A stretch of DNA of 64,000 nt from Formosa agariphila KMM 3901 (GTDB taxonomy: Bacteria; Bacteroidota; Bacteroidia; Flavobacteriales; Flavobacteriaceae): the NCBI RefSeq assembly GCF_000723205.1, contig NZ_HG315671.1, positions 1,585,351-1,649,350 of the forward strand, read 5' to 3'. The stretch's first letter is position 1; the number at the start of each line of letters is the position of its first letter. The notes beneath the pieces are model-generated. The model did no database searches and was not told where the DNA came from. It saw nothing but the letters and a program-made list of their open reading frames with translations. A program made the position numbers and the translations under genes. Shown here piece by piece: positions 1 to 64,000 of this stretch.

Positions 1-402
1 ATCAAATAACTACAAACTAAATGTGTTTGTTTTACTTCATAGATTGTTACTGTTGCCGTAAAAAAAAATATTTGTATCTAATAGCTGTAAATTCTCCATA
101 TTAAGAAGTTTTAATTCGCTGTAATTTGTAAATATTTCAGAATAACAGAAAAATTATAGCAGACCTAAATTTCTTCTGAGTTAATAAAAAGAAATTTCTG
201 TATCTAAATTTTACTTAATTTAGATTGTATCAAAACATGTTAAAAATTGAATTTCTTATTTTAAGATGTTATGTAGACTAAATATTCTTGAAATTGAAGA
301 AAAAAACGATCTACTTTGAACACTTGATTACAGGCTAATTTATTTAGAATGCCTTTTATAAAATTTTGAACGGAGTTTTTTTAATGAAAAACCATTGAGC
401 TT
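1..402. other. intergenic region, no gene seen
   Basis: This AT-rich stretch precedes the SLC13-type permease gene. I see no open frame with protein-like content and no strong hairpin terminator. An ATG at 384 gives only a four-codon frame. It presumably carries the permease promoter, but I cannot point to a convincing TTTG/TAnnTTTG pair. Confidence 0.5.
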
Positions 403-2223
403 ATGACCATCGAAATTGTTATCATATTTGTTATTTTGGGATTAAGCCTTATTTTTTTTGCGCTCGAGCTGTTCTCTATAGACAAAATTTCCATTTTTGT
501 ATTGGCCTCTCTATTGCTAGCTGGTTTTCTTTCGCCAGAAGAAGCACTTACTGGATTTAGTAACACAGCCACAATTACCATTCTTATGCTCATGATTATT
601 GCTATAGCTATGGAGCAAAACGGTGTAATTAATATGCTATCTAAATCCATGACCAAGTTAAAAGGTATGCCTCTATTACTACTTATCCCTGTTATTATGT
701 TTATTGTAGCGGGTATATCTGCGTTTATTAGTACTACCGCAGTGGTTATTGTATTTGTAAAGCTTACCAACGAATTACATCAACGTTATGGGATTTCTCA
801 ATCTAAATTACTACTGCCTATTTCTTTTGCAGGAATATTGGGTGGTAGTTGTACCTTAATGGGAACGTCTACCAACTTAATTGTAAATGCCATTGCCGAG
901 CAAAGCGGTGTGCCAAAATTGTCGTTTTTCGAGTTTACTAATTACGGACTTATTTTTCTAGGAGTAGGCGTGGTGGTGGTAACAGCCTTGTCGTTTGTTT
1001 TACCTTACGATTCTAAAAAGACGAAAGATTTTCAAAAAGAACTTCAAGATTTTATAACAAAGCTATGTATTAATAAGGAGTCTTCGTTAATTGGTAAGAC
1101 TATAGGCGAAACATTCTTATTTACCAATCAAAATGTGCAATTGCTAAAAATGACACGGGATGGCATCACTACAAACGCGCCAGGAAAATACATTACATTA
1201 AAAGAGGGTGATATTTTGCTGGTAAACGCGAGTATGGATAATTTGTTAAAAGCCAAGGAAACAGAAGGTATTACTCTATTTAATGAAGTTGTAGCGGAAG
1301 AACATGAAGATGAAGACAATTCAGAAGAGGTAAAACAGGAAGTAAATAAAGACACTCACATTGTAGAGCTCTTAATACTCCCAAATTCCAATTTATTGGG
1401 GTTGAGACTAGGAGATATTAAACCGGCCATGATTATGGAAGCCAATCCGCTAGCTATTAAAAAACGGATTAATATGCGAAATACCAAGGAACGTCTTATA
1501 AGAAAACGTGAGGATAAAATCAGGCTAAAAGTAAGCGATCGCTTATTAATTCAAATCGACGAAGATGATATAGATAAGTTAGAAGGTATAGAACATGTGG
1601 TGGTTATGCAACAATTGTCGAGTAGCACATTTCCAAATGCCCGTAAAAAGTATATATCGCTAACGATTTTATTAATTACAATCGGGTTGGCAGCGAGTGG
1701 ATTATTTCCTATTGTTAAAAGTACGATTATTGGCGTATTTCTCTTACTTGTATTCAATTGCCTAAAATTAAATACGGTTTATAAAGATATTAATTGGGAA
1801 GTTATTTTTTTATTAGCGTGTTTAATTCCTATTGGTATTGCCATGAAAAATACAGGAGCAGAAACTTGGCTTTCAGAAAATTTAATTGGTATGCTCCAAG
1901 GTCAAAGTCCGATGCTTGTCATTGCTTCGTTGTTCGGAATTACCATGCTTTTTAGTGGTGTTATTTCTAATAACGCAACAGCAATTATAATGACGCCTAT
2001 TGCACTTTCTGTTGCTGCAGGTTTAAATTTAGATCCTAAATTTTTTATTTTATCAGTCTTATTTGCTGCAAACTTTAGCTTTTTCACCCCAATGGGCTAT
2101 CAAACCAATACAATTATCTACGGACTCGGGATTTATTCTTTCCGCCATTTTGCAATTATAGGCGGTGTATTATCTGTTATATTGTGGGTGTTGGCAACCT
2201 TTTTGTTTTCAGAAAATATATAA
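403..2223 (+). CDS. SLC13/DASS-family anion permease with two TrkA-C (RCK_C) domains
   Basis: This 606-residue inner-membrane protein should be a sodium-coupled or proton-coupled anion transporter (sulfate, dicarboxylate or similar). Hydrophobic segments fill about residues 1-205 and 410-606. Between them lie two soluble RCK_C-like domains, at about 215-290 and 318-400, separated by a Glu/Asp-rich linker. The motif GGSCTLMGTSTNLIV near residue 150 and SNNATAIIMTP near 520 are the repeated SNT-type signatures of the family. The domain order matches the YfbS-like, RCK-containing branch of SLC13. The first usable ATG is the start. The gene stands alone, with a convergent methyltransferase downstream. 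The substrate cannot be read from the sequence. Confidence 0.88.
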   Translation: MTIEIVIIFVILGLSLIFFALELFSIDKISIFVLASLLLAGFLSPEEALTGFSNTATITILMLMIIAIAMEQNGVINMLSKSMTKLKGMPLLLLIPVIMFIVAGISAFISTTAVVIVFVKLTNELHQRYGISQSKLLLPISFAGILGGSCTLMGTSTNLIVNAIAEQSGVPKLSFFEFTNYGLIFLGVGVVVVTALSFVLPYDSKKTKDFQKELQDFITKLCINKESSLIGKTIGETFLFTNQNVQLLKMTRDGITTNAPGKYITLKEGDILLVNASMDNLLKAKETEGITLFNEVVAEEHEDEDNSEEVKQEVNKDTHIVELLILPNSNLLGLRLGDIKPAMIMEANPLAIKKRINMRNTKERLIRKREDKIRLKVSDRLLIQIDEDDIDKLEGIEHVVVMQQLSSSTFPNARKKYISLTILLITIGLAASGLFPIVKSTIIGVFLLLVFNCLKLNTVYKDINWEVIFLLACLIPIGIAMKNTGAETWLSENLIGMLQGQSPMLVIASLFGITMLFSGVISNNATAIIMTPIALSVAAGLNLDPKFFILSVLFAANFSFFTPMGYQTNTIIYGLGIYSFRHFAIIGGVLSVILWVLATFLFSENI

Positions 2224-2286
2224 GGTATAACACTCAGGAATATTCAATTGATATTAGTCTTCAGGTAAGTATTCAAATTTAAACCT

Positions 2287-2964
2287 CTAATAAAGGGTGT
2301 AAGAGGTGGTAACTATAACTTCTTTACCGTTATTTAAAGGCAAGCTTAATAATTGATGTATATCTTTTGCTTTTAAATTGAATGGTGTAGCTAATACGTT
2401 AACACCACTGTGTTTCTTTAAACGAATACCTTGTCCTGAAATAATATCAGCATTTGGGATAAAGTCACTATTCGGAATATGTTCTGTTATAATAACATAT
2501 TTATACGCCGTTAACTTATTTAAGATATTTTGAATCTCGGAATTAGACAAATGTTGAAGCACTTGTCTGAGTATAGCACAATCTCCCTTTGGTAATGGAT
2601 CTGCAGCTAAATCTAAACAGTGAAATTCTAAATTATCAGTATTAAAGTTTTCTTTATTGTAGGCAATAAGATTTGGTACAATATCTATTGCTATATATTT
2701 CTGAGTATATTTTACTAATTGCTTTCCAATATTAAAATCTCCACAGCCCAAATCGCAGACTATTGGAGGCGACGGTAATTGAGTTAAAAATGAAGTAATG
2801 ACGTCAATATAAGGGTGAACTAAATCGTCTAAGTGAGATCCATCGCCCGAATAAAATTCAGATTGATTTTCTCCCCAAAGTTTCATTTCGTAAACTTGTT
2901 CCATGGCTGCTTTTGTAGGCCACGGTGTTTTCGCTTTGTTTGTATGAGAAGAGTGTTTAGTCAT
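2287..2964 (-). CDS. class I SAM-dependent methyltransferase
   Basis: This is a 225-residue soluble protein with a Rossmann-type methyltransferase fold. Motif I is VCDLGCGDFNIG at about residues 69-80. An acidic residue follows the second strand in YIAIDIVPN, and a motif II-like segment is at LEFHCLDLA. The stretch CAILRQVLQHLSN matches the post-motif region of small methyltransferases. It carries no signal peptide or membrane segment. The acceptor substrate is unknown. It converges with the upstream permease and is divergent from the lipoprotein gene on the other side. Confidence 0.75.
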   Translation of the reverse strand: MTKHSSHTNKAKTPWPTKAAMEQVYEMKLWGENQSEFYSGDGSHLDDLVHPYIDVITSFLTQLPSPPIVCDLGCGDFNIGKQLVKYTQKYIAIDIVPNLIAYNKENFNTDNLEFHCLDLAADPLPKGDCAILRQVLQHLSNSEIQNILNKLTAYKYVIITEHIPNSDFIPNADIISGQGIRLKKHSGVNVLATPFNLKAKDIHQLLSLPLNNGKEVIVTTSYTLY

Positions 2965-3087
2965 AGATCCAGATGTCAGTAATGGGTGTAAATATAATAC
3001 TAAAATCTAGGTAATGTGTATTCAAATGTAGCGCGAAGGGGATTGTATTAACCTTGTATATCTATTTATTCACAGTATGTATGTGAT

Positions 3088-3927
3088 ATGAGATACTTAG
3101 AAAAATTTTCACCGATTAGCGTTTTGCTTTTCATCTTTATTTTATGTTTAGGGTGTAGTTCCGACGATTCTAATACGGATGATGTTGAACAACCAACTGA
3201 AGAGAAAGTGGCTTTAACACGTTTCGATATGTTAGCGAAAGACCATACGTTTTCTGTAATACAGTCCGATGTCTTTTCCGTAGATTCATTAGTGGTGTGT
3301 CTTTTTCCTACACCTGTAGACTATGCGAACATAAGTCCAATAGTTGATTTTGAAGGTTCAAGCATTTTATATCGAATCAATAACGAAGCATTCATTGAAT
3401 ACTCGGCATCTGAAGGGGAAAACATTGACTTTAGTTATCCAAATATTGTAGATTTTAAAATCTCAGCATTAAACGATTCAGAATCTAAAGTGTATAGGAT
3501 TATTGTTGATACTGAACAACCTATTTTATTTAACAATTCTGAAATTACCATTCCAGACTCTCCAACGGATAGTAATTACAATGGTTTAAATATAGACACT
3601 TGGAAAAATGTTGGAAATTACCCTATTAGACTTACGTATAGAACTACAGAATATGTTGATGTAAACACACCTGAAACGGATGCAAATAATATTTTTAGTT
3701 CAACCTTAACCACTGCATCTAATATTATAAATCCGAATGAAGAGGGTCAGGTAAATGTTTTTACAACAAGTGCTGCGACTCCAGGATTATATACGTCTAC
3801 AGCCTTATTTAATCTTAATTTTAATGAAAATTTAGGATATATTGTTTACGATGATACTACAAATACCTATGTAAAGGATATAGGATATGGTAAAGCTACA
3901 TTGAAAATGAATGGAAATAAGATTTAA
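3088..3927 (+). CDS. putative lipoprotein of unknown function
   Basis: A 279-residue exported protein. A hydrophobic N-terminus ends in a lipobox, LCLGCSSDD, so Cys at about residue 23 should be lipidated. The Ser/Asp-rich stretch after it is typical of Bacteroidota lipoproteins. Residues 45-145 resemble the beta-sandwich repeats with conserved VYRIIV-type strands (DUF5018-like) found in surface lipoproteins. The C-terminal part is beta-rich with no recognisable catalytic motif. I do not assign a function. Confidence 0.65.
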   Translation: MRYLEKFSPISVLLFIFILCLGCSSDDSNTDDVEQPTEEKVALTRFDMLAKDHTFSVIQSDVFSVDSLVVCLFPTPVDYANISPIVDFEGSSILYRINNEAFIEYSASEGENIDFSYPNIVDFKISALNDSESKVYRIIVDTEQPILFNNSEITIPDSPTDSNYNGLNIDTWKNVGNYPIRLTYRTTEYVDVNTPETDANNIFSSTLTTASNIINPNEEGQVNVFTTSAATPGLYTSTALFNLNFNENLGYIVYDDTTNTYVKDIGYGKATLKMNGNKI

Positions 3928-3961
3928 TTTAGCATGGATTTACTAAAAGAATTAATCTTCA

Positions 3962-5395
3962 CTAATATTTTTCAATCACTAATCGAGATAAGGCTTCGGG
4001 ATAGCCACGTTGTACAGCCAGTTCACGAGCCAATTCATCAATATCATTTTTAGAAACAGCATCTAGTAATGTCTTTTGTTGTAAAGACGTATCAATTTTA
4101 GAGACCACACTTTCTTCTAACATTCTATTTATAATCTGATTTGCTACCGTAAGAGCAGAAGATGCTTTAACAATTTCACTTCTAGCATACGATTTACAAG
4201 GAAAACTCACTTCTCCAACTCTTAAATTAGGGTCATCTCCCGGAATTTGTTGCGCACCAAATAATGGCGGTCCACCGACTGAAGCTGACTCAAACGAAGG
4301 CACAAATTTTACAACAGAATCGATTGCATTTTCTGTTCTGGTTTTTATGTCATCATTATCCCAACCATGATTCAATTTTTTTGTGATGCCTTCGTTAAAT
4401 TCTGGTTGAGACTTATTGTCTTTAGACTGTACTAATCCGTTTTCAAATAATGTAATGTCGTTAGTCATACCATGAATTTGGTAGTAATCGTCGCAATAGG
4501 GTGTAAGCTGTACCATACCATGCGGAGTACCACGTTCGCCATGAAAAATGAGTTCTGGAATTAATCCAGGAATAGGTTGCCATTTAGATACATAAGCTGC
4601 TTTAAACTCTATTAAACGTTCTGTGGTTAAATGTAACGATTCATCGAACTTACCTGTTTTAAAACCACATGAATTCACTAAATAATTCACTTTATAGGTG
4701 TTGTCTTTAGTCTGTATTTTCCAGTTGTATCCTAAATTTTGATCTCTAACATCTGTAATACTTAAAACATCGGTATTCGTTTTTAAATTACAATACTCCG
4801 TTTTATTTAAAGCCAATTGGGCTTGTGCACCTAATCTAAAGAGGTTCCATCCATATTCTTGAACTAGAATAATTGGCGTTTTTAATTTTGTGTAATCGAT
4901 AAGTTTTATCGCATTGGTCATCCATTCGTCCGCAGTCTTTGGATGCTTCACAGTAGGTTGCGTTGCTAAAAATTGTAAATCGTCGTTGTTATATGTTTTG
5001 TAATAGTCTTTAGGATCCCCAAGAATAGCATTTTCAGGATCTTCGTCTATTAGCGTTTGGTAATAATCTACTAATAAGTTTAGACGTTGCTCAATTTTAT
5101 CGACTTCGTATTTTTCAGTTTTAGGAATACTTATAAATGTAGGTCGTTCGTCTATCGATTGAGGGAACAGCCTAGCCATTTCAATAGATTGCTTCATGAG
5201 GAGTTTACACTGCTCGTAAGAAATGTCTGGATATAAGTTTCCTCCAGCATGTAAATGACAAAACGGAGGGCCGTTTACAACACTATTTTCTTGTTCGAAT
5301 AATATAGAATCGATATTGTGTTCCGCCAATTGTAATGCAGACACCACTCCAGAAACTCCACCACCAATAATACCAACACTATATATTTCTGACAT
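3962..5395 (-). CDS. FAD-dependent oxidoreductase (DAO-like fold)
   Basis: The protein begins with a dinucleotide-binding motif, VGIIGGGVSG, at residues 6-15, followed by an acidic residue (LFEQE) at the end of the second strand, as in FAD/NAD-dependent oxidoreductases. I chose the ATG at 5395, giving 477 residues. The longer frame starting at 5434 adds 13 residues in front of the FAD motif and overlaps the upstream phosphatase gene by 38 bp. With the chosen start the genes are one base apart, so they look like one operon. The motif HLHAGGNLY near residue 48 and the C-terminal GEVSFPC segment are distinctive, but I do not recognise the subfamily. Substrate unknown. Confidence 0.72.
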   Translation of the reverse strand: MSEIYSVGIIGGGVSGVVSALQLAEHNIDSILFEQENSVVNGPPFCHLHAGGNLYPDISYEQCKLLMKQSIEMARLFPQSIDERPTFISIPKTEKYEVDKIEQRLNLLVDYYQTLIDEDPENAILGDPKDYYKTYNNDDLQFLATQPTVKHPKTADEWMTNAIKLIDYTKLKTPIILVQEYGWNLFRLGAQAQLALNKTEYCNLKTNTDVLSITDVRDQNLGYNWKIQTKDNTYKVNYLVNSCGFKTGKFDESLHLTTERLIEFKAAYVSKWQPIPGLIPELIFHGERGTPHGMVQLTPYCDDYYQIHGMTNDITLFENGLVQSKDNKSQPEFNEGITKKLNHGWDNDDIKTRTENAIDSVVKFVPSFESASVGGPPLFGAQQIPGDDPNLRVGEVSFPCKSYARSEIVKASSALTVANQIINRMLEESVVSKIDTSLQQKTLLDAVSKNDIDELARELAVQRGYPEALSRLVIEKY

Positions 5396-5396
5396 A

Positions 5397-6068
5397 TTAA
5401 AAGAGGTCTTGAAGTTCTGAAAAATCATCAACAACTTGTGTTGGATTGTAATCTGAAATGTTTTCGTTATAATTATATCCGTAGCTTACACCAATACTTT
5501 GCATGTTCGCGTTTTGTGCAGCTAGAATATCATTTTTAGAATCTCCTACCATTATAGATTTTTCTATGGTTGTATCTAATGTCTTCACCAAATGCAGTAG
5601 GGGAGCAGCTTCGGGTTTTTTCTGATCTAAAGAATCTTCTCCAATCCAAAGGGTAAAGAACTGTTTAATCTTTAATGTATCTAAAATAGGTTCTATAAAT
5701 CCGAATGGTTTATTCGTGCAAATGGCAAGTGTATACCCTTTCTGTTTTAATAGGTTTAAGGTGTCTAATACCCCAGGATACATGAAGGTTTTTTCGCAAG
5801 TAACGTCTTTGTAAGCAGAGAAGTAAATCTTGAATGCTTCATCTAATAAAGCGTTGGTAATCTTGTCTTCACCCATAGCAGATACTAAAGCTCTTTTAAC
5901 TAGTGGTTTTGCACCGTTTCCAATAAATGGCGTGACTTGAGCAACGGTTAAAGGCGATAGATTATAATGCGCTAACATTTTATTTACGGCTATGGTAAGA
6001 TCTGGAATACTATTGATTAGCGTACCATCAAAGTCGAATATAATTAAATCTTTATCTGTAAAATTCAC
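5397..6068 (-). CDS. HAD-superfamily phosphatase, phosphoglycolate phosphatase-like
   Basis: A 223-residue cytosolic HAD hydrolase. Motif I is IIFDFDGTLINS at about residues 9-20, motif II is AICTNKP near 117-123, and motif III/IV is MVGDSKNDILAA near 175-186, preceded by the lysine in DQKKP. The alpha-helical cap between motifs I and II and the total length match the Gph/PGPase subfamily. Phosphoglycolate is the likely substrate, but relatives act on other small phosphoesters. It is the first gene of a tight pair with the FAD oxidoreductase. Confidence 0.8.
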   Translation of the reverse strand: MNFTDKDLIIFDFDGTLINSIPDLTIAVNKMLAHYNLSPLTVAQVTPFIGNGAKPLVKRALVSAMGEDKITNALLDEAFKIYFSAYKDVTCEKTFMYPGVLDTLNLLKQKGYTLAICTNKPFGFIEPILDTLKIKQFFTLWIGEDSLDQKKPEAAPLLHLVKTLDTTIEKSIMVGDSKNDILAAQNANMQSIGVSYGYNYNENISDYNPTQVVDDFSELQDLF

Positions 6069-6319
6069 AACAATTATTTATTACAAAGATGCATAAGTTT
6101 TAATAGAAAAGTAAGTGTTTATGGGATTTTGAAAACAATAAGCGGTTATGCTTACTTTTTTTAGTAATGATTAAAATAGAGTACATAAAACTCAATTATA
6201 TAGTATAATTTTAATGTGTTTTTTATGAATCTTGCATTATGAAATTAAGCATTCTAGCTTATATATGTCTTTAAAACTGCGAGATTAATGATTCAGCACG
6301 CTGTGATTTTAGGTGATGA

Positions 6320-8794
6320 CTAAAATTTCATAGTAGTTCTTACATTGAATACTCTTGGTGTAAGGTAATTTGGGATTGCATATTGGCGTTTGCTATATAC
6401 ATCACGAACCCAAGTGTTGGTGATAGAATTTTGTACATCGAATACATTAAAAATTTCAAATCCTACAGACAGATATTTGAATGGTTTTTTCCAACCATTA
6501 TCAAACGCTTTATTCTCGTCTACAATTACATATTGCAATCCTAAATCGGCACGTTTATAATCTGGTAGTCTGCTTTGGTAATCGTAAGGATCGGCGTAAC
6601 TAGGAGATCCACCAGGTAAGCCTGTATTGTATACTAAGTTTAAATACATTTTCATAGCCGGAAGTTTAGGTACATAATCTTGAAATAATGCTCCAAATTT
6701 TAAACGTTGGTCTGTAGGTCTTGCTATGTATCCGCGATGATCTATATTTTCTTCAGTTTTTAAATATCCAAAACTAAACCAAGATTCTGTTCCAGGAACA
6801 AACTCCCCATTTATACGTAAGTCTAAACCATAAGCATAAGCTTCGGCGTTATTATTTGCGCGGTATCGAATACGAACATTCTCTATGGTATACGGATTAA
6901 CATCCGTCATTTTTTTATAATACGCTTCTGTGGTTAATTTAAAAGGGCGTTCCCAAATTAAAAAGCTATAATCGTTTCCAACTACAAAATGAATAGATTT
7001 TTGTGCTTTTACTTCTGGATTTACGGTACCTGTAGAATCTCTTAACTCTCTATAAAATGGCGGTTGATAATATAATCCTCCAGACGCTCTAAAAAGCATA
7101 TCGTGTTTCCAGTTTGGCTTTATGGCAAATTGAGCACGCGGACTAACTACCGTTTGGGTTGTTTTATTTATATCTTCTCCAGATACACTCCAAGTGTGGG
7201 AGCGAACTCCTGCATTGGCCCAAACTTCATGCTCTCCCAATTCAAAACGACGACTCCATTGCAGGTATGCTTGAAATCTGTTTATACTTGTACTATTTGT
7301 TGCTCTTACATTTTGAAATGCCACTAATGGACCTTCATAAGGTGCGTAAGGTTGGTTATTCGGATTTCTATATTTAGGTGGATTTATAGAAAAACCTGCA
7401 GAATCTATAACTTCCCATTCTACTAAACGGTCTTTAATATCTTCGTTTGTAAATTTTACAGACCAATCAAAATCATTTCCGTTATTGCTGTAGCTACCTT
7501 TATGTTCTACAGTAGAAATTAGAGCGTCTAAATCGTTACGACCGTGATTTAATTGTCCTCCAATACCTTCGCTATATTCTACTTCTCCTAAATCTTCATC
7601 ACCAATATTACTATTTACTTCACCCAAACGGTATTGCGCGAGTATGTCGAAATATTCTTCTTCTGTTGTATGGTATGAAGATGCAATTAAGTGTAAGTTT
7701 AAAGCATCGTTAACAGTGTAAGTTGCCTGTAAAGCACCAAAAAGCGTTTGGTAGGCGTCTTTTTCTTGTCCGTCGTAATACACCAATAAAGCCAGCGGAT
7801 TATCTAAAGTTCCGAAATTAGTCTGTCGTGTTTCAGGTTCATAATTGTATTTGTTGATGGAAGCATTTCCTAAGAAATTCAAACTGAATTTATCTGTAAA
7901 TTGATACGTGAAATACGTCTGTATATCTGCGAATTTAGGATCGTAGTTTGTTTCTGTCTCCTTTGCATCTACCAATAAGCTGTTATCACGATAACGCATA
8001 CCAACTAGTCCAGTAAGTTTAGAATTTTTGCTTTTACCTTCTACAGTTAAACTCCCGCCAAGTAAGCTTAAATCTGTACTAATAGCAAAATCTACAGGTT
8101 TTCTATAAGTTATATCTAATACAGATGATAATTTATCGCCGTATTTCGCCTGAAATCCACCCGCAGAAAAATCTACATTCTGCGTCATATCAGAATTAAC
8201 AAAACTCAACCCTTCTTGTTGCCCCGAACGAATTAGAAAAGGACGATACACTTCTATGCCATTTACATACACTAAATTCTCGTCGTAATTACCTCCACGA
8301 ACAGAATATTGGGTACTTAATTCGTTGTTGCTGCTCACACCAGGAAGTGTTTTTAATAGGTTTTCTATTCCTGGATTGGCGCCCGGAATTTTACGGATAA
8401 CCGTCGGATTTAAAGTTACAATACCTTGAACATCTTTACGTGTACTTCCAGATAAAACCACGGTTTCAATTTGTTCAACATTAGGATTCATGACTGGATT
8501 GAACTCGAAAAATTCACCATCTTTAAGGTTAAAACTAGCCGTAATCGATTTAAATGAAAGATGCGAATACACAACTGTAACATCTTTGTTGTCGGTTATT
8601 TTTAATGAATAGAATCCGTTTTCGTTAGATTGAGTGCCTTTGCCGTTGGTCGTGATGTTCACGTTCGGGATAGGCTGATTTAATTCATCTAAAATAACAC
8701 CCTGCAAGGTTCCATTTTGAGCAATGGAAAATAAGGGAATTAAAAAATAGAATATGTTTAAAAGAAAACGTTTGTGGTTGTTAGTTACGTTCAT
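6320..8794 (-). CDS. TonB-dependent outer-membrane receptor with carboxypeptidase-regulatory-like N-terminus
   Basis: 824 residues. A signal peptide (about 1-25, ending FSIAQ) is followed by a carboxypeptidase-regulatory-like beta domain (GTLQGVILDELNQPIPNVNI, about 28-110). The plug domain follows at about 115-230 (VRGGNYDENLVYVNGIEV), then a beta-barrel ending in an aromatic strand, VFNVRTTMKF. It is a TonB-dependent transporter, but no SusD partner gene is adjacent, so a glycan substrate is not implied. The start codon overlaps the stop codon of the upstream M23 peptidase by one base (TAATG), which indicates translational coupling. Confidence 0.88.
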   Translation of the reverse strand: MNVTNNHKRFLLNIFYFLIPLFSIAQNGTLQGVILDELNQPIPNVNITTNGKGTQSNENGFYSLKITDNKDVTVVYSHLSFKSITASFNLKDGEFFEFNPVMNPNVEQIETVVLSGSTRKDVQGIVTLNPTVIRKIPGANPGIENLLKTLPGVSSNNELSTQYSVRGGNYDENLVYVNGIEVYRPFLIRSGQQEGLSFVNSDMTQNVDFSAGGFQAKYGDKLSSVLDITYRKPVDFAISTDLSLLGGSLTVEGKSKNSKLTGLVGMRYRDNSLLVDAKETETNYDPKFADIQTYFTYQFTDKFSLNFLGNASINKYNYEPETRQTNFGTLDNPLALLVYYDGQEKDAYQTLFGALQATYTVNDALNLHLIASSYHTTEEEYFDILAQYRLGEVNSNIGDEDLGEVEYSEGIGGQLNHGRNDLDALISTVEHKGSYSNNGNDFDWSVKFTNEDIKDRLVEWEVIDSAGFSINPPKYRNPNNQPYAPYEGPLVAFQNVRATNSTSINRFQAYLQWSRRFELGEHEVWANAGVRSHTWSVSGEDINKTTQTVVSPRAQFAIKPNWKHDMLFRASGGLYYQPPFYRELRDSTGTVNPEVKAQKSIHFVVGNDYSFLIWERPFKLTTEAYYKKMTDVNPYTIENVRIRYRANNNAEAYAYGLDLRINGEFVPGTESWFSFGYLKTEENIDHRGYIARPTDQRLKFGALFQDYVPKLPAMKMYLNLVYNTGLPGGSPSYADPYDYQSRLPDYKRADLGLQYVIVDENKAFDNGWKKPFKYLSVGFEIFNVFDVQNSITNTWVRDVYSKRQYAIPNYLTPRVFNVRTTMKF

Positions 8795-10482
8795 TATTTT
8801 CTGTGAAAGCGCGCTTCAAAAGTAGAACTATTTCCTACATTATCGGTTACAATTATTTTAAAATCGTTGTGTGGTTCTGTACTAATTTGGTCGTCAAAAT
8901 TGTAAGTTAATGTATTCGTTTTATACTCGTATTCCATTAAAATCCATTTTCCGTTTATTGTTGCTCTATAGTCTGATATACCAGACAAGTCGTCTGTAAT
9001 TTTAACCTTCAAGGTTTTGGCATTACTAATCCATTGTTCATCTTTAAAATTAACAGCTGTAATTTTAGGTGCAGTCGTATCTGAGGCTATTGTATAATAC
9101 CCCAAGCTTTTTGTAAACGTACTTAAAGTGTTTTCTGTTCTTTTAGTAGACGAATAGCTTGGCCATTTTTTATAGCCAACCAATTCTGCAATAAAAAGTT
9201 TGTCTTTGTCAGCTTCGTTATATTTAGAAATATCGAAAGTTATATTGAAGTTTTTACGAGCTGCATGTCCAATAGGAAGCAACTGTAACGTATCGTTAGA
9301 AACTTTAAAATCGATATAGAAATCTTCATAAAATGTATTTTTATAGAAGTTTACAGTTACATTTTCTTCGGATAATGTAGCGGCTTGATTTTCGTATATA
9401 TAATAAGGTGTAACTTCTGGGCTGGTTTTTAAAACATCGGTATTAAATTTTCCATCTATAGAAACCGTAACCGAAGTTTCGTTTCCTCTAAAGTCGCTTA
9501 CTTTAATTTTGTAAACAGCAGACGTACTATCAGAAATCGTTAAATAGCCATTATCTAAAGTGTTTTTATACAAGCTTAACCCGTTATTGGTATCGATAAA
9601 TAACTTCTGAATTTTGTCTTTTTCATTTTTATAAATATCGTAATCAATTAAACGATTAATATCATTGGTTTCATCGAAAGAAAATGTTCTAAAATCAATT
9701 TCAAAATTAGGATTACCATTAAACAATGTTTGTATGTTGTATACACCATTTTTGTTGTTTGCCAAATCTTGACGGTCTATGGTTTCAATTCCAAATCCTA
9801 TCTTACCAACAGCTTCAATAGATTCTGTTGTAAAATTACCATCGGGTTGCTTTATAAGACGTATTTGCTGTTTTTTATTCGACTTATTAATCTGAGCATC
9901 TTCATCTATCGGGAAGGCATAAAGGGCATTAATTAGTGGGCGCGTGGTGTCTTTAGTATTAATCCCGAATAACATTGGATTTATAGGATGTTCATTTTTG
10001 TCTCGGATTTCAAAATGTAAATGAGGTCCAGCAGAACTCCCTGTATTACCGCTATACGCTACAAGTTCTCCTTTTTTAACCACTAAAGCTTTAATAGGAG
10101 GGAACAATTCTATGGTGTAAGATTCCTTCTCGTATTGCTGTTCTTTTAAATAGGCTTCAATTTTAGGAGCTAATTTAGATAAGTGAGCGTATACAGTTGT
10201 ATAACCGTTAGGATGAGTAATGTAAAGCGCTTTACCGTAACCAAAAGGTGATATTTTTATACGACTTACAAAACCATCTGCAGAGGCTAAAACGTTTAAG
10301 CCTTCACGATGTTGTGTTTTTATATCCATTCCAGAGTGAAAATGATTAAATCGTAACTCTGCAAAAGTTCCAGCTAAAACTATAGGAATATCTAACGGAT
10401 TCCCAAAATAATCTTGAGGATAAGGGTTTTGAGAAAAAAGTGTTAACGGAATAAAAAAGAATAAAAATACAGGAATGCGCAT
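8794..10482 (-). CDS. M23-family (LytM-like) metallopeptidase, exported
   Basis: A peptidoglycan-endopeptidase-like protein of about 562 residues with a signal peptide ending near LFSQ. The LytM core is at about residues 35-170. Zinc and catalytic motifs are HFHSGMDI, YGKALYITHPNGY, YAHLS and GPHLHFEIRD. The long C-terminal part is beta-rich and carries Ig-like segments. I prefer the ATG at 10482 because MRIPVFLFFF begins a normal signal peptide. The frame can extend to a GTG at 10500. Its stop overlaps the start of the TonB receptor. All metal ligands are present, so it could be an active enzyme. Confidence 0.85.
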   Translation of the reverse strand: MRIPVFLFFFIPLTLFSQNPYPQDYFGNPLDIPIVLAGTFAELRFNHFHSGMDIKTQHREGLNVLASADGFVSRIKISPFGYGKALYITHPNGYTTVYAHLSKLAPKIEAYLKEQQYEKESYTIELFPPIKALVVKKGELVAYSGNTGSSAGPHLHFEIRDKNEHPINPMLFGINTKDTTRPLINALYAFPIDEDAQINKSNKKQQIRLIKQPDGNFTTESIEAVGKIGFGIETIDRQDLANNKNGVYNIQTLFNGNPNFEIDFRTFSFDETNDINRLIDYDIYKNEKDKIQKLFIDTNNGLSLYKNTLDNGYLTISDSTSAVYKIKVSDFRGNETSVTVSIDGKFNTDVLKTSPEVTPYYIYENQAATLSEENVTVNFYKNTFYEDFYIDFKVSNDTLQLLPIGHAARKNFNITFDISKYNEADKDKLFIAELVGYKKWPSYSSTKRTENTLSTFTKSLGYYTIASDTTAPKITAVNFKDEQWISNAKTLKVKITDDLSGISDYRATINGKWILMEYEYKTNTLTYNFDDQISTEPHNDFKIIVTDNVGNSSTFEARFHRK

Positions 10483-10607
10483 ATAGTAAAATTGAGGCAC
10501 TAAAGTAATTATTTGATGTCAATATGCAAAGTTTAAATTTACATAAGCCTCACATCATATTGAAAATGAGAGAGAACAAAGTATTTTAAATTTTATAGGC
10601 AAAACAA

Positions 10608-10638
10608 TTGTTATTTTTCCCTAGGTATGTTAACTTTG
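10608..10638 (+). promoter_or_regulatory. Bacteroidota-type promoter for the zapA gene pair
   Basis: A TTG at 10608-10610 is followed after 20 bases by TAACTTTG at 10631-10638, a match to the Bacteroidota -33/-7 consensus (TTTG/TAnnTTTG). Transcription would start near 10644, about 18 bases before the ATG at 10662. Confidence 0.6.
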
Positions 10639-10661
10639 TGAGATAAGTATGGTAATTGCAA

Positions 10662-10952
10662 ATGAGTAATATTGAAGATATTGTAGATGCTCTAGAGGAT
10701 AAAATTAGCAAAATGTTGCGTAAAGTTGAAGCCTTACAGCAAACGAATGCTAGATTGAAAGAGGATTTAATGCAATCTCAGAACAACCTTCAGTTAAAAA
10801 AGGAAGAAACTGAAGCTTGGGAAGAAAAATATGAAGCACTCAAAATAGCAAAAAGTATACTTGGCAGTGACGATAATAAAAAAGAAACTAAGCTTAAAAT
10901 AAATTCATTAGTAAGAGAGATTGATTATTGTATTTCACAACTCTCAGAATAA
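10662..10952 (+). CDS. small coiled-coil protein upstream of zapA
   Basis: A 96-residue protein, almost entirely helical with heptad-like spacing (IEDIVDALEDKISKMLRKVEAL, then RLKEDLMQSQNNLQLKKEE). It looks like a ZapB-type coiled-coil partner by shape and by its position 20 bp before zapA, but I cannot prove homology. I use the ATG at 10662. The frame extends to a TTG six bases earlier, which is less likely. Its promoter is the element at 10608-10638. Confidence 0.72.
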   Translation: MSNIEDIVDALEDKISKMLRKVEALQQTNARLKEDLMQSQNNLQLKKEETEAWEEKYEALKIAKSILGSDDNKKETKLKINSLVREIDYCISQLSE

Positions 10953-10972
10953 TGTAATCATAAATTGATTTT

Positions 10973-11266
10973 ATGTCAGAGATGCTGAAAATTAAACTTT
11001 CTATTGCAAACAGAGTATATCCGTTAACTATTGCTCCAGAGCAAGAAGAAGGATTACGAAAAGCAGCAAAAGAAATAGAAGCGATGATTACACAGTTTGA
11101 GCAAAGTTATTCTGTGCGAGATAAACAAGATGTTTTAGCCATGTGTGCTTTACAATTTGCATCTCAAGTAGAACAAAAACAAATAGATAAGGAATCGGTT
11201 AGTGAACATGTCGAGGAGAAGTTAAATGCTTTAAATCGCTTATTACAAGAACAATTGAATTCTTAA
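10973..11266 (+). CDS. zapA: cell division protein ZapA
   Basis: A 97-residue protein with the typical ZapA N-terminal domain: KIKLSIANRVYPLTIAPEQE, then EEGLRKAAKEIEAMI. The C-terminal coiled coil has DVLAMCALQFASQVEQKQ. ZapA binds FtsZ and bundles or stabilises the Z ring at midcell. Its length matches the family. It follows a coiled-coil gene that may be its partner and precedes a 6S-like RNA and rny. Confidence 0.85.
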   Translation: MSEMLKIKLSIANRVYPLTIAPEQEEGLRKAAKEIEAMITQFEQSYSVRDKQDVLAMCALQFASQVEQKQIDKESVSEHVEEKLNALNRLLQEQLNS

Positions 11267-11287
11267 CGGTCTTTAAAATAAACAAAG

Positions 11288-11481
11288 TTACTGCCTGTAT
11301 TGGTCATTTTTTTTGATAAACTCAACGTTAATTCTTTAAAGAGGGTGAGTTTAAGTTGTAAAAGCATGCTGCTAATATTGAATTTATTCAATATTTAGGC
11401 AGACCCTTGATCAGCTTGTTAACCCTAAACTTGTATTTAAGGAGTTTATACAAAACTATAAAACCGGTACAGGCTTTTTTT
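11288..11481 (+). ncRNA. ssrS: 6S-like RNA (6S-Flavo type)
   Basis: A 240-bp gap separates zapA from rny. Within it GCCTGTATTGGT (11293-11304) pairs with ACCGGTACAGGC (11463-11474), giving a long-range closing stem with two non-canonical positions. A run of seven T follows directly (11475-11481) as terminator. Inside are smaller hairpins, for example AAACTCA with TGAGTTT near 11319-11354, and TTGTAT with ATACAA near 11433-11455. The result is a rod of about 185 nt with an open centre, the shape of 6S RNA, which binds and sequesters RNA polymerase holoenzyme. A location beside zapA is also common for 6S RNA in other phyla. I assign it from shape and place, not from a covariance search. Confidence 0.7.
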
Positions 11482-11508
11482 ATATATACTAATTACTAAC
11501 CTTAACCC

Positions 11509-13083
11509 ATGGATAACTCAATTATATTGATTGCAGGAGGAACGCTACTAGGCGTAATCATTGGCTTTATAATAGCCAAAACTTTAGAAAAGAGCAATGC
11601 TGCTAAAGGTATCTCGAATGCTAAAGCAGAAGCACAACGCATTATTAAAGACGCTACTAACGATGGAGAATCCATCAAAAAAGATAAAATATTACAAGCA
11701 AAAGAAAAGTTTATTGAACTGAAATCTGAACACGAAAAAGTAATTTTAAGTCGTGATAAAAAGATTGCTGATGCTGAGAAACGTACTAGAGACAAAGAAT
11801 CTCAAGTCTCTAATGAGCTTTCAAAACAAAAAAAATTAAACAGTGAGTTTGAAGCTAAATTAAAAGATTACAATTATAGATTAGACTTTTTAGATAAAAA
11901 GGAATTAGAAATTGAACGCTTACACAAAAGTCAGGTCGAACAATTAGAAGTTATTTCTAGTTTATCTGCAGAAGAAGCGAAATCGCAATTGGTAGAATCT
12001 TTAAAAGGTGAAGCTAAAAACGATGCTTTAGCATTTATTCAAAGTACGATTGAAGAATCTAAACTTACCGCACAACAAGAAGCAAGAAAAATTATTATTA
12101 ACACCATTCAACGTATTGGTACAGAAGAAGCGGTAGACAACTGTGTGTCTGTATTTAATATTGAAAGCGACGATGTTAAAGGACGTATTATTGGTCGTGA
12201 AGGTCGAAATATTCGTGCTATTGAAGCTGCAACAGGTGTAGAAATTATTGTAGACGATACGCCAGAAGCTATTATCTTATCATGTTTCGATTCTGTTCGT
12301 CGTGAGGTTGCTCGTTTATCGTTACACAAATTAGTAACAGATGGTCGTATTCACCCAGCGCGTATTGAAGAAATTGTTAAGAAGACAAGAAAACAAATTG
12401 AACAAGAAATTATTGAAGTTGGTAAACGTACAGTTATCGATCTTGGAATTCATAATTTACATCCAGAACTTATTAAAATGGTAGGACGTATGAAATACCG
12501 TTCGTCTTACGGTCAAAACTTACTACAACACTCGCGTGAAGTCGCTAAGCTTTGTGGAATCATGGCAGCAGAGTTAGGATTAAATCCGAAGTTAGCTAAA
12601 CGTGCAGGGTTATTACACGATATTGGTAAAGTGCCAGATGCGGAAGCAGACATGGAAACACCTCACGCTATTTTAGGGATGCAGTGGGCAGAGAAATACG
12701 GAGAAAAAGACGACGTAATTAATGCTATTGGAGCTCACCACGACGAAATAGAAATGAAATCGTTGTTGGCACCAATTATTCAGGTGTGTGATGCTATTTC
12801 AGGAGCAAGACCAGGAGCAAGACGTCAAGTACTCGATAGTTATATACAACGTTTAAAAGATCTTGAAGATATTGCTTTCGGATTTACAGGCGTAAAGAAA
12901 GCCTATGCTATTCAAGCTGGTAGAGAATTACGTGTAATTGTTGAGAGTGAAAAAGTAACAGATCAAAATGCATCTGATTTATCATTCAATATTTCACAGA
13001 AAATCCAAACGGATATGACTTATCCAGGTCAAGTTAAAGTTACTGTAATTCGTGAAACAAGAGCAGTTAACATTGCGAAGTAA
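11509..13083 (+). CDS. rny: ribonuclease Y
   Basis: 524 residues. One N-terminal membrane segment ([19 protein letters not shown], 5-23) anchors the protein. A long charged coiled coil follows at about 30-190. The KH domain has the [15 protein letters not shown] loop near 228. The HD domain has LLQHSREVA near 345 and the LLHDIGKV metal site near 380. RNase Y is a membrane-tethered endoribonuclease that initiates mRNA decay. Length and domain order match the family. A strong terminator follows. Confidence 0.95.
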
Positions 13084-13106
13084 TATTAAGACTTACATTT
13101 ATAGAA

Positions 13107-13139
13107 CAAAAAATCCAGCTATTTAGCTGGATTTTTTTT
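13107..13139 (+). terminator. intrinsic terminator after rny
   Basis: A hairpin AAATCCAGCT / AGCTGGATTT with a 4-base loop (13111-13134) is followed by a T run to 13139. It lies 25 bp after the rny stop codon. Confidence 0.85.
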
Positions 13140-13314
13140 GTTTAATATTTTAGAGTATGTTATAATTTAAATTGATATATCTAAATAATTCTAGATGTGT
13201 AGGTGTATTGGAGGGAATTTTCTATACCAAAATTGGAACAAGTAAAATATGTTATTTTAATGTTTAGGAGGCTGTTAAGTGTTTATATTCAATATATTAG
13301 TATTGGTTTTTATA

Positions 13315-14202
13315 TTAATTTGCTTGCAGTACTGTCAAGTGGCGGTCAAGTTCTTCCCAGAAAAATTCATTTCCACCTTCCTTATAAAATGTTATGGTTT
13401 TGTTGCTATCTATTACAATATGTTTAGGGTATGAATTACCAAATAAAACCCTATCGTTTTCAGAAATAAAGGTGATATCGTAAAGGAATTCATGTTCTTT
13501 CAAAAAGTTAGAAACTCTGTCGACTGAATCGTCAGTAATTGAAACAAATTTGACATTTTTATCAGAATATTTATTAACCAATTTGTTTAAGCCAGGAATT
13601 TCTTTTCTACAAGGAGTACACCAAACTGCCCACCAATTAATAACTATGGTTTGATCCTTGAAGTTCTCTAAATTGATTTCATTTCCATTACGGTCCGTGA
13701 ATTTGATAAATGGAAAAGTTTTTCCTTTTGCAAGAGGTTTGTCGATTGTAATTACTGTCAGGGAGTCGGTTAAAGTAGTTTTATTGATCCAAGAATACGT
13801 TATACTATTAATGATAGTATCAAACTCTTTAATTCTTAATGATATTCTATTAGTTGCATTGTTAAACTCTAAATCTATATCATTTTCTTTTTCGTTTTCT
13901 GGGTTTTGCTCTAAGTCAACCGTACTGAATTGTTTAATTTTTTTATTTGAAGCTAACGCAATCCAGTTTCCTTTTTGGTTGCCTTGTTTTAGACTTCCAA
14001 AATATATATCAATTGAGTCGTTATTGGACTCTAAATGTGTTTGACTTAATAATTCAAAAGGTAAATCCTTTTCAAGAGGTTTTAATATTTCTGGGAAGCC
14101 ATCTTGCAATACAGAGGTTTTATATAAACTCTTAGTTTCTTTCTGGCATCCGATTAACATAGTTCCCAAACATACTAACAGGAATATTTTTATTTGAGGC
14201 AT
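13315..14202 (-). CDS. TlpA/ResA-like thioredoxin-fold lipoprotein
   Basis: 295 residues. The N-terminal hydrophobic stretch ends in a lipobox, TMLIGC (Cys about 19), so it should be membrane-anchored in the periplasm. The C-terminal thioredoxin domain (about 165-290) has WWAVWCTPCRKEIPGL, a CxxC redox site of the TlpA/ResA type. The N-terminal half is beta-rich and unassigned. It is probably a periplasmic thiol-disulfide oxidoreductase. An IS256 element ends only 61 bp upstream of the start codon, so the native promoter has probably been displaced or the gene separated from an operon. Confidence 0.82.
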   Translation of the reverse strand: MPQIKIFLLVCLGTMLIGCQKETKSLYKTSVLQDGFPEILKPLEKDLPFELLSQTHLESNNDSIDIYFGSLKQGNQKGNWIALASNKKIKQFSTVDLEQNPENEKENDIDLEFNNATNRISLRIKEFDTIINSITYSWINKTTLTDSLTVITIDKPLAKGKTFPFIKFTDRNGNEINLENFKDQTIVINWWAVWCTPCRKEIPGLNKLVNKYSDKNVKFVSITDDSVDRVSNFLKEHEFLYDITFISENDRVLFGNSYPKHIVIDSNKTITFYKEGGNEFFWEELDRHLTVLQAN

Positions 14203-14255
14203 CTCGGGTGGTTTAAATTATAGTAGTGTATTGTAATAATACATGCGTTTTTTTG

Positions 14256-14263
14256 ATTGAACC
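14256..14263. repeat. left target-site duplication of the IS256 element
   Basis: ATTGAACC here and at 15603-15610 flank the element exactly. Eight bp is the usual duplication length for the IS256 family. Confidence 0.88.
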
Positions 14264-14312
14264 GACACTATCCTAAAAAGTGTGTAAGTTCAAAATTTCA
14301 GGGTTAGGTTAT

Positions 14313-15509
14313 TTATAACTTAATCCTGTTTTCAAATATAGCTAAAAATTGATTTAGTATCACTCCCCAATTTCTGATTGGCATGGTCCATTTTTTAGTG
14401 CTTTCTCTCAAAGCTAAAAACACGGATTTCATAACTGCTTCATCGGTTGGAAACGAGAGTTTGTTTTTTGTGTATTTCCGTATCTTTCCATTTAGGTTTT
14501 CTATAAGATTTGTGGTGTAGATTATGGTTCTTATTTCAATAGGAAAATCAAAGAATACTGTAAGCTCATCCCAATTATTTTCCCAACTTTTAATGGCGTA
14601 AGAATATTTAGAATCCCATTTAGTTTTGAAGTCATTTAAAGCAGCTTTGGCAGCTTCTTTTGTAGGAGCAGTATAGATTTGCTTCATGTCACGAGTAAAT
14701 TCCTTTTTGTCCTTCCAGACCACGTAACGACACGAATTTCTTATTTGATGCACAACACAAATTTGAGTCGTTGATTTCGGAAAAATAGTTTTAATAGTAT
14801 CCGTAAATCCATTTAAATTATCGGTAGCTGTGATAAGTATATCTTGAGTTCCTCGAGCTTTAATATCGGTTAAAACACTCATCCAAAAGGCTGAAGATTC
14901 ATTTTTACCTAACCATAATCCTAGGACTTCCTTTTTGCCATCTGTTCTCAGGCCTACTGCAATATAAATAGTCTTGTTTATGACTTTAGAGTTTTCCCTA
15001 ACTTTAAATACGATGCCATCCATCCAAACAATTAGGTAAGTGGCCTCCAAAGGCCTGTTCCGCCAAGCAATAACATCTTCTGTAATCTTATCTGTAATCC
15101 TTGAAATAGTGGATGTAGAAATATTAAAATCGTACAGCTCACGTATTTGTTCTTCAATATCACTGTTACTCATGCCTTTGGCATAAAGCGATATAATAAT
15201 ATTTTCGATGCCTTCTGTTGTACTTTCTCTTTTCTTTACAATTAAAGGATTAAAAGAACTATCACGGTCTCGAGGAACTTGAATCTCTGTTTCTCCTAAA
15301 ACGGATTTTAATTTCTTTTTAGTGTAACCATTTCGAAGGTTGGCTGCTTTACTTTTTTTGTGCTTATCGTAGTCTAAATGGGCATCTAGTTCCCCTTCTA
15401 GTAACTTCTCAATACCACGTTTGTGCAACTGTTCTAAAAAGGATGTTAGCTCTGGTGCATTCTTGAATTGTTTTAAAAAGTCTTCGTTTAATAAATCTTC
15501 TGGTTTCAT
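14313..15509 (-). CDS. IS256-family (Mutator-type) transposase
   Basis: 398 residues, normal length for the family. The N-terminal region includes the stretch [20 protein letters not shown], typical of this family. The catalytic DDE domain has [10 protein letters not shown] (first Asp), TDNLNGF (second Asp) and a C-terminal [18 protein letters not shown] region carrying the Glu. The frame is intact with no internal stop. It is the only gene of the element. Confidence 0.93.
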
Positions 15510-15540
15510 AAGTGTGTAAAAGTTAAAATTAATGAATAAA

Positions 15541-15573
15541 AAAATCTCAGATTAATATTTAACCTGAGATTTT
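15541..15573. terminator. protective hairpin upstream of the IS256 transposase
   Basis: AAAATCTCAG (15541-15550) and CTGAGATTTT (15564-15573) form a perfect 10-bp stem with a 13-nt loop, between the right terminal repeat and the transposase start. Such hairpins in insertion sequences often block read-through from flanking genes. That role is an inference. Confidence 0.5.
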
Positions 15574-15602
15574 AAAACTTACACAGTTTATGAGATACTG
15601 CC

Positions 15603-15610
15603 ATTGAACC
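15603..15610. repeat. right target-site duplication of the IS256 element
   Basis: Second copy of ATTGAACC, identical to 14256-14263. Confidence 0.88.
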
Positions 15611-15647
15611 TCAAAAAATACATTTCTTTTGTTCAACAAGGTAATCG

Positions 15648-17345
15648 TTATCTTCTATAAACAGTATGTCCTTCTTTTATGGTTTCAACAACTTGAATAT
15701 CTTTTATTGTAGCAGGATCTACCTTAAGAGGGTTATTATCTAAAATGACTAAATCTGCTAATTTTCCTGGCTCTAAAGTCCCTTTATTCTGTTCTTCAAA
15801 GTGTTGATAGGCAGACCAAATTGTAATGGCTTTTAAGGCTTCAAAAGGAGAAAGTCGTTCCGTTTCTCCTATAATTTGTCCAGATCGTGAGGTGCGTTGT
15901 ACAGCTGTCCAAACAACTCGCATTAAGTTAGGTAATGCTACAGGTGCATCTGTATGAATCGAGATATTTAGACCTTTATTAAGAGCTGTTTTAACCGGAC
16001 TAATTCTGTTTCCTAACGAATCTCCTATAATCTCTTTATGCCAATCGCCCCAATAAAAAGTATGTAACGGAAATAAAGAGGTAATTACATTTAAATCTTT
16101 AAATGCATCCAATTGATCGTCTCTAACATATTGCCCATGGATTAAGACATTTCTACGATTATCGTTACCATATTTTTCGGCTAAAGGCTTCATGGTTCGT
16201 ATCATTTGATCCATGGCCGCATCTCCATTAGCGTGAGTTAAAACCTGATAATTATTAGCAAAGGCTTTTTCGTAAATGGCTGTAACATCTGCATCATTTG
16301 GAATGGCAGGATATCCTAAGTAGTTTTTATCGGCACCATCTGGAGGCAGTAAATAAGGGATAGTTCTCCAAGCTGTTCTTCCTTGTGGGGAGCCATCTAA
16401 AGTGACTTTCATTCCGCCAACGCGATAGTGATTTGTATAGTCTTGAGAATACCATTTAGATTCTAAAGGATCTGTAAACATATAATCTACATAAGACACT
16501 ACATCGAGTTTCCAAAAGTTATTTTCGGCAAATTCTGCTAACAAATCGTGTTGTTCCATGGCACGTCCTTCTTGAGCGGTGGTGTATCCATAAGATAGAG
16601 CCATCTCTTGTCCGGCTGTCATGAACTGCAGTAATGCCTCTTTAGACGCAGGCGTTAGCGCCTTAGCATATAGTGGAATGGCTGCCAGTTCTTCTAAAAC
16701 GCCATTAGGCTCTGTAGTATTTGGCAGTCTTCTAATAATACCGCCTTCAGGATCTTTAGTATTGGCTGTTATATCTAAAAGTTCAAGAGCTTTAGAGTTT
16801 AGAGCTGCAAAATGCCCAGAAATATGAATAATCATAATAGGTGTTTCTGTACTCACTTGGTCTAAGTCTTCTTTTGTAGGGAATCGTTTTTCTTTAAGCA
16901 CCGAATCGTCAAATCCCATTCCGAATATCCACCCTGTAAGGGCTCTGTTTTCAGGAGTATTCCAAGCTTTAAGAATTTCAATTAATTTAGGAATATCATC
17001 TGCTTGAGCATCTGGCGATGGTAATATTTGTGCACCAATAGCTTGCGAAGAAAAACTAGCGAAATGTGCATGACCATCAATAAAACCAGGTAATAATGTT
17101 TTGCCTTCAAGATTAATCATTTTATGCCCAGAACCCGCAATTTCCATGGCTTTACTAGATTCACCTGCAAATTCTATTTTGCCATCTCTTATAACCAAAG
17201 CATCTACATATTCGGGAGAATCTCCAGCCATAGTTATAATGTCTCCTCCATAATAAACGGAAGCCTTATTTTCTATGTGTTTTCTTTCATTGTCATTGCA
17301 AGAGAACAGAATAAGTCCTAAAATTAATAGCAAGCTGTTTTTCAT
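15648..17345 (-). CDS. YtcJ-type amidohydrolase, lipoprotein
   Basis: 565 residues. A signal peptide ends in the lipobox LILFSC (Cys about 16), so it is probably membrane-anchored outside the cytoplasm. The amidohydrolase metal site HAHFA follows LLPGFIDG near residue 90. Further motifs are LTHANGDAAMDQM, LIHGQYV and a C-terminal ISIHTDAPVALPN, the pattern of the YtcJ branch of metal-dependent amidohydrolases. The C-terminus LADLVILDNNPL closes the composite beta domain. Substrate unknown. It lies upstream of the TlpA-like gene on the same strand, and the IS256 element now separates them. Confidence 0.85.
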   Translation of the reverse strand: MKNSLLLILGLILFSCNDNERKHIENKASVYYGGDIITMAGDSPEYVDALVIRDGKIEFAGESSKAMEIAGSGHKMINLEGKTLLPGFIDGHAHFASFSSQAIGAQILPSPDAQADDIPKLIEILKAWNTPENRALTGWIFGMGFDDSVLKEKRFPTKEDLDQVSTETPIMIIHISGHFAALNSKALELLDITANTKDPEGGIIRRLPNTTEPNGVLEELAAIPLYAKALTPASKEALLQFMTAGQEMALSYGYTTAQEGRAMEQHDLLAEFAENNFWKLDVVSYVDYMFTDPLESKWYSQDYTNHYRVGGMKVTLDGSPQGRTAWRTIPYLLPPDGADKNYLGYPAIPNDADVTAIYEKAFANNYQVLTHANGDAAMDQMIRTMKPLAEKYGNDNRRNVLIHGQYVRDDQLDAFKDLNVITSLFPLHTFYWGDWHKEIIGDSLGNRISPVKTALNKGLNISIHTDAPVALPNLMRVVWTAVQRTSRSGQIIGETERLSPFEALKAITIWSAYQHFEEQNKGTLEPGKLADLVILDNNPLKVDPATIKDIQVVETIKEGHTVYRR

Positions 17346-17506
17346 CTTAATAGATTTAATAAGTCTGTATTGAAATATGACACATTTAAAAATTGCTTTA
17401 ACATCGATTATTAATGTGTCACATGAGATGCATTGTTGTATAAAGATACGTGTAATGGTATTTATAGTGTAATTTATTTTATTTTTTTGGCGCCTTTAAT
17501 GTGTTT

Positions 17507-18124
17507 TTAATCATTTTTAATCGAATATTTTTCAAATGCATTGTATACCGCAATGTGTAATGCGTCTCCGTGTATTTTGTTTTTCATTCTTTTTAGCTTG
17601 TCATATAAAGCTTTGGTAGTTCGTTCCATGATTTCTCCTTCTTTTCCTCCAGCGATATAGACAGTTTTATTTGACTCTAATTCCTTAGGTTACTCGTTTA
17701 AGAGGTTTTCGTCGTCTCACCATAAACTTGGGTTCACTATAAGATAGTTTTCAAAAAGTTCAGGTTTTTTGAATAGAATTTCTGTAGCTAATAATCCGCC
17801 TAATGATAGTTCTATAATGATTTTGGTTGATGTTGTGCTGTAAGTAGAATCGATAAATGGTTGAAATTCATTTTGTATAAAAGCAATAAAACTTTTAGAT
17901 TTTCCAGATGTTGGAAATTCTTTTTGGTCAAGTTTGTTTTGGGAAGGATATGTAAAATCTTTTTTTCGGTCTACATTTCCAATTCCAACAACAATAGATT
18001 CCGGAATCATGTTAATCCAAGAAAATGAAGCGAACTGAACTATTCCAGAAGTATGTATAAAATCTTCATCTTTGGATTCGTCGAGTAAATAAATTTCAGG
18101 ATAGTGTATTATCTTTTGAGTAAT
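17507..18124 (-). pseudogene. esterase (alpha/beta hydrolase) pseudogene
   Basis: One reading frame from about 18124 down to the stop at 17507 reads as a putative esterase of the enterochelin-esterase-like family. It has YPEIYLLDES, HTSGIVQFAS, SIVVGIGNVDR, then the nucleophile region IIELSLGG and NPSLW, and a helical C-terminus to YNAFEKYSIKND. The frame is broken by a TGA directly after NPSLW, where relatives have a second Trp followed by Asp-Asp, and by a TAA nine codons later. The N-terminal signal peptide and first strand are missing, because a stop precedes the first recognisable residues. The usual GHSLGG is degraded to ELSLGG. I call it a decayed remnant. Only its central 97 codons remain open from an ATG. 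Confidence 0.8.
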
Positions 18125-18179
18125 TCAAAGGAAGATGTTTAAATATCTTTAAAAAAATAATAAGTTATTAATTAAATCT

Positions 18180-18416
18180 TTATTTAATTTTTGATTTCTC
18201 AACAACTTCATTTCTCAAAGAACGAAAAGTAAAAAACCAAATAGGAATATTTACTAACATAAAATACATTAAGTTAAAACTTTCATTTGAATTTATACTA
18301 CTAAAAATTAAACTACCCAATGTAACTCCTGTTAATAGAAATCCGAATGCCAATATTAAAATCGCCTTTTTCGTGAAATACAAATAACCCAATTTGACAT
18401 AAAATTTATCATTCAT
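18180..18416 (-). CDS. small membrane protein of unknown function
   Basis: 78 residues with two predicted membrane segments (about 15-35 and 48-64) and a charged C-terminus (RNEVVEKSKIK). I do not recognise the family. It has no cassette-type site after its stop codon, so I place it in the chromosomal backbone just outside the cassette array. Confidence 0.55.
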   Translation of the reverse strand: MNDKFYVKLGYLYFTKKAILILAFGFLLTGVTLGSLIFSSINSNESFNLMYFMLVNIPIWFFTFRSLRNEVVEKSKIK

Positions 18417-18479
18417 AATTGTTTTAAGTTTATATGTTAGTATTTAATTTTTATAATTTAAATATTTTTATTAGGAAGC

Positions 18480-18613
18480 TAATAGCTGTGTGTAATAAAC
18501 TTCTAAAATAGGCTTTTGCTATCGCAAAATCTGGTTTAATATATGATAATTCATATAGAAGTACTTTAGTTAAAAGTTAATGCTTTTTTACTTGTTTTTT
18601 ACCACAGTACTTT
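18480..18613 (+). mobile_element. 134-bp remnant of an IS110-family 3' end
   Basis: This segment aligns without gaps to 20780-20913, the 3' end of the intact IS110 element, with six differences in 134 positions. The remnant contains the last codons of the transposase and the right terminus. It ends immediately before GTT at 18614, exactly as the intact copy ends before GTT at 20914. In both cases the GTT is the start of a cassette-site outer arm. The rest of the element and any cassettes beyond it have been lost. Confidence 0.88.
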
Positions 18614-18623
18614 GTTGTACATA
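18614..18623 (-). repeat. outer arm of an IS110-disrupted cassette site
   Basis: GTTGTACATA on the plus strand, just after the stop of the 18632 gene. It is the exact inverted complement of TATGTACAAC at 19361-19370, at the start of the same unit. The remainder of the site is replaced by the IS110 remnant. Confidence 0.75.
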
Positions 18624-18631
18624 GTACTTTT

Positions 18632-19360
18632 TTAATAGCTTTCAAATTCATAGTAATAATTTTCACCATTCGAAAAGTCATATTCTAAATTTCGTTTGTT
18701 CGCCCAAATTTGCTGTTTTGAGTATTTAATTTCAATTATAGATTTCTTTCCATAAGACTCTTTTTGTAATGTATAACCATCTTTTCTATAATTGTATTTT
18801 TCAATAATAACTGGTTTTTCAGAATTTTCTCTGTAGCTATAACTTTCTAAAATTCTCCTTTTTTTGTCAAAAAATAAAGTATCTTTAATTACAAAAGCTG
18901 TTTTATAGTTTGGTTCTTTTACAGGGTCAAAGTCCCAAGCATAAATTGTAACATATTTTTTTTGTCTTAACTCTTTGGTTTCTGTAATTGAAATAATTAA
19001 AGAGTCAGAATCATAAAATATTCGTTTTTCAGTTTTCTTTTTCTTGTTATAATTATATTTTGAAAAAGGAAGTGCGATACAAGTATCAGAACTTATAAAA
19101 TACTCACAATTAGTTTCTAGTTTCTTTCTGTTTTTATAATAAGTTATATTTTTTATTCTATTTCTAAAAGTTTTTGAAATGATATCATAACCACCGAAAC
19201 GAACTTCTTTAATTAAACGACCTCTATTGTTAAAATAACTCTTTCTAACTTTAATAATCGTGTCAATTTCTTTTCTGAATTCAGTAATTGCTTTTGTCTT
19301 TTGAGAAAAACTCAAGAAAAAACTTAGTAATATGAATATGAGTATGAGTTTTTTTAGCAT
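18632..19360 (-). CDS. exported protein of unknown function (cassette gene)
   Basis: 242 residues with a signal peptide (LILIFILLSFFLSFSQ). The body is beta-rich, Lys/Tyr-rich and has repeated strand-turn units of the type YFNNRGRLIKEV, which recall toxin-immunity-like or MORN-like repeat proteins. I do not assign a family. The ATG at 19360 lies directly after the unit junction (GTTGTACATA then ATG), so the gene starts within a few bases of the recombination point. An extension to a TTG at 19369 would run into the junction and is rejected. The unit is bounded by a 10-bp inverted repeat. Confidence 0.68.
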   Translation of the reverse strand: MLKKLILIFILLSFFLSFSQKTKAITEFRKEIDTIIKVRKSYFNNRGRLIKEVRFGGYDIISKTFRNRIKNITYYKNRKKLETNCEYFISSDTCIALPFSKYNYNKKKKTEKRIFYDSDSLIISITETKELRQKKYVTIYAWDFDPVKEPNYKTAFVIKDTLFFDKKRRILESYSYRENSEKPVIIEKYNYRKDGYTLQKESYGKKSIIEIKYSKQQIWANKRNLEYDFSNGENYYYEFESY

Positions 19361-19370
19361 TATGTACAAC
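19361..19370 (-). repeat. cassette junction, 5' end of the 18632-19360 unit
   Basis: Reading in the gene direction, the previous site ends TATACATAAAC and the unit begins GTTGTACATA. The latter is complementary to the arm at 18614-18623. Confidence 0.75.
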
Positions 19371-19500
19371 GTTTATGTATATGGAAAGTTGAGTGTTTGT
19401 GTGCGAGGATTTTCCGAAGGAAAATCAGAAGCTAGCAAACAAAGCAACTAACATTGGTTAAGCTAAAACTAGCAATTTTTTATATACTGTGTTAGCTTTT
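19371..19500 (-). repeat. cassette recombination-like site after the PLDc_N gene, 130 bp
   Basis: In the gene direction the site begins AAAAGCTAAC, then ACAGTATAT, then AAAAAATTGC. It contains a GATTTTCC / GGAAAATC hairpin and ends CATATACATAAAC before the next unit's GTT. The inner arms GTATAT and ATATAC pair. The length from the 10-bp outer arm to the junction is 130 bp, identical to the two other intact sites. Confidence 0.75.
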
Positions 19501-19520
19501 AGTGCTTTTCTCTAAAGTTA

Positions 19521-19709
19521 TTAATTCAGTTTTAATTTTTTACTTTTTCCAATAAATAAATATAAAAGTGAACCTAAAAGTGGAAGTAATATAACAACCA
19601 AAGCCCAAATAACTTTGTCGTTTTTCTGAAACTGATTTCTTAAAATGTCAATTAAACAAAAAATCCAAAGTCCAATAGAAATTAATATTAAAGCTTGCCA
19701 AATAAACAA
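19521..19709 (-). CDS. PLDc_N-domain membrane protein, probably 5'-truncated cassette gene
   Basis: About 62 residues with two membrane segments and the signature WALVVILLPLLGSLLYLFIGK of the small PLD-nuclease N-terminal (PLDc_N) membrane protein family. The frame has no ATG. The most upstream practical start is a TTG at 19709, and the open frame continues about eight codons further to a TAA. The expected GTT junction with the sequence complementary to its own site arm (GTTAGCTTTTAG type) is missing upstream, where the IS110 element begins. I infer that the IS110 event removed the native start. Function of the family unknown. Confidence 0.55.
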   Translation of the reverse strand: MFIWQALILISIGLWIFCLIDILRNQFQKNDKVIWALVVILLPLLGSLLYLFIGKSKKLKLN

Positions 19710-19741
19710 GACTAAATTAATACCTATAAATTAGAAAGAAC

Positions 19742-19905
19742 AAAAGAGAGGAATAAGGTTATTATACACGGAGAGACTACAGATCTCGTCAACATTGAAA
19801 ATCCCCTCTCTTTTACTACACAGATTTCGTACAGTTCTATGAGGCTTTTAGACCTCGATTTTAAGTCGTTGAAACTCGCGTAGTCGTCCTTTCAAAAATC
19901 ATTTT
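19742..19905 (+). ncRNA. putative IS110 bridge RNA (seekRNA)
   Basis: The leader of the transposase gene is about 170 nt, the right size for an IS110 bridge RNA. The first domain is a stem AAAAGAGAGG (19742-19751) with CCTCTCTTTT (19805-19814). It encloses an internal loop and a small hairpin GAGA...TCTC (19773-19787). The 5' side of the loop holds TTATACACGG (19762-19771) and the 3' side GTCAACA (19788-19794). These are the positions of the left and right target guides in described bridge RNAs. A second hairpin, GAGG...CCTC near 19841-19856, is placed like the donor-binding loop. The guides match the cassette sites (see findings). The exact 5' and 3' ends are not determined. Confidence 0.6.
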
Positions 19906-19908
19906 CTT

Positions 19909-20880
19909 ATGAATAAAGATATTAAATATTTTGGAATTGATATTAGCCATTTAGTTTTTGATGTGACAGATTCAGATGGCAATTACTACCAATTTAAAAA
20001 CACAATTTCTGGCTTTAAAAAATTCACAAAACTCTTAGATTTGGATAGTCATTGTGTTATGGAAGCCACGGGATACTACCACTATCAATTGGCCTATTAT
20101 TTACTAGAATTAGGGATAAAAGTATCAGTAGAAAACCCTTTAGCTGTTAAACGCTTTATCCAGATGAAGTTGTCTAAGATCAAGACCGATAAGAGTGATT
20201 CTAAACTTGTTTGTGAATATGCAAAACAAGTAGATTTAAAGCCCTGGGAAGGTCAATCCAAACATCAAACAGAATGTCTTCAAATGACCAGACTCCTTAC
20301 TGTGTATACAAAACAGAGTACTATGCTGAAGAATAAAATACATGGTGAAGCCGTTTTAGGAAATCCTAGCAAAGCAGTTGTAAGTTCTATTAAACGAAGC
20401 TTAAAACACGTTTTAAAAGAAATCAAAACTTTAGAAGATAAACTGATGGTATTAGTTAAAGAAGTCCACCAGGATGTATTAACTCGCTTAAAAAGCATAC
20501 CAGGAATTGGAAATAAAACGGCATTGATGCTTGTGGTTCTTACGGATGGTTTTGAGCGTTTTACAAGCGGTAGTGAACTCTGCAGTTATGCTGGATTAAC
20601 TCCTGTAGTTAGAAAGAGTGGTAGCAGTGTAAATGGACGTAGTAGAATAAGTAAAATAGGAAATCAAAAGCTTCGTAATTTATTATTTATGTGCAGTTTT
20701 AATGCCTGTAAATACAACAAAGCATGCAGAGATATTTATGAACGAATTGTAGCAAAAGGGAAGAGTAAAAAACTAGCTTTAATAGCTGTGTGTAATAAGC
20801 TTCTAAAACAGGCTTTTGCTATCGCAAAATCTGGTTTAATATATGATGATTCTTATCGAAGTACTTTAGTGAAAAGTTAA
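19909..20880 (+). CDS. IS110-family transposase (DEDD recombinase)
   Basis: 323 residues. The N-terminal RuvC-like DEDD domain starts KYFGIDISH, with the first Asp at about residue 10. MEATGYYHYQLAYYLLELG carries the Glu near residue 48, and KTDKSDSKLVCEYA has the later Asp pair. The C-terminal Tnp_20 domain has LKSIPGIGNKTALMLV and AGLTPVVRKSGSSVNGRSRISKIGNQKLR, with the serine used by IS110 recombinases. The frame is intact, so the element may be active. Confidence 0.93.
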   Translation: MNKDIKYFGIDISHLVFDVTDSDGNYYQFKNTISGFKKFTKLLDLDSHCVMEATGYYHYQLAYYLLELGIKVSVENPLAVKRFIQMKLSKIKTDKSDSKLVCEYAKQVDLKPWEGQSKHQTECLQMTRLLTVYTKQSTMLKNKIHGEAVLGNPSKAVVSSIKRSLKHVLKEIKTLEDKLMVLVKEVHQDVLTRLKSIPGIGNKTALMLVVLTDGFERFTSGSELCSYAGLTPVVRKSGSSVNGRSRISKIGNQKLRNLLFMCSFNACKYNKACRDIYERIVAKGKSKKLALIAVCNKLLKQAFAIAKSGLIYDDSYRSTLVKS

Positions 20881-20913
20881 TGCTTTTTTACTTGTTTTTT
20901 ACCACAGTACTTT

Positions 20914-20922
20914 GTTGCCACC
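20914..20922 (-). repeat. outer arm of an IS110-interrupted cassette site
   Basis: GTTGCCACC on the plus strand, just after the stop of the DUF4145 gene. It is complementary to GGTGGCAAC at 21913-21921 at the start of the two-gene unit (13 bp with one mismatch if extended). The IS110 element begins immediately to its left, replacing the remaining part of the site. Confidence 0.75.
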
Positions 20923-20927
20923 AGTTT

Positions 20928-21557
20928 TTATTTTTTCCGACGTTTAATTAATTCCTCGTATTGGTTTACTAAATGATATAAATAAGTTATTAAGGCGTCA
21001 AAAAAATCAATCGCTTCTTTCGCATCTTGTTGGTCAACAATTTGGTCGTGCGAATGTGCTCCATCGTTTCCGATTAGTCTCAATTCGTTCGCCCAACTAT
21101 ATAGAGTATTTTCTAAAATTCCTTTTGAATTTAGATTTTTCAGTTTAGTTGCGAGATTTCCTTTAATTTCTCCTTTGTCCATACAGATTGCTTCTATTCC
21201 TTTCCGACACATTATGACACAAGCGTCATATGCGTGCGCACGATAACATTTCAAAGCTTCTTTATAAGGGTTAAATACAATTTTCGGACAATTTTTAATC
21301 GCTATGTTTTCTGTATTTGGAAAGAATTGAATTTCACTATTCGGATAAAATTCTCCCTCGACAATTTGATAATGATTTTGTTTTAGAAACGGATTTTGAC
21401 ATTTCAAGCACTTACTCAATGAAATTTCAGTAGTGTTTCCAAACATTTCATCGTTCATTTCACGTTCGGCAGTATATGTGAAAATAATTTTTGTTTCGAC
21501 TACAGAATTGCAAGTCGGACAAAAATTCATTTCTTTATGTTCCTCGTTTTCGGTCAT
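20928..21557 (-). CDS. DUF4145-domain protein with N-terminal zinc ribbon (cassette gene)
   Basis: 209 residues. Residues 12-60 form a likely zinc ribbon (CPTC ... CLKC). The C-terminal half (about 100-200) is a DUF4145 domain, with ALKCYRAHAYDACVIMCRKGIEAIC and LRLIGNDGAHSHD. DUF4145 modules are often found in restriction and other defence proteins and in isolated accessory genes. The molecular activity is unknown. It shares a unit with the 91-codon gene 58 bp upstream. The junction between them lacks a complete site, so the two genes appear to travel together. An IS110 element has inserted directly behind its stop codon. Confidence 0.78.
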   Translation of the reverse strand: MTENEEHKEMNFCPTCNSVVETKIIFTYTAEREMNDEMFGNTTEISLSKCLKCQNPFLKQNHYQIVEGEFYPNSEIQFFPNTENIAIKNCPKIVFNPYKEALKCYRAHAYDACVIMCRKGIEAICMDKGEIKGNLATKLKNLNSKGILENTLYSWANELRLIGNDGAHSHDQIVDQQDAKEAIDFFDALITYLYHLVNQYEELIKRRKK

Positions 21558-21615
21558 TTCTCAAATTGTTGGCAAAGGTCTAGTGTATGATTAGTGGTGT
21601 GTTTAATTATTCTTT

Positions 21616-21891
21616 TTAAATATCAGAACCGCTTACAATATCAATTAAGTCGGCTTTTAGCCATTCAGAATATTTTTCGTTCAACATTTCAATCTCTGAT
21701 TCAACAGCGTTTTCAAGTTCTTGTCCTGTTTTTCCTTTATGTAATTCTAATATTTCAATTTGCCTTTTTAGTATTGAATCTAATTTGTAGCTATTCATTA
21801 GAGAATCAGCCTTTAATTCTAATAAAAAAGTAGGAATGTCAATATTAAATTTGGGATTGTTTAATTCGTCTTTTATGTCGTCAAAATTCAT
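21616..21891 (-). CDS. small helical protein of unknown function (cassette gene)
   Basis: 91 residues, acidic and predicted mostly helical (IDIPTFLLELKADSLMNS, then EIEMLNEKYSEWLKADLI). It has no signal peptide and no recognised domain. It is the first gene of a two-gene unit whose second gene encodes the DUF4145 protein. The ATG at 21891 is about 30 bp after the unit junction. A pair of one small protein and one DUF4145 protein could be a functional module, but nothing in the sequence proves it. Confidence 0.68.
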   Translation of the reverse strand: MNFDDIKDELNNPKFNIDIPTFLLELKADSLMNSYKLDSILKRQIEILELHKGKTGQELENAVESEIEMLNEKYSEWLKADLIDIVSGSDI

Positions 21892-21912
21892 AAATATGAG
21901 TGAGTTTTAATT

Positions 21913-21921
21913 GGTGGCAAC
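21913..21921 (-). repeat. cassette junction, 5' end of the two-gene unit
   Basis: In the gene direction the preceding site ends TTACACAAACAC and the unit begins GTTGCCACC, complementary to the arm at 20914-20922. Confidence 0.75.
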
Positions 21922-22051
21922 GTGTTTGTGTAAGGATAGTTGCGTGTGCAAGCAACTAACTTACTAAAAATGGAACGAACCAGAGGAAAATCCGCAGGAT
22001 TTTCCGAGTAGGCTAGAACCAAGCAATTATTTTTACACGGTGTTACCATAC
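21922..22051 (-). repeat. cassette recombination-like site, 130 bp
   Basis: In the gene direction the site begins GTATGGTAAC, then ACCGTGTAA, then AAATAATTGC. It contains a GGAAAATCC / GGATTTTCC hairpin and a GTTGC...GCAAC hairpin, and ends CTTACACAAACAC before the next GTT. Inner arms GTGTAA and TTACAC pair. The length is exactly 130 bp. The outer arm GTATGGTAAC is complementary to the first ten bases of its own unit (GTTACCATAC at 22491-22482), not to those of the next unit. Confidence 0.8.
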
Positions 22052-22056
22052 GTTTT

Positions 22057-22479
22057 TTAATTCCGTTTCAATTTTTGGTCAGATTTAAATTCAAATCCAG
22101 AATTGGGTATAAGTTTTTTTCTTTTCATTGAGTATTCATATTCTGATTTTGTCAAAGTCCATTTTCTTTGAGTCGGTTCAGTTTTGATTCCGTTGATAAT
22201 TAAAAAAAGTATTCCGTTCTCAACTGTCCAGTTTCCTTTCTGTTCAAGCCATTTTATTCCGCGATGAGTATAAAAGTTTTTTCTGTAGAAAGTTCCATTC
22301 TTATATAAAACTAGACTATCTAATTCCATTTTTCCTGGATTTATACCTTCTTTGTTTTTGTAATATTTTACTTTTTCAATCTGTTTTCGGTATTTATAAA
22401 TATCTTTTATCTCTTGAGAAAATGAAAAGTTCACTCCAATTGAAACAGTAAAAATTAATATGAGAATGTCTTTTTTCAA
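22057..22479 (-). CDS. exported protein of unknown function (cassette gene)
   Basis: 140 residues with a signal peptide (ILILIFTVSIGVNFSFSQ). The body is a Lys/Tyr-rich beta protein with a WTVENGILFLIINGIKTEP segment resembling small lipocalin-like secreted proteins. I do not assign a family. The frame starts with TTG at 22479, with no ATG nearby. That start lies only 3 bp after the 10-bp unit end, so very little 5' leader is carried by the unit. Confidence 0.65.
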   Translation of the reverse strand: MKKDILILIFTVSIGVNFSFSQEIKDIYKYRKQIEKVKYYKNKEGINPGKMELDSLVLYKNGTFYRKNFYTHRGIKWLEQKGNWTVENGILFLIINGIKTEPTQRKWTLTKSEYEYSMKRKKLIPNSGFEFKSDQKLKRN

Positions 22480-22481
22480 AT

Positions 22482-22491
22482 GTATGGTAAC
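22482..22491 (-). repeat. cassette junction, 5' end of the 22057-22479 unit
   Basis: The unit begins GTTACCATAC in the gene direction, a perfect 10-bp inverted match to 22042-22051 at the unit's own 3' site. Confidence 0.8.
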
Positions 22492-22621
22492 GGTCTCGTA
22501 TAACCGTCAGTTACGGGTTAAATTAGCGATTATTTTCGATTTAGCACAGACGTCAGCAATTCCGAGTGGATTCGGACGTAGTCGAATCCGCCGTAATTGC
22601 GGTTATACATTGTTGTAACAC
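22492..22621 (-). repeat. cassette recombination-like site, 130 bp
   Basis: In the gene direction the site begins GTGTTACAAC, then AATGTATAACCG, and ends CGGTTATACGAGACC before the next GTT. The inner arms GTATAACCG and CGGTTATAC are a perfect 9-bp pair. Between them lies a hairpin GGATTCG...CGAATCC extended by GCAATT...AATTGC. The length is exactly 130 bp. The outer arm matches the first ten bases of its own unit at 23211-23202. Confidence 0.8.
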
Positions 22622-22626
22622 GTTTT

Positions 22627-23172
22627 TTATTCAATGAACTGCGCTCTAATTCGGTCAATTAATTGGTCTTTATATTGCCAAAGTATTAAATAGTTTGGTG
22701 AGTCAATTCCTCGCAAAATATTTATTTCATTCCGCAAAAAGTCAGTCAATTCTGGTATGCTAACTGAATCATCTGGGTTTGTTGTATATTGTAAATATGC
22801 TGGAATATGGATTCCAAAAACTCGGTCAGTAACCAAATAATTTATATCCCTTACAATTCCAGAAAACAGCTCGTTGTCAATTATCAGTCCTTGATTACGT
22901 GAGAGATTTAAATGAGGATTAGCTTTATTAATTTCTGTTATATAGCGTTCCAGTTGTTCAATCATACTGGCTTTTGCTTCTCTGCTGTACCTTTTGTCTT
23001 CGATTTCGACTATTTGAGTTTCCAAATCCTCAATTTGTACGCTCGTATTTTCCAATTCTTGAGCAAAACGAATTCTTTCCGCATCATTAGTCCAAATCTC
23101 AATCCTCAATTGTAAGTCGTGTGCAATTCTTTTTGCTTCAATAAGTTCTTTTAGTAATTCAATTTCGTTCAT
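22627..23172 (-). CDS. coiled-coil protein of unknown function (first cassette gene)
   Basis: 181 residues, cytosolic. The first 85 residues are charged and helical with coiled-coil character (ELLKELIEAKRIAHDLQLRI, then SVQIEDLETQIVEIEDKR). The remainder is mixed (ISIPELTDFLRNEINILRG). No known domain is recognised. It is the unit closest to the recombinase, where a newly acquired cassette would sit if the system works like an integron. The ATG at 23172 is 39 bp after the unit junction. Confidence 0.68.
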   Translation of the reverse strand: MNEIELLKELIEAKRIAHDLQLRIEIWTNDAERIRFAQELENTSVQIEDLETQIVEIEDKRYSREAKASMIEQLERYITEINKANPHLNLSRNQGLIIDNELFSGIVRDINYLVTDRVFGIHIPAYLQYTTNPDDSVSIPELTDFLRNEINILRGIDSPNYLILWQYKDQLIDRIRAQFIE

Positions 23173-23287
23173 TTTTCAGGATTTTGTTGGTTTGTTCAAA
23201 TGTGTTACAACGTTAGTATATAGCACTTGTGTTCTATATATACCAAATATAAGATATATAGAACATATGTTTTATATATCTTATATA
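23173..23287 (-). promoter_or_regulatory. attI-like region and candidate cassette promoter
   Basis: The region between the recombinase stop and the first cassette gene holds a perfect 14-bp inverted repeat (23247-23260 with 23273-23286) and an overlapping perfect 11-bp inverted repeat (23230-23240 with 23255-23265). The junction TACTAAC/GTTGTAACAC follows at 23211. There is no outer arm or 130-bp site here, as expected of a primary insertion site. TATATTTG (23251-23244, minus strand) fits the Bacteroidota -7 element and could start transcripts into the cassettes. I see no clear -33 partner. Confidence 0.5.
23202..23211 (-). repeat. cassette junction, 5' end of the first unit
   Basis: The unit begins GTTGTAACAC in the gene direction, a perfect 10-bp inverted match to plus-strand 22612-22621 at the unit's own 3' site. 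Confidence 0.8.
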
Positions 23288-24418
23288 TTAATTGTCTAAT
23301 GGATTTATAATTTTTTTAAAGGTTGTTGTGGCAACGTGTGTGTAAATTTCTGTGGTTTTTGTAGAACTATGGCCTAGTAGAACTTGAATCTGTCTAATAT
23401 CTACACCAGATTCTAGCAAATGTGTTGCAAAACTGTGCCTTAATATATGTGGGGTTACTGTGTTTCGTAATCCTGCTTTTTTAGCGGCATTAACTACTAT
23501 CCGTCCTATACTCTGAGCAGAATATTGTTGCCCTGGCAAACCTTCAATTATATATGTTTTGGGTTTCCATTGTTTGTAATATTCTCGTAATTCTTTTAGT
23601 AACTGATAAGATAAAAGTGTGTATCTGTCTTTTTTACCTTTTGCAGATTCTATACGAATAAGCATTCTTATACTATCTATATCCGAAATTTTTAAATTGA
23701 CTAATTCACTTCTTCGTATACCAGACGAATACAATAAACTCACTATGCATTTGTGTTTCAAATTATTTGTATGGTCTATTACTTTTAATACATCTGCTTT
23801 CGATAGTATTTTGGGTAACTTTTTAGCTTTCCTAGGACGTTCTATTTTATAAAACCGATTTGGCATTCCTAGTACAGTTTCATAATAAAACTTAATACTA
23901 TTAATGGCTATATTAACATAAGAGTCCGATTTGTTTTCATGAATTAGCGATAGAATATACTGCCTAACATCATTTTCATTTATCTCCAATAATGGTTTTG
24001 ACTTATAGTAATTTATAAATTTTTCAAACGCCAGAATATAACTTTTAACAGTATTATTTGCATATTTTTTTAATTCTAATTTATCTAAATAAGTTGATGG
24101 ACACAGCCGATAAGAGTTAGGTACTACACGTTTCCTAAACCACGTAATATCCATGGGTTCATTGTTTTCATGTATTGGTTTTTGGTCGAAAAAATATCTA
24201 GAATTTATCCACGCAATGCCTCTAAAAGTGTCGAAAATGCTATTAAGGTTTTCATTTGTATTTAAAACGTAAGCCATATTAAATTCGTCACTCCACTTAA
24301 TGTCTGCCAATTGTTTTATTAGAGCATCTATAATTTTATCCGAACTGTATTGTAGTCCGATGTACTTTTTGTTTTTAATAAAAAGATGCTTTAATGTAAT
24401 ACTTCTTCCATGCTCCAT
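23288..24418 (-). CDS. tyrosine recombinase heading the cassette array
   Basis: 376 residues. About 105 N-terminal residues are an extra region of unknown role. A SAM-like core-binding domain follows at about 110-190 and the catalytic domain at about 200-370. All catalytic residues are visible: Arg 235 in SSGIRRSEL, Lys 260 in SAKGKKDR, His 324 and Arg 327 in HILRHSFATHLL, His 350 in LLGHSS and Tyr 359 in IYTHV. The C-terminal half is XerC/D- and IntI-like. The insertion that defines integron integrases, between the Lys hairpin and the HxxR motif, is absent: that segment is short (PKTYIIEGLPGQQYSAQS). The gene points toward the cassettes. I infer that it recombines the 130-bp sites. Confidence 0.85.
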   Translation of the reverse strand: MEHGRSITLKHLFIKNKKYIGLQYSSDKIIDALIKQLADIKWSDEFNMAYVLNTNENLNSIFDTFRGIAWINSRYFFDQKPIHENNEPMDITWFRKRVVPNSYRLCPSTYLDKLELKKYANNTVKSYILAFEKFINYYKSKPLLEINENDVRQYILSLIHENKSDSYVNIAINSIKFYYETVLGMPNRFYKIERPRKAKKLPKILSKADVLKVIDHTNNLKHKCIVSLLYSSGIRRSELVNLKISDIDSIRMLIRIESAKGKKDRYTLLSYQLLKELREYYKQWKPKTYIIEGLPGQQYSAQSIGRIVVNAAKKAGLRNTVTPHILRHSFATHLLESGVDIRQIQVLLGHSSTKTTEIYTHVATTTFKKIINPLDN

Positions 24419-24533
24419 AATGCCGTATTTTTATACAATTTACTGAATGTAAATGATTTAGATACGGGTTTTTGTGAAAAAATAATGATGAAACGTCTGG
24501 TTAATAGTTGTTTATTCCTTTCTAAATTAGTGC

Positions 24534-25502
24534 TTACTTTTTAAAAGAACGTTCATTAAAAAAATCGAAAGCACGAACTTCAGCATAAGATTGTTTAGAA
24601 TCTTTTAAAGGAAACGCACAATGGCCTCCGTATTTAGGCGTTTCTAAATAGACATATTTACTGTTTTCCGCAATCGAGTTGGGGTAACAACGTTCGCCTA
24701 AAAAAGGATCATCTAAAGCATTAATAATAAGTACTGGGGTGGTAATGTTTTTAAGGATAAATTCTGGTGAAACTTTTTCGTAATAATCATCCTTGTCGGT
24801 AAAACCATGCATAGGTGCGGTAAAATAATCGTCAATCTCAGCAAAACTGTGTAATGCGTTTATTTTATCGGTATTTGCTAATTCGGGAAACTGAATTACT
24901 TTTTGTTTCAGTTTATTTACTATTCCTTTTTTAAATGTATTTAAATAGACTTTATTGAATCCGACTTTTAAAGTATCAGAACATGTTCTTATATGCGTAG
25001 GCGCAGAGACAGCAACGGCAGCTTTAATACGAGAATCAAGCTTTTGTTTTCCTAAATAGTTTAGAACTTGTGCACCACCCATAGAATATCCAATAATATA
25101 TACAGATGCTATACCTTGGCTAAATGCAAATTGTACTACAGCATCTAAATCTTCTATAGAGCCATGATGATACATTTGTGGTAAACGATTCATGTGTCCG
25201 CCACAGGTTCTATTATTCCATGCAATAACAGAAAAATCACGTTCTAAAAAATAATTAGCACAACTGTTATTATAAGTGCGTCTAGAATCTCCTTCTAATC
25301 CGTGACATAAAATAACGGCTTTCTTCAGGCTTTTAATACTGTAGTCGATGTTTAGGAAATCGCCATCACTTAACTCTAATATTTCTGTCTTGTAATTTGG
25401 TGTGTCTACATGTTTAATTTTGGCGGCATATATGGTAGAAAAATGCGGATTTCTATGGACTAATCTAGGAGCTTGGTATTTTGATTGTGAAATTATTGGC
25501 AT
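24534..25502 (-). CDS. YheT-like alpha/beta-fold hydrolase
   Basis: 322 residues, cytosolic. The alpha/beta hydrolase core shows VILCHGLEGDSRRTY (oxyanion region), the long FSVIAWNNRTCGG segment typical of the YheT/COG0429 group, and the nucleophile elbow IGYSMGGAQ near residue 145. Aspartate and histidine candidates are in LDDPFLGERCYP and GGHCAFPL. The family comprises esterases of uncertain substrate. The next gene on the strand is an SRPBCC protein 92 bp away, with no obvious functional link. Confidence 0.85.
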   Translation of the reverse strand: MPIISQSKYQAPRLVHRNPHFSTIYAAKIKHVDTPNYKTEILELSDGDFLNIDYSIKSLKKAVILCHGLEGDSRRTYNNSCANYFLERDFSVIAWNNRTCGGHMNRLPQMYHHGSIEDLDAVVQFAFSQGIASVYIIGYSMGGAQVLNYLGKQKLDSRIKAAVAVSAPTHIRTCSDTLKVGFNKVYLNTFKKGIVNKLKQKVIQFPELANTDKINALHSFAEIDDYFTAPMHGFTDKDDYYEKVSPEFILKNITTPVLIINALDDPFLGERCYPNSIAENSKYVYLETPKYGGHCAFPLKDSKQSYAEVRAFDFFNERSFKK

Positions 25503-25594
25503 TGATAATGACTTCTGGTGTGAGCTATTTTAAGTTTGATCTCATAGAGATTATAACCTGTTTTGTAGGCTATATATTAATATTGAGATGAATT

Positions 25595-26056
25595 CTAAGT
25601 ACCGAATAATTCGTTTAGAACAGTATTTCTATATTCGAAAATTTCATTTAATTTATGCTTAATCATTATGCTATTGGCAAGTACTCCTAAAATGCCGAAA
25701 GGCGGCTGATATGTTACAATATCTTTCATTAAAGTACCTCCATTTGTTTCTTCTAAAAAATGCTGATGATGCCAAATTTTATAAGGACCAACACGCTGTT
25801 CGTCTACAAAATAATGTTTGTTTTTTACATGTGTTATTTCTGTAACCCAGGTGGTTTTAATACCCAAAACAGGGGAGACTTTATAGTTAATAATCATCCC
25901 TTCGTACATGGCATTTGGTAAATCTTTAGATACAATATCGAAGCCCATATAATCTGGTGTAATGGTTTTTAGGTTTTTAGGACTCGATATAAATTCCCAT
26001 AAAACATCTATAGACTGATTGAAAAATTGTTCACGTTTAAATTGATAGACTGCCAT
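25595..26056 (-). CDS. SRPBCC-family ligand-binding protein
   Basis: 153 residues of the START/SRPBCC fold. It has KREQFFNQSIDVLWEFISSPKNL at the N-terminus, TTWVTEITHV in the middle and QHFLEETNGGTLMKDIVTYQPP before the last helix, the layout of the cell-division-inhibitor-like SRPBCC proteins. Such proteins bind hydrophobic ligands. No catalytic residues are evident, and the specific ligand is unknown. Confidence 0.75.
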   Translation of the reverse strand: MAVYQFKREQFFNQSIDVLWEFISSPKNLKTITPDYMGFDIVSKDLPNAMYEGMIINYKVSPVLGIKTTWVTEITHVKNKHYFVDEQRVGPYKIWHHQHFLEETNGGTLMKDIVTYQPPFGILGVLANSIMIKHKLNEIFEYRNTVLNELFGT

Positions 26057-26118
26057 AGGTTACGATTACAAATTAAGGAGTTATTATAGGTAATTACACT
26101 AACGTAAAATTACAAATG

Positions 26119-26162
26119 AAAAAACTTATGATTGAAAATTAATCAATTCTCAACCATAAGCT
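26119..26162 (-). terminator. terminator after the metal-linked TonB receptor gene
   Basis: An 11-bp stem with one mismatch (CTTATGRTTGA type arms at 26125-26135 and 26150-26160) is followed on the minus strand by a T run. It lies about 40 bp beyond the receptor stop codon. Confidence 0.6.
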
Positions 26163-26201
26163 TAATATTTTAACACCAATTTATAATGTGATGATGAAGA
26201 T

Positions 26202-28427
26202 TTATTTACTCGGAATTTTATAACGAACCCCTAAATAAAATTCACGTCCACGTGTTGGACCCCAAACCGAACTGGTATCGAAATAAGCCCCAAACGGATC
26301 TTGCCAACTTAAAATGGGTTGTTCTTGTCTAAAGTCGAATATATTCTCGCAACCAGTGTACAATTCAACACGGTTTAAATTATAGGTAAATTGTGCATTC
26401 ATAATCGCATAGTCTTCAGAAAAATCTGGTCGTCTATAATCCACAGGATTACTTTTTGTATCTGGTAAACGTTGTTCGCCATACCAATGGAAATTTACAT
26501 CTATTCTAAATGTATTCGATAAGGGTTTGTAACCAAAATTAGCTACTACTTTATGTTTTGGGTTAAACGGTAATACGTCTTTTTCGCCATCAATTTCTCG
26601 ATACACATCTAAATAACTATATCCCGTTTTAAACTCATAGCGCTTATATAAATTAAGAGAAACTTCGGCCTGAAAAACATTACTAATACTCTTTCCTTTA
26701 AAATTTTCTATAATGGCTTTCGTGGGGTCTGTATCGTAATCTGGGAATACCTGATTCTTAAAATTTGTATGATAAAAATCGGCACTAAAGAATCCATTTA
26801 TATTTTCGCCGTCAAAGTTTTGTGTAATATTAATTCCAGTATTCAAGGCTTGTTCCGGTTCTAATGCTTCTTTAAAAATAATATCTCTAGAACTCACCAG
26901 TAAGCCTACATTTTCGCTAAATAAATTTACCGTGCGCCAACCTGTACCAATATTGGCACGGATAACTGTTTTAGGAGCAATGTTGTATTTTATTAAAGTA
27001 CGAGGTGTAACTTTAGTTCCAAATTCATTATGATTATCTACACGAAGTCCTAAAATCCAAGTCAGTTTATCGTCGAAAAGAGTCATAGTATTTTCAGCAA
27101 AAACACCTACTATATTCTCGTTTCTATAATAATCGCCATCATAAGTTCGGTTTAAATCGTTGTATGTAAACAGAACAGTTTCATCGATATTTAAATGTTT
27201 AAAACTCAATCCCGATTTTAAACTATGTGCACCATATTTAAATTCATGTTGCAGGTTTGCAAAGACATTGGTTTGCTCGGCATCATATTTAACGGTTCCG
27301 AAATAAGAGTTCTGATTCTGATAAAAACTAGAAGCATAGAATGTAAAATTGTGTTGGTCGTTCATTCTATATCCTGTTTTACTCCACACTTCTGGCTGAT
27401 TAAAATTAACGGTTTGTCCGTAGATTTCGTTACTCCCTTTGTCTGTATCAGCATCAAAATTAATTTGTCCGCCAATACGTTGTTCGTTAACAAAGCGTAT
27501 GCCTAATTCGCTATTCCAACCCCAATGTGCTTCATTTCCATATTTCAACGTGTTAAAAAAGGTATAGCGCGTTAGTTTTGGTAAATCTAAAAAGGTATCA
27601 TCATCCTTATCAAATGCATTCGCAGGTTGTACGGTTGACACAGCGGTAAGATTACTCCATTTTCCTTTTTTAAAGGCATAGTTGGCATTCAGGTGTTTTT
27701 CCGAAAAACTATTAATATAGGCGTTAAGTAACAGCATGTCTGTATGCGCAGGGTCTTTAGTTTCTACATTTATTTGTCCACTAATACTTTCAAAACCTTG
27801 TAGCACACTATTTGCACCTTTAGAAATATAAATATTATCGACCAAAGTTCCAGGAATACTACTAATACCGTAGGTGTAAGTTAACCCCTGAATCATTGGA
27901 AAACCATTTATTAGCACTTGGTTATACACACCAGAAAGTCCGAGAATACGAAGTTCTTTAGAGTTTGTAATTACATTGGTGGTTTGTGCTTGTACGGTAG
28001 TTTGAGTTTCAAAACAGCCTGCCAAATCGCAACAGGCAGCTTTTGCCAACTCGGTTTGAGTAATGAGTTCTGTTTTAATAGGACTTAAACTTGAAATGAT
28101 AACACCATCGCGCTGACTCTCTATGACAACTTCGTCTAGAGACTCCGATGCCTCTAGAATAAAGTTTATTTCTGTCTCATCGGTAACATCTAGCGTTTGT
28201 GTGGTATACCCTACATAACTCACAATTAATGTTTTAATTGGAATCTTTCTTGCAGTAAGTTTAAACTGTCCGTTAATATCTGTGGTCGTACCAATAGCTG
28301 TGTTTTTCCAATGTAAACTGGCTCCAGCAAGTGGTTCGTTATTATTGTTGGTTACTGTTCCTGTAATGTATTGAGCCGACAAAACATACGGAACTAGCAA
28401 ACCGACAATGAATACAAAAAATTTCAT
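26202..28427 (-). CDS. TonB-dependent receptor, metal-linked
   Basis: 741 residues. Signal peptide about 1-18, carboxypeptidase-regulatory-like domain about 20-100, plug about 120-235 (GLSGVYNQVLINGFPMIQG), then a beta-barrel ending REFYLGVRYKI. Just before the plug is an unusual cysteine cluster, KAACCDLAGCFETQ. The gene follows, on the same strand, a heavy-metal-associated-domain protein and a short Cys/His-containing protein, so transport of a transition metal or metal chelate is likely (copper is my best guess). A hairpin between the HMA gene and this gene may reduce read-through. Confidence 0.8.
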   Translation of the reverse strand: MKFFVFIVGLLVPYVLSAQYITGTVTNNNNEPLAGASLHWKNTAIGTTTDINGQFKLTARKIPIKTLIVSYVGYTTQTLDVTDETEINFILEASESLDEVVIESQRDGVIISSLSPIKTELITQTELAKAACCDLAGCFETQTTVQAQTTNVITNSKELRILGLSGVYNQVLINGFPMIQGLTYTYGISSIPGTLVDNIYISKGANSVLQGFESISGQINVETKDPAHTDMLLLNAYINSFSEKHLNANYAFKKGKWSNLTAVSTVQPANAFDKDDDTFLDLPKLTRYTFFNTLKYGNEAHWGWNSELGIRFVNEQRIGGQINFDADTDKGSNEIYGQTVNFNQPEVWSKTGYRMNDQHNFTFYASSFYQNQNSYFGTVKYDAEQTNVFANLQHEFKYGAHSLKSGLSFKHLNIDETVLFTYNDLNRTYDGDYYRNENIVGVFAENTMTLFDDKLTWILGLRVDNHNEFGTKVTPRTLIKYNIAPKTVIRANIGTGWRTVNLFSENVGLLVSSRDIIFKEALEPEQALNTGINITQNFDGENINGFFSADFYHTNFKNQVFPDYDTDPTKAIIENFKGKSISNVFQAEVSLNLYKRYEFKTGYSYLDVYREIDGEKDVLPFNPKHKVVANFGYKPLSNTFRIDVNFHWYGEQRLPDTKSNPVDYRRPDFSEDYAIMNAQFTYNLNRVELYTGCENIFDFRQEQPILSWQDPFGAYFDTSSVWGPTRGREFYLGVRYKIPSK

Positions 28428-28443
28428 TGTTAGATTTTTAAAG

Positions 28444-28478
28444 TGAAAAATGCAAGGTGTAATTACGCAACACCTTGC
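28444..28478 (-). terminator. attenuator-like hairpin between the HMA-protein and TonB receptor genes
   Basis: GCAAGGTGT (28452-28460) pairs with ACACCTTGC (28470-28478). On the minus strand the hairpin is followed by ATTTTT. It could partly terminate transcription after the HMA-domain gene and so set receptor levels. Confidence 0.55.
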
Positions 28479-28488
28479 CTAAATAAAT

Positions 28489-28836
28489 TTACTTTTTTAC
28501 TTTGTAAGGTCTGTCGTTTGGATCTTCGCAACCGGCAGTGTTCTGGATTGCAGTAAAGATATCGTCTTCAGATACTAATGCAGGGTCGTATGCAATTTCG
28601 AATTGTGTAGTTGGCCCAGTTTTTCCTGGTTTACATGCATTTACACCTTCTAATTTCTCTACGTTTGCAGAAATGGTTTTTAAATCGCTAGAGCAAGTAA
28701 TACCTTTTACCTTAGTATTAAGAGTTGTAAATGATGCTGCAATTTCTGTTTTTTCTGTTGCCGATTGAGCAAAAGTTGCAGTTGTAGAAGCTAATGTAAA
28801 TGTAATGGCTAATGCGAAAATATGTGATAATTTCAT
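28489..28836 (-). CDS. periplasmic heavy-metal-associated (HMA-like) domain protein
   Basis: 115 residues with a cleavable signal peptide (ALAITFTLASTTATFAQ). The mature part has the beta-alpha-beta-beta-alpha-beta layout of HMA domains: TKVKGITCSSDLKTISANVEKLEGV, then TQFEIAYDPALVSEDDIFTAIQNTAGC. The usual GMxCxxC metal loop is changed to GITCSSD, keeping only the first Cys. Other cysteines, in VNACKPG and AGCEDP, might complete a site. It is probably a periplasmic metal carrier working with the TonB receptor downstream. Confidence 0.78.
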   Translation of the reverse strand: MKLSHIFALAITFTLASTTATFAQSATEKTEIAASFTTLNTKVKGITCSSDLKTISANVEKLEGVNACKPGKTGPTTQFEIAYDPALVSEDDIFTAIQNTAGCEDPNDRPYKVKK

Positions 28837-28909
28837 GTGTTCTGATATTTTGATATTGTTTAAAATGAATTTTGAATCGAAAGTCCGATTCGGTAATACT
28901 GCGATTTAA

Positions 28910-29251
28910 TTAAACAAATTGTGGGGGTTGCCAAAAATCAGAAATGAATTGTGAAGCTAAAAATGATTGATATCCGAAATATTGTTCGGTTGAAATATCA
29001 ATATTTGGCTGAATAGTAAAGGGGAAATGAAAACTAACAAGTAAACAAGAACAACACGCCTGAAACGGATTACAGCTATCATTACTAGTATTGTCGTCTT
29101 TATGCTCTGAGTTCTGAGTTTCCGACACTGGAGCAGATTTAAGCGAACAACACGGTTTTTCAATGTTAGTTGATAACAATACAGTATCGCTTCCAGATTT
29201 AACCGAAAGAGAAAGCACCATAAAAGCTAATATGTATGTTATAAGTTTCAT
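28910..29251 (-). CDS. small exported cysteine-rich protein (DUF6660-like)
   Basis: 113 residues with an N-terminal signal sequence (YILAFMVLSLSV). The mature part contains PCCS and SCNPFQACCSCLL clusters, and the C-terminus ends in FWQPPQFV. This pattern is seen in short proteins (DUF6660) encoded next to HMA-domain proteins and TonB receptors in Bacteroidota. It is the first gene of the three-gene metal-linked group (spacings 73 and 61 bp). A periplasmic or membrane metal-binding role is plausible but not shown. Confidence 0.68.
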   Translation of the reverse strand: MKLITYILAFMVLSLSVKSGSDTVLLSTNIEKPCCSLKSAPVSETQNSEHKDDNTSNDSCNPFQACCSCLLVSFHFPFTIQPNIDISTEQYFGYQSFLASQFISDFWQPPQFV

Positions 29252-29472
29252 TACGTAACAAATATATAAAATTCTGAAGACGATTTATGTTAGACAAAAG
29301 CAATTGTTCTGTTTTTACAAATCAGTTTTTATAAAAGCAACATCTTAACTATTGAAGATGAAATTTAAAAACCAAACCAAGACAATAAGAAATTAATGCT
29401 TTCACATAAAATCTAAGCGATATATGTTATTGTAAGTATTTTGATTTACAATAAATAGCAATCATAAGGATG

Positions 29473-29934
29473 CTATCGTTTTTCTGCATATTTAAATTTT
29501 TCAAACTTCGACGGTAATTCGTTTGTAATCTCTAATTTGTTAGACGTTACTGTTGGTTTAATCATAATTACTTTTGTCTGATTATTAATTTCAACGGTAT
29601 GTTCACTTTTCATATTTACAAAATCAATATGAAGTAATTTAAACTGATAAGACTTCGGTTTAAAGTTTAGAATCGCATATTCACTCGGTCTAATTTGTCC
29701 TAATGGAATATTATCAATCCAAACATTTAACCGAGCGGTATTGTCTACCGTGTGTAGCATATTAGCGCCGTTATAAATAAGCACATGGCCATCGCCTAAT
29801 TGATTGATATCTACATCTTCAACATCTGTTTTAACGAATGTATATTCAGAAGCAATAGGTTTTAATCCACATGCATTACATAAAAGTATCGCTACAATTA
29901 TAAGTGAAAATTTTAATGTGTTCATAACAGACAT
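29473..29934 (-). CDS. putative lipoprotein of unknown function
   Basis: About 153 residues. A hydrophobic N-terminus ends in a lipobox, LLCNACG (Cys about 22). The rest is beta-rich, with ARLNVWIDNIPLGQIRPSEYAILNFKP, a DUF2846-like arrangement in which a small beta-sandwich presents a short conserved loop. Two in-frame ATGs, at 29934 and 29925, can both give the signal peptide, and I cannot decide between them. There are no close co-directional neighbours. Confidence 0.6.
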   Translation of the reverse strand: MSVMNTLKFSLIIVAILLCNACGLKPIASEYTFVKTDVEDVDINQLGDGHVLIYNGANMLHTVDNTARLNVWIDNIPLGQIRPSEYAILNFKPKSYQFKLLHIDFVNMKSEHTVEINNQTKVIMIKPTVTSNKLEITNELPSKFEKFKYAEKR

Positions 29935-30077
29935 CTATAGTTTAAGAGGTTCACTAATAGTTTAGTTTCTAATACAAACATATATAATAGTATGTATTGT
30001 TTTTCAAGTTACCACTTGAAAATTTCAACTGAATTTTGAAGGTTTGAAATCCTTTTAAAATAGATGTAAGGAAATAG

Positions 30078-30107
30078 TTTGTAAAGCCACTAATCACATT
30101 AAATTTG
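30078..30107 (+). promoter_or_regulatory. Bacteroidota-type promoter of the DUF6503 gene
   Basis: TTTG at 30078-30081 and TAAATTTG at 30100-30107 are separated by 18 bases, a good match to the Bacteroidota consensus. The start codon is 24 bases downstream. Confidence 0.7.
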
Positions 30108-30131
30108 TAATAACAAAAGAAAAAAAACAAC

Positions 30132-30965
30132 ATGAAAAACATTTTAGCAATTAGTATGATGTCTATTTTTACTTTAACTTCATGTAAAGAAGACAAGAAA
30201 GAAGTTAAGACAGATTTGCCTGTAACGGAAGTTGTAGATACAACGCCAGAATTTACAAATAAAGCACATGAGTTAATTTACGAAATGACTCAGAAAGTTG
30301 GAGATTACAGTAAATTAATGAGTAAAAAAGATGTTGTTTATACCTACACCTACCAAACTCCAGATGGTAAAACAGATGTTACTACAGAGAAATATATATT
30401 CAATGGCGAATTGTCTTACGGGAAGTACACCAAACACGAAAGATCACTTGCAGAGTTAGAAGGTACTATAGAACAAGGTTACGATGGTAACGAGTATTGG
30501 TTAAAGCATGAAGGTAAAGTGCTAACAGATTCTGTGTATTTAAAACGTGTTGCTTTTAATAGACCTACAAACTTTTATTGGTTTACAATGATGCCTAAAT
30601 TAATGGATCCAGGTGTAATTTACGAGTATGTAAAAGAACAAACTGTGGAAGGCGTAAAATACGATGTTGTAAAAGTATCGTTCGAGTCTACCAATGGAAA
30701 ACCAAAAGATATCTATCAGGTGTATATTAATCAAGACACTAAACTAGTAGATCAATTCTTATTTACTGTTATGGATTTCGGAAAAGCAGATCCTTTATTA
30801 ATGCAGTTAGAATACGAGAACGTAGATGGTATATTACTGCCAACAAAACGTAAATATAAAGCGTCTAATTGGGATGCCGAAGTTACAGAAGATCCATGGG
30901 TTTTAGTAAATTGGACAGACATTACATTTAATAACGGTTTAACTAAAGCCGATTTTACAAAATAG
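30132..30965 (+). CDS. DUF6503-family lipoprotein
   Basis: 277 residues. The signal peptide ends in the lipobox LTSC (Cys about 18), followed by a Lys/Glu/Asp linker. The mature protein is a beta-rich, lipoprotein-carrier-like fold with the features I associate with DUF6503: THELIYEMTQKVGDY-type start, YTYQTPDGKTDVTTEKYIFNGE, and YQVYINQDTKLVDQFLFTV. Function unknown. It may share a transcript with the HAD gene 45 bp downstream. Confidence 0.72.
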   Translation: MKNILAISMMSIFTLTSCKEDKKEVKTDLPVTEVVDTTPEFTNKAHELIYEMTQKVGDYSKLMSKKDVVYTYTYQTPDGKTDVTTEKYIFNGELSYGKYTKHERSLAELEGTIEQGYDGNEYWLKHEGKVLTDSVYLKRVAFNRPTNFYWFTMMPKLMDPGVIYEYVKEQTVEGVKYDVVKVSFESTNGKPKDIYQVYINQDTKLVDQFLFTVMDFGKADPLLMQLEYENVDGILLPTKRKYKASNWDAEVTEDPWVLVNWTDITFNNGLTKADFTK

Positions 30966-31010
30966 AAATACCGTTTAAGCTTGCCTATTTAATCTTCAAA
31001 TATAAACCTT

Positions 31011-31679
31011 ATGAAAAAAGCAGTATTCTTTGATATGAACGAAACCTTATTAAATTTAAGTGTTCTTAAAACTGAATTTGATAAGCATTTCGATGACGTT
31101 TTTGTGCTTAAATATTGGTTTACAAAATTACTTCATAGTTCTACCGTAATGGGAACTATGGATACGTATAAAAATTTTGGAGAGTTGGCCGATGTGGCTT
31201 TAGAAAATTTGTTTTTCGAAACCAATACACATTTATCTTCCGAGGTTAAAACAGAAATTCTAGGAGCGTTTAAAAAGTTACCAGCTTATAATGATGTTAT
31301 TCCCGCTGTAAAAAAACTTAGGGAACACAATATTCGGGTTATTGCAGTTTCTAATTCGTCTTTAGAGATGATAAAGGAACAATTAACAAATGCAGGTATT
31401 ATTGAATATTTTGACTCGTATTATTCTGTAGACGATGTTAAGAAGTACAAACCTTTTAAGGATATCTATATCACTGTAGCAGCGAAAGAAGGTTTACAGC
31501 TTAAAGATATTGTGATGGTTGCTACTCACGATTGGGATTTATTTGGAGCTAAAAAAGTAGGATTAACAACGGCTTATATTAAAAGGAAGAAAGAAATTTA
31601 TCATCCGTTTTATTTGCAAGCTGATTTAAAATCTGATGATTTAAATGATTTGATGGAACAAATCATCACGATGAAATAA
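31011..31679 (+). CDS. HAD-superfamily hydrolase, haloacid dehalogenase type II-like
   Basis: 222 residues. Motif I is VFFDMNETLLNL (nucleophile Asp about residue 8), in which the second Asp of DxD is replaced by Asn, as in type II 2-haloacid dehalogenases. Motif II is VIAVSNSS, the Lys is in VKKYKPFKDIY, and motif III is MVATHDWDLFGAKK. These match the L-2-haloacid dehalogenase branch, whose real substrates in most bacteria are unknown. A strong terminator follows. Confidence 0.8.
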   Translation: MKKAVFFDMNETLLNLSVLKTEFDKHFDDVFVLKYWFTKLLHSSTVMGTMDTYKNFGELADVALENLFFETNTHLSSEVKTEILGAFKKLPAYNDVIPAVKKLREHNIRVIAVSNSSLEMIKEQLTNAGIIEYFDSYYSVDDVKKYKPFKDIYITVAAKEGLQLKDIVMVATHDWDLFGAKKVGLTTAYIKRKKEIYHPFYLQADLKSDDLNDLMEQIITMK

Positions 31680-31715
31680 AATTAAAACTTTTTTTTAAGG
31701 AATGATAAGTATAGA

Positions 31716-31746
31716 AGAACAGTGTTGTAAAACACTGTTCTTTTTT
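31716..31746 (+). terminator. intrinsic terminator after the HAD gene
   Basis: AGAACAGTGTT and AACACTGTTCT form an 11-bp stem with a short loop, followed by six T (31741-31746). Confidence 0.88.
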
Positions 31747-31766
31747 GTTTATAACATCGTTTTAAA

Positions 31767-32060
31767 TTAATGTCTCATATCTAGATGTATCCATTGAAGC
31801 AAGAAATTAAAAAGACTTTCCCAATCTATAATACCCCACAGCAAAGGAATAACAAATAATAAACTTATTACATAAATAGACCAATCGTTATCTTTCTTAG
31901 ACCACCATTTAATAAGCTGATAAAGTAGAAAATAGTATAAAAATAAAATGCCAAAAAGTAATCCGAATAAGAGTACCAAGTCACCAAAGAATACAGAGAT
32001 AAGTATTAAAACACCTAAACTATAAAGTATAACTTTAGTAAATTGTTTTAAAATATCCAT
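31767..32060 (-). CDS. small membrane protein of unknown function
   Basis: 97 residues with three hydrophobic segments (about 12-50 as two helices, then 66-80). A tryptophan-rich polar stretch KWWSKKDNDW lies between segments two and three. I recognise no family. It converges with the HAD gene and lies 58 bp after the start of the sulfurtransferase-to-membrane-gene spacing on the same strand, so it may be co-transcribed with the sulfurtransferase upstream. Confidence 0.55.
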   Translation of the reverse strand: MDILKQFTKVILYSLGVLILISVFFGDLVLLFGLLFGILFLYYFLLYQLIKWWSKKDNDWSIYVISLLFVIPLLWGIIDWESLFNFLLQWIHLDMRH

Positions 32061-32118
32061 TAAAAATAATATTGATTATGTTTAAATGTTTGTTTCTGTA
32101 AAAGGAAAACGATTTGTT

Positions 32119-32940
32119 TTAATCAGCTTTAACTTTATCACCCCATTCGGTCCACGAACCATCATAGACCGCTTTTTTGTTTTTTAATATGCCTTCGGAA
32201 GCCAAATACATAACACATGCTGTAATGCCCGAACCACAACTAAAAACAAGAGGTTTGTCTTCTTGTTCTAAAGATTTAAATAGTTCAATTAACTTGGCTT
32301 CACTTTCAAATTTCCCGTTGTTAAGTACCTTGGTATAGGGTATGTTGATGGAATTATCAATTTGTCCGCTTCTAAGTCCTTCGCGAGGTTCTTTAACGAC
32401 GCCATTAAAGCGGTCTGCAGAACGCACATCAACAACCAATTCTTTTTTAGTGGTTAGATTATTAAAGACATCATCGAATCTTCTTACGATTTCAGGATTT
32501 AAATTGGCTTTAAAATTTCCTTTTGGGTAATTGCTTTCAGTTTTTGTTTCTGTAGGAAACCCTTTAGAAATCCATTCTGGTAAACCACCATCTAAAACAT
32601 AAACGTCTTGGTGTCCCATAGATTTAAACAGCCACCAAACCCGCGGACTAGAATAAATACCGTTGGCATCATAAACCACAATAGTACTATTCGTATTAAT
32701 ACCTAATGCTTGCGCTTCTGTTTCAAATTGAGATTTTGAAGGATAAGCTGTAGGGAATTCATTGGTTAGATCACTAAACTTAAATTTAAGATCAAAAAAA
32801 CGCGCATTCTTAATCTGAATATCTTGAATTTCTATAGGTTGTTTTAAAAGTTGATTTTTTAAAGTACAGTCTAAGATGATTAAATTTTCAGTATTTAATA
32901 TCTGGTTTAGCCCTTCGGCAGATAGTATTGCTTTATTCAT
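32119..32940 (-). CDS. sulfurtransferase (tandem rhodanese, thiosulfate/3-mercaptopyruvate type)
   Basis: About 273 residues with two rhodanese domains. The N-terminal domain (about 1-135) is inactive and has the VVYDANGIYSSPRVWWLFKSMGH segment typical of TST/MST. The C-terminal domain has the active loop VFSCGSGITACVMYLA, with Cys in CGSGIT, a loop that resembles 3-mercaptopyruvate sulfurtransferases. DVRSADRFNG is the Asp/Arg region. I use the ATG at 32940. A TTG at 32946 is less likely. Confidence 0.88.
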   Translation of the reverse strand: MNKAILSAEGLNQILNTENLIILDCTLKNQLLKQPIEIQDIQIKNARFFDLKFKFSDLTNEFPTAYPSKSQFETEAQALGINTNSTIVVYDANGIYSSPRVWWLFKSMGHQDVYVLDGGLPEWISKGFPTETKTESNYPKGNFKANLNPEIVRRFDDVFNNLTTKKELVVDVRSADRFNGVVKEPREGLRSGQIDNSINIPYTKVLNNGKFESEAKLIELFKSLEQEDKPLVFSCGSGITACVMYLASEGILKNKKAVYDGSWTEWGDKVKAD

Positions 32941-33131
32941 ATTCAAAATATAAAAAAATAAATGAGTGTTTAGTTTAAATTGTCAAAAATCATCTAGACA
33001 TGATATTAAGACGTATTGAATTTTTAAAGATAAATAATATTTAGAAGCTAGAATTATTTGGTAGAAAATGACCGAATTTAATTCTCAATTAAAGTGAAGA
33101 ATAGTTAAGTTTGTAGCCTAATATTTCAAAA

Positions 33132-34433
33132 ATGCTACATACTTTAGAAGAATTAAAATCAGGGCAATTAGTCGGATTAAAAACATTAAAACTAGCCTGT
33201 GGTTTAAAAACCTTTCCAGCAGAAATATTAGAACTGGCAGATACGTTAGAAGTTTTAGACTTGTCTGATAATCATTTATCTTCTATACCAAATTCTATTA
33301 CTGAACTTAAGAAGTTAAGAATCATATTTTTTGCACGCAATAATTTTACAGCATTTCCTAAGGGTTTAGCGAAATGTCCAGAATTGAATATGGTTGGGTT
33401 TAAATCAAATCAGATTACAAACGTTCCCGAAAATGTGTTTCCTCCAAAATTAAATTGGTTGATTTTAACCGATAATAAGATAACGACCTTACCAAAAAGT
33501 ATTGGAGATTGTAAGTGGCTTCAAAAATGTGCTTTAGCAGGTAATCAAATTACAGAACTTCCTGAAGAAATGGCTAATTGCAAGAATTTAGAACTATTAA
33601 GGATTTCTGCTAATAACTTAAAAATAATTCCACAATGGCTGTTTAATTTGCCTAAATTATCTTGGGTAGCTTTTGGAGGAAACCCAGGAGCACATGACAT
33701 AGAAATCGATACAGATTTGGATTCATACGCTTGGCAAGACTTTAGTATTGAAACGTTACTAGGCGAGGGGGCATCTGGATTAATTTCTAAAGCCAAATGG
33801 CATTCGCAACAAGACGATGTCGCAATTAAAATCTTTAAGGGCGATGTTACGAGTGATGGATTACCAGATGATGAAATGTCGGCCTCTATAGCAGCGGGTT
33901 CACATGACAGTTTAATTCCGATTTTAGGAAAATTAAAAGATCATCCAGAAGATAAGAGTGGTTTAATTATGAGTTTAATTGCTCCTTCTTATATAAACTT
34001 AGGAAACCCACCGAGTATGGCATCTTGTACTCGAGATGTGTTTGATGAGGATACTACTTTTAATGACAACGAATTACTTAAAATAGCTAAAAATATAGCT
34101 TCGGTAAGTGCACAATTACATGCTAGAGGTATAAACCATGGCGATCTGTATGCGCACAATATTTTGGTTAACGATACAGCCGATTGTTTATTAGGAGATT
34201 TTGGGGCAGCTTCATTTTACGATATTTATGCCAATGATGCTCATGCTATAGAGCGTGTAGAAGTACGTGCATATGGCTGTTTAATAGAAGATCTTTTAAA
34301 TCTCGTTCCTGAAACGCAAATGGATTCTAAAAAGAGAACGACATGGGAAAGTTTAATTTCAGATTGTTTCTTGCCAGAGGTGCAATGGCGTCCAAATTTT
34401 ATAGAAATCTTAGAAAAACTAGAGCGATTCTAA
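33132..34433 (+). CDS. leucine-rich-repeat protein kinase
   Basis: 433 residues, soluble. Residues 15-190 are about seven leucine-rich repeats (LEVLDLSDNHLSSIPNSITE type, 22-23 residues each). Residues 203-433 are a protein-kinase fold. The glycine loop is LLGEGASG, the ATP lysine is in VAIKIF, the catalytic loop HGDLYAHNIL has Gly in place of Arg of HRD but keeps Asp and Asn, and the metal motif is GDFGAAS. Catalytic residues are therefore complete. It is a bacterial Ser/Thr-kinase-like protein of the LRR-kinase type. Targets are unknown. A TAAGTTTG element at 33106-33113 may be its promoter. Confidence 0.85.
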   Translation: MLHTLEELKSGQLVGLKTLKLACGLKTFPAEILELADTLEVLDLSDNHLSSIPNSITELKKLRIIFFARNNFTAFPKGLAKCPELNMVGFKSNQITNVPENVFPPKLNWLILTDNKITTLPKSIGDCKWLQKCALAGNQITELPEEMANCKNLELLRISANNLKIIPQWLFNLPKLSWVAFGGNPGAHDIEIDTDLDSYAWQDFSIETLLGEGASGLISKAKWHSQQDDVAIKIFKGDVTSDGLPDDEMSASIAAGSHDSLIPILGKLKDHPEDKSGLIMSLIAPSYINLGNPPSMASCTRDVFDEDTTFNDNELLKIAKNIASVSAQLHARGINHGDLYAHNILVNDTADCLLGDFGAASFYDIYANDAHAIERVEVRAYGCLIEDLLNLVPETQMDSKKRTTWESLISDCFLPEVQWRPNFIEILEKLERF

Positions 34434-34646
34434 GACATTATAGTTATCCTTAGTTTCTATTTCTGCTAGATAAATAGATATGCTTTTTATGTTTGTGTAT
34501 GCTTTTATTTTACGTCTGTTGTGAATCTATATATTAAATCAAAATTGGTTAACCAATTCTTTAGATTGCTCTTTTTTTTTCATATTTTCGGACTTAAATA
34601 ATTGGTGTGCCAATTTTAACAGAACGCTATTCTATAAAACATATTT

Positions 34647-36398
34647 ATGATAATAAATTACAAAACACTATTACAATTTTTTACAGCATTCATTATCCTT
34701 TTTAACCTTAATAATCCACTGTGGGCACAGAAAATTCCATCCGATTTAATGGATAATTGTTTACAATGGAAAATAACATATCCTACAGGTCAAGAAGAAA
34801 AACAATTATGCGATGAACCTAATAACGAATACTTTTTTGTTAATGAAACAGAAGATGCTATCGTTTTTCGTACGCCTATTCGATTAGATAATGGTACAAC
34901 ACCAAATTCAGATAATATACGATCAGAGCTTCGAGAACGTGAAGCAGATGGCAGTGTAGATATTTATTGGACTACCGAAGGGTCGCATATGCTCTATGTA
35001 GAACAAGCGATTACTCATTTACCTATAAACAAACCTGAGTTAGTAGCCTCGCAAATACATGGAAATAAAGAAGCAGGTATTGATGATTCTATGGTAATGA
35101 GACTAGAAGAATCTCATTTATTTTTATCTTTTAATGGAGGTAAATTAAGAAAAAACATAACCATAAAAGAAGATTATGTTTTAGGAACTAAGCATGAAGT
35201 TATTTTCTTGGTAGTTAATGGTAAACACTATTGTTATTATGCTGAAGATGGTAAGCTTTTAGAGGCTTATAATAATAATGATGCTTCGCAATACCTTATT
35301 AGAGATATTGAAAATGATAACGATTATGTGATGGATTTGAATTATGAAGATTCTTACTTTAAAGTTGGGAACTATACTCAAAGTAATTCAAAAGAAGAGG
35401 GTTATGATGTTAATAATCCTGAAAATTATGGCGAAGTTTTAGTTTATGATTTTACAGTTGTTCACGATGAAGTTTTAGTAAGCGGTGTAACACTTACACC
35501 TAGTCATGTTAATCTTTCTATAGGCGGACCTTTTCAATTAACAAAAACTATTACTCCTGCAAACGCAACAAATAAATCTGTAACTTATACGTCTTCAAAT
35601 ACAGCTGTTGTAGAAGTAAATGAAAATGGCGTTTTAACGGGTATTGCAGAAGGAAGTGCTACTGTTACAGCAACCACTGTAGAAGGCGGTTTTACAGACA
35701 CCATTACAGTAGATGTTGTTGGTAACCCAGTGGGAGATAATTTAGCACTCAATAAACCCGTAACAGGTACAGGAACTCATGATGCAGATAACGTGGTAGA
35801 AAATTTGGTTGATGGTTCAACTTCTACAAGATGGTCTGTTTCTGGATTTCCACAAACTGCAATTATAGATTTAGGTCAGCAGTATAGTTTACACCGATCC
35901 GAGGTTGTATGTTATACAGATAGAGCATATCAATATTCAATAGCTGTGTCTGATACAGAAAACGGCACTTATACCGAGATTGTAGATAGAACTGAAAATG
36001 TAACTCCTGGTGATGCTGCAAATCCAATTGTAGATTTATTTTCAGCTGTAGATGGACGCTTTATTAAATTAACCGTTACAGGAGCTGCTGTTTACGACGG
36101 ACCTTGGGTTAGTTTATCTGAATTTAGAATCTATGGCGAATCGTCATTAAGTATAGATGATAATACTTCTGATGTAACTAATATTACATTATCTCCTAAT
36201 CCTACTTCAGATATCGTTAATATAAGCGGGGCAGAAATGTATAACACTTTACAAGTTTACGATCAATTAGGAAAATTGGTTATGCAGCGCACTATTACAG
36301 ATGGAGCTATAAACATCTCCCATTTAAGTTCTGGCTTATATATCTTTAGATTATCTGGAGCATCACAATCTATTAATAAACGAGTAATTAAAAAATAA
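34647..36398 (+). CDS. secreted PL7 alginate lyase with Big2, CBM32-like and T9SS sorting domains
   Basis: 583 residues. Signal peptide about 1-28. PL7 catalytic domain about 30-275, with the three family motifs RSELRER (near 92), SQIHG (near 136) and YFKVGNYTQ (near 237). A Big2 Ig-like domain spans about 278-355 (VSGVTLTPSHVNLSIGG). A discoidin/CBM32-like domain spans about 365-500 (STRWSVSGFPQTAIIDLG). The C-terminal type IX secretion signal spans about 510-583 (SPNPTSDIVNI ... RVIKK). It should be exported across the outer membrane by T9SS and cleave alginate by beta-elimination. A terminator follows. Confidence 0.92.
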   Translation: MIINYKTLLQFFTAFIILFNLNNPLWAQKIPSDLMDNCLQWKITYPTGQEEKQLCDEPNNEYFFVNETEDAIVFRTPIRLDNGTTPNSDNIRSELREREADGSVDIYWTTEGSHMLYVEQAITHLPINKPELVASQIHGNKEAGIDDSMVMRLEESHLFLSFNGGKLRKNITIKEDYVLGTKHEVIFLVVNGKHYCYYAEDGKLLEAYNNNDASQYLIRDIENDNDYVMDLNYEDSYFKVGNYTQSNSKEEGYDVNNPENYGEVLVYDFTVVHDEVLVSGVTLTPSHVNLSIGGPFQLTKTITPANATNKSVTYTSSNTAVVEVNENGVLTGIAEGSATVTATTVEGGFTDTITVDVVGNPVGDNLALNKPVTGTGTHDADNVVENLVDGSTSTRWSVSGFPQTAIIDLGQQYSLHRSEVVCYTDRAYQYSIAVSDTENGTYTEIVDRTENVTPGDAANPIVDLFSAVDGRFIKLTVTGAAVYDGPWVSLSEFRIYGESSLSIDDNTSDVTNITLSPNPTSDIVNISGAEMYNTLQVYDQLGKLVMQRTITDGAINISHLSSGLYIFRLSGASQSINKRVIKK

Positions 36399-36415
36399 AC
36401 ACTTCTAATACCAAT

Positions 36416-36460
36416 TAAAAAGGGTCAAAATGAAGTTTTCTTTGTTCTGACCCTTTTCTA
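36416..36460 (+). terminator. terminator after the secreted alginate lyase gene
   Basis: AAAAGGGTCA (36418-36427) and TGACCCTTTT (36448-36457) form a 10-bp stem with a T-rich tail, 19 bp after the stop codon. Confidence 0.75.
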
Positions 36461-36484
36461 TTTTAGATCATGGGTCTTACTCGA

Positions 36485-36937
36485 TTAAAAGTGCATTTTC
36501 ATGCCTTCATGTGTGGCTGTAAAACCGAGGGCTTCGTAAAATTTGATGGCTCTAGGTCTTTTTTTATCCGAAGTTAATTGAAGGATAATAGCGTTACGTG
36601 CTTTGGCGTGTTGTATAATCCATTCAAATATTCGTTTTCCAATGCCTAAGCTTCTGTGGTCTTTTCTAATCTGTACAGTTTCTACTTGTGCTCTTAATCC
36701 GCCACTATAATTTAAGTATTGAATAAATGTCAGTTGGAAAGTTCCAATAATTTCTGAAGATTCATTTTCAACTACCATAAGTTCTTGATGTGCGTCTTCA
36801 GTAATAGTTTCAAACGCTTTAATGTAAGATGTTGGGAGTGGATTTTTTAACTGTTCTCTTATTTGTCCAAGTTCATCATCTGCAAGTAAATCTACAATGG
36901 CATATAGGTCGTTAATGGTCGCTTTTCTAATTGTCAT
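36485..36937 (-). CDS. GNAT-family N-acetyltransferase
   Basis: 150 residues with the GNAT fold. It has TIRKATINDLYAIVDLLADD at the N-terminus, the central strand ELMVVENESSEIIGTFQLTF, the acetyl-CoA loop RSLGIGKRIFEWIIQHA (Q/RxxGxG type) and the C-terminal RAIKFYEALGF. The substrate is unknown. It lies between the two alginate lyase genes but has no evident role there. Confidence 0.88.
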   Translation of the reverse strand: MTIRKATINDLYAIVDLLADDELGQIREQLKNPLPTSYIKAFETITEDAHQELMVVENESSEIIGTFQLTFIQYLNYSGGLRAQVETVQIRKDHRSLGIGKRIFEWIIQHAKARNAIILQLTSDKKRPRAIKFYEALGFTATHEGMKMHF

Positions 36938-37013
36938 AAGCTTGATTTCGTAGTCGGGTTAATCGGTATTATAAACGTACTAATTTTAGAGTGCTCAAGA
37001 ATAAAAGTAAGCT

Positions 37014-37062
37014 AAAAACTCCGAAATTTTTAATGCGATTAAAAACTTCGGAGTTCATTTTT
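37014..37062. terminator. bidirectional terminator between the PL7 lipoprotein and GNAT genes
   Basis: AACTCCGAA (37017-37025) pairs with TTCGGAGTT (37047-37055), with an inner TTTTTAA/TTAAAAA extension. Both flanks are A/T runs. It would mainly end the minus-strand PL7 transcript. Confidence 0.7.
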
Positions 37063-37131
37063 TAATACGGTAAATATTGTAGTCTACAAATTTGATATGA
37101 TTTAAATCTTCGTAAATCTTAGTGAAGTTCC

Positions 37132-38043
37132 TTATTCATGGCTTGTGACTACTTTATGAAGTACGACTTGAGCCGATTTTTCGTAATCATCGTGCCAACC
37201 GAAATAGTTACCTGTTTTAAAGTAATTTTCATGAATATAACCGTTGCCAACATAGTCGTATATTTCAGTATATTCAATATCTAAATCTTTAGCTTCACAG
37301 ACTAGCGCACAATATAATTTTCCGTTTTCAACTTTCATTTTAAATGTGAAAATTTCATTATCAACTCGTCCAAAATCAATTTTATCATCATAGGCACTTG
37401 TCCACGCCTCGTTATTATCAGGCTTGGTGTAGTGGTCTATTTGTATCATTCCGCTATTCCATCTAATTTTAACAGTTGCAGGATCACCCGGAATACCTTC
37501 AGAAGATTTACCGTGGATTTGAGCCACAATAGTACGGCCATTACCTTCAACATAATCAACATTAATAGTAGATTCTAAAATATGAACGCCAGTTGACATA
37601 GACCAATTATCGTTGGTATCTTGATTACCTTTCCAATATTCTCTAAGTTCTGTTCTACAATATTTATCGCCTAAAGTAGATACACCAGAGGTTGTTATTC
37701 CTGTAAATTTAGTCCAAAGTGTATACGAGCCGTCATCGTTTTTATAGAAATATTTAGACTGGCTAGACGATAGATTATCATTTATAATATCTGAAGGTTG
37801 TATGGATGTTGCTTTTCCATTTCCAGAATCTATAGGTACAGATAAATACCAATTTTTCCACGAGATGTTTTCTTCTGTAATATCTGGTTCTTCTGTTTCA
37901 TCTCCATCTCCATCAGCATCTGTAATTTCGTCACCATCGGTATTTGTATTCTCATTATCTGTGCTATCGGAACTACAAGCTACGAATAGCATAATTGATA
38001 AAATAAACAGTAATTTACTATTAAAAATTCCTTTTGTTATCAT
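37132..38043 (-). CDS. PL7 alginate lyase, lipoprotein
   Basis: 303 residues. The signal peptide ends in the lipobox LFVACSSD (Cys about 23), followed by a long Asp/Glu/Thr-rich linker (about 25-58). The PL7 domain spans about 58-303, with RTELREYW near 130, AQIHGKSS near 171 and YFKTGNYFGW near 272, so all three PL7 motifs are present. It is probably anchored to the outer membrane and degrades alginate oligomers at the cell surface or in the periplasm, complementing the T9SS-secreted lyase nearby. Confidence 0.9.
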   Translation of the reverse strand: MITKGIFNSKLLFILSIMLFVACSSDSTDNENTNTDGDEITDADGDGDETEEPDITEENISWKNWYLSVPIDSGNGKATSIQPSDIINDNLSSSQSKYFYKNDDGSYTLWTKFTGITTSGVSTLGDKYCRTELREYWKGNQDTNDNWSMSTGVHILESTINVDYVEGNGRTIVAQIHGKSSEGIPGDPATVKIRWNSGMIQIDHYTKPDNNEAWTSAYDDKIDFGRVDNEIFTFKMKVENGKLYCALVCEAKDLDIEYTEIYDYVGNGYIHENYFKTGNYFGWHDDYEKSAQVVLHKVVTSHE

Positions 38044-38330
38044 ATATATTTAATGTGGTTTACTATTAAATTAGGCGTATCTAATTAAACGTGTAAGCAA
38101 TTGTGTTTGAATAGATTTTAGTTTTCTGCGCGCCAAGATACATTTATTTTAAATGATTTTCTAGTCGCATACAAAACATCTTCTTTTGAGTAACAAAAGC
38201 GATGCCAAAGGTCTTCGATGAAAGTTTATTTTTTATTGGGTTTATCACTGATTTTTCAGAACCTGCTCTGTGTTTTAATCAAAAACCACTTAGTCCAGAA
38301 TGCCTAGATAAACTTTGGTTTGCGCTACAG

Positions 38331-39251
38331 TTAATGTGTAGAAAGCCAAGAAAACATGCGCTTGAAGGCTTCGGTTCTTACCGCTTTAGGTGATAAAAAA
38401 ATATCGTGTTGTGCGTTTTCAATTTTCATGAGAGACACGTCTGAACCTAAAGTTTTTCCGACTCGTTTAATATCGTCATTATTTAATACAATATCATTAG
38501 ACATGGCAGCTTTAGAGAATTTAGATGTCTTTAGGGAACCCGACGAATACATGACTAATACTGGAACTTGAATATTAGATTGTTCTAAACTTTTTTGAGC
38601 ATTTGCGATAGCAACCACCCATTTAAAATAAGTAGGGAACCCTTTTATAGGTTTCCAATTTAAATTGAAATCCCATTCGCCATAATAGTCTTTATGTATA
38701 CTTTGGGCATAGGCAGGAGAGAGGACACCATTTATTTTAGCGTAATTGGCATATTTTGAAATTACTCTAGAAGCGAATAGACTAGCACATTTTTCGATTT
38801 TAGATTGATTGAAATCTAGAAATGGAGAATTTAGAATTAATCCATCAATATGGTGTCTTTCTTTTCCCTCGTTCATGTAACAGCTCGTGGTTAAGCCTCC
38901 GGTAGAATGTGCGAGTAAATATACACCAGTACTGCTTATTTTTATTTTACGAATTGCGAATGAAATTTCTTCGTAATATTCTTTTAAATTTTTACAGTAG
39001 TTAGGATGCTGATGAGGTAGGAGTGAGCGTCCATATTTACGAAGATCTAACGCATAAAAATCTAAGTTATTTGCATTGAACTGCTCGGCGTAATGAGAAT
39101 GAAAAAAATAATCGACATACCCATGAATATATAATACACTTTTTCTGTTGTTTGTATTGAGTTTAGACGCTATTAATACGGCAATAACTTCACCTTCGTA
39201 GTCTGGGTTGAGGTTAATGGTTTCTGTTGTAAAGTTTGTGTTTAAATCCAT
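38331..39251 (-). CDS. alpha/beta hydrolase (monoglyceride lipase/S33-like)
   Basis: 306 residues, cytosolic. The strand VLYIHGYVDYFFH precedes the oxyanion region, LRKYGRSLLPHQHPNYC follows, and the nucleophile elbow is LLAHSTGGLTT near residue 119. The catalytic His is in ENAQHDIFLSP. The layout matches the serine-aminopeptidase-S33 or lysophospholipase group. Substrate unknown. Confidence 0.82.
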   Translation of the reverse strand: MDLNTNFTTETINLNPDYEGEVIAVLIASKLNTNNRKSVLYIHGYVDYFFHSHYAEQFNANNLDFYALDLRKYGRSLLPHQHPNYCKNLKEYYEEISFAIRKIKISSTGVYLLAHSTGGLTTSCYMNEGKERHHIDGLILNSPFLDFNQSKIEKCASLFASRVISKYANYAKINGVLSPAYAQSIHKDYYGEWDFNLNWKPIKGFPTYFKWVVAIANAQKSLEQSNIQVPVLVMYSSGSLKTSKFSKAAMSNDIVLNNDDIKRVGKTLGSDVSLMKIENAQHDIFLSPKAVRTEAFKRMFSWLSTH

Positions 39252-39468
39252 TGTGTATGCTTACTAAGTGCTGAGTAGTGCGACTAAAAATCTAGACTTA
39301 AAGGTAATAAAAGTATAAGAAAAAATTGGATCGGTTTATCGAATATCAGTAGGGCATAATTAAGATAAGTCTATAAATAAATGTAGGCTAAATACATCTT
39401 AAATTATGAGAATTAAGTATATTTAGCCTACTAAAAATGATATAATAATTAAAAACTATTTAAACGTT

Positions 39469-41442
39469 TTAACGTCTTTTCTTTCTAGAATATTGTTTCT
39501 TTTTTCTACGAGATCCAATAGTTGGATTGTCGTTATTAGATGGAACAGCATCATCGAAAGTGTTTTTAACGGGTTTAAGATTTACTTTTTTCCAGGCTTT
39601 ACCGTCTTTGGCTTCTGGTAATAACACATCTAACAAATCGGTTCTTCCAACTTTGTTTAAAGTCTTTTTAATCCAATCTTTATTTTCTTGTCTGTACCAA
39701 AAGAAGAAACGGTGTTGTTCGTCTTTCTCTTTTTTAGATTTAGGTGTTTTTGTTGGCTTTAACGTATACGGATGATATCCACTATAATAAATAACCGTAG
39801 CAACCGTCATTGGTGTTGGTGTAAACCCTTGCACTTGCTCTAACTGAAAGCCCATATCTTTGGTTTCTGCAGCTAGATTTGCCATGTCTTCAACCTCGCA
39901 AGCTGGATGATTCGATATAAAATAAGGAATCAGTTGAAGTTTTAAATCTTTTTTAATATTGATTTTGTCGAAACGCTCTTTAAACTTATGAAAATATTTA
40001 AAAGACGGTTTACGCATCAGTTTTAAAACGGGATCAGACGTATGCTCTGGAGCAACTTTTAAGCGCCCAGAAATATGCTTAGTCATCACTTCTTCAGTAT
40101 AATCGTCTAATTCTTTAGGATCTGCATTTTTGTTAAATTCAGGCACTAACATATCATGACGAATACCACTTCCAATAAATGATTTCTTAATCTTAGGATG
40201 CTTATCTACCGCTTGGTATAACTCGGTTAAAGGCTTGTGCGATGTGTCTAAATTACTACAGATTACAGGCGAAATACAAGACGGCGCAACACATTTATCG
40301 CAAATAGATTGTACTTTTCCTTTCATCTTATACATATTCGCAGAAGGTCCGCCAATATCAGATAAATAGCCTTTAAAATCTGGCATATTAGCCACCTTAT
40401 CGACTTCTTTTAAAACAGATTCCTGGCTACGACTCGCAATAAATTTTCCTTGATGTGCAGAAATGGTACAGAAACTACAGCCTCCAAAGCATCCACGGTG
40501 AATGTTTATAGAAAACTTAATCATTTCGAACGCAGGAATGGGTCCACGCTTGTTATACTTTGGATGAGGTAATCGTGTGTATGGTAAATCGAAAGAGGCA
40601 TCAATCTCCTCTTCTAACATAGTTGGAAAAGGTGGATTAATAACTAAGGTTTTATTGTTTATTTTCTGAGAAATTCTATTCGCATTAAGCTTATTAGATT
40701 CTTGCTCGATAACTTTAAAATTAGAAGCAAATTTCTTTTTGTCTTTTAAACAGACTTCATGCGACTGGATTTCGACATCTTCCCAATTTTTGTTTTTAGG
40801 TAGAGGCTCATCAGCATTTAATAAAAAGGCAGTTTGTTTTACAGTGGTTAAACTAGAAAACGGAACTCCTTTTTGTAATAATTCTACAATTTCTCTTAAA
40901 GGTTGTTCGCCCATGCCGTATACGAGCATGTCTGCTTTAGAGGTTTCTAAAATACTCGGCATCAATTTATCACTCCAGTAATCGTAATGAGTTACACGGC
41001 GTAAGGATGCTTCAATACCACCAATTAGAACGGGAACATCAGGAAACTTTTCTTTTAAGATGTTAGAATATACAGATGTGGCATAATCTGGTCTAAACCC
41101 TTTGTCTCCATTTGGAGTATAGGCGTCTTTATCTCGGCGTTTTTTACTTGCCGTATAATTACTAACCATGGGGTCCATACAACCACCTGTTACTCCAAAA
41201 AATAATTTGGGTGTACCAAGTTTTGTAAAGTCCTGTAAATTATCGTTAACACTGGGTTGCGGAACAATAGCAACTTTTAGTCCGTAACTTTCTAAGATAC
41301 GACCAATAACGGCAGGTCCAAAAGATGGATGATCCACGTAAGCGTCTCCGCTAAATAAAATAACGTCAAGTTCTTCCCAACCACGAAGCTTTACTTCTTT
41401 GTTAGTTGTTGGTAACCAGTCTGTGAGTTTGTTTATATGCAT
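39469..41442 (-). CDS. YgiQ-family radical SAM protein
   Basis: 657 residues. The N-terminal part begins WLPTTNKEVKLRGWEELDVILFSGDAY, typical of YgiQ (UPF0313). The radical SAM cluster motif is RGCFGGCSFCTIS near residue 318, and further family motifs are LSDIGGPSANMY and CVAPSCISP. The C-terminus is a basic Lys/Arg tail. I use the ATG at 41442. The longer frame begins at a TTG that is part of the promoter element. The reaction catalysed by YgiQ proteins is not established. Confidence 0.92.
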   Translation of the reverse strand: MHINKLTDWLPTTNKEVKLRGWEELDVILFSGDAYVDHPSFGPAVIGRILESYGLKVAIVPQPSVNDNLQDFTKLGTPKLFFGVTGGCMDPMVSNYTASKKRRDKDAYTPNGDKGFRPDYATSVYSNILKEKFPDVPVLIGGIEASLRRVTHYDYWSDKLMPSILETSKADMLVYGMGEQPLREIVELLQKGVPFSSLTTVKQTAFLLNADEPLPKNKNWEDVEIQSHEVCLKDKKKFASNFKVIEQESNKLNANRISQKINNKTLVINPPFPTMLEEEIDASFDLPYTRLPHPKYNKRGPIPAFEMIKFSINIHRGCFGGCSFCTISAHQGKFIASRSQESVLKEVDKVANMPDFKGYLSDIGGPSANMYKMKGKVQSICDKCVAPSCISPVICSNLDTSHKPLTELYQAVDKHPKIKKSFIGSGIRHDMLVPEFNKNADPKELDDYTEEVMTKHISGRLKVAPEHTSDPVLKLMRKPSFKYFHKFKERFDKINIKKDLKLQLIPYFISNHPACEVEDMANLAAETKDMGFQLEQVQGFTPTPMTVATVIYYSGYHPYTLKPTKTPKSKKEKDEQHRFFFWYRQENKDWIKKTLNKVGRTDLLDVLLPEAKDGKAWKKVNLKPVKNTFDDAVPSNNDNPTIGSRRKKKQYSRKKRR

Positions 41443-41449
41443 ATGGTTG

Positions 41450-41481
41450 CAAAGGTACAATTAAATTCTATTACTAATCAA
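41450..41481 (-). promoter_or_regulatory. promoter of the YgiQ gene
   Basis: On the minus strand, TTG (41481-41479) and TACCTTTG (41457-41450) are 21 bases apart and fit the Bacteroidota consensus. The start codon at 41442 is only 7 bases past the element, so the mRNA may be leaderless. Confidence 0.65.
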
Positions 41482-41647
41482 TACTAAAAACCTGTCTATC
41501 AAAAGGTGCTCCAAAGTGAATTTTATATTGAAATAAAAGTTGAGATTTTTAAATCAGGTAGACTCTTATATATAAAGTGTCTATGTTTAAAGAAAATAGG
41601 TCTTGAATATAGACGTATTGGAGTAGGATGAAAGCTAATCTATTTCA

Positions 41648-41678
41648 TAAAAAAAAATCCGAACTAGTGTTCGGATTT
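41648..41678 (-). terminator. terminator after the FKBP isomerase gene
   Basis: AAATCCGAAC / GTTCGGATTT forms a perfect 10-bp stem (41655-41664 and 41669-41678). On the minus strand it runs into a T tract. Confidence 0.85.
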
Positions 41679-41703
41679 TAATGTTTTATATGGATTGAAA
41701 TTC

Positions 41704-42132
41704 TTATTTAATTTCCACTAATTCCAAATCAAATACTAAATCTTGACCTGCAAGTGGATGATTTCCATCTACAACAATATGATCATCTTTAACATCTACA
41801 ACTCTAAATTGGTGTTCTCTTCCATCTTCACTTTTAGAGGTTAATCCCATTCCAACTTCTGGCTTAACATCTGGAGGTAACTGTTCTTTAGCTACTTCAT
41901 GGAATAACGCTTCATTTATGTCGCCGTATGCGTCCGCTTTAGTTATTTCAACTGTTTTTTTCTCATTCACTTTCATATCAATGATAGCATTTTCAAAACC
42001 AGGAATTAACATACCTTGACCAATAGTAATTTCTAATGGTTCACGCTCTAAAGAGCTGTCAAATACTTGACCGTTGCTTAATTTACCTGTGTAATGCACT
42101 TTTACTGTATCATTCTCTTTTACTTGACTCAT
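41704..42132 (-). CDS. SlyD-like FKBP-type peptidyl-prolyl isomerase
   Basis: 142 residues. VKVHYTGKLSNGQVFDSSLEREPLEI and IGQGMLIPGFENAI are FKBP signatures. The insert-in-flap region and DGNHPLAGQDLVFDLEL at the C-terminus are typical of the SlyD group. The His-rich metal-binding tail of enterobacterial SlyD is absent. It is a cytosolic prolyl isomerase and chaperone. Confidence 0.92.
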   Translation of the reverse strand: MSQVKENDTVKVHYTGKLSNGQVFDSSLEREPLEITIGQGMLIPGFENAIIDMKVNEKKTVEITKADAYGDINEALFHEVAKEQLPPDVKPEVGMGLTSKSEDGREHQFRVVDVKDDHIVVDGNHPLAGQDLVFDLELVEIK

Positions 42133-42602
42133 ACTAAATTTTTAATGTTTAATAAAAGGCAAAACTAGGGTTTATATGTTGGAAGAGCATAGAATATGGC
42201 TAAAATCTTAAATAATTAAGAAAGGTTTAACGTCTAATTACACGAACTTAATATGTATTTATAGTTTTTAAATATAAGATTATTAGTGTGTTAGTTGTTA
42301 TGGGACTGATTTAAGTTAATAGTTACACTATGCATTTAATTTGACTCTGTTTTACTGAGATGTAGTATTTAAATCGTGATTAAAGGGGAGTGGGAGTAGT
42401 ATTTTAAGTTGTTTTAATAACTACAGATGGGTTATATGAATTCTTCAGATTATAATTCATAAGAGACTAACACATTTAAAATTAGTGGATTTTGTTTTTT
42501 TGAAGTATTTGAATCACTGAAAGTTAGAAATAATTTTGTAAATGCGAACAGATGCCTATCTTTGTGCTAACATTTTAAAGTTAAATAATTAAATAATTAA
42601 AT
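42133..42602. other. intergenic region between divergent genes
   Basis: 470 bp with no plausible gene. It contains the promoter at 42535-42564 for the downstream dehydrogenase. The rest is AT-rich with no hairpin or known RNA that I can recognise. Confidence 0.5.
42535..42564 (+). promoter_or_regulatory. strong Bacteroidota-type promoter of the dehydrogenase gene
   Basis: TTTG at 42535-42538 and TATCTTTG at 42557-42564 are separated by 18 bases. Transcription should start near 42570, about 33 bases before the ATG. The A/T-rich leader before the start codon is typical of well-expressed flavobacterial genes. Confidence 0.75.
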
Positions 42603-43484
42603 ATGAAAAAACCCACTATCGGATTTATCGGACTTGGCCTTATGGGAGGTAACATGGTTGAAAATCTTCAAAAGAGAGGTTTCGAGCTAACAGTAATGGA
42701 TCTTAATAAAGATGAAGTTGCAAAGGTTATCGCTCGCGGTAATGCTACCGAAGCTACTACACCTAAAGAATTAGCTGAAAAAAGCGACATCATTATGTTC
42801 TGTCTTACTACTTCTGCAGTTGTAGAAAAGATTGTTTATGGTGAAGAAGGTATCTTAGCCGGTATTAAAGAAGGTGCTGTTTTAATTGATTTTGGAACAT
42901 CTATTCCTGCATCTACTAAAAAGATAGGTAAAGATCTAGCTGAAAAAGGTGCTGGTATGATTGATGCTCCACTAGGACGCACACCAGCGCATGCAAAAGA
43001 TGGATTACTTAATATTATGGCTGCTGGTAATAAAGAGACTTTCGAGAAGGTTAAACCAGTTTTAGACGAACAAGGTGAAAACGTATTCTATTTAGGAGCT
43101 CTAGGTGCTGGTCATACGACTAAGCTCATCAACAACTTTATGGGTATGACAACTGTAGTTGCAATGTCTCAGGCTTTTGCAGCAGCAAAATTAGCAGGTG
43201 TAGACACACAACAATTGTTCGACATTATGTCTGCAGGTCCTTCTAACTCTCCATTTATGAAATTCTGTAAGAATTATGCTGTAGATAACGTAAGTGATTT
43301 AGGATTCTCTATTAACAATGCGAACAAAGATCTTGGATACTTTGTACAAATGATGAATGATCTTGGATCAACTTCTGCAATTGCTGAAGCAACATCTTCT
43401 AACCTTCAAGCTGCTGTAGCTGCAGATATGGGTAACGGAAATGTTCCAGAAATTTTCGATTATTTCGTAGATTTAAAGAAGTAA
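42603..43484 (+). CDS. beta-hydroxyacid dehydrogenase family NAD(P)-dependent oxidoreductase
   Basis: 293 residues. The N-terminal Rossmann motif is IGFIGLGLMGGNMVENL (residues 5-21). Substrate-site segments are FGTSIPASTKKI (103-114) and DAPLGRTPAHAKDG (about 121-134), and the catalytic Lys lies in GAGHTTKLINNFM. The family includes 3-hydroxyisobutyrate dehydrogenase, tartronate semialdehyde reductase and some 4-deoxy-L-erythro-5-hexoseulose uronate reductases of alginate catabolism. The last is an attractive but unproven assignment, given two alginate lyases about 5-6 kb away. Confidence 0.85.
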   Translation: MKKPTIGFIGLGLMGGNMVENLQKRGFELTVMDLNKDEVAKVIARGNATEATTPKELAEKSDIIMFCLTTSAVVEKIVYGEEGILAGIKEGAVLIDFGTSIPASTKKIGKDLAEKGAGMIDAPLGRTPAHAKDGLLNIMAAGNKETFEKVKPVLDEQGENVFYLGALGAGHTTKLINNFMGMTTVVAMSQAFAAAKLAGVDTQQLFDIMSAGPSNSPFMKFCKNYAVDNVSDLGFSINNANKDLGYFVQMMNDLGSTSAIAEATSSNLQAAVAADMGNGNVPEIFDYFVDLKK

Positions 43485-43588
43485 TCAAGATTATACACAA
43501 GTAATGTGTAAATAGATAGTTACACTTTAATAAGCAATATGTTCTGTAGGTTCATGTTACTAATAAAAGCATAACAACCTTTATAATG

Positions 43589-43629
43589 ACCTAAGGCACC
43601 ATTTAATAATGATGTCTTAGGTTTTTTTT
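43589..43629 (+). terminator. terminator after the dehydrogenase gene
   Basis: ACCTAAGGCA (43589-43598) pairs with TGTCTTAGGT (43613-43622), one G-T pair included, followed by seven T. Confidence 0.75.
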
Positions 43630-43763
43630 ATGCAATCTAATTAAAATTGTGTTTTGTTTCGTTTTTAGATTATTGAATTTATCATCTAGAACTCTTTATA
43701 GAAAACATAGTTTTCGTGAATAGGTGAAGCACTTAATTTAAAATATATAAAGGAGTGAATATA

Positions 43764-44192
43764 TTATCCAATTAATTTATTTACAATATTGGGATTTAAA
43801 CTTTTCAATAAGTTAGCAAAGCCTATTTGGTCTTTAGGAGATACAATAATTAAATCGTACTTAGCATAACTAAGTTCAAGTCTGTCTATAGAAGGTGCCG
43901 GAGACGACATTAGATTATTGCTTTCAGATATAGATGTAATTTTTTGTATATCGTAAGTTTTAGAATATAAAAATCCGCAGGTTAATTTTAATGTGCCTTC
44001 ATCGGCGATAGTATACTTGGTTTTAAAACTTATATACAAACAAAATGTATATACTAGCGCAAAGACACCTCCAACTGTTAACATTGCCTCAACGGGTTCA
44101 TTATTATAAATCATAAACCCTAAAGTACAAACTAGAATTAAGGTTAAAAGTATGATGGTTTCGTAACCAAATTTAGATTTGTATATCGTCAT
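43764..44192 (-). CDS. PH-domain membrane protein (bPH_4-like)
   Basis: 142 residues. Two N-terminal membrane helices (about 12-29 and 36-54) are followed by a bacterial PH-like domain. That domain has KYTIADEGTLKLTCGF, the acidic/polar turn YDIQKITSISESN, and the hallmark SSPAPSIDRLELSYAKYDLIIVSPKD. This is the DUF1200/bPH_4 type of protein. Function unknown. Confidence 0.75.
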   Translation of the reverse strand: MTIYKSKFGYETIILLTLILVCTLGFMIYNNEPVEAMLTVGGVFALVYTFCLYISFKTKYTIADEGTLKLTCGFLYSKTYDIQKITSISESNNLMSSPAPSIDRLELSYAKYDLIIVSPKDQIGFANLLKSLNPNIVNKLIG

Positions 44193-44315
44193 CTATAGTA
44201 CTTTTTTATAATTTGAATTATGATTCTATTTCGTGTTTAAATTTTTTTCATCACTTATAAGTCATGTTTCACGCATTCTAAGTAAAATAAATAGATTAGT
44301 AACAAACGTTGCAGT

Positions 44316-46172
44316 TTAGGTATTTAATTCATCTGTAATATCCGATAAAATTTTAATACCGCTTTTTTTCATAAGTTCACTGGCATTAAAATCTGTGCAA
44401 ATAAATGGATCTAACTTATAACTAAAAACCATGGTGTTATCTTCAATCTTGCTGTTAAAACTGTAATTTGTTACTAAGTTTTTTTGCCCTGAAAGTTTTG
44501 CAAGTTCAATATCATGCGTCGCTATTATACCAGACGTTTTCAATTTACTTATCTGGTTAATTAAAGAATAACCACCTCTTTGTCTATCTTCTGAATTTGT
44601 CCCTTTAAACATTTCGTCTAATAGGAAAAAAACATTTTCACTTTTATCGATACATGTTAGCATGTGTTCTATTCTATTTAATTCAGCATAAAACGAGGAC
44701 ACGCCTTTCATTAAATTATCTTGAGTTCGCATGCTTGTAAAGATGTTCATGTTTGCAACTTTAGCATGTTTTGCACAACACGGAGCACCAGCAAGAGCTA
44801 ATACAAGGTTTACCCCAACGGTTCTTAAAAATGTACTTTTTCCACCCATGTTGGACCCCGTAATCATGACAACTTGACCATGACCTTCGGAATGAAAATC
44901 GTTACAAATACGTGAATCCGGATGCAATAAAGGATGTCCTAAAGATTTAAAATGGATATAGTTATGTTGGTCTGTTAATTCTGGAAAGTTATACGACGGA
45001 TTTGAATAGGTAAAGCCAGCAAAACTATTTACAACTTCAAATTCACTTACTATATTCGCCCAAGATTTTAAAAATGTATTATTCTTTAATTTCCATTTCT
45101 CGGTTCCAAGAATTAAGTAAATGTCTAATAGAAATACACTGTTTAATAGCGGATACATGTAGTTTCCTCCAATAGGTATCTTTTTTATAGGTCTTTGATG
45201 CGAGAATTCTAATAATCGGCAAATCTTATTAATTTCATTACTTGCTGAATACTTTTCCTGTAATAGAATAGCCTGTAATTCGTGTAATTTTTTAGACTTT
45301 AACGTGACGCTCTCAATATGAATTAGAAGTGCTTGATACCCTTTTAATGTACTAAGGTTATTTGTAGATGTAAATACAATATCTTCGGCAATGAATTTCA
45401 TTTGTTTTAAAATGAAATAGTTGATAGCCAAAATTGAAATCATAAATAATAAATACATGAACCATCTTGAAGCCCCTAAATTAACGTAAAAGAAATAAAC
45501 ACTTACAAAAAAAAGAATGGGAAGAATACTAGCTATGGCTATATATAGATATTGTTTTTTTATTAAAACCACAGGTTGTTTTACCCAATCTAACAACTTA
45601 AGATAATCACTTTTTTTATTTTGAAAATGTAAACCCGATGCTTGAAAATTTTGTCTCCAGTCTAATTTAAGAGCGAGTTCTTTTATAGCTTCTTGTCTAT
45701 TAAAAATTTCGGTGTTAGTAGCAGGCTTAGTTAACCATTCCGATAAACGTATTTCTCCAGATTCTGTCGTCGTTCTGTTTAGCAGCTGAAAAATAGAATG
45801 TTCTCCAAAAACATCTAAATCCGATGCATACGGATGGTTGGGGTCACTAAATTGGGCTCCTGCATTAAATCCGTTCAAATCACAATTTTCTCTTAGAATT
45901 TCAGATGCATTGATGTGTTTTAAAAATTTGGTATGTTGTATTTGGTAAGCTGTTTTGTCGTGGCGCTTTAATATAAAACCAAAACATAGAATAGTAACGG
46001 GTATAAATATGAAGCCAAGAATAGTGAGTTTTAGATTAAATAGTAGAATTATAATAGCTATAGATGTTACAAAAACAGTCAGCCTGATAAATGATAATTT
46101 ACGTAAAACTTGCTTTAAAGCGGCTATTCTAACTGTGTATTTTTTTATATTGTCTTTATAAATTTCCATCAA
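44316..46172 (-). CDS. MutS-like ATPase with N-terminal membrane region
   Basis: 618 residues. Two hydrophobic stretches near 26-62 and two more near 212-255 suggest membrane association. The C-terminal part (about 400-610) is a MutS domain V ATPase, with Walker A in MITGSNMGGKSTFLRTVG, Walker B in VFFLLDEMFKGTNSEDR and the ATHD switch. The mismatch-recognition domain I is absent. This short MutS-related, membrane-type protein recurs in Bacteroidota. It is not the mismatch repair MutS, and its role is unknown. Start codons at 46172 and 46169 are adjacent. Confidence 0.83.
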   Translation of the reverse strand: MMEIYKDNIKKYTVRIAALKQVLRKLSFIRLTVFVTSIAIIILLFNLKLTILGFIFIPVTILCFGFILKRHDKTAYQIQHTKFLKHINASEILRENCDLNGFNAGAQFSDPNHPYASDLDVFGEHSIFQLLNRTTTESGEIRLSEWLTKPATNTEIFNRQEAIKELALKLDWRQNFQASGLHFQNKKSDYLKLLDWVKQPVVLIKKQYLYIAIASILPILFFVSVYFFYVNLGASRWFMYLLFMISILAINYFILKQMKFIAEDIVFTSTNNLSTLKGYQALLIHIESVTLKSKKLHELQAILLQEKYSASNEINKICRLLEFSHQRPIKKIPIGGNYMYPLLNSVFLLDIYLILGTEKWKLKNNTFLKSWANIVSEFEVVNSFAGFTYSNPSYNFPELTDQHNYIHFKSLGHPLLHPDSRICNDFHSEGHGQVVMITGSNMGGKSTFLRTVGVNLVLALAGAPCCAKHAKVANMNIFTSMRTQDNLMKGVSSFYAELNRIEHMLTCIDKSENVFFLLDEMFKGTNSEDRQRGGYSLINQISKLKTSGIIATHDIELAKLSGQKNLVTNYSFNSKIEDNTMVFSYKLDPFICTDFNASELMKKSGIKILSDITDELNT

Positions 46173-46784
46173 TTAGCTTTAAAGAATATGAGGTTGTACA
46201 TATGCACAATGCCGGGAGTCAGTTAATAATAAGTTGTTATGCTTAATATCTAAATATAGATGTTTTTTTGCAAAAGACATTTTTAAATCAGGTGTATTGT
46301 TATAAGTAAACACTGTATGTTATCTAAGTTTCTTTTCTCTTTAAATTAAAAACTGTGTTCCGAAAAACAATATTGAGAAGTCATGTATACTTTAAATGAG
46401 ATGTAATTTATGTATGATGTTGGTAGAAGTTAAAATGGTCTTATAATTTTAATGTTTAATCCACTATGCAAAGTTGCTATTTATAGGAATAATACTGTTA
46501 AAAACTGTTAATAGCTTTTTAATGAAAAACAAGATAATAGTTATTACTAAAAGCGTCTAAGAGCTAGACATACTGTGTATTACGTGCGTTTTATTAATCA
46601 GTTATAAAACCGAGCTATATATTTAATTACATAATTAAAAAGAGTAATGGTTTTTAATTTTTAAAATAATCCTATTTTTATAAAATTTTTAGATTGTTCT
46701 AAATCCCTAAACTGATAAAGTTATCAGGCAATTACTCTGGAGAGAGAACCACCGTTCTGTGGAACGTAATTAATTAAAGCACCT
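46173..46784. other. long intergenic region / leader of the PLP enzyme gene
   Basis: 612 AT-rich bases between divergent genes, with no open frame of interest. The last 70 bases before the ATG are richer in G/C and can form small hairpins: CTGATAAAGTTATCAG at about 46713-46728 and CGTTC-TGTG-GAACG at about 46754-46768. This might be a structured 5' leader. Some strings resemble parts of glycine riboswitches, but a full aptamer is not present. Confidence 0.45.
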
Positions 46785-48860
46785 ATGAAGAATAGCATAC
46801 CTATTGAAAATCAATATAAAAGAACGCCTTTGTTCGAAAAAGAAAATGTAAATTTTTTAATTCACGTTTTAAAAAGATTTAATACGGTACCTAAATTAAA
46901 CAACATAAATATTATTACTTCCGAAAAGGAACCTAAAATATTTAAAATTATACCTAATCAAGCCATTGTAATTGGCTCTTTATATTTAAGAAAACCTGTG
47001 TTGGCATTGGTGTATTTAAGATATGCAATTGAATGGCAACTGTGGTATAAAGCATTAAATGATAAAGAAAACGATACTGTTTTATGCGATATAGCTGCTT
47101 TTGAAGTCGCTCGAATATTTTATAAATTATTACCAAAAGAAGACAAAGAGAAGTTAGAATCTTTAGACTATGTATTAATAAATTTAATTAAAAACGATAC
47201 GTTTTCTAGTCCAGAAGCTCTGTTAGAAAATGAAGAGTTACAAGCTTTCCATGGATTAGAAAATACAGATAAATTATTTAAACCATCTTGGGAGCCTATA
47301 ATTGAAAATTTAGCTAAGCCAACAGAGTATTTACTTATGTCTGGTGGTGATCTTAGATTGAATATAGACGAAATTGATTTGCTAAATAAATATGGTTGTC
47401 GACCATTTCCAAGGCCAGAAGCTTTTACTTTTGCATCGTCTACAGCTACTAGTGTGTCTAATTTTGCGTTCGATAAAGCTGCAAAAGTTAGAAGTATATT
47501 AATTAAAGATAGTTTAAAGAATGGATTTAAAGACACGACTATTGCCTATGCTGAATCTTTAAAAAATAACCTTAAAAATATTTTTGAATTAAACGACGAG
47601 TGTCAGATTATATTTTCTCCATCGGGTACAGATTCTTCACTTCAAGTTGCGGCCATAACTCAAATTATTACAGAAAAAGATATCACACATATTTTAGTTG
47701 CTTCAGATGAAACAGGTAGTGGTGTAGCAGGAGCTTTAAAAGGGTGTCATTTCGAAAATACAACGGCATTAAATTACCAGGTTAAAAAGGGTGAAAAAAT
47801 GGACGGTTTTAGAGATGTTAATGTCATTAAAATTCCATTTAGAGATGAATGTGGTATTTTAAAATCTGCAGATCAATTAGATGAAGAAGTTTTAAATGCA
47901 ATTACTGAAACTAATAAATTAGGACATCAAATTGTATTGCATGTTATGGATCATTCAAAATTAGGATATCAATCGCCTAGTGAAGACATGATGCAAAAAT
48001 TAAACACCTTAAACGACATTCCTTTACAGATTGTGGTTGATGCCGCACAGCTTCGATTAGATCCTTCAGATATTCAGAATTATTTATCAGCTGGATATAT
48101 AGTGTCTATAACCGGAAGTAAATATTTTACAGGACCTCCGTATGCAGGTGCACTTATTATACCAGAAACAATATGTGAATCTATTGAGTCGTCTAAAGTA
48201 AAGTTACCTGTAAGTTTAAATCAATATTATAACCGATCAGATTGGCCAACAACGTGGTTTTGTTCGAAAGATTTATCAGACGGATTTAATTATGGCTCTT
48301 ACATGCGTTGGAATGCTGCTATTGTAGAAATGGATAGATATTACAAAACGCCAATTTTATACCGTAATTTAGGTATCGAGATGTTCTGTAATTTTATTGA
48401 AGATTCTATAAAGGATGTTTCATTTTTAGAACCACTTTATAGCGATTTAACTAAAACAGATGCTAGTAATAAGAGTTATGATTTCGGAATAAGAAGCATA
48501 CGTACCATTTTTCCGTTTTTCATTATAAAAGACAATCAAGCACTTACTGTAGATAAGGTTAAGAAACTTTATGTGCTGTTAAATTCAGATATATCTGATT
48601 TGTTTGAAGGTTCACCATTAGAAATTGTTCGACTTGCAGCCCAAAAATGTCATATAGGGCAAGCAGTTAATGTAAAATATGGAAACGATTTACCAAGTGC
48701 TATTTTAAGAATTAGTCTTGGAGCTCGAGTTATTTCAGAAAGTTGGGTAAACCGAGATATTAGTATTTATTTTAGAAATATTGAAGCCCAAATGAATCAA
48801 GTAATCGTGATTATCAGAAAAATTGAACTGATTTTAAATACACCTGATTTATTAGATTAA
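46785..48860 (+). CDS. PLP-dependent fold-type I enzyme, unassigned subfamily
   Basis: 691 residues. The first 200 or so have no domain I recognise. A fold-type I aminotransferase/decarboxylase-like core spans about 205-600. It has the phosphate-binding region FSPSGTDSSLQVAA, LQIVVDAAQLRLDP (Asp contacting the pyridine nitrogen) and the likely Schiff-base lysine in SITGSKYFTGPPYAGAL near 447. The C-terminal domain continues to the end. The lysine context resembles the class V aminotransferase/cysteine desulfurase group, but the long extension is unusual. The reaction cannot be deduced. It is preceded by a 612-bp gap and has no operon partners. Confidence 0.72.
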   Translation: MKNSIPIENQYKRTPLFEKENVNFLIHVLKRFNTVPKLNNINIITSEKEPKIFKIIPNQAIVIGSLYLRKPVLALVYLRYAIEWQLWYKALNDKENDTVLCDIAAFEVARIFYKLLPKEDKEKLESLDYVLINLIKNDTFSSPEALLENEELQAFHGLENTDKLFKPSWEPIIENLAKPTEYLLMSGGDLRLNIDEIDLLNKYGCRPFPRPEAFTFASSTATSVSNFAFDKAAKVRSILIKDSLKNGFKDTTIAYAESLKNNLKNIFELNDECQIIFSPSGTDSSLQVAAITQIITEKDITHILVASDETGSGVAGALKGCHFENTTALNYQVKKGEKMDGFRDVNVIKIPFRDECGILKSADQLDEEVLNAITETNKLGHQIVLHVMDHSKLGYQSPSEDMMQKLNTLNDIPLQIVVDAAQLRLDPSDIQNYLSAGYIVSITGSKYFTGPPYAGALIIPETICESIESSKVKLPVSLNQYYNRSDWPTTWFCSKDLSDGFNYGSYMRWNAAIVEMDRYYKTPILYRNLGIEMFCNFIEDSIKDVSFLEPLYSDLTKTDASNKSYDFGIRSIRTIFPFFIIKDNQALTVDKVKKLYVLLNSDISDLFEGSPLEIVRLAAQKCHIGQAVNVKYGNDLPSAILRISLGARVISESWVNRDISIYFRNIEAQMNQVIVIIRKIELILNTPDLLD

Positions 48861-48993
48861 AGGCCGTTTCAATATAAAAAATTAAAGCATACAAGAGGTT
48901 AGGAGCAGATCTATAATTCTGTAGGTTTCAAATCTTTTGTGTGTTTTTTTTAGTTGAGCTTTGAAGTGAAATTAGATTAAGATTCCCTAATCC

Positions 48994-49401
48994 CTAGAAG
49001 TCTAATTGGTGTCTTACCCAATTTATAATCGCCTGTTTTTTATGTTCTAGCCACATGCTTTTGTATTTAGAGTTAACCATTAAGAATCTAAAATTCTGAA
49101 ACGGTTTTTTGGTAGATAAACAGTGTTCTAATTCTTGTTTAAATTCCAAGTCAGTTAGAGTTCGAGTAAAAGCTTCCATAACTTGAAATGCATGTTTGGC
49201 ATCCATTTTCTTTATACATATATATTCGTCTAGATGAGACTGCACTTTTTTAATAGTATCTTCCCACTCTTCAGGATCCATATACAGTTCATTATAATCA
49301 GGATAATATTCTATATTTAATGTGTGTTTATGAATATAACATACCATGCCACATTCTAATAATTCAGCGATTTCTTTAATTTTGTCATCAGTTAAAGTCA
49401 T
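48994..49401 (-). CDS. UPF0158-family protein
   Basis: 135 residues, cytosolic. It has IAELLECGMVCYIHKHTLNIEYYPD at the N-terminus and SHLDEYICIKKMDAKHAFQVMEAFT in the middle. The C-terminal segment is FRFLMVNSKYKSMWLEHKKQAIINWV. These match UPF0158, whose function is unknown. It stands alone between convergent and divergent genes. Confidence 0.8.
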   Translation of the reverse strand: MTLTDDKIKEIAELLECGMVCYIHKHTLNIEYYPDYNELYMDPEEWEDTIKKVQSHLDEYICIKKMDAKHAFQVMEAFTRTLTDLEFKQELEHCLSTKKPFQNFRFLMVNSKYKSMWLEHKKQAIINWVRHQLDF

Positions 49402-49765
49402 TTCTAAAGGATTTGATTTGTTGGTAGTTACACTAAGGTATTAATTTTTAGAGCACTTTTTAAAATCTTGAACCGCCATTATTACGCATAAATCAAGTAT
49501 TCCGAATATCATATATTTAAAGTTGTAATTATAGGTATTTAATGAATTAGCTGGTTGTGAATTGTTAATTTGATAATAATAGCAGGTAATTTCTTTTTTA
49601 AAGGTGTTAATCGTTAAAAGGAATTATTTTTAAATAGAAATCAAAATAAGAGATTAGGTCTTTTGATGATGTTTATCGATAAAATATTACAATTGCATAT
49701 CGATTTTCTTCAGGTCTACTTATAAATAAACTAAATTTGTTTTGATTGATTTAAGATAAAAATGC
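49402..49765. other. intergenic region upstream of the K+/H+ antiporter
   Basis: 364 bp with no gene. TAAATTTG at 49732-49739 lies 27 bases before the antiporter start and may be the -7 element of its promoter. I see no clear -33 partner. Confidence 0.5.
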
Positions 49766-51238
49766 ATGAATTTAACAATTGAAAATATTGTATTAGTTGG
49801 TTCCCTTTTACTTTTTATAAGTATAATCGTTGGTAAAACATCATATAAATTTGGGGTTCCTACGTTAATTTTATTCTTATCTATAGGGATGTTAGCTGGC
49901 TCCGAAGGTATTGGAGGTATTTTATTTAATGATCCTAAAATTGCACAATTTATTGGTATTGTTTCACTTAACTTTATTTTGTTTTCAGGAGGTCTCGATA
50001 CAGAATGGAATACCGTAAAACCTATTCTTAAAGAAGGGTTGGTGTTATCTACTTTGGGTGTTTTGCTTACAGCTGTTACATTAGGAGTATTTGTATGGTA
50101 TGTCACCGATTTTACAATCTTTGAAAGTATGCTTTTAGGATCTATCGTATCGTCTACAGATGCTGCTGCCGTTTTCTCCATTTTACGATCTAAAAATCTA
50201 GCTTTAAAAGCGAATTTAAGACCTACATTAGAGCTGGAAAGTGGAAGTAACGACCCTATGGCTTATGTACTAACTTTGGCTTTCTTGTCGTTAGTAATCA
50301 ATCAAGATCAAGACGTTTCTACAATCATTTTTATGTTTTTTCAACAAATGATAGTTGGAGCCATTGCTGGATTTGGATTTGGAAAACTTAGTAAACTTAT
50401 TATTAACAAAATAACTTTAGATTTTGAAGGACTGTATCCGGTATTAGTAATTGCACTAATGTTTATTACATTTTCTGCTACCGATACACTTGGTGGTAAC
50501 GGATTTCTCGCTATTTACATTTGTTCTGTATATTTAGGAAACCAAGATTTAATTCATAAATCTACTATCTTAAAAATGTTCGATGGTATGGCTTGGTTAA
50601 TGCAAATTGTATTATTCCTTACTTTAGGATTACTTGTATTTCCTTCGCAAATTATCCCTTATATGGGCATCGGTTTATTAATATCATTATTCCTAATGGT
50701 AGTTGCTCGCCCGGTTAGTGTGTTAATTAGTACGATGTTTTTTAAAATGAAAATGCGACGTCGTTTCTATATTTCGTGGGTCGGGTTACGTGGCGCTGTA
50801 CCGATAGTATTTGCAACCTATCCGTTATTGGCAGGAATTGACAAAGCCAATATGATTTTTAATATTGTATTCTTTATTTCAGTGACTTCTATTTTAATTC
50901 AAGGAACAACCTTATCTGTTGTAGCAAAATGGTTGAATGTTGCCCTTCCTGAAAAGATAAAACGCGCATCAGACGATGAGCGTTACATTTTAGATTTACC
51001 AAAATCGGCCATGGAGGAAACTGAAATTCCCGCAAATAGTTATGCTGTAAATAAACGAATTATCGATTTGCATTTTCCAAAATCAGCGTTTATTGTAATG
51101 ATAAAGCGGAATGGTAAATTTGTGCGTCCAGGCGGTTCTACGGTTATAGAAGCTAACGATACTCTGGTAATTTTATTAGATAACGATGAAAGTTTAGATG
51201 AAGTGAAAACGTTACTTGCCCAAACGTCCATCGCTTAA
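49766..51238 (+). CDS. potassium/proton antiporter (CPA1 family, NhaP2/CvrA-like)
   Basis: 490 residues. About 12 membrane helices fill residues 1-390, with the CPA core motifs SIVSSTDAAAVFSIL near 130 and LELESGSNDPMAYVL near 155, and SWVGLRGAVPIVFATYPL near 335. A TrkA-C (RCK_C) domain at about 405-490 (AVNKRIIDLHFPKSAFIVMI) is typical of NhaP2-type K+/H+ antiporters. It should extrude K+ in exchange for protons at the inner membrane. Confidence 0.9.
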   Translation: MNLTIENIVLVGSLLLFISIIVGKTSYKFGVPTLILFLSIGMLAGSEGIGGILFNDPKIAQFIGIVSLNFILFSGGLDTEWNTVKPILKEGLVLSTLGVLLTAVTLGVFVWYVTDFTIFESMLLGSIVSSTDAAAVFSILRSKNLALKANLRPTLELESGSNDPMAYVLTLAFLSLVINQDQDVSTIIFMFFQQMIVGAIAGFGFGKLSKLIINKITLDFEGLYPVLVIALMFITFSATDTLGGNGFLAIYICSVYLGNQDLIHKSTILKMFDGMAWLMQIVLFLTLGLLVFPSQIIPYMGIGLLISLFLMVVARPVSVLISTMFFKMKMRRRFYISWVGLRGAVPIVFATYPLLAGIDKANMIFNIVFFISVTSILIQGTTLSVVAKWLNVALPEKIKRASDDERYILDLPKSAMEETEIPANSYAVNKRIIDLHFPKSAFIVMIKRNGKFVRPGGSTVIEANDTLVILLDNDESLDEVKTLLAQTSIA

Positions 51239-51369
51239 TTACTAGAATTAATATTAATATTATTTTGCCAATCCTTTTTAGGATTCTAGAAAGATTAGGT
51301 GTGTATCTGCATAATATTACAATGTAATTCTTTTCTGAACCATTATTTAAAGTTAAGCATATCCGTCAA

Positions 51370-52230
51370 TTAAGACGTTGTATGATTGCTTTTGTAATCT
51401 TTAATACTATCTATATGAGATTTATGCGGTCGACCCGCTGCTTTTTCATAATCTGAAGGTACATTATTAACTCCGTTTTTTATACCTTCATAGATACCCG
51501 ATATTATGGTTCCTATAAATTCACCTAAAGCATGTTGTCGTTCTTTTTTATATTCTTCAACAGAAACCGATGTGTATTTTAAATCTGTATTATAAACGGT
51601 GTTTATATAGGTTGCTAATTCCGATTGTGTAATGGCTTCTCCTATTAAATTATATGTTTTTCCGTTATGTTTACTATGTAAGAGCATTTGTGCATAGGCG
51701 TAAGCTAACTCAGGTCTGCTTGTATAACCGCATTTACCAGTTTGAGCACAGTTTCTAATTTCGCCTTCTTTTATATAAGTGTCTATAAACTCTAAATCGG
51801 GTTCTATATAAATACCATTTCTTCCAATTACCCATACTAAACCAGAGTTTTTAAGATCCTCTTCAGTTTGTCTATTACTTTTAACAACATGGCTAAAAGC
51901 CGTGTTTTCAGAGTCGCCAATAATACTAGTATACACTATTTTTTTTACCCCATTTTGTTTTGCAGCGTCTATAACATTTCTGTGTTGTTGTATTCTTTTT
52001 TGGGGATCGTCCATTCCAGAGACCAATAAAACTATATCTACACCTTTTAAAGCGCTGTTAAAATCTTCTCGATTATTATAATCTCCAATTCTAACTTCTA
52101 CACCAAGGTGTTTTGCCTTTTCAGGAGTTCTTGCAATGGCAATAACTTGGTCTGAACTTATTTCTTGTATTAGTTGTTTTACAATGGCAGATCCTAACTG
52201 ACCGCTGGCTGATGTAACTGCAATTTTCAT
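51370..52230 (-). CDS. NmrA-like NAD(P)-binding protein (QOR2-type)
   Basis: 286 residues. The N-terminal dinucleotide motif is IAVTSASGQLGSAIVKQL (GxxGxxG). IAIARTPEKAKHL and VEVRIGDYNNREDF follow, and VKKIVYTSIIGDSE replaces the classical SDR catalytic region. The C-terminal part binds substrate. The pattern matches NmrA/QOR2-like proteins, which reduce quinones or act as redox sensors. A 66-codon zinc-ribbon gene lies 31 bp upstream. Confidence 0.8.
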   Translation of the reverse strand: MKIAVTSASGQLGSAIVKQLIQEISSDQVIAIARTPEKAKHLGVEVRIGDYNNREDFNSALKGVDIVLLVSGMDDPQKRIQQHRNVIDAAKQNGVKKIVYTSIIGDSENTAFSHVVKSNRQTEEDLKNSGLVWVIGRNGIYIEPDLEFIDTYIKEGEIRNCAQTGKCGYTSRPELAYAYAQMLLHSKHNGKTYNLIGEAITQSELATYINTVYNTDLKYTSVSVEEYKKERQHALGEFIGTIISGIYEGIKNGVNNVPSDYEKAAGRPHKSHIDSIKDYKSNHTTS

Positions 52231-52261
52231 AACGCAATATGTATTAAGTTTAGAAAAGGGT

Positions 52262-52462
52262 TTATGTTTTATCCGTTTTTAAAGCTTTCAATTCTGCTTC
52301 AAGCGCTTCTGCTTTAGCTTTAAATTTTTCTAAAGCCTTTTTCATCTGACCAACTTTTTTGAAGGCATCTTCATCTTGCACTGCCTGATATGTGATTTCT
52401 CCGTCTTTAGTCTTTATTCTTGAATGACTTCCACAAGTGGGACATTTAGCTACATCGCTCAT
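52262..52462 (-). CDS. small zinc-ribbon-like coiled-coil protein
   Basis: 66 residues. A single CPTC motif near the N-terminus is followed by RIKTKDGEITYQAVQDEDAF and a helical coiled coil (KALEKFKAKAEALEAELKAL). With only one Cys pair it would bind zinc as a dimer, or not at all. I recognise no named family. It is closely spaced with the NmrA-like gene. Confidence 0.62.
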   Translation of the reverse strand: MSDVAKCPTCGSHSRIKTKDGEITYQAVQDEDAFKKVGQMKKALEKFKAKAEALEAELKALKTDKT

Positions 52463-52619
52463 AATTTATTTTTTTACAAAGGTCTGTTTTAAGTTGATTT
52501 TACGAAAGGTTAATCTTAAGCGTAAAATGGTAAATGTGTGACCAATTGCTGTAAAATTAGAATGTTGAGTTATAGAAAATTAATGTAACACCGTTTAATT
52601 TATTTTTAATTGACTATGC

Positions 52620-54116
52620 TTAGTCTTTCGTGTATTTGGCAGCTTTTCCGTTACTAGACGCTGTTTTTATAAATTCACGGATATCATCGTTTGCAGTCTT
52701 TAAATCGTCTTTTCTTAAATACATCATATGTCCGCTTCTATATCCTTTAAAAGTAAAACGGTCTTTCATTTTTCCGCTAGGGTCTATTTGTCCCATAGTA
52801 TATTTTGCAGCAAAATAGGTAGTGGCACCATCGTAATAGCCAGACTGAATTAAAACTTTTAAATAAGGATTTTGAGCCATAGCTTGTCTTAAGCCTTCTC
52901 TTACGTTGTTGTTTTCTTTATTCCAAGGATGAACATTACCGAACATATTATATTTAATATCGGTTTTAAAATTTAAATGTTCTCTTAAGTAGTAATTAAT
53001 TGCGGGCGTAAAAGAATGCGACCAAGAGCTAATTTCGGCATTATAATCTGGAGAAATACCAGTTTCAGTTTTATCAATTCCTAAATACCTAGAATCTAAT
53101 CGTCCTACAGTTTGACCTGTTTTATCGCGTAATAAAGATTTCCAAAAATAATTATTTGGTACTTCTAAGTTGCTTTGCAATACTTCTTCAGTTTTTAAAC
53201 CTGAATAATAAGCTACTTTATCTGCAACTTGTTTTTTTTCTGTTTCCGATATAAAACCACCTTTGGCAATTGCTGGCATAAGAGTATTAATACTGTAATT
53301 TTCAACTTCTGGTAGAATATCTAATAAATCCTTCTGTTGTAATTCCGGAGGTAAGACCTTGTGATGCCATGCGGTTGCAGTAAAATAAGGTAAATTTAAT
53401 GCTGAATAAATGGGTTGTCCCGTACTGTACAATTTATAGTCGGCTGGCGATACCATAATAACACCATTTAGATACATCCACTGACTATTTTGTAGTTCTT
53501 TAGCTAATCCCATAACACGTGTTCCTCCATAGCTTTCACCAATTAAATATTTTGGAGATTCCCAACGGTTTTTTCTAGTAACAAAGGTATTCACCCATTC
53601 TGCTAAATATTTAATATCTGCATTAATCCCGAAAAAGACTTTACGGTCAGGAAATTTTCCTTCTTTATCGGCAATCATTCTAGAATATCCAGTGTTAACA
53701 GGGTTTACGTAAACAATATCGGCTATATCTAAAATAGAATTCGGATTGTCTTTTACACCATAAGGCTGAACCGGATAACCTTCATCGTCTAAGTTTAATA
53801 CTTTAGGTCCTGTGTAAGCAATATGCATCCACACAGAAGCAGAGCCTGGCCCTCCATTAAATGAAATTAAAAGAGGTCTGTTTGTGCTGTTTTTTACATT
53901 ATTACGCTCGTAATAAGTGTAATAAAGTGAAGCTATAGGATTACCATTTTTATCCCAAACAGGTTGTGTTCCTGTAGTAGCAGTATAAGAAATACTTTTG
54001 CCTTTTATAGTAGATGTATGAGTTGTTACAACCATAGTATCTATTGGGATTTTTCGAGATTGAGAAAAAACACTTATCGATAAAAGAACAAAGAGAATAT
54101 TTAAATACTGTTTCAT
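52620..54116 (-). CDS. S10-family serine carboxypeptidase-like peptidase, exported
   Basis: 498 residues with a signal peptide (YLNILFVLLSISVFSQ). The S10 fold shows LISFNGGPGSASVWMHIAYTGP (oxyanion hole, near 80-100), GYSRMIADKEG and the nucleophile motif LIGESYGGTRVMG near 192. The C-terminal Asp is in QSGYYDGATTY and the His in GYRSGHMMYL near 470. All catalytic residues are present. It is probably periplasmic or surface-located and releases C-terminal amino acids. Confidence 0.9.
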   Translation of the reverse strand: MKQYLNILFVLLSISVFSQSRKIPIDTMVVTTHTSTIKGKSISYTATTGTQPVWDKNGNPIASLYYTYYERNNVKNSTNRPLLISFNGGPGSASVWMHIAYTGPKVLNLDDEGYPVQPYGVKDNPNSILDIADIVYVNPVNTGYSRMIADKEGKFPDRKVFFGINADIKYLAEWVNTFVTRKNRWESPKYLIGESYGGTRVMGLAKELQNSQWMYLNGVIMVSPADYKLYSTGQPIYSALNLPYFTATAWHHKVLPPELQQKDLLDILPEVENYSINTLMPAIAKGGFISETEKKQVADKVAYYSGLKTEEVLQSNLEVPNNYFWKSLLRDKTGQTVGRLDSRYLGIDKTETGISPDYNAEISSWSHSFTPAINYYLREHLNFKTDIKYNMFGNVHPWNKENNNVREGLRQAMAQNPYLKVLIQSGYYDGATTYFAAKYTMGQIDPSGKMKDRFTFKGYRSGHMMYLRKDDLKTANDDIREFIKTASSNGKAAKYTKD

Positions 54117-54180
54117 AAATTATTTTTTTGGAAGGATTTAAGGAAATGATTAATTTATACAAATGTACTAAAAACAATAA

Positions 54181-54945
54181 TTAGAACCCTTCAAAAACAC
54201 CGAGACCAAAGAGTGCAAAATCGTATTTTACGGGGTCATTTTCGTCTAAAGCTCTAAGCGCAGTATCCAATTCTAATAATGCTTTTCCGTCATTTTGTTT
54301 TCTACTTAGCAAACCTAGTTTTCTAGCCACGTTTCCAGAATGTACATCTAACGGACAAGAAAGTTGTGACGGAGATAAACTGTTCCAAATTCCAAAATCG
54401 ACTCCGGTATTGTCGTTTCTTACCATCCAACGTAAATACATATTAATGCGTTTTGCCGCCGAATTTTTCAATGGGTCACTAATGTGTTTTTGTGTACGTT
54501 GTAAATGTGGATTCTCAAAAAACACGTTTTTAAACTCATGTATAGACGGTTGTAAAGAATCTGTAGAGGCGTATTTAGAAAATAACATCTCTAATCCGGA
54601 ATGTTGGGTGTAAATATGGTTCAGACTTTTAATGAATTGAGACAAATCGTCTCCATTAAAGGTGCGATGTACAAAGGCATTTAAGGATTCTAAATCTTTT
54701 TCGGAATGATTAATTACAAAATCATAAGGTGAATTATCTAATAATTCCATCATCGATTTTGCATTTTTAATAATGCTTTTTCTGTTCCCCCATGAAATAG
54801 TCGCGGTTAGAAAACCTGAGATTTCAATATCTTCCTTCAAGGTAAACTGATGTGGAATTTGAATAGGGTCGCTTTCAATAAATTTAGGGTTATTGTAAAG
54901 GATGACTTTCTCGTCTAGAAATTCTTTGAGTTCGTTTTTTGTCAT
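54181..54945 (-). CDS. TIGR02757-family protein
   Basis: 254 residues. It contains ATISWGNRKSIIKNAKSMMELLD, YFVIHR-like FVHRTFNGDDL, and RINMYLRWMVRNDNTGVDFGIW followed by PLDVHSGNVARKLGLLSRKQ. This is the pattern of TIGR02757, an HhH-glycosylase-like family common in Bacteroidota. RWMVRND and the late Asp suggest a DNA-binding or glycosylase-like fold, but activity is unproven. Its ATG shares one base with the stop of the CPBP gene, so it is the third gene of an operon. Confidence 0.82.
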   Translation of the reverse strand: MTKNELKEFLDEKVILYNNPKFIESDPIQIPHQFTLKEDIEISGFLTATISWGNRKSIIKNAKSMMELLDNSPYDFVINHSEKDLESLNAFVHRTFNGDDLSQFIKSLNHIYTQHSGLEMLFSKYASTDSLQPSIHEFKNVFFENPHLQRTQKHISDPLKNSAAKRINMYLRWMVRNDNTGVDFGIWNSLSPSQLSCPLDVHSGNVARKLGLLSRKQNDGKALLELDTALRALDENDPVKYDFALFGLGVFEGF

Positions 54946-55529
54946 TATTCAGTCATAAGTAAAACGGCAGGAATAATTATAATACCATTATAAATTGCAT
55001 GAAATAATATCGAGTATATTAACCCATATTGTAGTCTGATGATTCCTAAAAATAATCCGATAATAATTTGAGGAGCGACTAAAATTGGAGCTAAGATTAA
55101 AACATTTCGAGTGATTTCGAAGTTTGTAATATGTACCAAACCAAAGGCTAAAGCGAAAAAATAAAATACGTATTTAAATCCTTTTTTTCCTGTAAACGCG
55201 GTAAGAGGTCCTCTAAATATAAGTTCTTCAAGTATAGGAGCTGCGAGCACGCCTAGTAATACAATAACATATGGTGGGTAATCTTCAAACAGTTTTGTAG
55301 AAGCATGATCTTCAAAATCTACAAGGCCCATGGTTTCAATAATAGAAAACACTATGGTAAAGCAAAAGTTTAGAAAAAAGGCAATTATAAGTGCCGTAAT
55401 AAAGACACTAGCTTTAGAATACCCTTGAAATAACGTTTTTTCTTCGTTATTATAAGGCGCCTTTAAATAGCTTATAAAGACTTTTGAAATTCCTGTAAAT
55501 ATTTCTACTTTAGATTGTAATATTTCCAT
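54945..55529 (-). CDS. CPBP-family intramembrane metalloprotease
   Basis: 194 residues with about six membrane segments. The CPBP motifs are present: [16 protein letters not shown] (EExxxR), FGLVHITNF and [11 protein letters not shown]. It overlaps the ABC ATPase gene by 20 bp at its start and the TIGR02757 gene by one base at its end. Members process prenylated or signal-type proteins or act in immunity to peptides. The substrate is unknown. Confidence 0.88.
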
Positions 55530-56172
55530 CTACCATAACTAATTTTCTGTCGGCCAAGTTGGCTAATTCTTCATTGTGCGTTACAATTACAAAGGTTTGT
55601 CCAAATTGTTCACGTAATTTAAAGAACAAACTATGCAATTGTTCTGCAGATTCACTATCTAAATTTCCCGAAGGTTCGTCTGCAAAAATTAAACTTGGAT
55701 TGTTTATAAGTGCACGAGCCACGGCAACACGCTGTTGCTCTCCACCCGATAATTCGTTTGGTTTATGATGATAGCGATGAGAAAGCCCTAAAAAGTCAAG
55801 TAATTCTTTAGCTCTGGGTTCTGCTTCTTTAGGATTAACGCCTTTAATAAATGCGGGTATGCATACGTTTTCTAAAGCGCTAAATTCAGGTAATAATTGA
55901 TGAAATTGAAATATGAAACCAATATGCTCATTTCTAAATTTCGCTAGGCCTTTTTCCTTTAACTCTTGAATGTTTATACCATTGATTACAAGTTTGCAAG
56001 CATCTTGTTTTGAAGGAGAATCTAAAGTGCCTAAAATTTGAAGTAAAGTAGTTTTTCCAGCGCCAGAAGCACCAACAATAGATACGATTTCACTTTTTTT
56101 TATATGAAGATTTACACCTTTTAAAACATGAAAATCGTCGTAATATTTATGAATGTTTTTTGCTTGAATCAT
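55510..56172 (-). CDS. ABC transporter ATP-binding protein (LolD/MacB-type)
   Basis: 220 residues. Walker A is [12 protein letters not shown] near 38, the Q-loop is [12 protein letters not shown], the signature is [15 protein letters not shown] near 142, Walker B is [12 protein letters not shown] and the switch His is in VTHNEEL. The stretch [14 protein letters not shown] matches the LolCDE/MacB group. In Bacteroidota this ATPase is often paired with FtsX-like permeases, but none is adjacent here. It heads an operon with CPBP and TIGR02757 genes. Confidence 0.9.
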
Positions 56173-56543
56173 GCATTGTAATTAAGATGATTAAAGTAAT
56201 ACTTTAAAAACAATCTCACAAAATTAAATAGCTGTAGTTTAAAAAGGTTTAACTAAAGCTGCTGTTTTACAAAGGCATTCAATTCGTTTATTATAACAAT
56301 TAAATGGTTTCAACTATTAAACATTGAAGTTCATTAAAAGTAGTGAAGATTAAAAACTATATCTTTGTTATTTAAATCTGCTTTAAGGCCTTAAGATAAA
56401 AATTTAGGTTTATAGCAAATTCATTTTAAGACGATTTTAGAAGCATAATTAAAAGCATTCTAAAATTCAACCTTAGAAATTTTTTAAACCTAATGATGTA
56501 ATACAGATTCGCAAATCTTTATTATTACTAAATAATTGTATCA
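56173..56543. other. intergenic region upstream of folE
   Basis: 371 bp between divergent genes, without a plausible gene. TATCTTTG at 56360-56367 resembles a -7 element, but no TTTG lies at the right distance upstream. Nothing else recognised. Confidence 0.45.
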
Positions 56544-57140
56544 ATGCCTTATAAACATTACGAAGAGTATAATCTGGAAATTACAGATGAAATAAAATCG
56601 CAATACCAAAATATTATTACAAACATAGGCGAGGATGTTTCGCGAGATGGGTTACAAAAAACACCCGAACGCGCCTCTAAAGCCATGCAGTTTTTAACTC
56701 AAGGTTACGAATTAGATGCTGCCGAGATTTTAAAAAGCGCTATGTTTAAAGAGTCGTATAACGAAATGGTAATCGTGAAAAACATAGAGTTGTATTCACT
56801 TTGCGAGCATCATTTATTGCCTTTTTTTGGTAAAGCGCATATTGCATATATTCCTAACGGACATATTGTTGGGTTAAGTAAAATACCCAGAATAGTAGAT
56901 GTTTTTGCAAGACGCTTACAAGTTCAGGAACGCTTAACAAAGCAAATATTAGACTGTATAAACGATACTTTAAAACCACAAGGAGTAGCAGTGGTTATAG
57001 AAGCGAGCCATATGTGTATGATGATGCGTGGCGTACAAAAACAAAATTCGGTAACTACAACTTCTGGATTTCGTGGTCAGTTTGAAAAGATTGAAACAAG
57101 AAATGAATTTTTAAAGTTGATAAGTGAAGATTTGTCATAA
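56544..57140 (+). CDS. folE: GTP cyclohydrolase I
   Basis: 198 residues. It converts GTP to 7,8-dihydroneopterin triphosphate, the first step of folate and pterin synthesis. Zinc ligands and active-site residues are in [21 protein letters not shown] and [11 protein letters not shown] (Cys, His, Cys), with [23 protein letters not shown] between and [10 protein letters not shown] at the end. The length is typical of the type IA zinc enzyme. Confidence 0.96.
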
Positions 57141-57194
57141 TATATTTTTGGTATGTTTCTTGCAAATAGAGTGTTGTAACCTTTAAAACATATT

Positions 57195-57506
57195 ATGCCT
57201 AAAAATAAAAATTATAAAAAATTAGCCTTGAGTATTCTTTTAGATGCTGTTGGTTATGTTAGTTTTATTGTGCCAGGAATAGGTGAGTTTTCCGATATTA
57301 TTTGGGCGCCAGCGTCAGCTTACATCATGACCAAATTATATAAAGGACAGCAAGGAAAAGTGGCAGCAGGAATTTCGTTTTTAGAAGAAGCAATGCCTGG
57401 CTTAGATATTATACCAACCTTTACATTAATGTGGTTTTACACTTATGTGTTTAGCTCCAGTTCAAGTAAAGAGAAAGAAATAGAATCAAAAAAGTCCCTT
57501 ATTTAA
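57195..57506 (+). CDS. small membrane protein of unknown function
   Basis: 103 residues. Two hydrophobic segments (about 15-28 and 76-90) flank the conserved-looking stretch EFSDIIWAPASAYIMTKLYKG. This pattern is found in many Bacteroidota, but I know no function. The stop codon lies inside the terminator hairpin at 57488-57517. It is 54 bp downstream of folE and may be co-transcribed with it. Confidence 0.68.
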   Translation: MPKNKNYKKLALSILLDAVGYVSFIVPGIGEFSDIIWAPASAYIMTKLYKGQQGKVAAGISFLEEAMPGLDIIPTFTLMWFYTYVFSSSSSKEKEIESKKSLI

Positions 57507-57517
57507 GGGACTTTTTT
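57488..57517. terminator. bidirectional terminator
   Basis: AAAGTCCCTT / AAGGGACTTT with loop ATTT, and T runs on both strands. It serves the small membrane protein gene on the plus strand and the TonB receptor on the minus strand. It overlaps the plus-strand stop codon. Confidence 0.85.
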
Positions 57518-57540
57518 GTGTGTATTTATTAAATAAGAAA

Positions 57541-59814
57541 CTAGATTTTATAGGTTAAACCTACACTTAAATTTCTTCCAATATTATAAATCCCGTCTGT
57601 TTTTAATCGCGATAAATGGTTTATATATTGCTTATCTGTTAAGTTACTTCCCGTAATACTTACGTTTAGAGTGTTTTTAAACAACTGAAAATCTCCACCA
57701 ATACCAGCGCTTAATAGGTTGTAACTATCTGAAGTAGTTTCGTTTGCACTGACATTGTTTTGAGCTAAAGTTGAGCTTAATTTTACAAAAGCATATCCTT
57801 TCTGAATCCAGTTTTTCTCGAACTCAACGCGAACAGTGTTTTTAAAATTATTTGCAGGTATTAAAGGTAAATAGTCTCCGTTATCTTGTTTTCCTGTTAC
57901 CGATTCAAAACTACTTTCTATATGCAACCAGTGAATAGGGTGCGGGTGAATATGAATTCCAATTTCACCTCCGTATAATGCAGCATCATCTTGTAAGTAT
58001 AAATAAACAGGGTCGTCGTTTATAAGCTCTCCATTTGGCGATAGGTAAATATAATTGTTTACTTTATTGTAAAATCCGTTAGCATAAACTTCAATATGTC
58101 TGTTTTTATATTCTAAAGCTAAATCTGATTGATAATTTTGCTCGTTGTTTAAATCGGGGTTACCAATTTCAAAACGGTTAGTCCCTTCGTGAGAACCATA
58201 AGATGTTAATTCTGCTAAGTTTGGAGCTCTAAATCCAGAAGCTAAATTTAATCGTAAAGATGTGTTTTTAGTGATGTTAGTTTTTAAACCAGCAGCACCG
58301 TTAAAGCTATTATAGGTTCTGTTTAAATCGTCTTCGGTAGAAATGTTTCTATTGTCAAAACGAGCACCTATTTGAATATCCATTTTATCAAAATGAATAT
58401 GCGACATGGCTAAAACACCAATATCATTAGTAGTTGCATTCGGGATTAAGATTTCTTCACCATAATTGGTATTTACTTGGTTCATGCCTTGAACACCAAC
58501 AATAGTTTCAAATTTACCAAAAGTTGGCATGTGGTATTTTACATCGTAATTAAATGTTTTTAATTTCATTTGTAAAGCAGGATGTAATTCCTCATGTTCA
58601 TCATGATCATCGTGGTCATCGTCATGATCTTCATCAGCAACATCATGGTCATGGTCATCATGATCATCTTCATCACCGTGGTCGTGATCGTGTTCTTCTT
58701 CAAACTCTTTTCTGTCATTATATAAATATCCGAGTGTAACATCTAAACTCGAATTTTCAAAAAAGATATTGGTCTTAGAACTAAAAATATGATTAGTTAC
58801 TTGTTGGTAAGGTAGAAGTGGTGTTTTGTCTGTAGACTGTTCTCCAATTTCTTCAGGAATTCCTAATTTAGAATCATTTAAATTATATCTCACTTCAGTT
58901 TTAAAGTTCGTGGATTGATATCCGAAACCTGCCTTTAAATCTTTTTCTTTAAATCTACTATTAGTTACACGGTAGTCTTTAGTATCGTAATCTGAATGTT
59001 CTGAAGCACTTCCACGAATTAAGAATTTAAATCCGTTTCCAGAAGTTTTATATCCAGCATTAGAACTAAAACCTTGAGTATTTCCGAAATAAGTTGTACC
59101 AAAATCCCCATGAGATTCGTCTTGTGCAGCAAAACGCTCAGGATTTAAATACAATACACCTCCTAAAGCATCACTACCATAGAGTAGGGAAGCAGGGCCT
59201 TTAATAACTTCAACACTTTCAATTCCGGCATCGCTAATCCCTAAACCATGCTCGTCTCCGAATTGCTGATTTTCTAGACGCACACCTTGAGTATATACTA
59301 AAACACGGTTAGAACTTAATCCACGAATTACTGGTTTTCCAATACTGGTACCTGTTGTAATACTTTCAACACCTGGAATATCTGTAATACCATCGGCAAG
59401 GGTTACTGCACCGCTAGCTTTTAAATCAGATACCTTTGCGCGTTCAACCATCATAACATTGTCGCGTTGTAATTTATGAAATGGCGTAGAAATAATAACT
59501 TCTTCCATTTCTGTTACCGAAGTTTTTAGTGATATTTTAAGCTCACCGGTATATGGAATAGAAATATTTTGAGTTTGTGATTCGTATCCTATAGAAGAGA
59601 AAACAATTTTGTAAGTGCCGTTAGGAATGTTTTCTATTGAAAAATACCCGTCGTCATCTGTAATGCTTCCTTTTTCAAGCAGTGGAAAATAAACGTCTAT
59701 AATAGACAAGCCTTGTTGAGTATCGTTTTCTACAACACGTCCTTGTATTATGTTTTGTGCAAAACTAGGCGTCGCGACAATGCATAATAATAGTAATAAT
59801 ATGAATGATTTCAT
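57541..59814 (-). CDS. TonB-dependent receptor with His/Asp-rich loop, probable zinc receptor
   Basis: 757 residues. Signal peptide ending SFAQN, carboxypeptidase-regulatory-like domain about 22-105, plug about 120-225 (GLSSNRVLVYTQGVRLENQQFGDEHGLG), then the barrel. Residues about 373-412 are almost entirely His, Asp and Glu (repeats of DHDHGDEDDHD and DDDHDDHDEHEE), placed in an extracellular loop of the barrel. This resembles ZnuD-type zinc receptors. Upstream on the same strand is a small His-containing exported protein. I infer zinc uptake. Other divalent metals are possible. Confidence 0.87.
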   Translation of the reverse strand: MKSFILLLLLCIVATPSFAQNIIQGRVVENDTQQGLSIIDVYFPLLEKGSITDDDGYFSIENIPNGTYKIVFSSIGYESQTQNISIPYTGELKISLKTSVTEMEEVIISTPFHKLQRDNVMMVERAKVSDLKASGAVTLADGITDIPGVESITTGTSIGKPVIRGLSSNRVLVYTQGVRLENQQFGDEHGLGISDAGIESVEVIKGPASLLYGSDALGGVLYLNPERFAAQDESHGDFGTTYFGNTQGFSSNAGYKTSGNGFKFLIRGSASEHSDYDTKDYRVTNSRFKEKDLKAGFGYQSTNFKTEVRYNLNDSKLGIPEEIGEQSTDKTPLLPYQQVTNHIFSSKTNIFFENSSLDVTLGYLYNDRKEFEEEHDHDHGDEDDHDDHDHDVADEDHDDDHDDHDEHEELHPALQMKLKTFNYDVKYHMPTFGKFETIVGVQGMNQVNTNYGEEILIPNATTNDIGVLAMSHIHFDKMDIQIGARFDNRNISTEDDLNRTYNSFNGAAGLKTNITKNTSLRLNLASGFRAPNLAELTSYGSHEGTNRFEIGNPDLNNEQNYQSDLALEYKNRHIEVYANGFYNKVNNYIYLSPNGELINDDPVYLYLQDDAALYGGEIGIHIHPHPIHWLHIESSFESVTGKQDNGDYLPLIPANNFKNTVRVEFEKNWIQKGYAFVKLSSTLAQNNVSANETTSDSYNLLSAGIGGDFQLFKNTLNVSITGSNLTDKQYINHLSRLKTDGIYNIGRNLSVGLTYKI

Positions 59815-59871
59815 TTTTTTATAATTTAAATGATGTATAATGCTGATTGTAATCAGTCTAAGTACGAGCGT

Positions 59872-60204
59872 TTAAATTATAGTAGGAGGAGCTCTTAAAG
59901 AGAAATGAAGTTGTTGAAACGTATTTAAAAAGAAATATTGTGTAGAAATTAAAGAGTGATTCTCTTTAACGTCAAGTATTTCAGCAGTAAATACAGGTAT
60001 GGTAAAATGATGATTTAATTGAAATTTATAAAATTCACAATCGATGTCTGCAGTATGTAAATGCGCTTTTTTTTCACCATGACAAACCTCATGAAGGTGC
60101 GTTTCAAACACATGATTAAACTTTACAAACGTAGGTGCTAAAAAGGCTAACACTAAAACAATTGTAAACACTTTAAAAACGATATATGTTTTTAAATGAT
60201 TCAT
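59872..60204 (-). CDS. small His/Cys-containing exported protein
   Basis: 110 residues with an N-terminal hydrophobic segment (FTIVLVLAFLAPTFVKF). The cluster THLHEVCHGEKKAHLHTADIDC, about 40 residues in, then NHHF, could bind metal. It lies 57 bp upstream of the His-rich TonB receptor and starts one base after the upstream membrane gene ends. It may deliver or sense the metal for the receptor. No named family recognised. Confidence 0.68.
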   Translation of the reverse strand: MNHLKTYIVFKVFTIVLVLAFLAPTFVKFNHVFETHLHEVCHGEKKAHLHTADIDCEFYKFQLNHHFTIPVFTAEILDVKENHSLISTQYFFLNTFQQLHFSLRAPPTII

Positions 60205-60205
60205 A

Positions 60206-60700
60206 TTAATCTACAAACCGATTTAATCCAAATCGGCGTAACATTTTCTTTTCAAATTCCCAGAAAAACCTAAACTGACCGAATAACCAACCGTAAAAAA
60301 CAAGAAGAATCTGATAGAAAATAATACCTAAAAAGATATATAACGTCCAGTACAAAAACGGACTTAAATTATCTTTAGTAACACCTAGCCACTTAATAAT
60401 AGGTCGTCCTACAAATAAAGAAGAAGATCCCGTTATGGCAAACACCATAAATACGCGAATCATTTCCCATTTATATTCTAAAACCCATTTGTGTTCTAGT
60501 TTTTTGAAGAGAAAAAGAAAGAATTTTAATAACACAAAGGTAAAGACAGCTGTACTTAAACCAATAATTACAGGCGTGTTATTTCCGAAAATTAAAATGG
60601 ATATTTTTAAAGCACTATAAATAAGAATGAGAACCCCAGCAATTGGAAAGATAAATTGCCAATTCTTTGTGATTTCCCAATGTTGTTTAAATTTTTCCAT
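60206..60700 (-). CDS. membrane protein of unknown function
   Basis: About 164 residues with four hydrophobic segments (about 16-36, 45-64, 82-100 and 118-145). DUF6787-like features are the TKNWQFIFPIAGVLILIYSALKI start and the basic C-terminus KKMLRRFGLNRF. I use the ATG at 60700. The upstream TTG at 60718 lies in a TATATTTG element (60723-60716) that could be an internal promoter. It is in the same operon as the small His-containing protein and the receptor. Confidence 0.65.
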   Translation of the reverse strand: MEKFKQHWEITKNWQFIFPIAGVLILIYSALKISILIFGNNTPVIIGLSTAVFTFVLLKFFLFLFKKLEHKWVLEYKWEMIRVFMVFAITGSSSLFVGRPIIKWLGVTKDNLSPFLYWTLYIFLGIIFYQILLVFYGWLFGQFRFFWEFEKKMLRRFGLNRFVD

Positions 60701-60725
60701 ATTTTTTTCCAGCTGCAAATATATA

Positions 60726-61166
60726 TTAAATTCTAGGAATAAAACCAGACAATTTCTGTTTGTATTTAAGCTGAAAATAGATGAAGTAATTATACATTTT
60801 ATAATTTACCTCGTAACCATAATTTATATCTGGACGATAGTCTATGCGCATCTCGTATAAATTAGGATCGTATTGGCTTGGATTCATTACTCTATTGTTC
60901 CATTCTACAACATAAATGTAATTTCTAGATTCTAAAAACTCTTGCGAATAATAGCCTTCGGGTTTGGCTGTGCTTTCTAGCCAAAAATTAAATCCAGGTT
61001 CTATAATAATAACTTGATATTCTAAACTGTCGTTTTCAATTCTTAGGGTATCGTTATCCGCGACTTTTATTTCCGAAGCCTTTTTAGTAGAACTTGTGCT
61101 TGGTTTACTAGCATTACATCCAATAAAACACAAACTAATTAGTATAATATAATAGATAGATTTCAT
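60726..61166 (-). CDS. DUF6146-family lipoprotein
   Basis: 146 residues. The lipobox is LCFIGCNAS (Cys about 17), followed by a Ser/Thr-rich linker. The conserved part has IIIEPGFNFWLESTAKPEGYYSQEFLESRN and YVVEWNNRVMNPSQYDPNLYEMRIDY, which I recognise as DUF6146, a Bacteroidota lipoprotein family of unknown function. It is first in a chain of minus-strand genes leading to the His-rich receptor. Confidence 0.78.
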   Translation of the reverse strand: MKSIYYIILISLCFIGCNASKPSTSSTKKASEIKVADNDTLRIENDSLEYQVIIIEPGFNFWLESTAKPEGYYSQEFLESRNYIYVVEWNNRVMNPSQYDPNLYEMRIDYRPDINYGYEVNYKMYNYFIYFQLKYKQKLSGFIPRI

Positions 61167-61231
61167 TTAAATTGATTTTATTAAATATACAATTTTAAGT
61201 TGTAGATAAAAAAAGTGATATTACAAGATGT

Positions 61232-61260
61232 AAAAAAGCCAAGCAATATTGCTTGGCTTT
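61232..61260 (-). terminator. terminator after the DUF937 gene
   Basis: AAAGCCAAGCAAT / ATTGCTTGGCTTT forms a near-perfect stem with almost no loop, followed on the minus strand by a T run. Confidence 0.85.
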
Positions 61261-61281
61261 AATATTATAAATAAGCGGTAT

Positions 61282-61926
61282 TTATTTTAATAAATCGCCT
61301 AACATTCCAGAAATTCCTCCACTATTTTTAGTGCTAGTTTTTCCATCTAAAAACATACCTGCAACATCGTCCATAATACTACCATCTCCATCGGCATCTA
61401 AAATAGATTCTAAAAAACTTTGCTCGTGTTGTGGCGAGTTTCCTTTTACCATTCCACCAAGCATACTTCCTAAATCGCTTGAATTTGTTATATTATTCTG
61501 ACGTTTTTGTTGTCCTAAATACCCCATGACAAGTGGTGTTGCCATTTTTAGAATTTGAGATACTGTTCCTGCATCAATTCCAGATTTCTGACTTAAAGCG
61601 TTTTCTACATTCGATTGTTTAGAACCTAAAACACTGTTTAAAACATTGCTACCTTCATTAATTTCACTTTCGTCTACACCACCATTAAAATAACCTTCTA
61701 AGTTATCTAAAATACTTCCGTCGTGTTTACTGTCTAAAGCATTTAATAAGCTATCGGCACCTTCTGGAGAGGCCGTTGCATTTCTATTCATTGCTTGCAT
61801 TAGCACAGGAAGTGCCATAGAAAGCATATCTCCTGTTTTGTTTGAGTCTTGACCCGTTTGGCCAGCAAGGTTGCTAACAAGACCCTTTCCTAGGTCACTA
61901 TTTAATAAATCTAATATACCAGACAT
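61282..61926 (-). CDS. DUF937-domain protein
   Basis: 214 residues. It has the DUF937 pattern: SGILDLLNSDLGKGLVSNLAGQ at the start, ALPVLMQAMNRNATASPEGA, then DGSILDNLEGYFNGG and TVSQILKMATPLVMGYLGQQKR. Two Asp/Gly-rich turns (DADGDGSIMDD near the C-terminus) recall a calcium-binding loop. Function unknown. Single gene with its own terminator. Confidence 0.85.
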   Translation of the reverse strand: MSGILDLLNSDLGKGLVSNLAGQTGQDSNKTGDMLSMALPVLMQAMNRNATASPEGADSLLNALDSKHDGSILDNLEGYFNGGVDESEINEGSNVLNSVLGSKQSNVENALSQKSGIDAGTVSQILKMATPLVMGYLGQQKRQNNITNSSDLGSMLGGMVKGNSPQHEQSFLESILDADGDGSIMDDVAGMFLDGKTSTKNSGGISGMLGDLLK

Positions 61927-62108
61927 GGTTTAATTTTTTTGATTAATATTTTACTGAAGGTACAAAAATTGGACAAATTGAAACCTTGAAATTACAGATT
62001 ATTTAAAAGAATGCGATTTAGAATGCAGTCTTATAAAAATTTTAGGAACAACCACACCTAAATTGTACTTGAAAAACCTTATTTTTGAAACTGATTTAGT
62101 TTTATTTT

Positions 62109-62837
62109 ATGAAGATAATTTCAATGATTCCTGCGCGTTATAGCGCTTCTCGATTTCCGGGAAAATTAATGCAAGATTTAGGAGGGAAAACAGTAATTCT
62201 ACGGACATATGAAGCTACCGTAGCTACTCAATTATTCGACGATGTAATTGTGGTTACAGATAGCGATATTATTTATAAAGAAATTATAGATAATGGAGGT
62301 AAAGCCATGATGAGTATTAAAGAACACGAATGCGGAAGCGATAGAATTGCCGAAGCGGTAGTAGGTTTAGACATAGATATTGTTGTTAATGTACAAGGCG
62401 ACGAGCCCTTTACAGATGTAGAATCGTTGAGAAAATTAATAGAAGTTTTTAAAGATGATACTGAAAAGCAAATCGATTTAGCGTCTTTAATGGTACATAT
62501 TACCGAAGTAGATGAAATTAATAACCCAAATACGGTTAAAGTTATAGTTGATAATTTTAATTTCGCATTGTATTTCTCTAGAAGCCCAATTCCTTATCCG
62601 CGAGACAAAACTATTGATGTAAAATATTTTAAACATAAGGGCGTTTACGCCTTTAGAAAAGAAGCCATTTTAGATTTTTATAAATTACCAATGATGCCTT
62701 TAGAAGCTTCAGAAAAAATTGAATGCATTCGTTATTTAGAGTATGGCAAGCGCATTAAAATGGTAGAAACAGATGTACAAGGTGTAGAAATAGATACACC
62801 AGAAGATTTAGAACGCGCTAAGAAATTATGGAAATAG
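62109..62837 (+). CDS. kdsB: 3-deoxy-manno-octulosonate cytidylyltransferase
   Basis: 242 residues. It activates Kdo as CMP-Kdo for lipopolysaccharide core assembly. Motifs are [21 protein letters not shown] at the N-terminus (nucleotide binding), [15 protein letters not shown] and VNVQGDEPF near residue 95, with [12 protein letters not shown] and [10 protein letters not shown] later. All match KdsB. It overlaps the next gene by 10 bp. TATTTTTG at 62080-62087 may be its -7 element. Confidence 0.94.
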
Positions 62838-63532
62838 ATTACAGTAACATTAAAGTTATTGGTTTTGATGCAGACGATACGCTTTGGGTTAACGAAACGT
62901 ACTTTAGAGATGCCGAAGCAGAATTTGGTAAATTATTATCGCAGTTCGAGACCATAAACCAAATAGATCAAGAGCTATTTAAAATGGAGCTTAAAAACCT
63001 ACCTCTGTATGGGTATGGTATTAAAGGTTTTGTGCTCTCGATGGTAGAAATGGCCTTAGAAATATCCAACAATACAGTGTCTAATAATACCATTAAAGCC
63101 ATTTTAGATATTGGAAAAGATATGATTAATAAGCCAGTAGAATTGTTAGATGGTGTAGAATCAGTTTTAAAAACATTATCAGAATCTTATCGTCTAATTG
63201 TAATTACTAAAGGCGATTTATTAGATCAAGAACGAAAATTAAAACAATCGGGATTGCTTGATTATTTTCATCATATAGAAGTGGTTAGCGATAAAAAAGA
63301 AGAAAATTATTCAAATTTATTGAATCACTTAGATATCAAGCCAAGCGAATTTTTAATGGTAGGAAATTCATTAAAATCAGATGTTCTTCCATTAATACAT
63401 ATAAAAGCACAAGCCATTCACGTTCCATTTCACACAACTTGGGTACACGAACAAGTTACAGCGCAAGAAACAAATGGTAAAGCCTATAAAACTGTACAGA
63501 AATTATCAGATTTGTTGCAGTTTTTAAAATAA
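62828..63532 (+). CDS. HAD-superfamily hydrolase linked to Kdo metabolism
   Basis: 234 residues. Motif I is [14 protein letters not shown] (Asp 15 and Asp 17), motif II is LIVITKGD and motif III/IV is [12 protein letters not shown] near 178. The alpha-helical cap places it in the YjjG/Gph-like group. It is not the short cap-less KdsC type. Its overlap with kdsB and position before a kdnB-like gene suggest a role in sugar-phosphate handling in this pathway, but the substrate is unknown. Confidence 0.8.
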
Positions 63533-63562
63533 GATATAATACACATTATTACCCAATATATA

Positions 63563-64000
63563 ATGAATTTTAAAAATTTTCCTATGGTGTCCAATGTAGT
63601 TTTTGGACGAGGTAGTTTTAATCAACTCGAAGAAATTTTACTTCTTAAGCGGTTAAATGTAAATGCTCCATTTATATTTTTAGTTGATGATGTTTTTCAA
63701 GGTAACGAGAAAATAACATCAAGAATTCCGTTGTCTTACGAAGATGAAATAATTTTTATCTCCGCAGAAGAAGAACCTAAAACATCGCAAGTTGATGCAT
63801 TAGTAGAACATATTATTTTAAAATTTAAAGACCGCCCTTCTGGGATCATAGGTATTGGTGGGGGCACACTTCTAGATTTAGCGAAAGCTGTTGCTATTAT
63901 GATAACTAATGAAGGTGAAACTAGCGATTATCAGGGGTGGGATTTAGTTAAAAACCCAGCTATTTTTCATGTTGGTATTCCTACAATTTCAGGAACGGGT
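63563..64000 (+). CDS. kdnB: iron-containing alcohol dehydrogenase, KdnB-like (partial, runs off the window)
   Basis: The first 146 codons are present and the frame is open to the window edge. The sequence shows VVFGRGSFNQLEEIL at the N-terminus and the nucleotide-binding glycine motif GIIGIGGGTLLDLAKAVA near residue 96, followed by HVGIPTISGTG, typical of the iron-containing (type III) alcohol dehydrogenases. Next to kdsB this fits KdnB, which oxidises Kdo at C8 before KdnA transaminates it to 8-amino-Kdo. The iron ligands and any kdnA lie outside the window. Confidence 0.78.
   Translation, partial: MNFKNFPMVSNVVFGRGSFNQLEEILLLKRLNVNAPFIFLVDDVFQGNEKITSRIPLSYEDEIIFISAEEEPKTSQVDALVEHIILKFKDRPSGIIGIGGGTLLDLAKAVAIMITNEGETSDYQGWDLVKNPAIFHVGIPTISGTG

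Follow-up and report, generated by a model that had tools for sequence, protein, structure and literature searches.

An IS110-type element of Formosa agariphila whose leader is predicted to encode a bridge RNA with guides for attC-like cassette sites and for its own ends

Sequence comparison indicates that the leader of an IS110-type element in Formosa agariphila KMM 3901 very probably (I put this at roughly 0.93) encodes a bridge RNA, with guides for attC-like cassette sites and for the element's own donor ends. One copy of the element lies in the 64,000-nucleotide stretch of the genome analysed here (hereafter the window). The conservation of the RNA structure, the covariation of guides with targets and with donor ends, and the position of insertion were observed directly. 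In the proposed mechanism, the left guide of a first hairpin would read as the top strand of the target from -9 to -2, its right guide would complement +1 to about +5, and a second hairpin would hold donor guides for the right end and the left start of the element. The excised element, its two ends abutted, would then be joined by the RNA-loaded recombinase to the attC-like arm (TATAYACG-N|TGTTR), with insertion between N and T and no target duplication. Production of the RNA, a circular intermediate and activity of the enzyme are inferred. Guides tuned to the inverted-repeat arms of repeated cassette sites would leave many copies of a dispersed repeat open to the element, and a mutation in the guide would shift the target along with it.

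The window copy, delimited by the sequence it shares with three full copies elsewhere in the genome, is left-truncated and occupies positions 19711–20912 of the plus strand. Identity with the other copies is clear from 19711, and when gaps are allowed the alignment extends to 19701; its start falls within these bounds, and some 16–25 nt of the left end are gone, together with the left part of the target site. Lacking its left end, this copy is probably unable to move in its present form. Its right end, CACAGTACTT at 20903–20912, abuts the right end, TGTTG, of an occupied cassette site (20913–20917, plus strand). A right-end relic of a second copy is found on the same strand at 18480–18612 (96% identity over 138 nt including TGTTG), followed by TGTTG at 18613–18617. 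The right junction is CTT|TGTTG at both occupied sites (18612|18613 and 20912|20913), and the TGTTG that an earlier note on this DNA had reported at both is thus confirmed. A Mutator-family (Transposase_mut) gene is also present in the window, at 14313–15509, outside the cassette region.

Since the left end of the window element is lost, its left target is unreadable, and the sister copies supply the test. The genome holds four full-length transposase genes and two right-end relics. Both ends are present in three of the four copies, which reach further left than the window copy, to CTTAAGTTAGC, and start CTTAAGTTAGCATTTTAATAAAAAC immediately past the target arm. Their start CTTAAGTTAGC is preceded by TTATACACGT, TTATACACGT or TTATATACGG, and their end CAGTACTT is followed by TGTTG, TGTTA and TGTTA.

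The transposase gene (19909–20880, plus strand, 323 amino acids) matches the Pfam families DEDD_Tnp_IS110 and Transposase_20 as well as NCBIfam NF033542, the last above its cut-off, and its PDB matches are the ISCro4 and IS621 recombinases. The catalytic residues D11, E52, D94, D97 and S237 were located in alignment with ISCro4, and the protein possesses the DEDD RuvC-like domain and the Tnp domain with catalytic serine of the IS110 group. For IS621, the residues given in the available text are D11, E60, D102, D105 and S241 (PMC11208158). In the window copy, 32 nt separate the transposase stop codon from the right end of the element.

The predicted bridge RNA region spans 19734–19893 on the plus strand, and is closed by a helix P0 of GAAAG (19734–19738) and CTTTC (19889–19893). 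Within it, a target-binding hairpin (19742–19814, plus strand) has an outer stem P1, AAAAGAGAGG/CCTCTCTTTT, and an inner stem P2, GAGA (19773–19776)/TCTC (19784–19787). It is followed by a donor-binding hairpin (19816–19883, plus strand), with an outer stem P3, CTAC (19816–19819)/GTAG (19880–19883), and an inner stem P4, GAGG (19841–19844)/CCTC (19853–19856). These helices were scored in an alignment of leaders thinned from 82 to 64 diverse sequences, five loci being omitted by choice and others for N or shortness. All five helices are well conserved, with 91–99% of pairs kept and many two-sided changes. For P1, scored over the six pairs 19746–19751/19805–19810, 380 of 384 cells are paired (99%), with 22 two-sided changes against a shuffle maximum of 6; the corresponding values are 251/256 (98%) and 64 against 32 for P2, 245/256 (96%) and 8 against 4 for P3, and 252/256 (98%) and 36 against 20 for P4, the shuffles ignoring the relatedness of the sequences. 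P0 is the weakest, with 289 of 318 cells paired and six two-sided changes against a maximum of five. The leader folded as a single sequence is no more stable than its shuffles (z of -0.18 and 0.04), and minimum free energy is uninformative here; an Rfam scan of positions 17000–26000 gave no match to a bridge-RNA family. The compensated helices place the predicted RNA upstream of the gene, with the target loop before the donor loop, as in the IS110 group.

In the target-binding hairpin, the left guide TTATACACGG (19762–19771, plus strand) corresponds to target positions -10 to -1, of which -9 to -2 are recognised (19763–19770, TATACACG). The right guide GTCAACA (19788–19794, plus strand) contains CAACA, the complement of target positions +1 to +5, TGTTG. 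The earlier note had these two strings flanking an internal loop in the hairpin at 19742–19814; they do lie there, and the compensated structure of the 64 leaders agrees with this assignment.

The sites at which these guides would be aimed are repeated in the window. Two unoccupied attC-like cassette sites on the plus strand, at 19366–19497 and 21917–22048, score 115.5 and 111.2 bits with a model (R1) whose alignment includes both of them; the second holds the predicted target, at 22031–22047. A weak site lies towards the recombinase gene (22487–22618, plus strand, 35 bits, E 0.003). The model was built from 24 unoccupied sites and 150 candidates were scored per genome, so that counts are lower bounds: there are at least 28 such sites of about 130 nt in the own genome (E 0.01), at least 101 in the genome G003 and at least 64 in G004, and 12 of 20 genomes, counting the own one, contained sites. 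The sites resemble attC in their inverted-repeat arms, their AAC...GTT ends and their occurrence in arrays. The own copies whose left junction is intact, three in number, each occupy one of the at least 28 sites, and the insertion point is the same in all. In the window, a cassette gene (ORF 22057–22479, minus strand) has its stop codon next to the TGTT end of the site, and the element would therefore separate the gene from its site.

A tyrosine recombinase of 376 amino acids (23288–24418, minus strand) presumably belongs to the cassette array. It scores 227.4 with NF040815 (site-specific tyrosine recombinase/integron integrase, cut-off 220) and 199.7 bits with the integron integrase model TIGR02249, below the cut-off of 265, and so falls outside the integron integrases as defined by the latter. 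At E 1e-60 or better, 7 of the 16 genomes searched have a homologue, and G003 has none; in four genomes (G002, G006, G008, G011) the homologue is about 0.5–13 kb from a listed site. It is possible that the arrays (19366–24418 in the window, and those of G000, G003 and G004) represent an unrecognised integron-like system of Flavobacteriaceae.

Joined, the two guides predict the target TTATACACGG-TGTTGAC. The earlier note had found the cassette string TTTTACACGGTGTTACC to agree with it at 14 of 17 positions; the match stands, and its coordinates are corrected from 22034–22050 to 22031–22047. On both strands of the window, matches of 14 of 17 occur at two places, 22031 and 51590, against a mean of 0.07 and a maximum of 2 in 100 shuffles. 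The second of these, absent from the sites found by the R1 model and apparently unrelated, is what would be seen if an AT-rich leader and AT-rich repeats were alike by chance, but with 0.07 matches expected per shuffled window, and none of 10,000 permutations reaching the agreement of guide classes described below, this explanation is extremely improbable. A search of the own genome for the site with up to two mismatches remained near background (372/343 against 299/332 for controls). Saturation of the perfect sites was also considered, as the own genome has no empty TATAYACG N TGTTR, and was set aside, the three readable occupied sites being too few.

I then turned to relatives of the element. 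A match at E 1e-60 or better was found in 33 of 295 genomes, the own genome counted, and a species collection provided 80 named loci, the best 80 of 332 relatives and mostly Flavobacteriaceae by title. From 150 oriented loci, 122 had a recognised leader and left end, 21 being dropped because the motifs recognised no leader or left end and seven because of too little upstream DNA. Removal of duplicates and of flanks shorter than 12 nt, in which L076 and L106 were lost, left 107 distinct insertions, with hosts mostly Flavobacteriaceae. Two of the dropped loci, L155 and L156 (left end CTTAAGCTT), match their own guide by eye at 6 and 7 of 8 positions.

Over the 107 insertions, the left guide has the letter of the left flank in 71–97% of cases at positions -9 to -2, against 37–90% expected, with p = 0.0005 at each position (2000 shuffles). 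Further out, from -10 to -13, the excess is not significant, and the guide does not track the target at -1 (0.32 against 0.26 expected, p = 0.08). Grouped into 27 guide classes, guides and targets match at a mean of 6.74 of 8 positions, against 4.18 for permuted guides (maximum 5.19, and 0 of 10,000 reaching 6.74), in permutations that likewise ignore relatedness. The class of L157–L162 was read one base further along, its loop being one base longer, a choice made post hoc; without it the values are 6.79 against 4.23, again with 0 of 10,000. Some guides and targets are identical, for example TATAGCCG/TATAGCCG, CTCAAACA/CTCAAACA, ATTAACCG/ATTAACCG and TATATGCA/TATATGCA, and for several variant guides the site arms carry the matching variant, as in guide AACGGTTTTGGCTATGG and target CTATAGCCG. 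At position -5, a guide T faces a target C in 10 of 54 cases and a guide C a target T in 3 of 35, the pattern that a wobble would give. The covariation of guide and target that the earlier note had called for is thus seen at each position from -9 to -2.

In a rival reading, the recombinase protein itself would recognise the folded attC-like arm, the guide resembling the site because both are conserved. One motif, TATAYACG, is indeed common to most guides and most targets, and one site that was tested folds better than shuffles as bottom-strand DNA (z -2.72). However, the covariation is bounded at -9 and -2, and of the 20 insertions whose guides diverge, 19 have a target better fitted by the element's own guide than by the majority guides, also at places for which no partner arm turned up; the exception is L180, which the majority guides fit better. 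Recognition by protein is accordingly very unlikely. The same 19 of 20 answer an objection anticipated in the earlier note, that relatives might lie at unrelated sequences: some are indeed inserted elsewhere, with a guide that has changed as well.

The right flank is more uniform, with TGTTR in 116 of the 131 loci that have a right end (some being one insertion fetched twice). Among the 107 distinct insertions it is TGTTR in 89 (56 TGTTG, and 33 TGTTA, which mismatches the guide at +5), unreadable in 8 and different in 10. Right guides that are clearly switched are tracked by the right flank in three of four cases, namely GTCACCA with TGGTG (L123), GTAAACA with TGTTT (L177) and TTTTTC with GAAAA (L186); the misfit is L075, with guide TTTTTC and flank GGTTA. 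Minor changes in the right guides of L068 and L103 are not tracked. The right target guide of L073, L113 and L129 is interrupted by a palindromic insert (such as CCCGAAGCTTCGGG), yet the elements are located at TGTTR; these are perhaps dead copies.

Some relatives are re-aimed, at variant arms, at the opposite arm or at an apparent group II intron. L075, L076 and L186, with guides TTTGTGTA or TTTGTATA, are located at the opposite arm of attC-like sites. In L123, from Zobellia amurskyensis, both guides are re-aimed and the element is inserted at GTATGTACGG|TGGTGTGAG, which I take, from its appearance, to be domain V of a group II intron. The same genome has a sub-threshold match to RF00029 elsewhere (34.9 bits, cut-off 40), in a locus containing TGTACGGTGGTGTGAGAGG; no gathering-level match was obtained when L123, L098 and L177 were scanned with Rfam.

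According to the earlier note, insertions of relatives should fall in sites of about 130 bp. A strict left-arm motif precedes the insertion by 106–123 nt in 40 of 105 cases, against 8 of 5250 shuffles, and a more general inverted-repeat test, which requires a partner arm preceded by AAC, is positive for 67 of 106 insertions and 227 of 4240 shuffles. The partner arm was not found at L098, L099, L123 and L177. The claim that the element is programmed for cassette sites is supported overall, with the qualifications that the target coordinates shift by 3 nt, that position -1 is unrecognised and that the window copy is left-truncated.

Elements sit in cassette arrays, and in some genomes a tyrosine recombinase is nearby; the element might thus travel passively within gene cassettes and be placed by the cassette recombinase, its guide match being incidental. 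Five scar-like places, in which a shared GTTAG links the beginning of the element with a cassette end, could be taken in the same sense. Against this, there is one insertion point inside the site and the cassette sequence to its right differs, and the elements with other guides (L098, L099, L123, L177) are at the places without a partner arm found. The scars themselves, at GTTA and not GTTG among the matches listed, fit loss through short homology better than a recombinase acting at GTT. I consider passive travel highly improbable, and insertion directed by the guides remains the preferred reading.

In the scar-like places, the first 9–11 nt of the element (CTTAAGTTAGC) are fused to a cassette end at GTTAG. 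Two in the own genome join at GTTAGC, and there are at least three more among 299 genomes of the family; flanks were read for L232 and L239, while G000:C1:2051659, G111:C8:375117 and G417:C58:137961 are 35-nt matches alone. I considered whether the left end CTTAAGTTAGC mimics a site end for the cassette recombinase, and judged this less likely, since all five scars have GTTA and none GTTG among the matches listed. As 56 of the 89 TGTTR insertions have TGTTG, scars at GTTA alone make loss via a short shared sequence more likely than action of the cassette recombinase. In L058, L106, L183 and L185, the right junction is CTTA(A), the left start of the element, in place of TGTTR; these elements perhaps inserted anew where a scar had been left. 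L047 (fetched a second time as L130) and L132 are tandems in which the right end abuts the left start, the form expected of a circle. L051, L080 and L081 share a left flank of at least 770 nt, which looks like another transposase gene, and have different TGTTR right flanks.

The donor-binding hairpin shows a similar correspondence with the element's ends. The left donor guide ACAGTTCT (19831–19838, plus strand) matches the right end of the element, ACAGTACTT here and TCAGTTCTT in other subfamilies, and the base before CAG in guide and right end is A/A in 48 cases, T/T in 44 and mixed in none (92 readable of 107). The right donor guide TTTTAAG (19859–19865, plus strand) is the complement of the left start CTTAA; TTTTAAG or TTTCAAG is paired with CTTAAGTT in most of the rows listed, the low variation making this a weak test. 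Guides matching both target and donor, as in the IS110 group, are thus present.

With the core taken to be the dinucleotide immediately left of the border, the same cut as in IS621, the donor core is TT and the target core mostly GT or GG, also AT and others; the shared donor and target dinucleotide of IS621 is not found. All 93 right junctions that precede TGTTR have TT as their last two bases, and left junctions retain GT, GG, AT or others. This combination of a donor core on the right and a target-like core on the left suggests the top-strand product as the outcome of natural insertions. T appears favoured at -1 (33 GT and 20 GG in occupied sites, 18 and 51 in unoccupied ones, Fisher 9e-5), as does A at -8 with TATAYACG guides (58/63 occupied, 59/78 unoccupied, p = 0.013); both preferences are confounded by sampling, because the empty sites come from one genus and the insertions from many.

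The element is of a known kind of RNA-guided element, its mechanism being that of IS621 and seekRNA and its target class that of the IS1111-attC group; what is unusual is the repeated target. In the available text on IS621, the RNA lies upstream of the gene with the target loop before the donor loop (PMC11208160), and the top strand is cut after the core (PMC11208158). As in IS621 and the IS110 group, a DEDD-serine recombinase is combined with an upstream bridge RNA that has its target loop first, and the left guide reads as top strand and the right guide as complement (PMC11208160, PMC11208158). Unlike in IS621, the target is a dispersed attC-like repeat, and the cores are unequal, where IS621 is described with CT in donor and target. 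According to that account, IS621 could also recombine with GT, AT and TT cores (PMC11208158). I count the unequal cores as a difference from IS621 and as no ground for exclusion from the IS110 group.

The IS1111-attC group is reportedly treated by Tetu and Holmes in 2008 and by Post and Hall in 2009. As described in the accessible parts of PMC11187229, its members (ISKpn4, ISPst6) are RNA-guided, belong to the same superfamily and target one end of certain integron attC sites, and the IS1111 type usually has its RNA downstream, with reversed guide order and subterminal inverted repeats. The element here differs in having its RNA upstream, where the conserved structure is found rather than downstream of the transposase, and in its mostly Flavobacteriaceae hosts. 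It resembles the IS110-type ISEc21, a seekRNA element, which according to the same parts of that source has its RNA upstream, a bottom-strand match 5' of the top-strand match, no duplication on insertion and a naturally redirected relative; ISEc21, in contrast, targets IS3-family transposase genes (PMC11187229). Among the papers listed in literature searches, which take in few subscription journals, I saw none that describes an IS110-type element directed at cassette sites in these bacteria.

These relatives form a natural series of closely related RNA-guided recombinases with many guide-target pairs, which could inform on the guide positions that count, wobble tolerance and the resolution of unequal cores. 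They also represent a second branch of the superfamily, the IS110 type beside the IS1111 type, settled in the recombination sites of cassette arrays. The odds are about even for a broader reading, in which an integron-like cassette system in Flavobacteriaceae, so far little recognised, serves an IS110-type lineage as its niche: guides would evolve with the arms of the sites, switch arms and now and then move to repeats of another kind, group II introns for example, and the junctions would record the strand outcome. Settling in cassette sites could freeze or reshape gene-cassette arrays.
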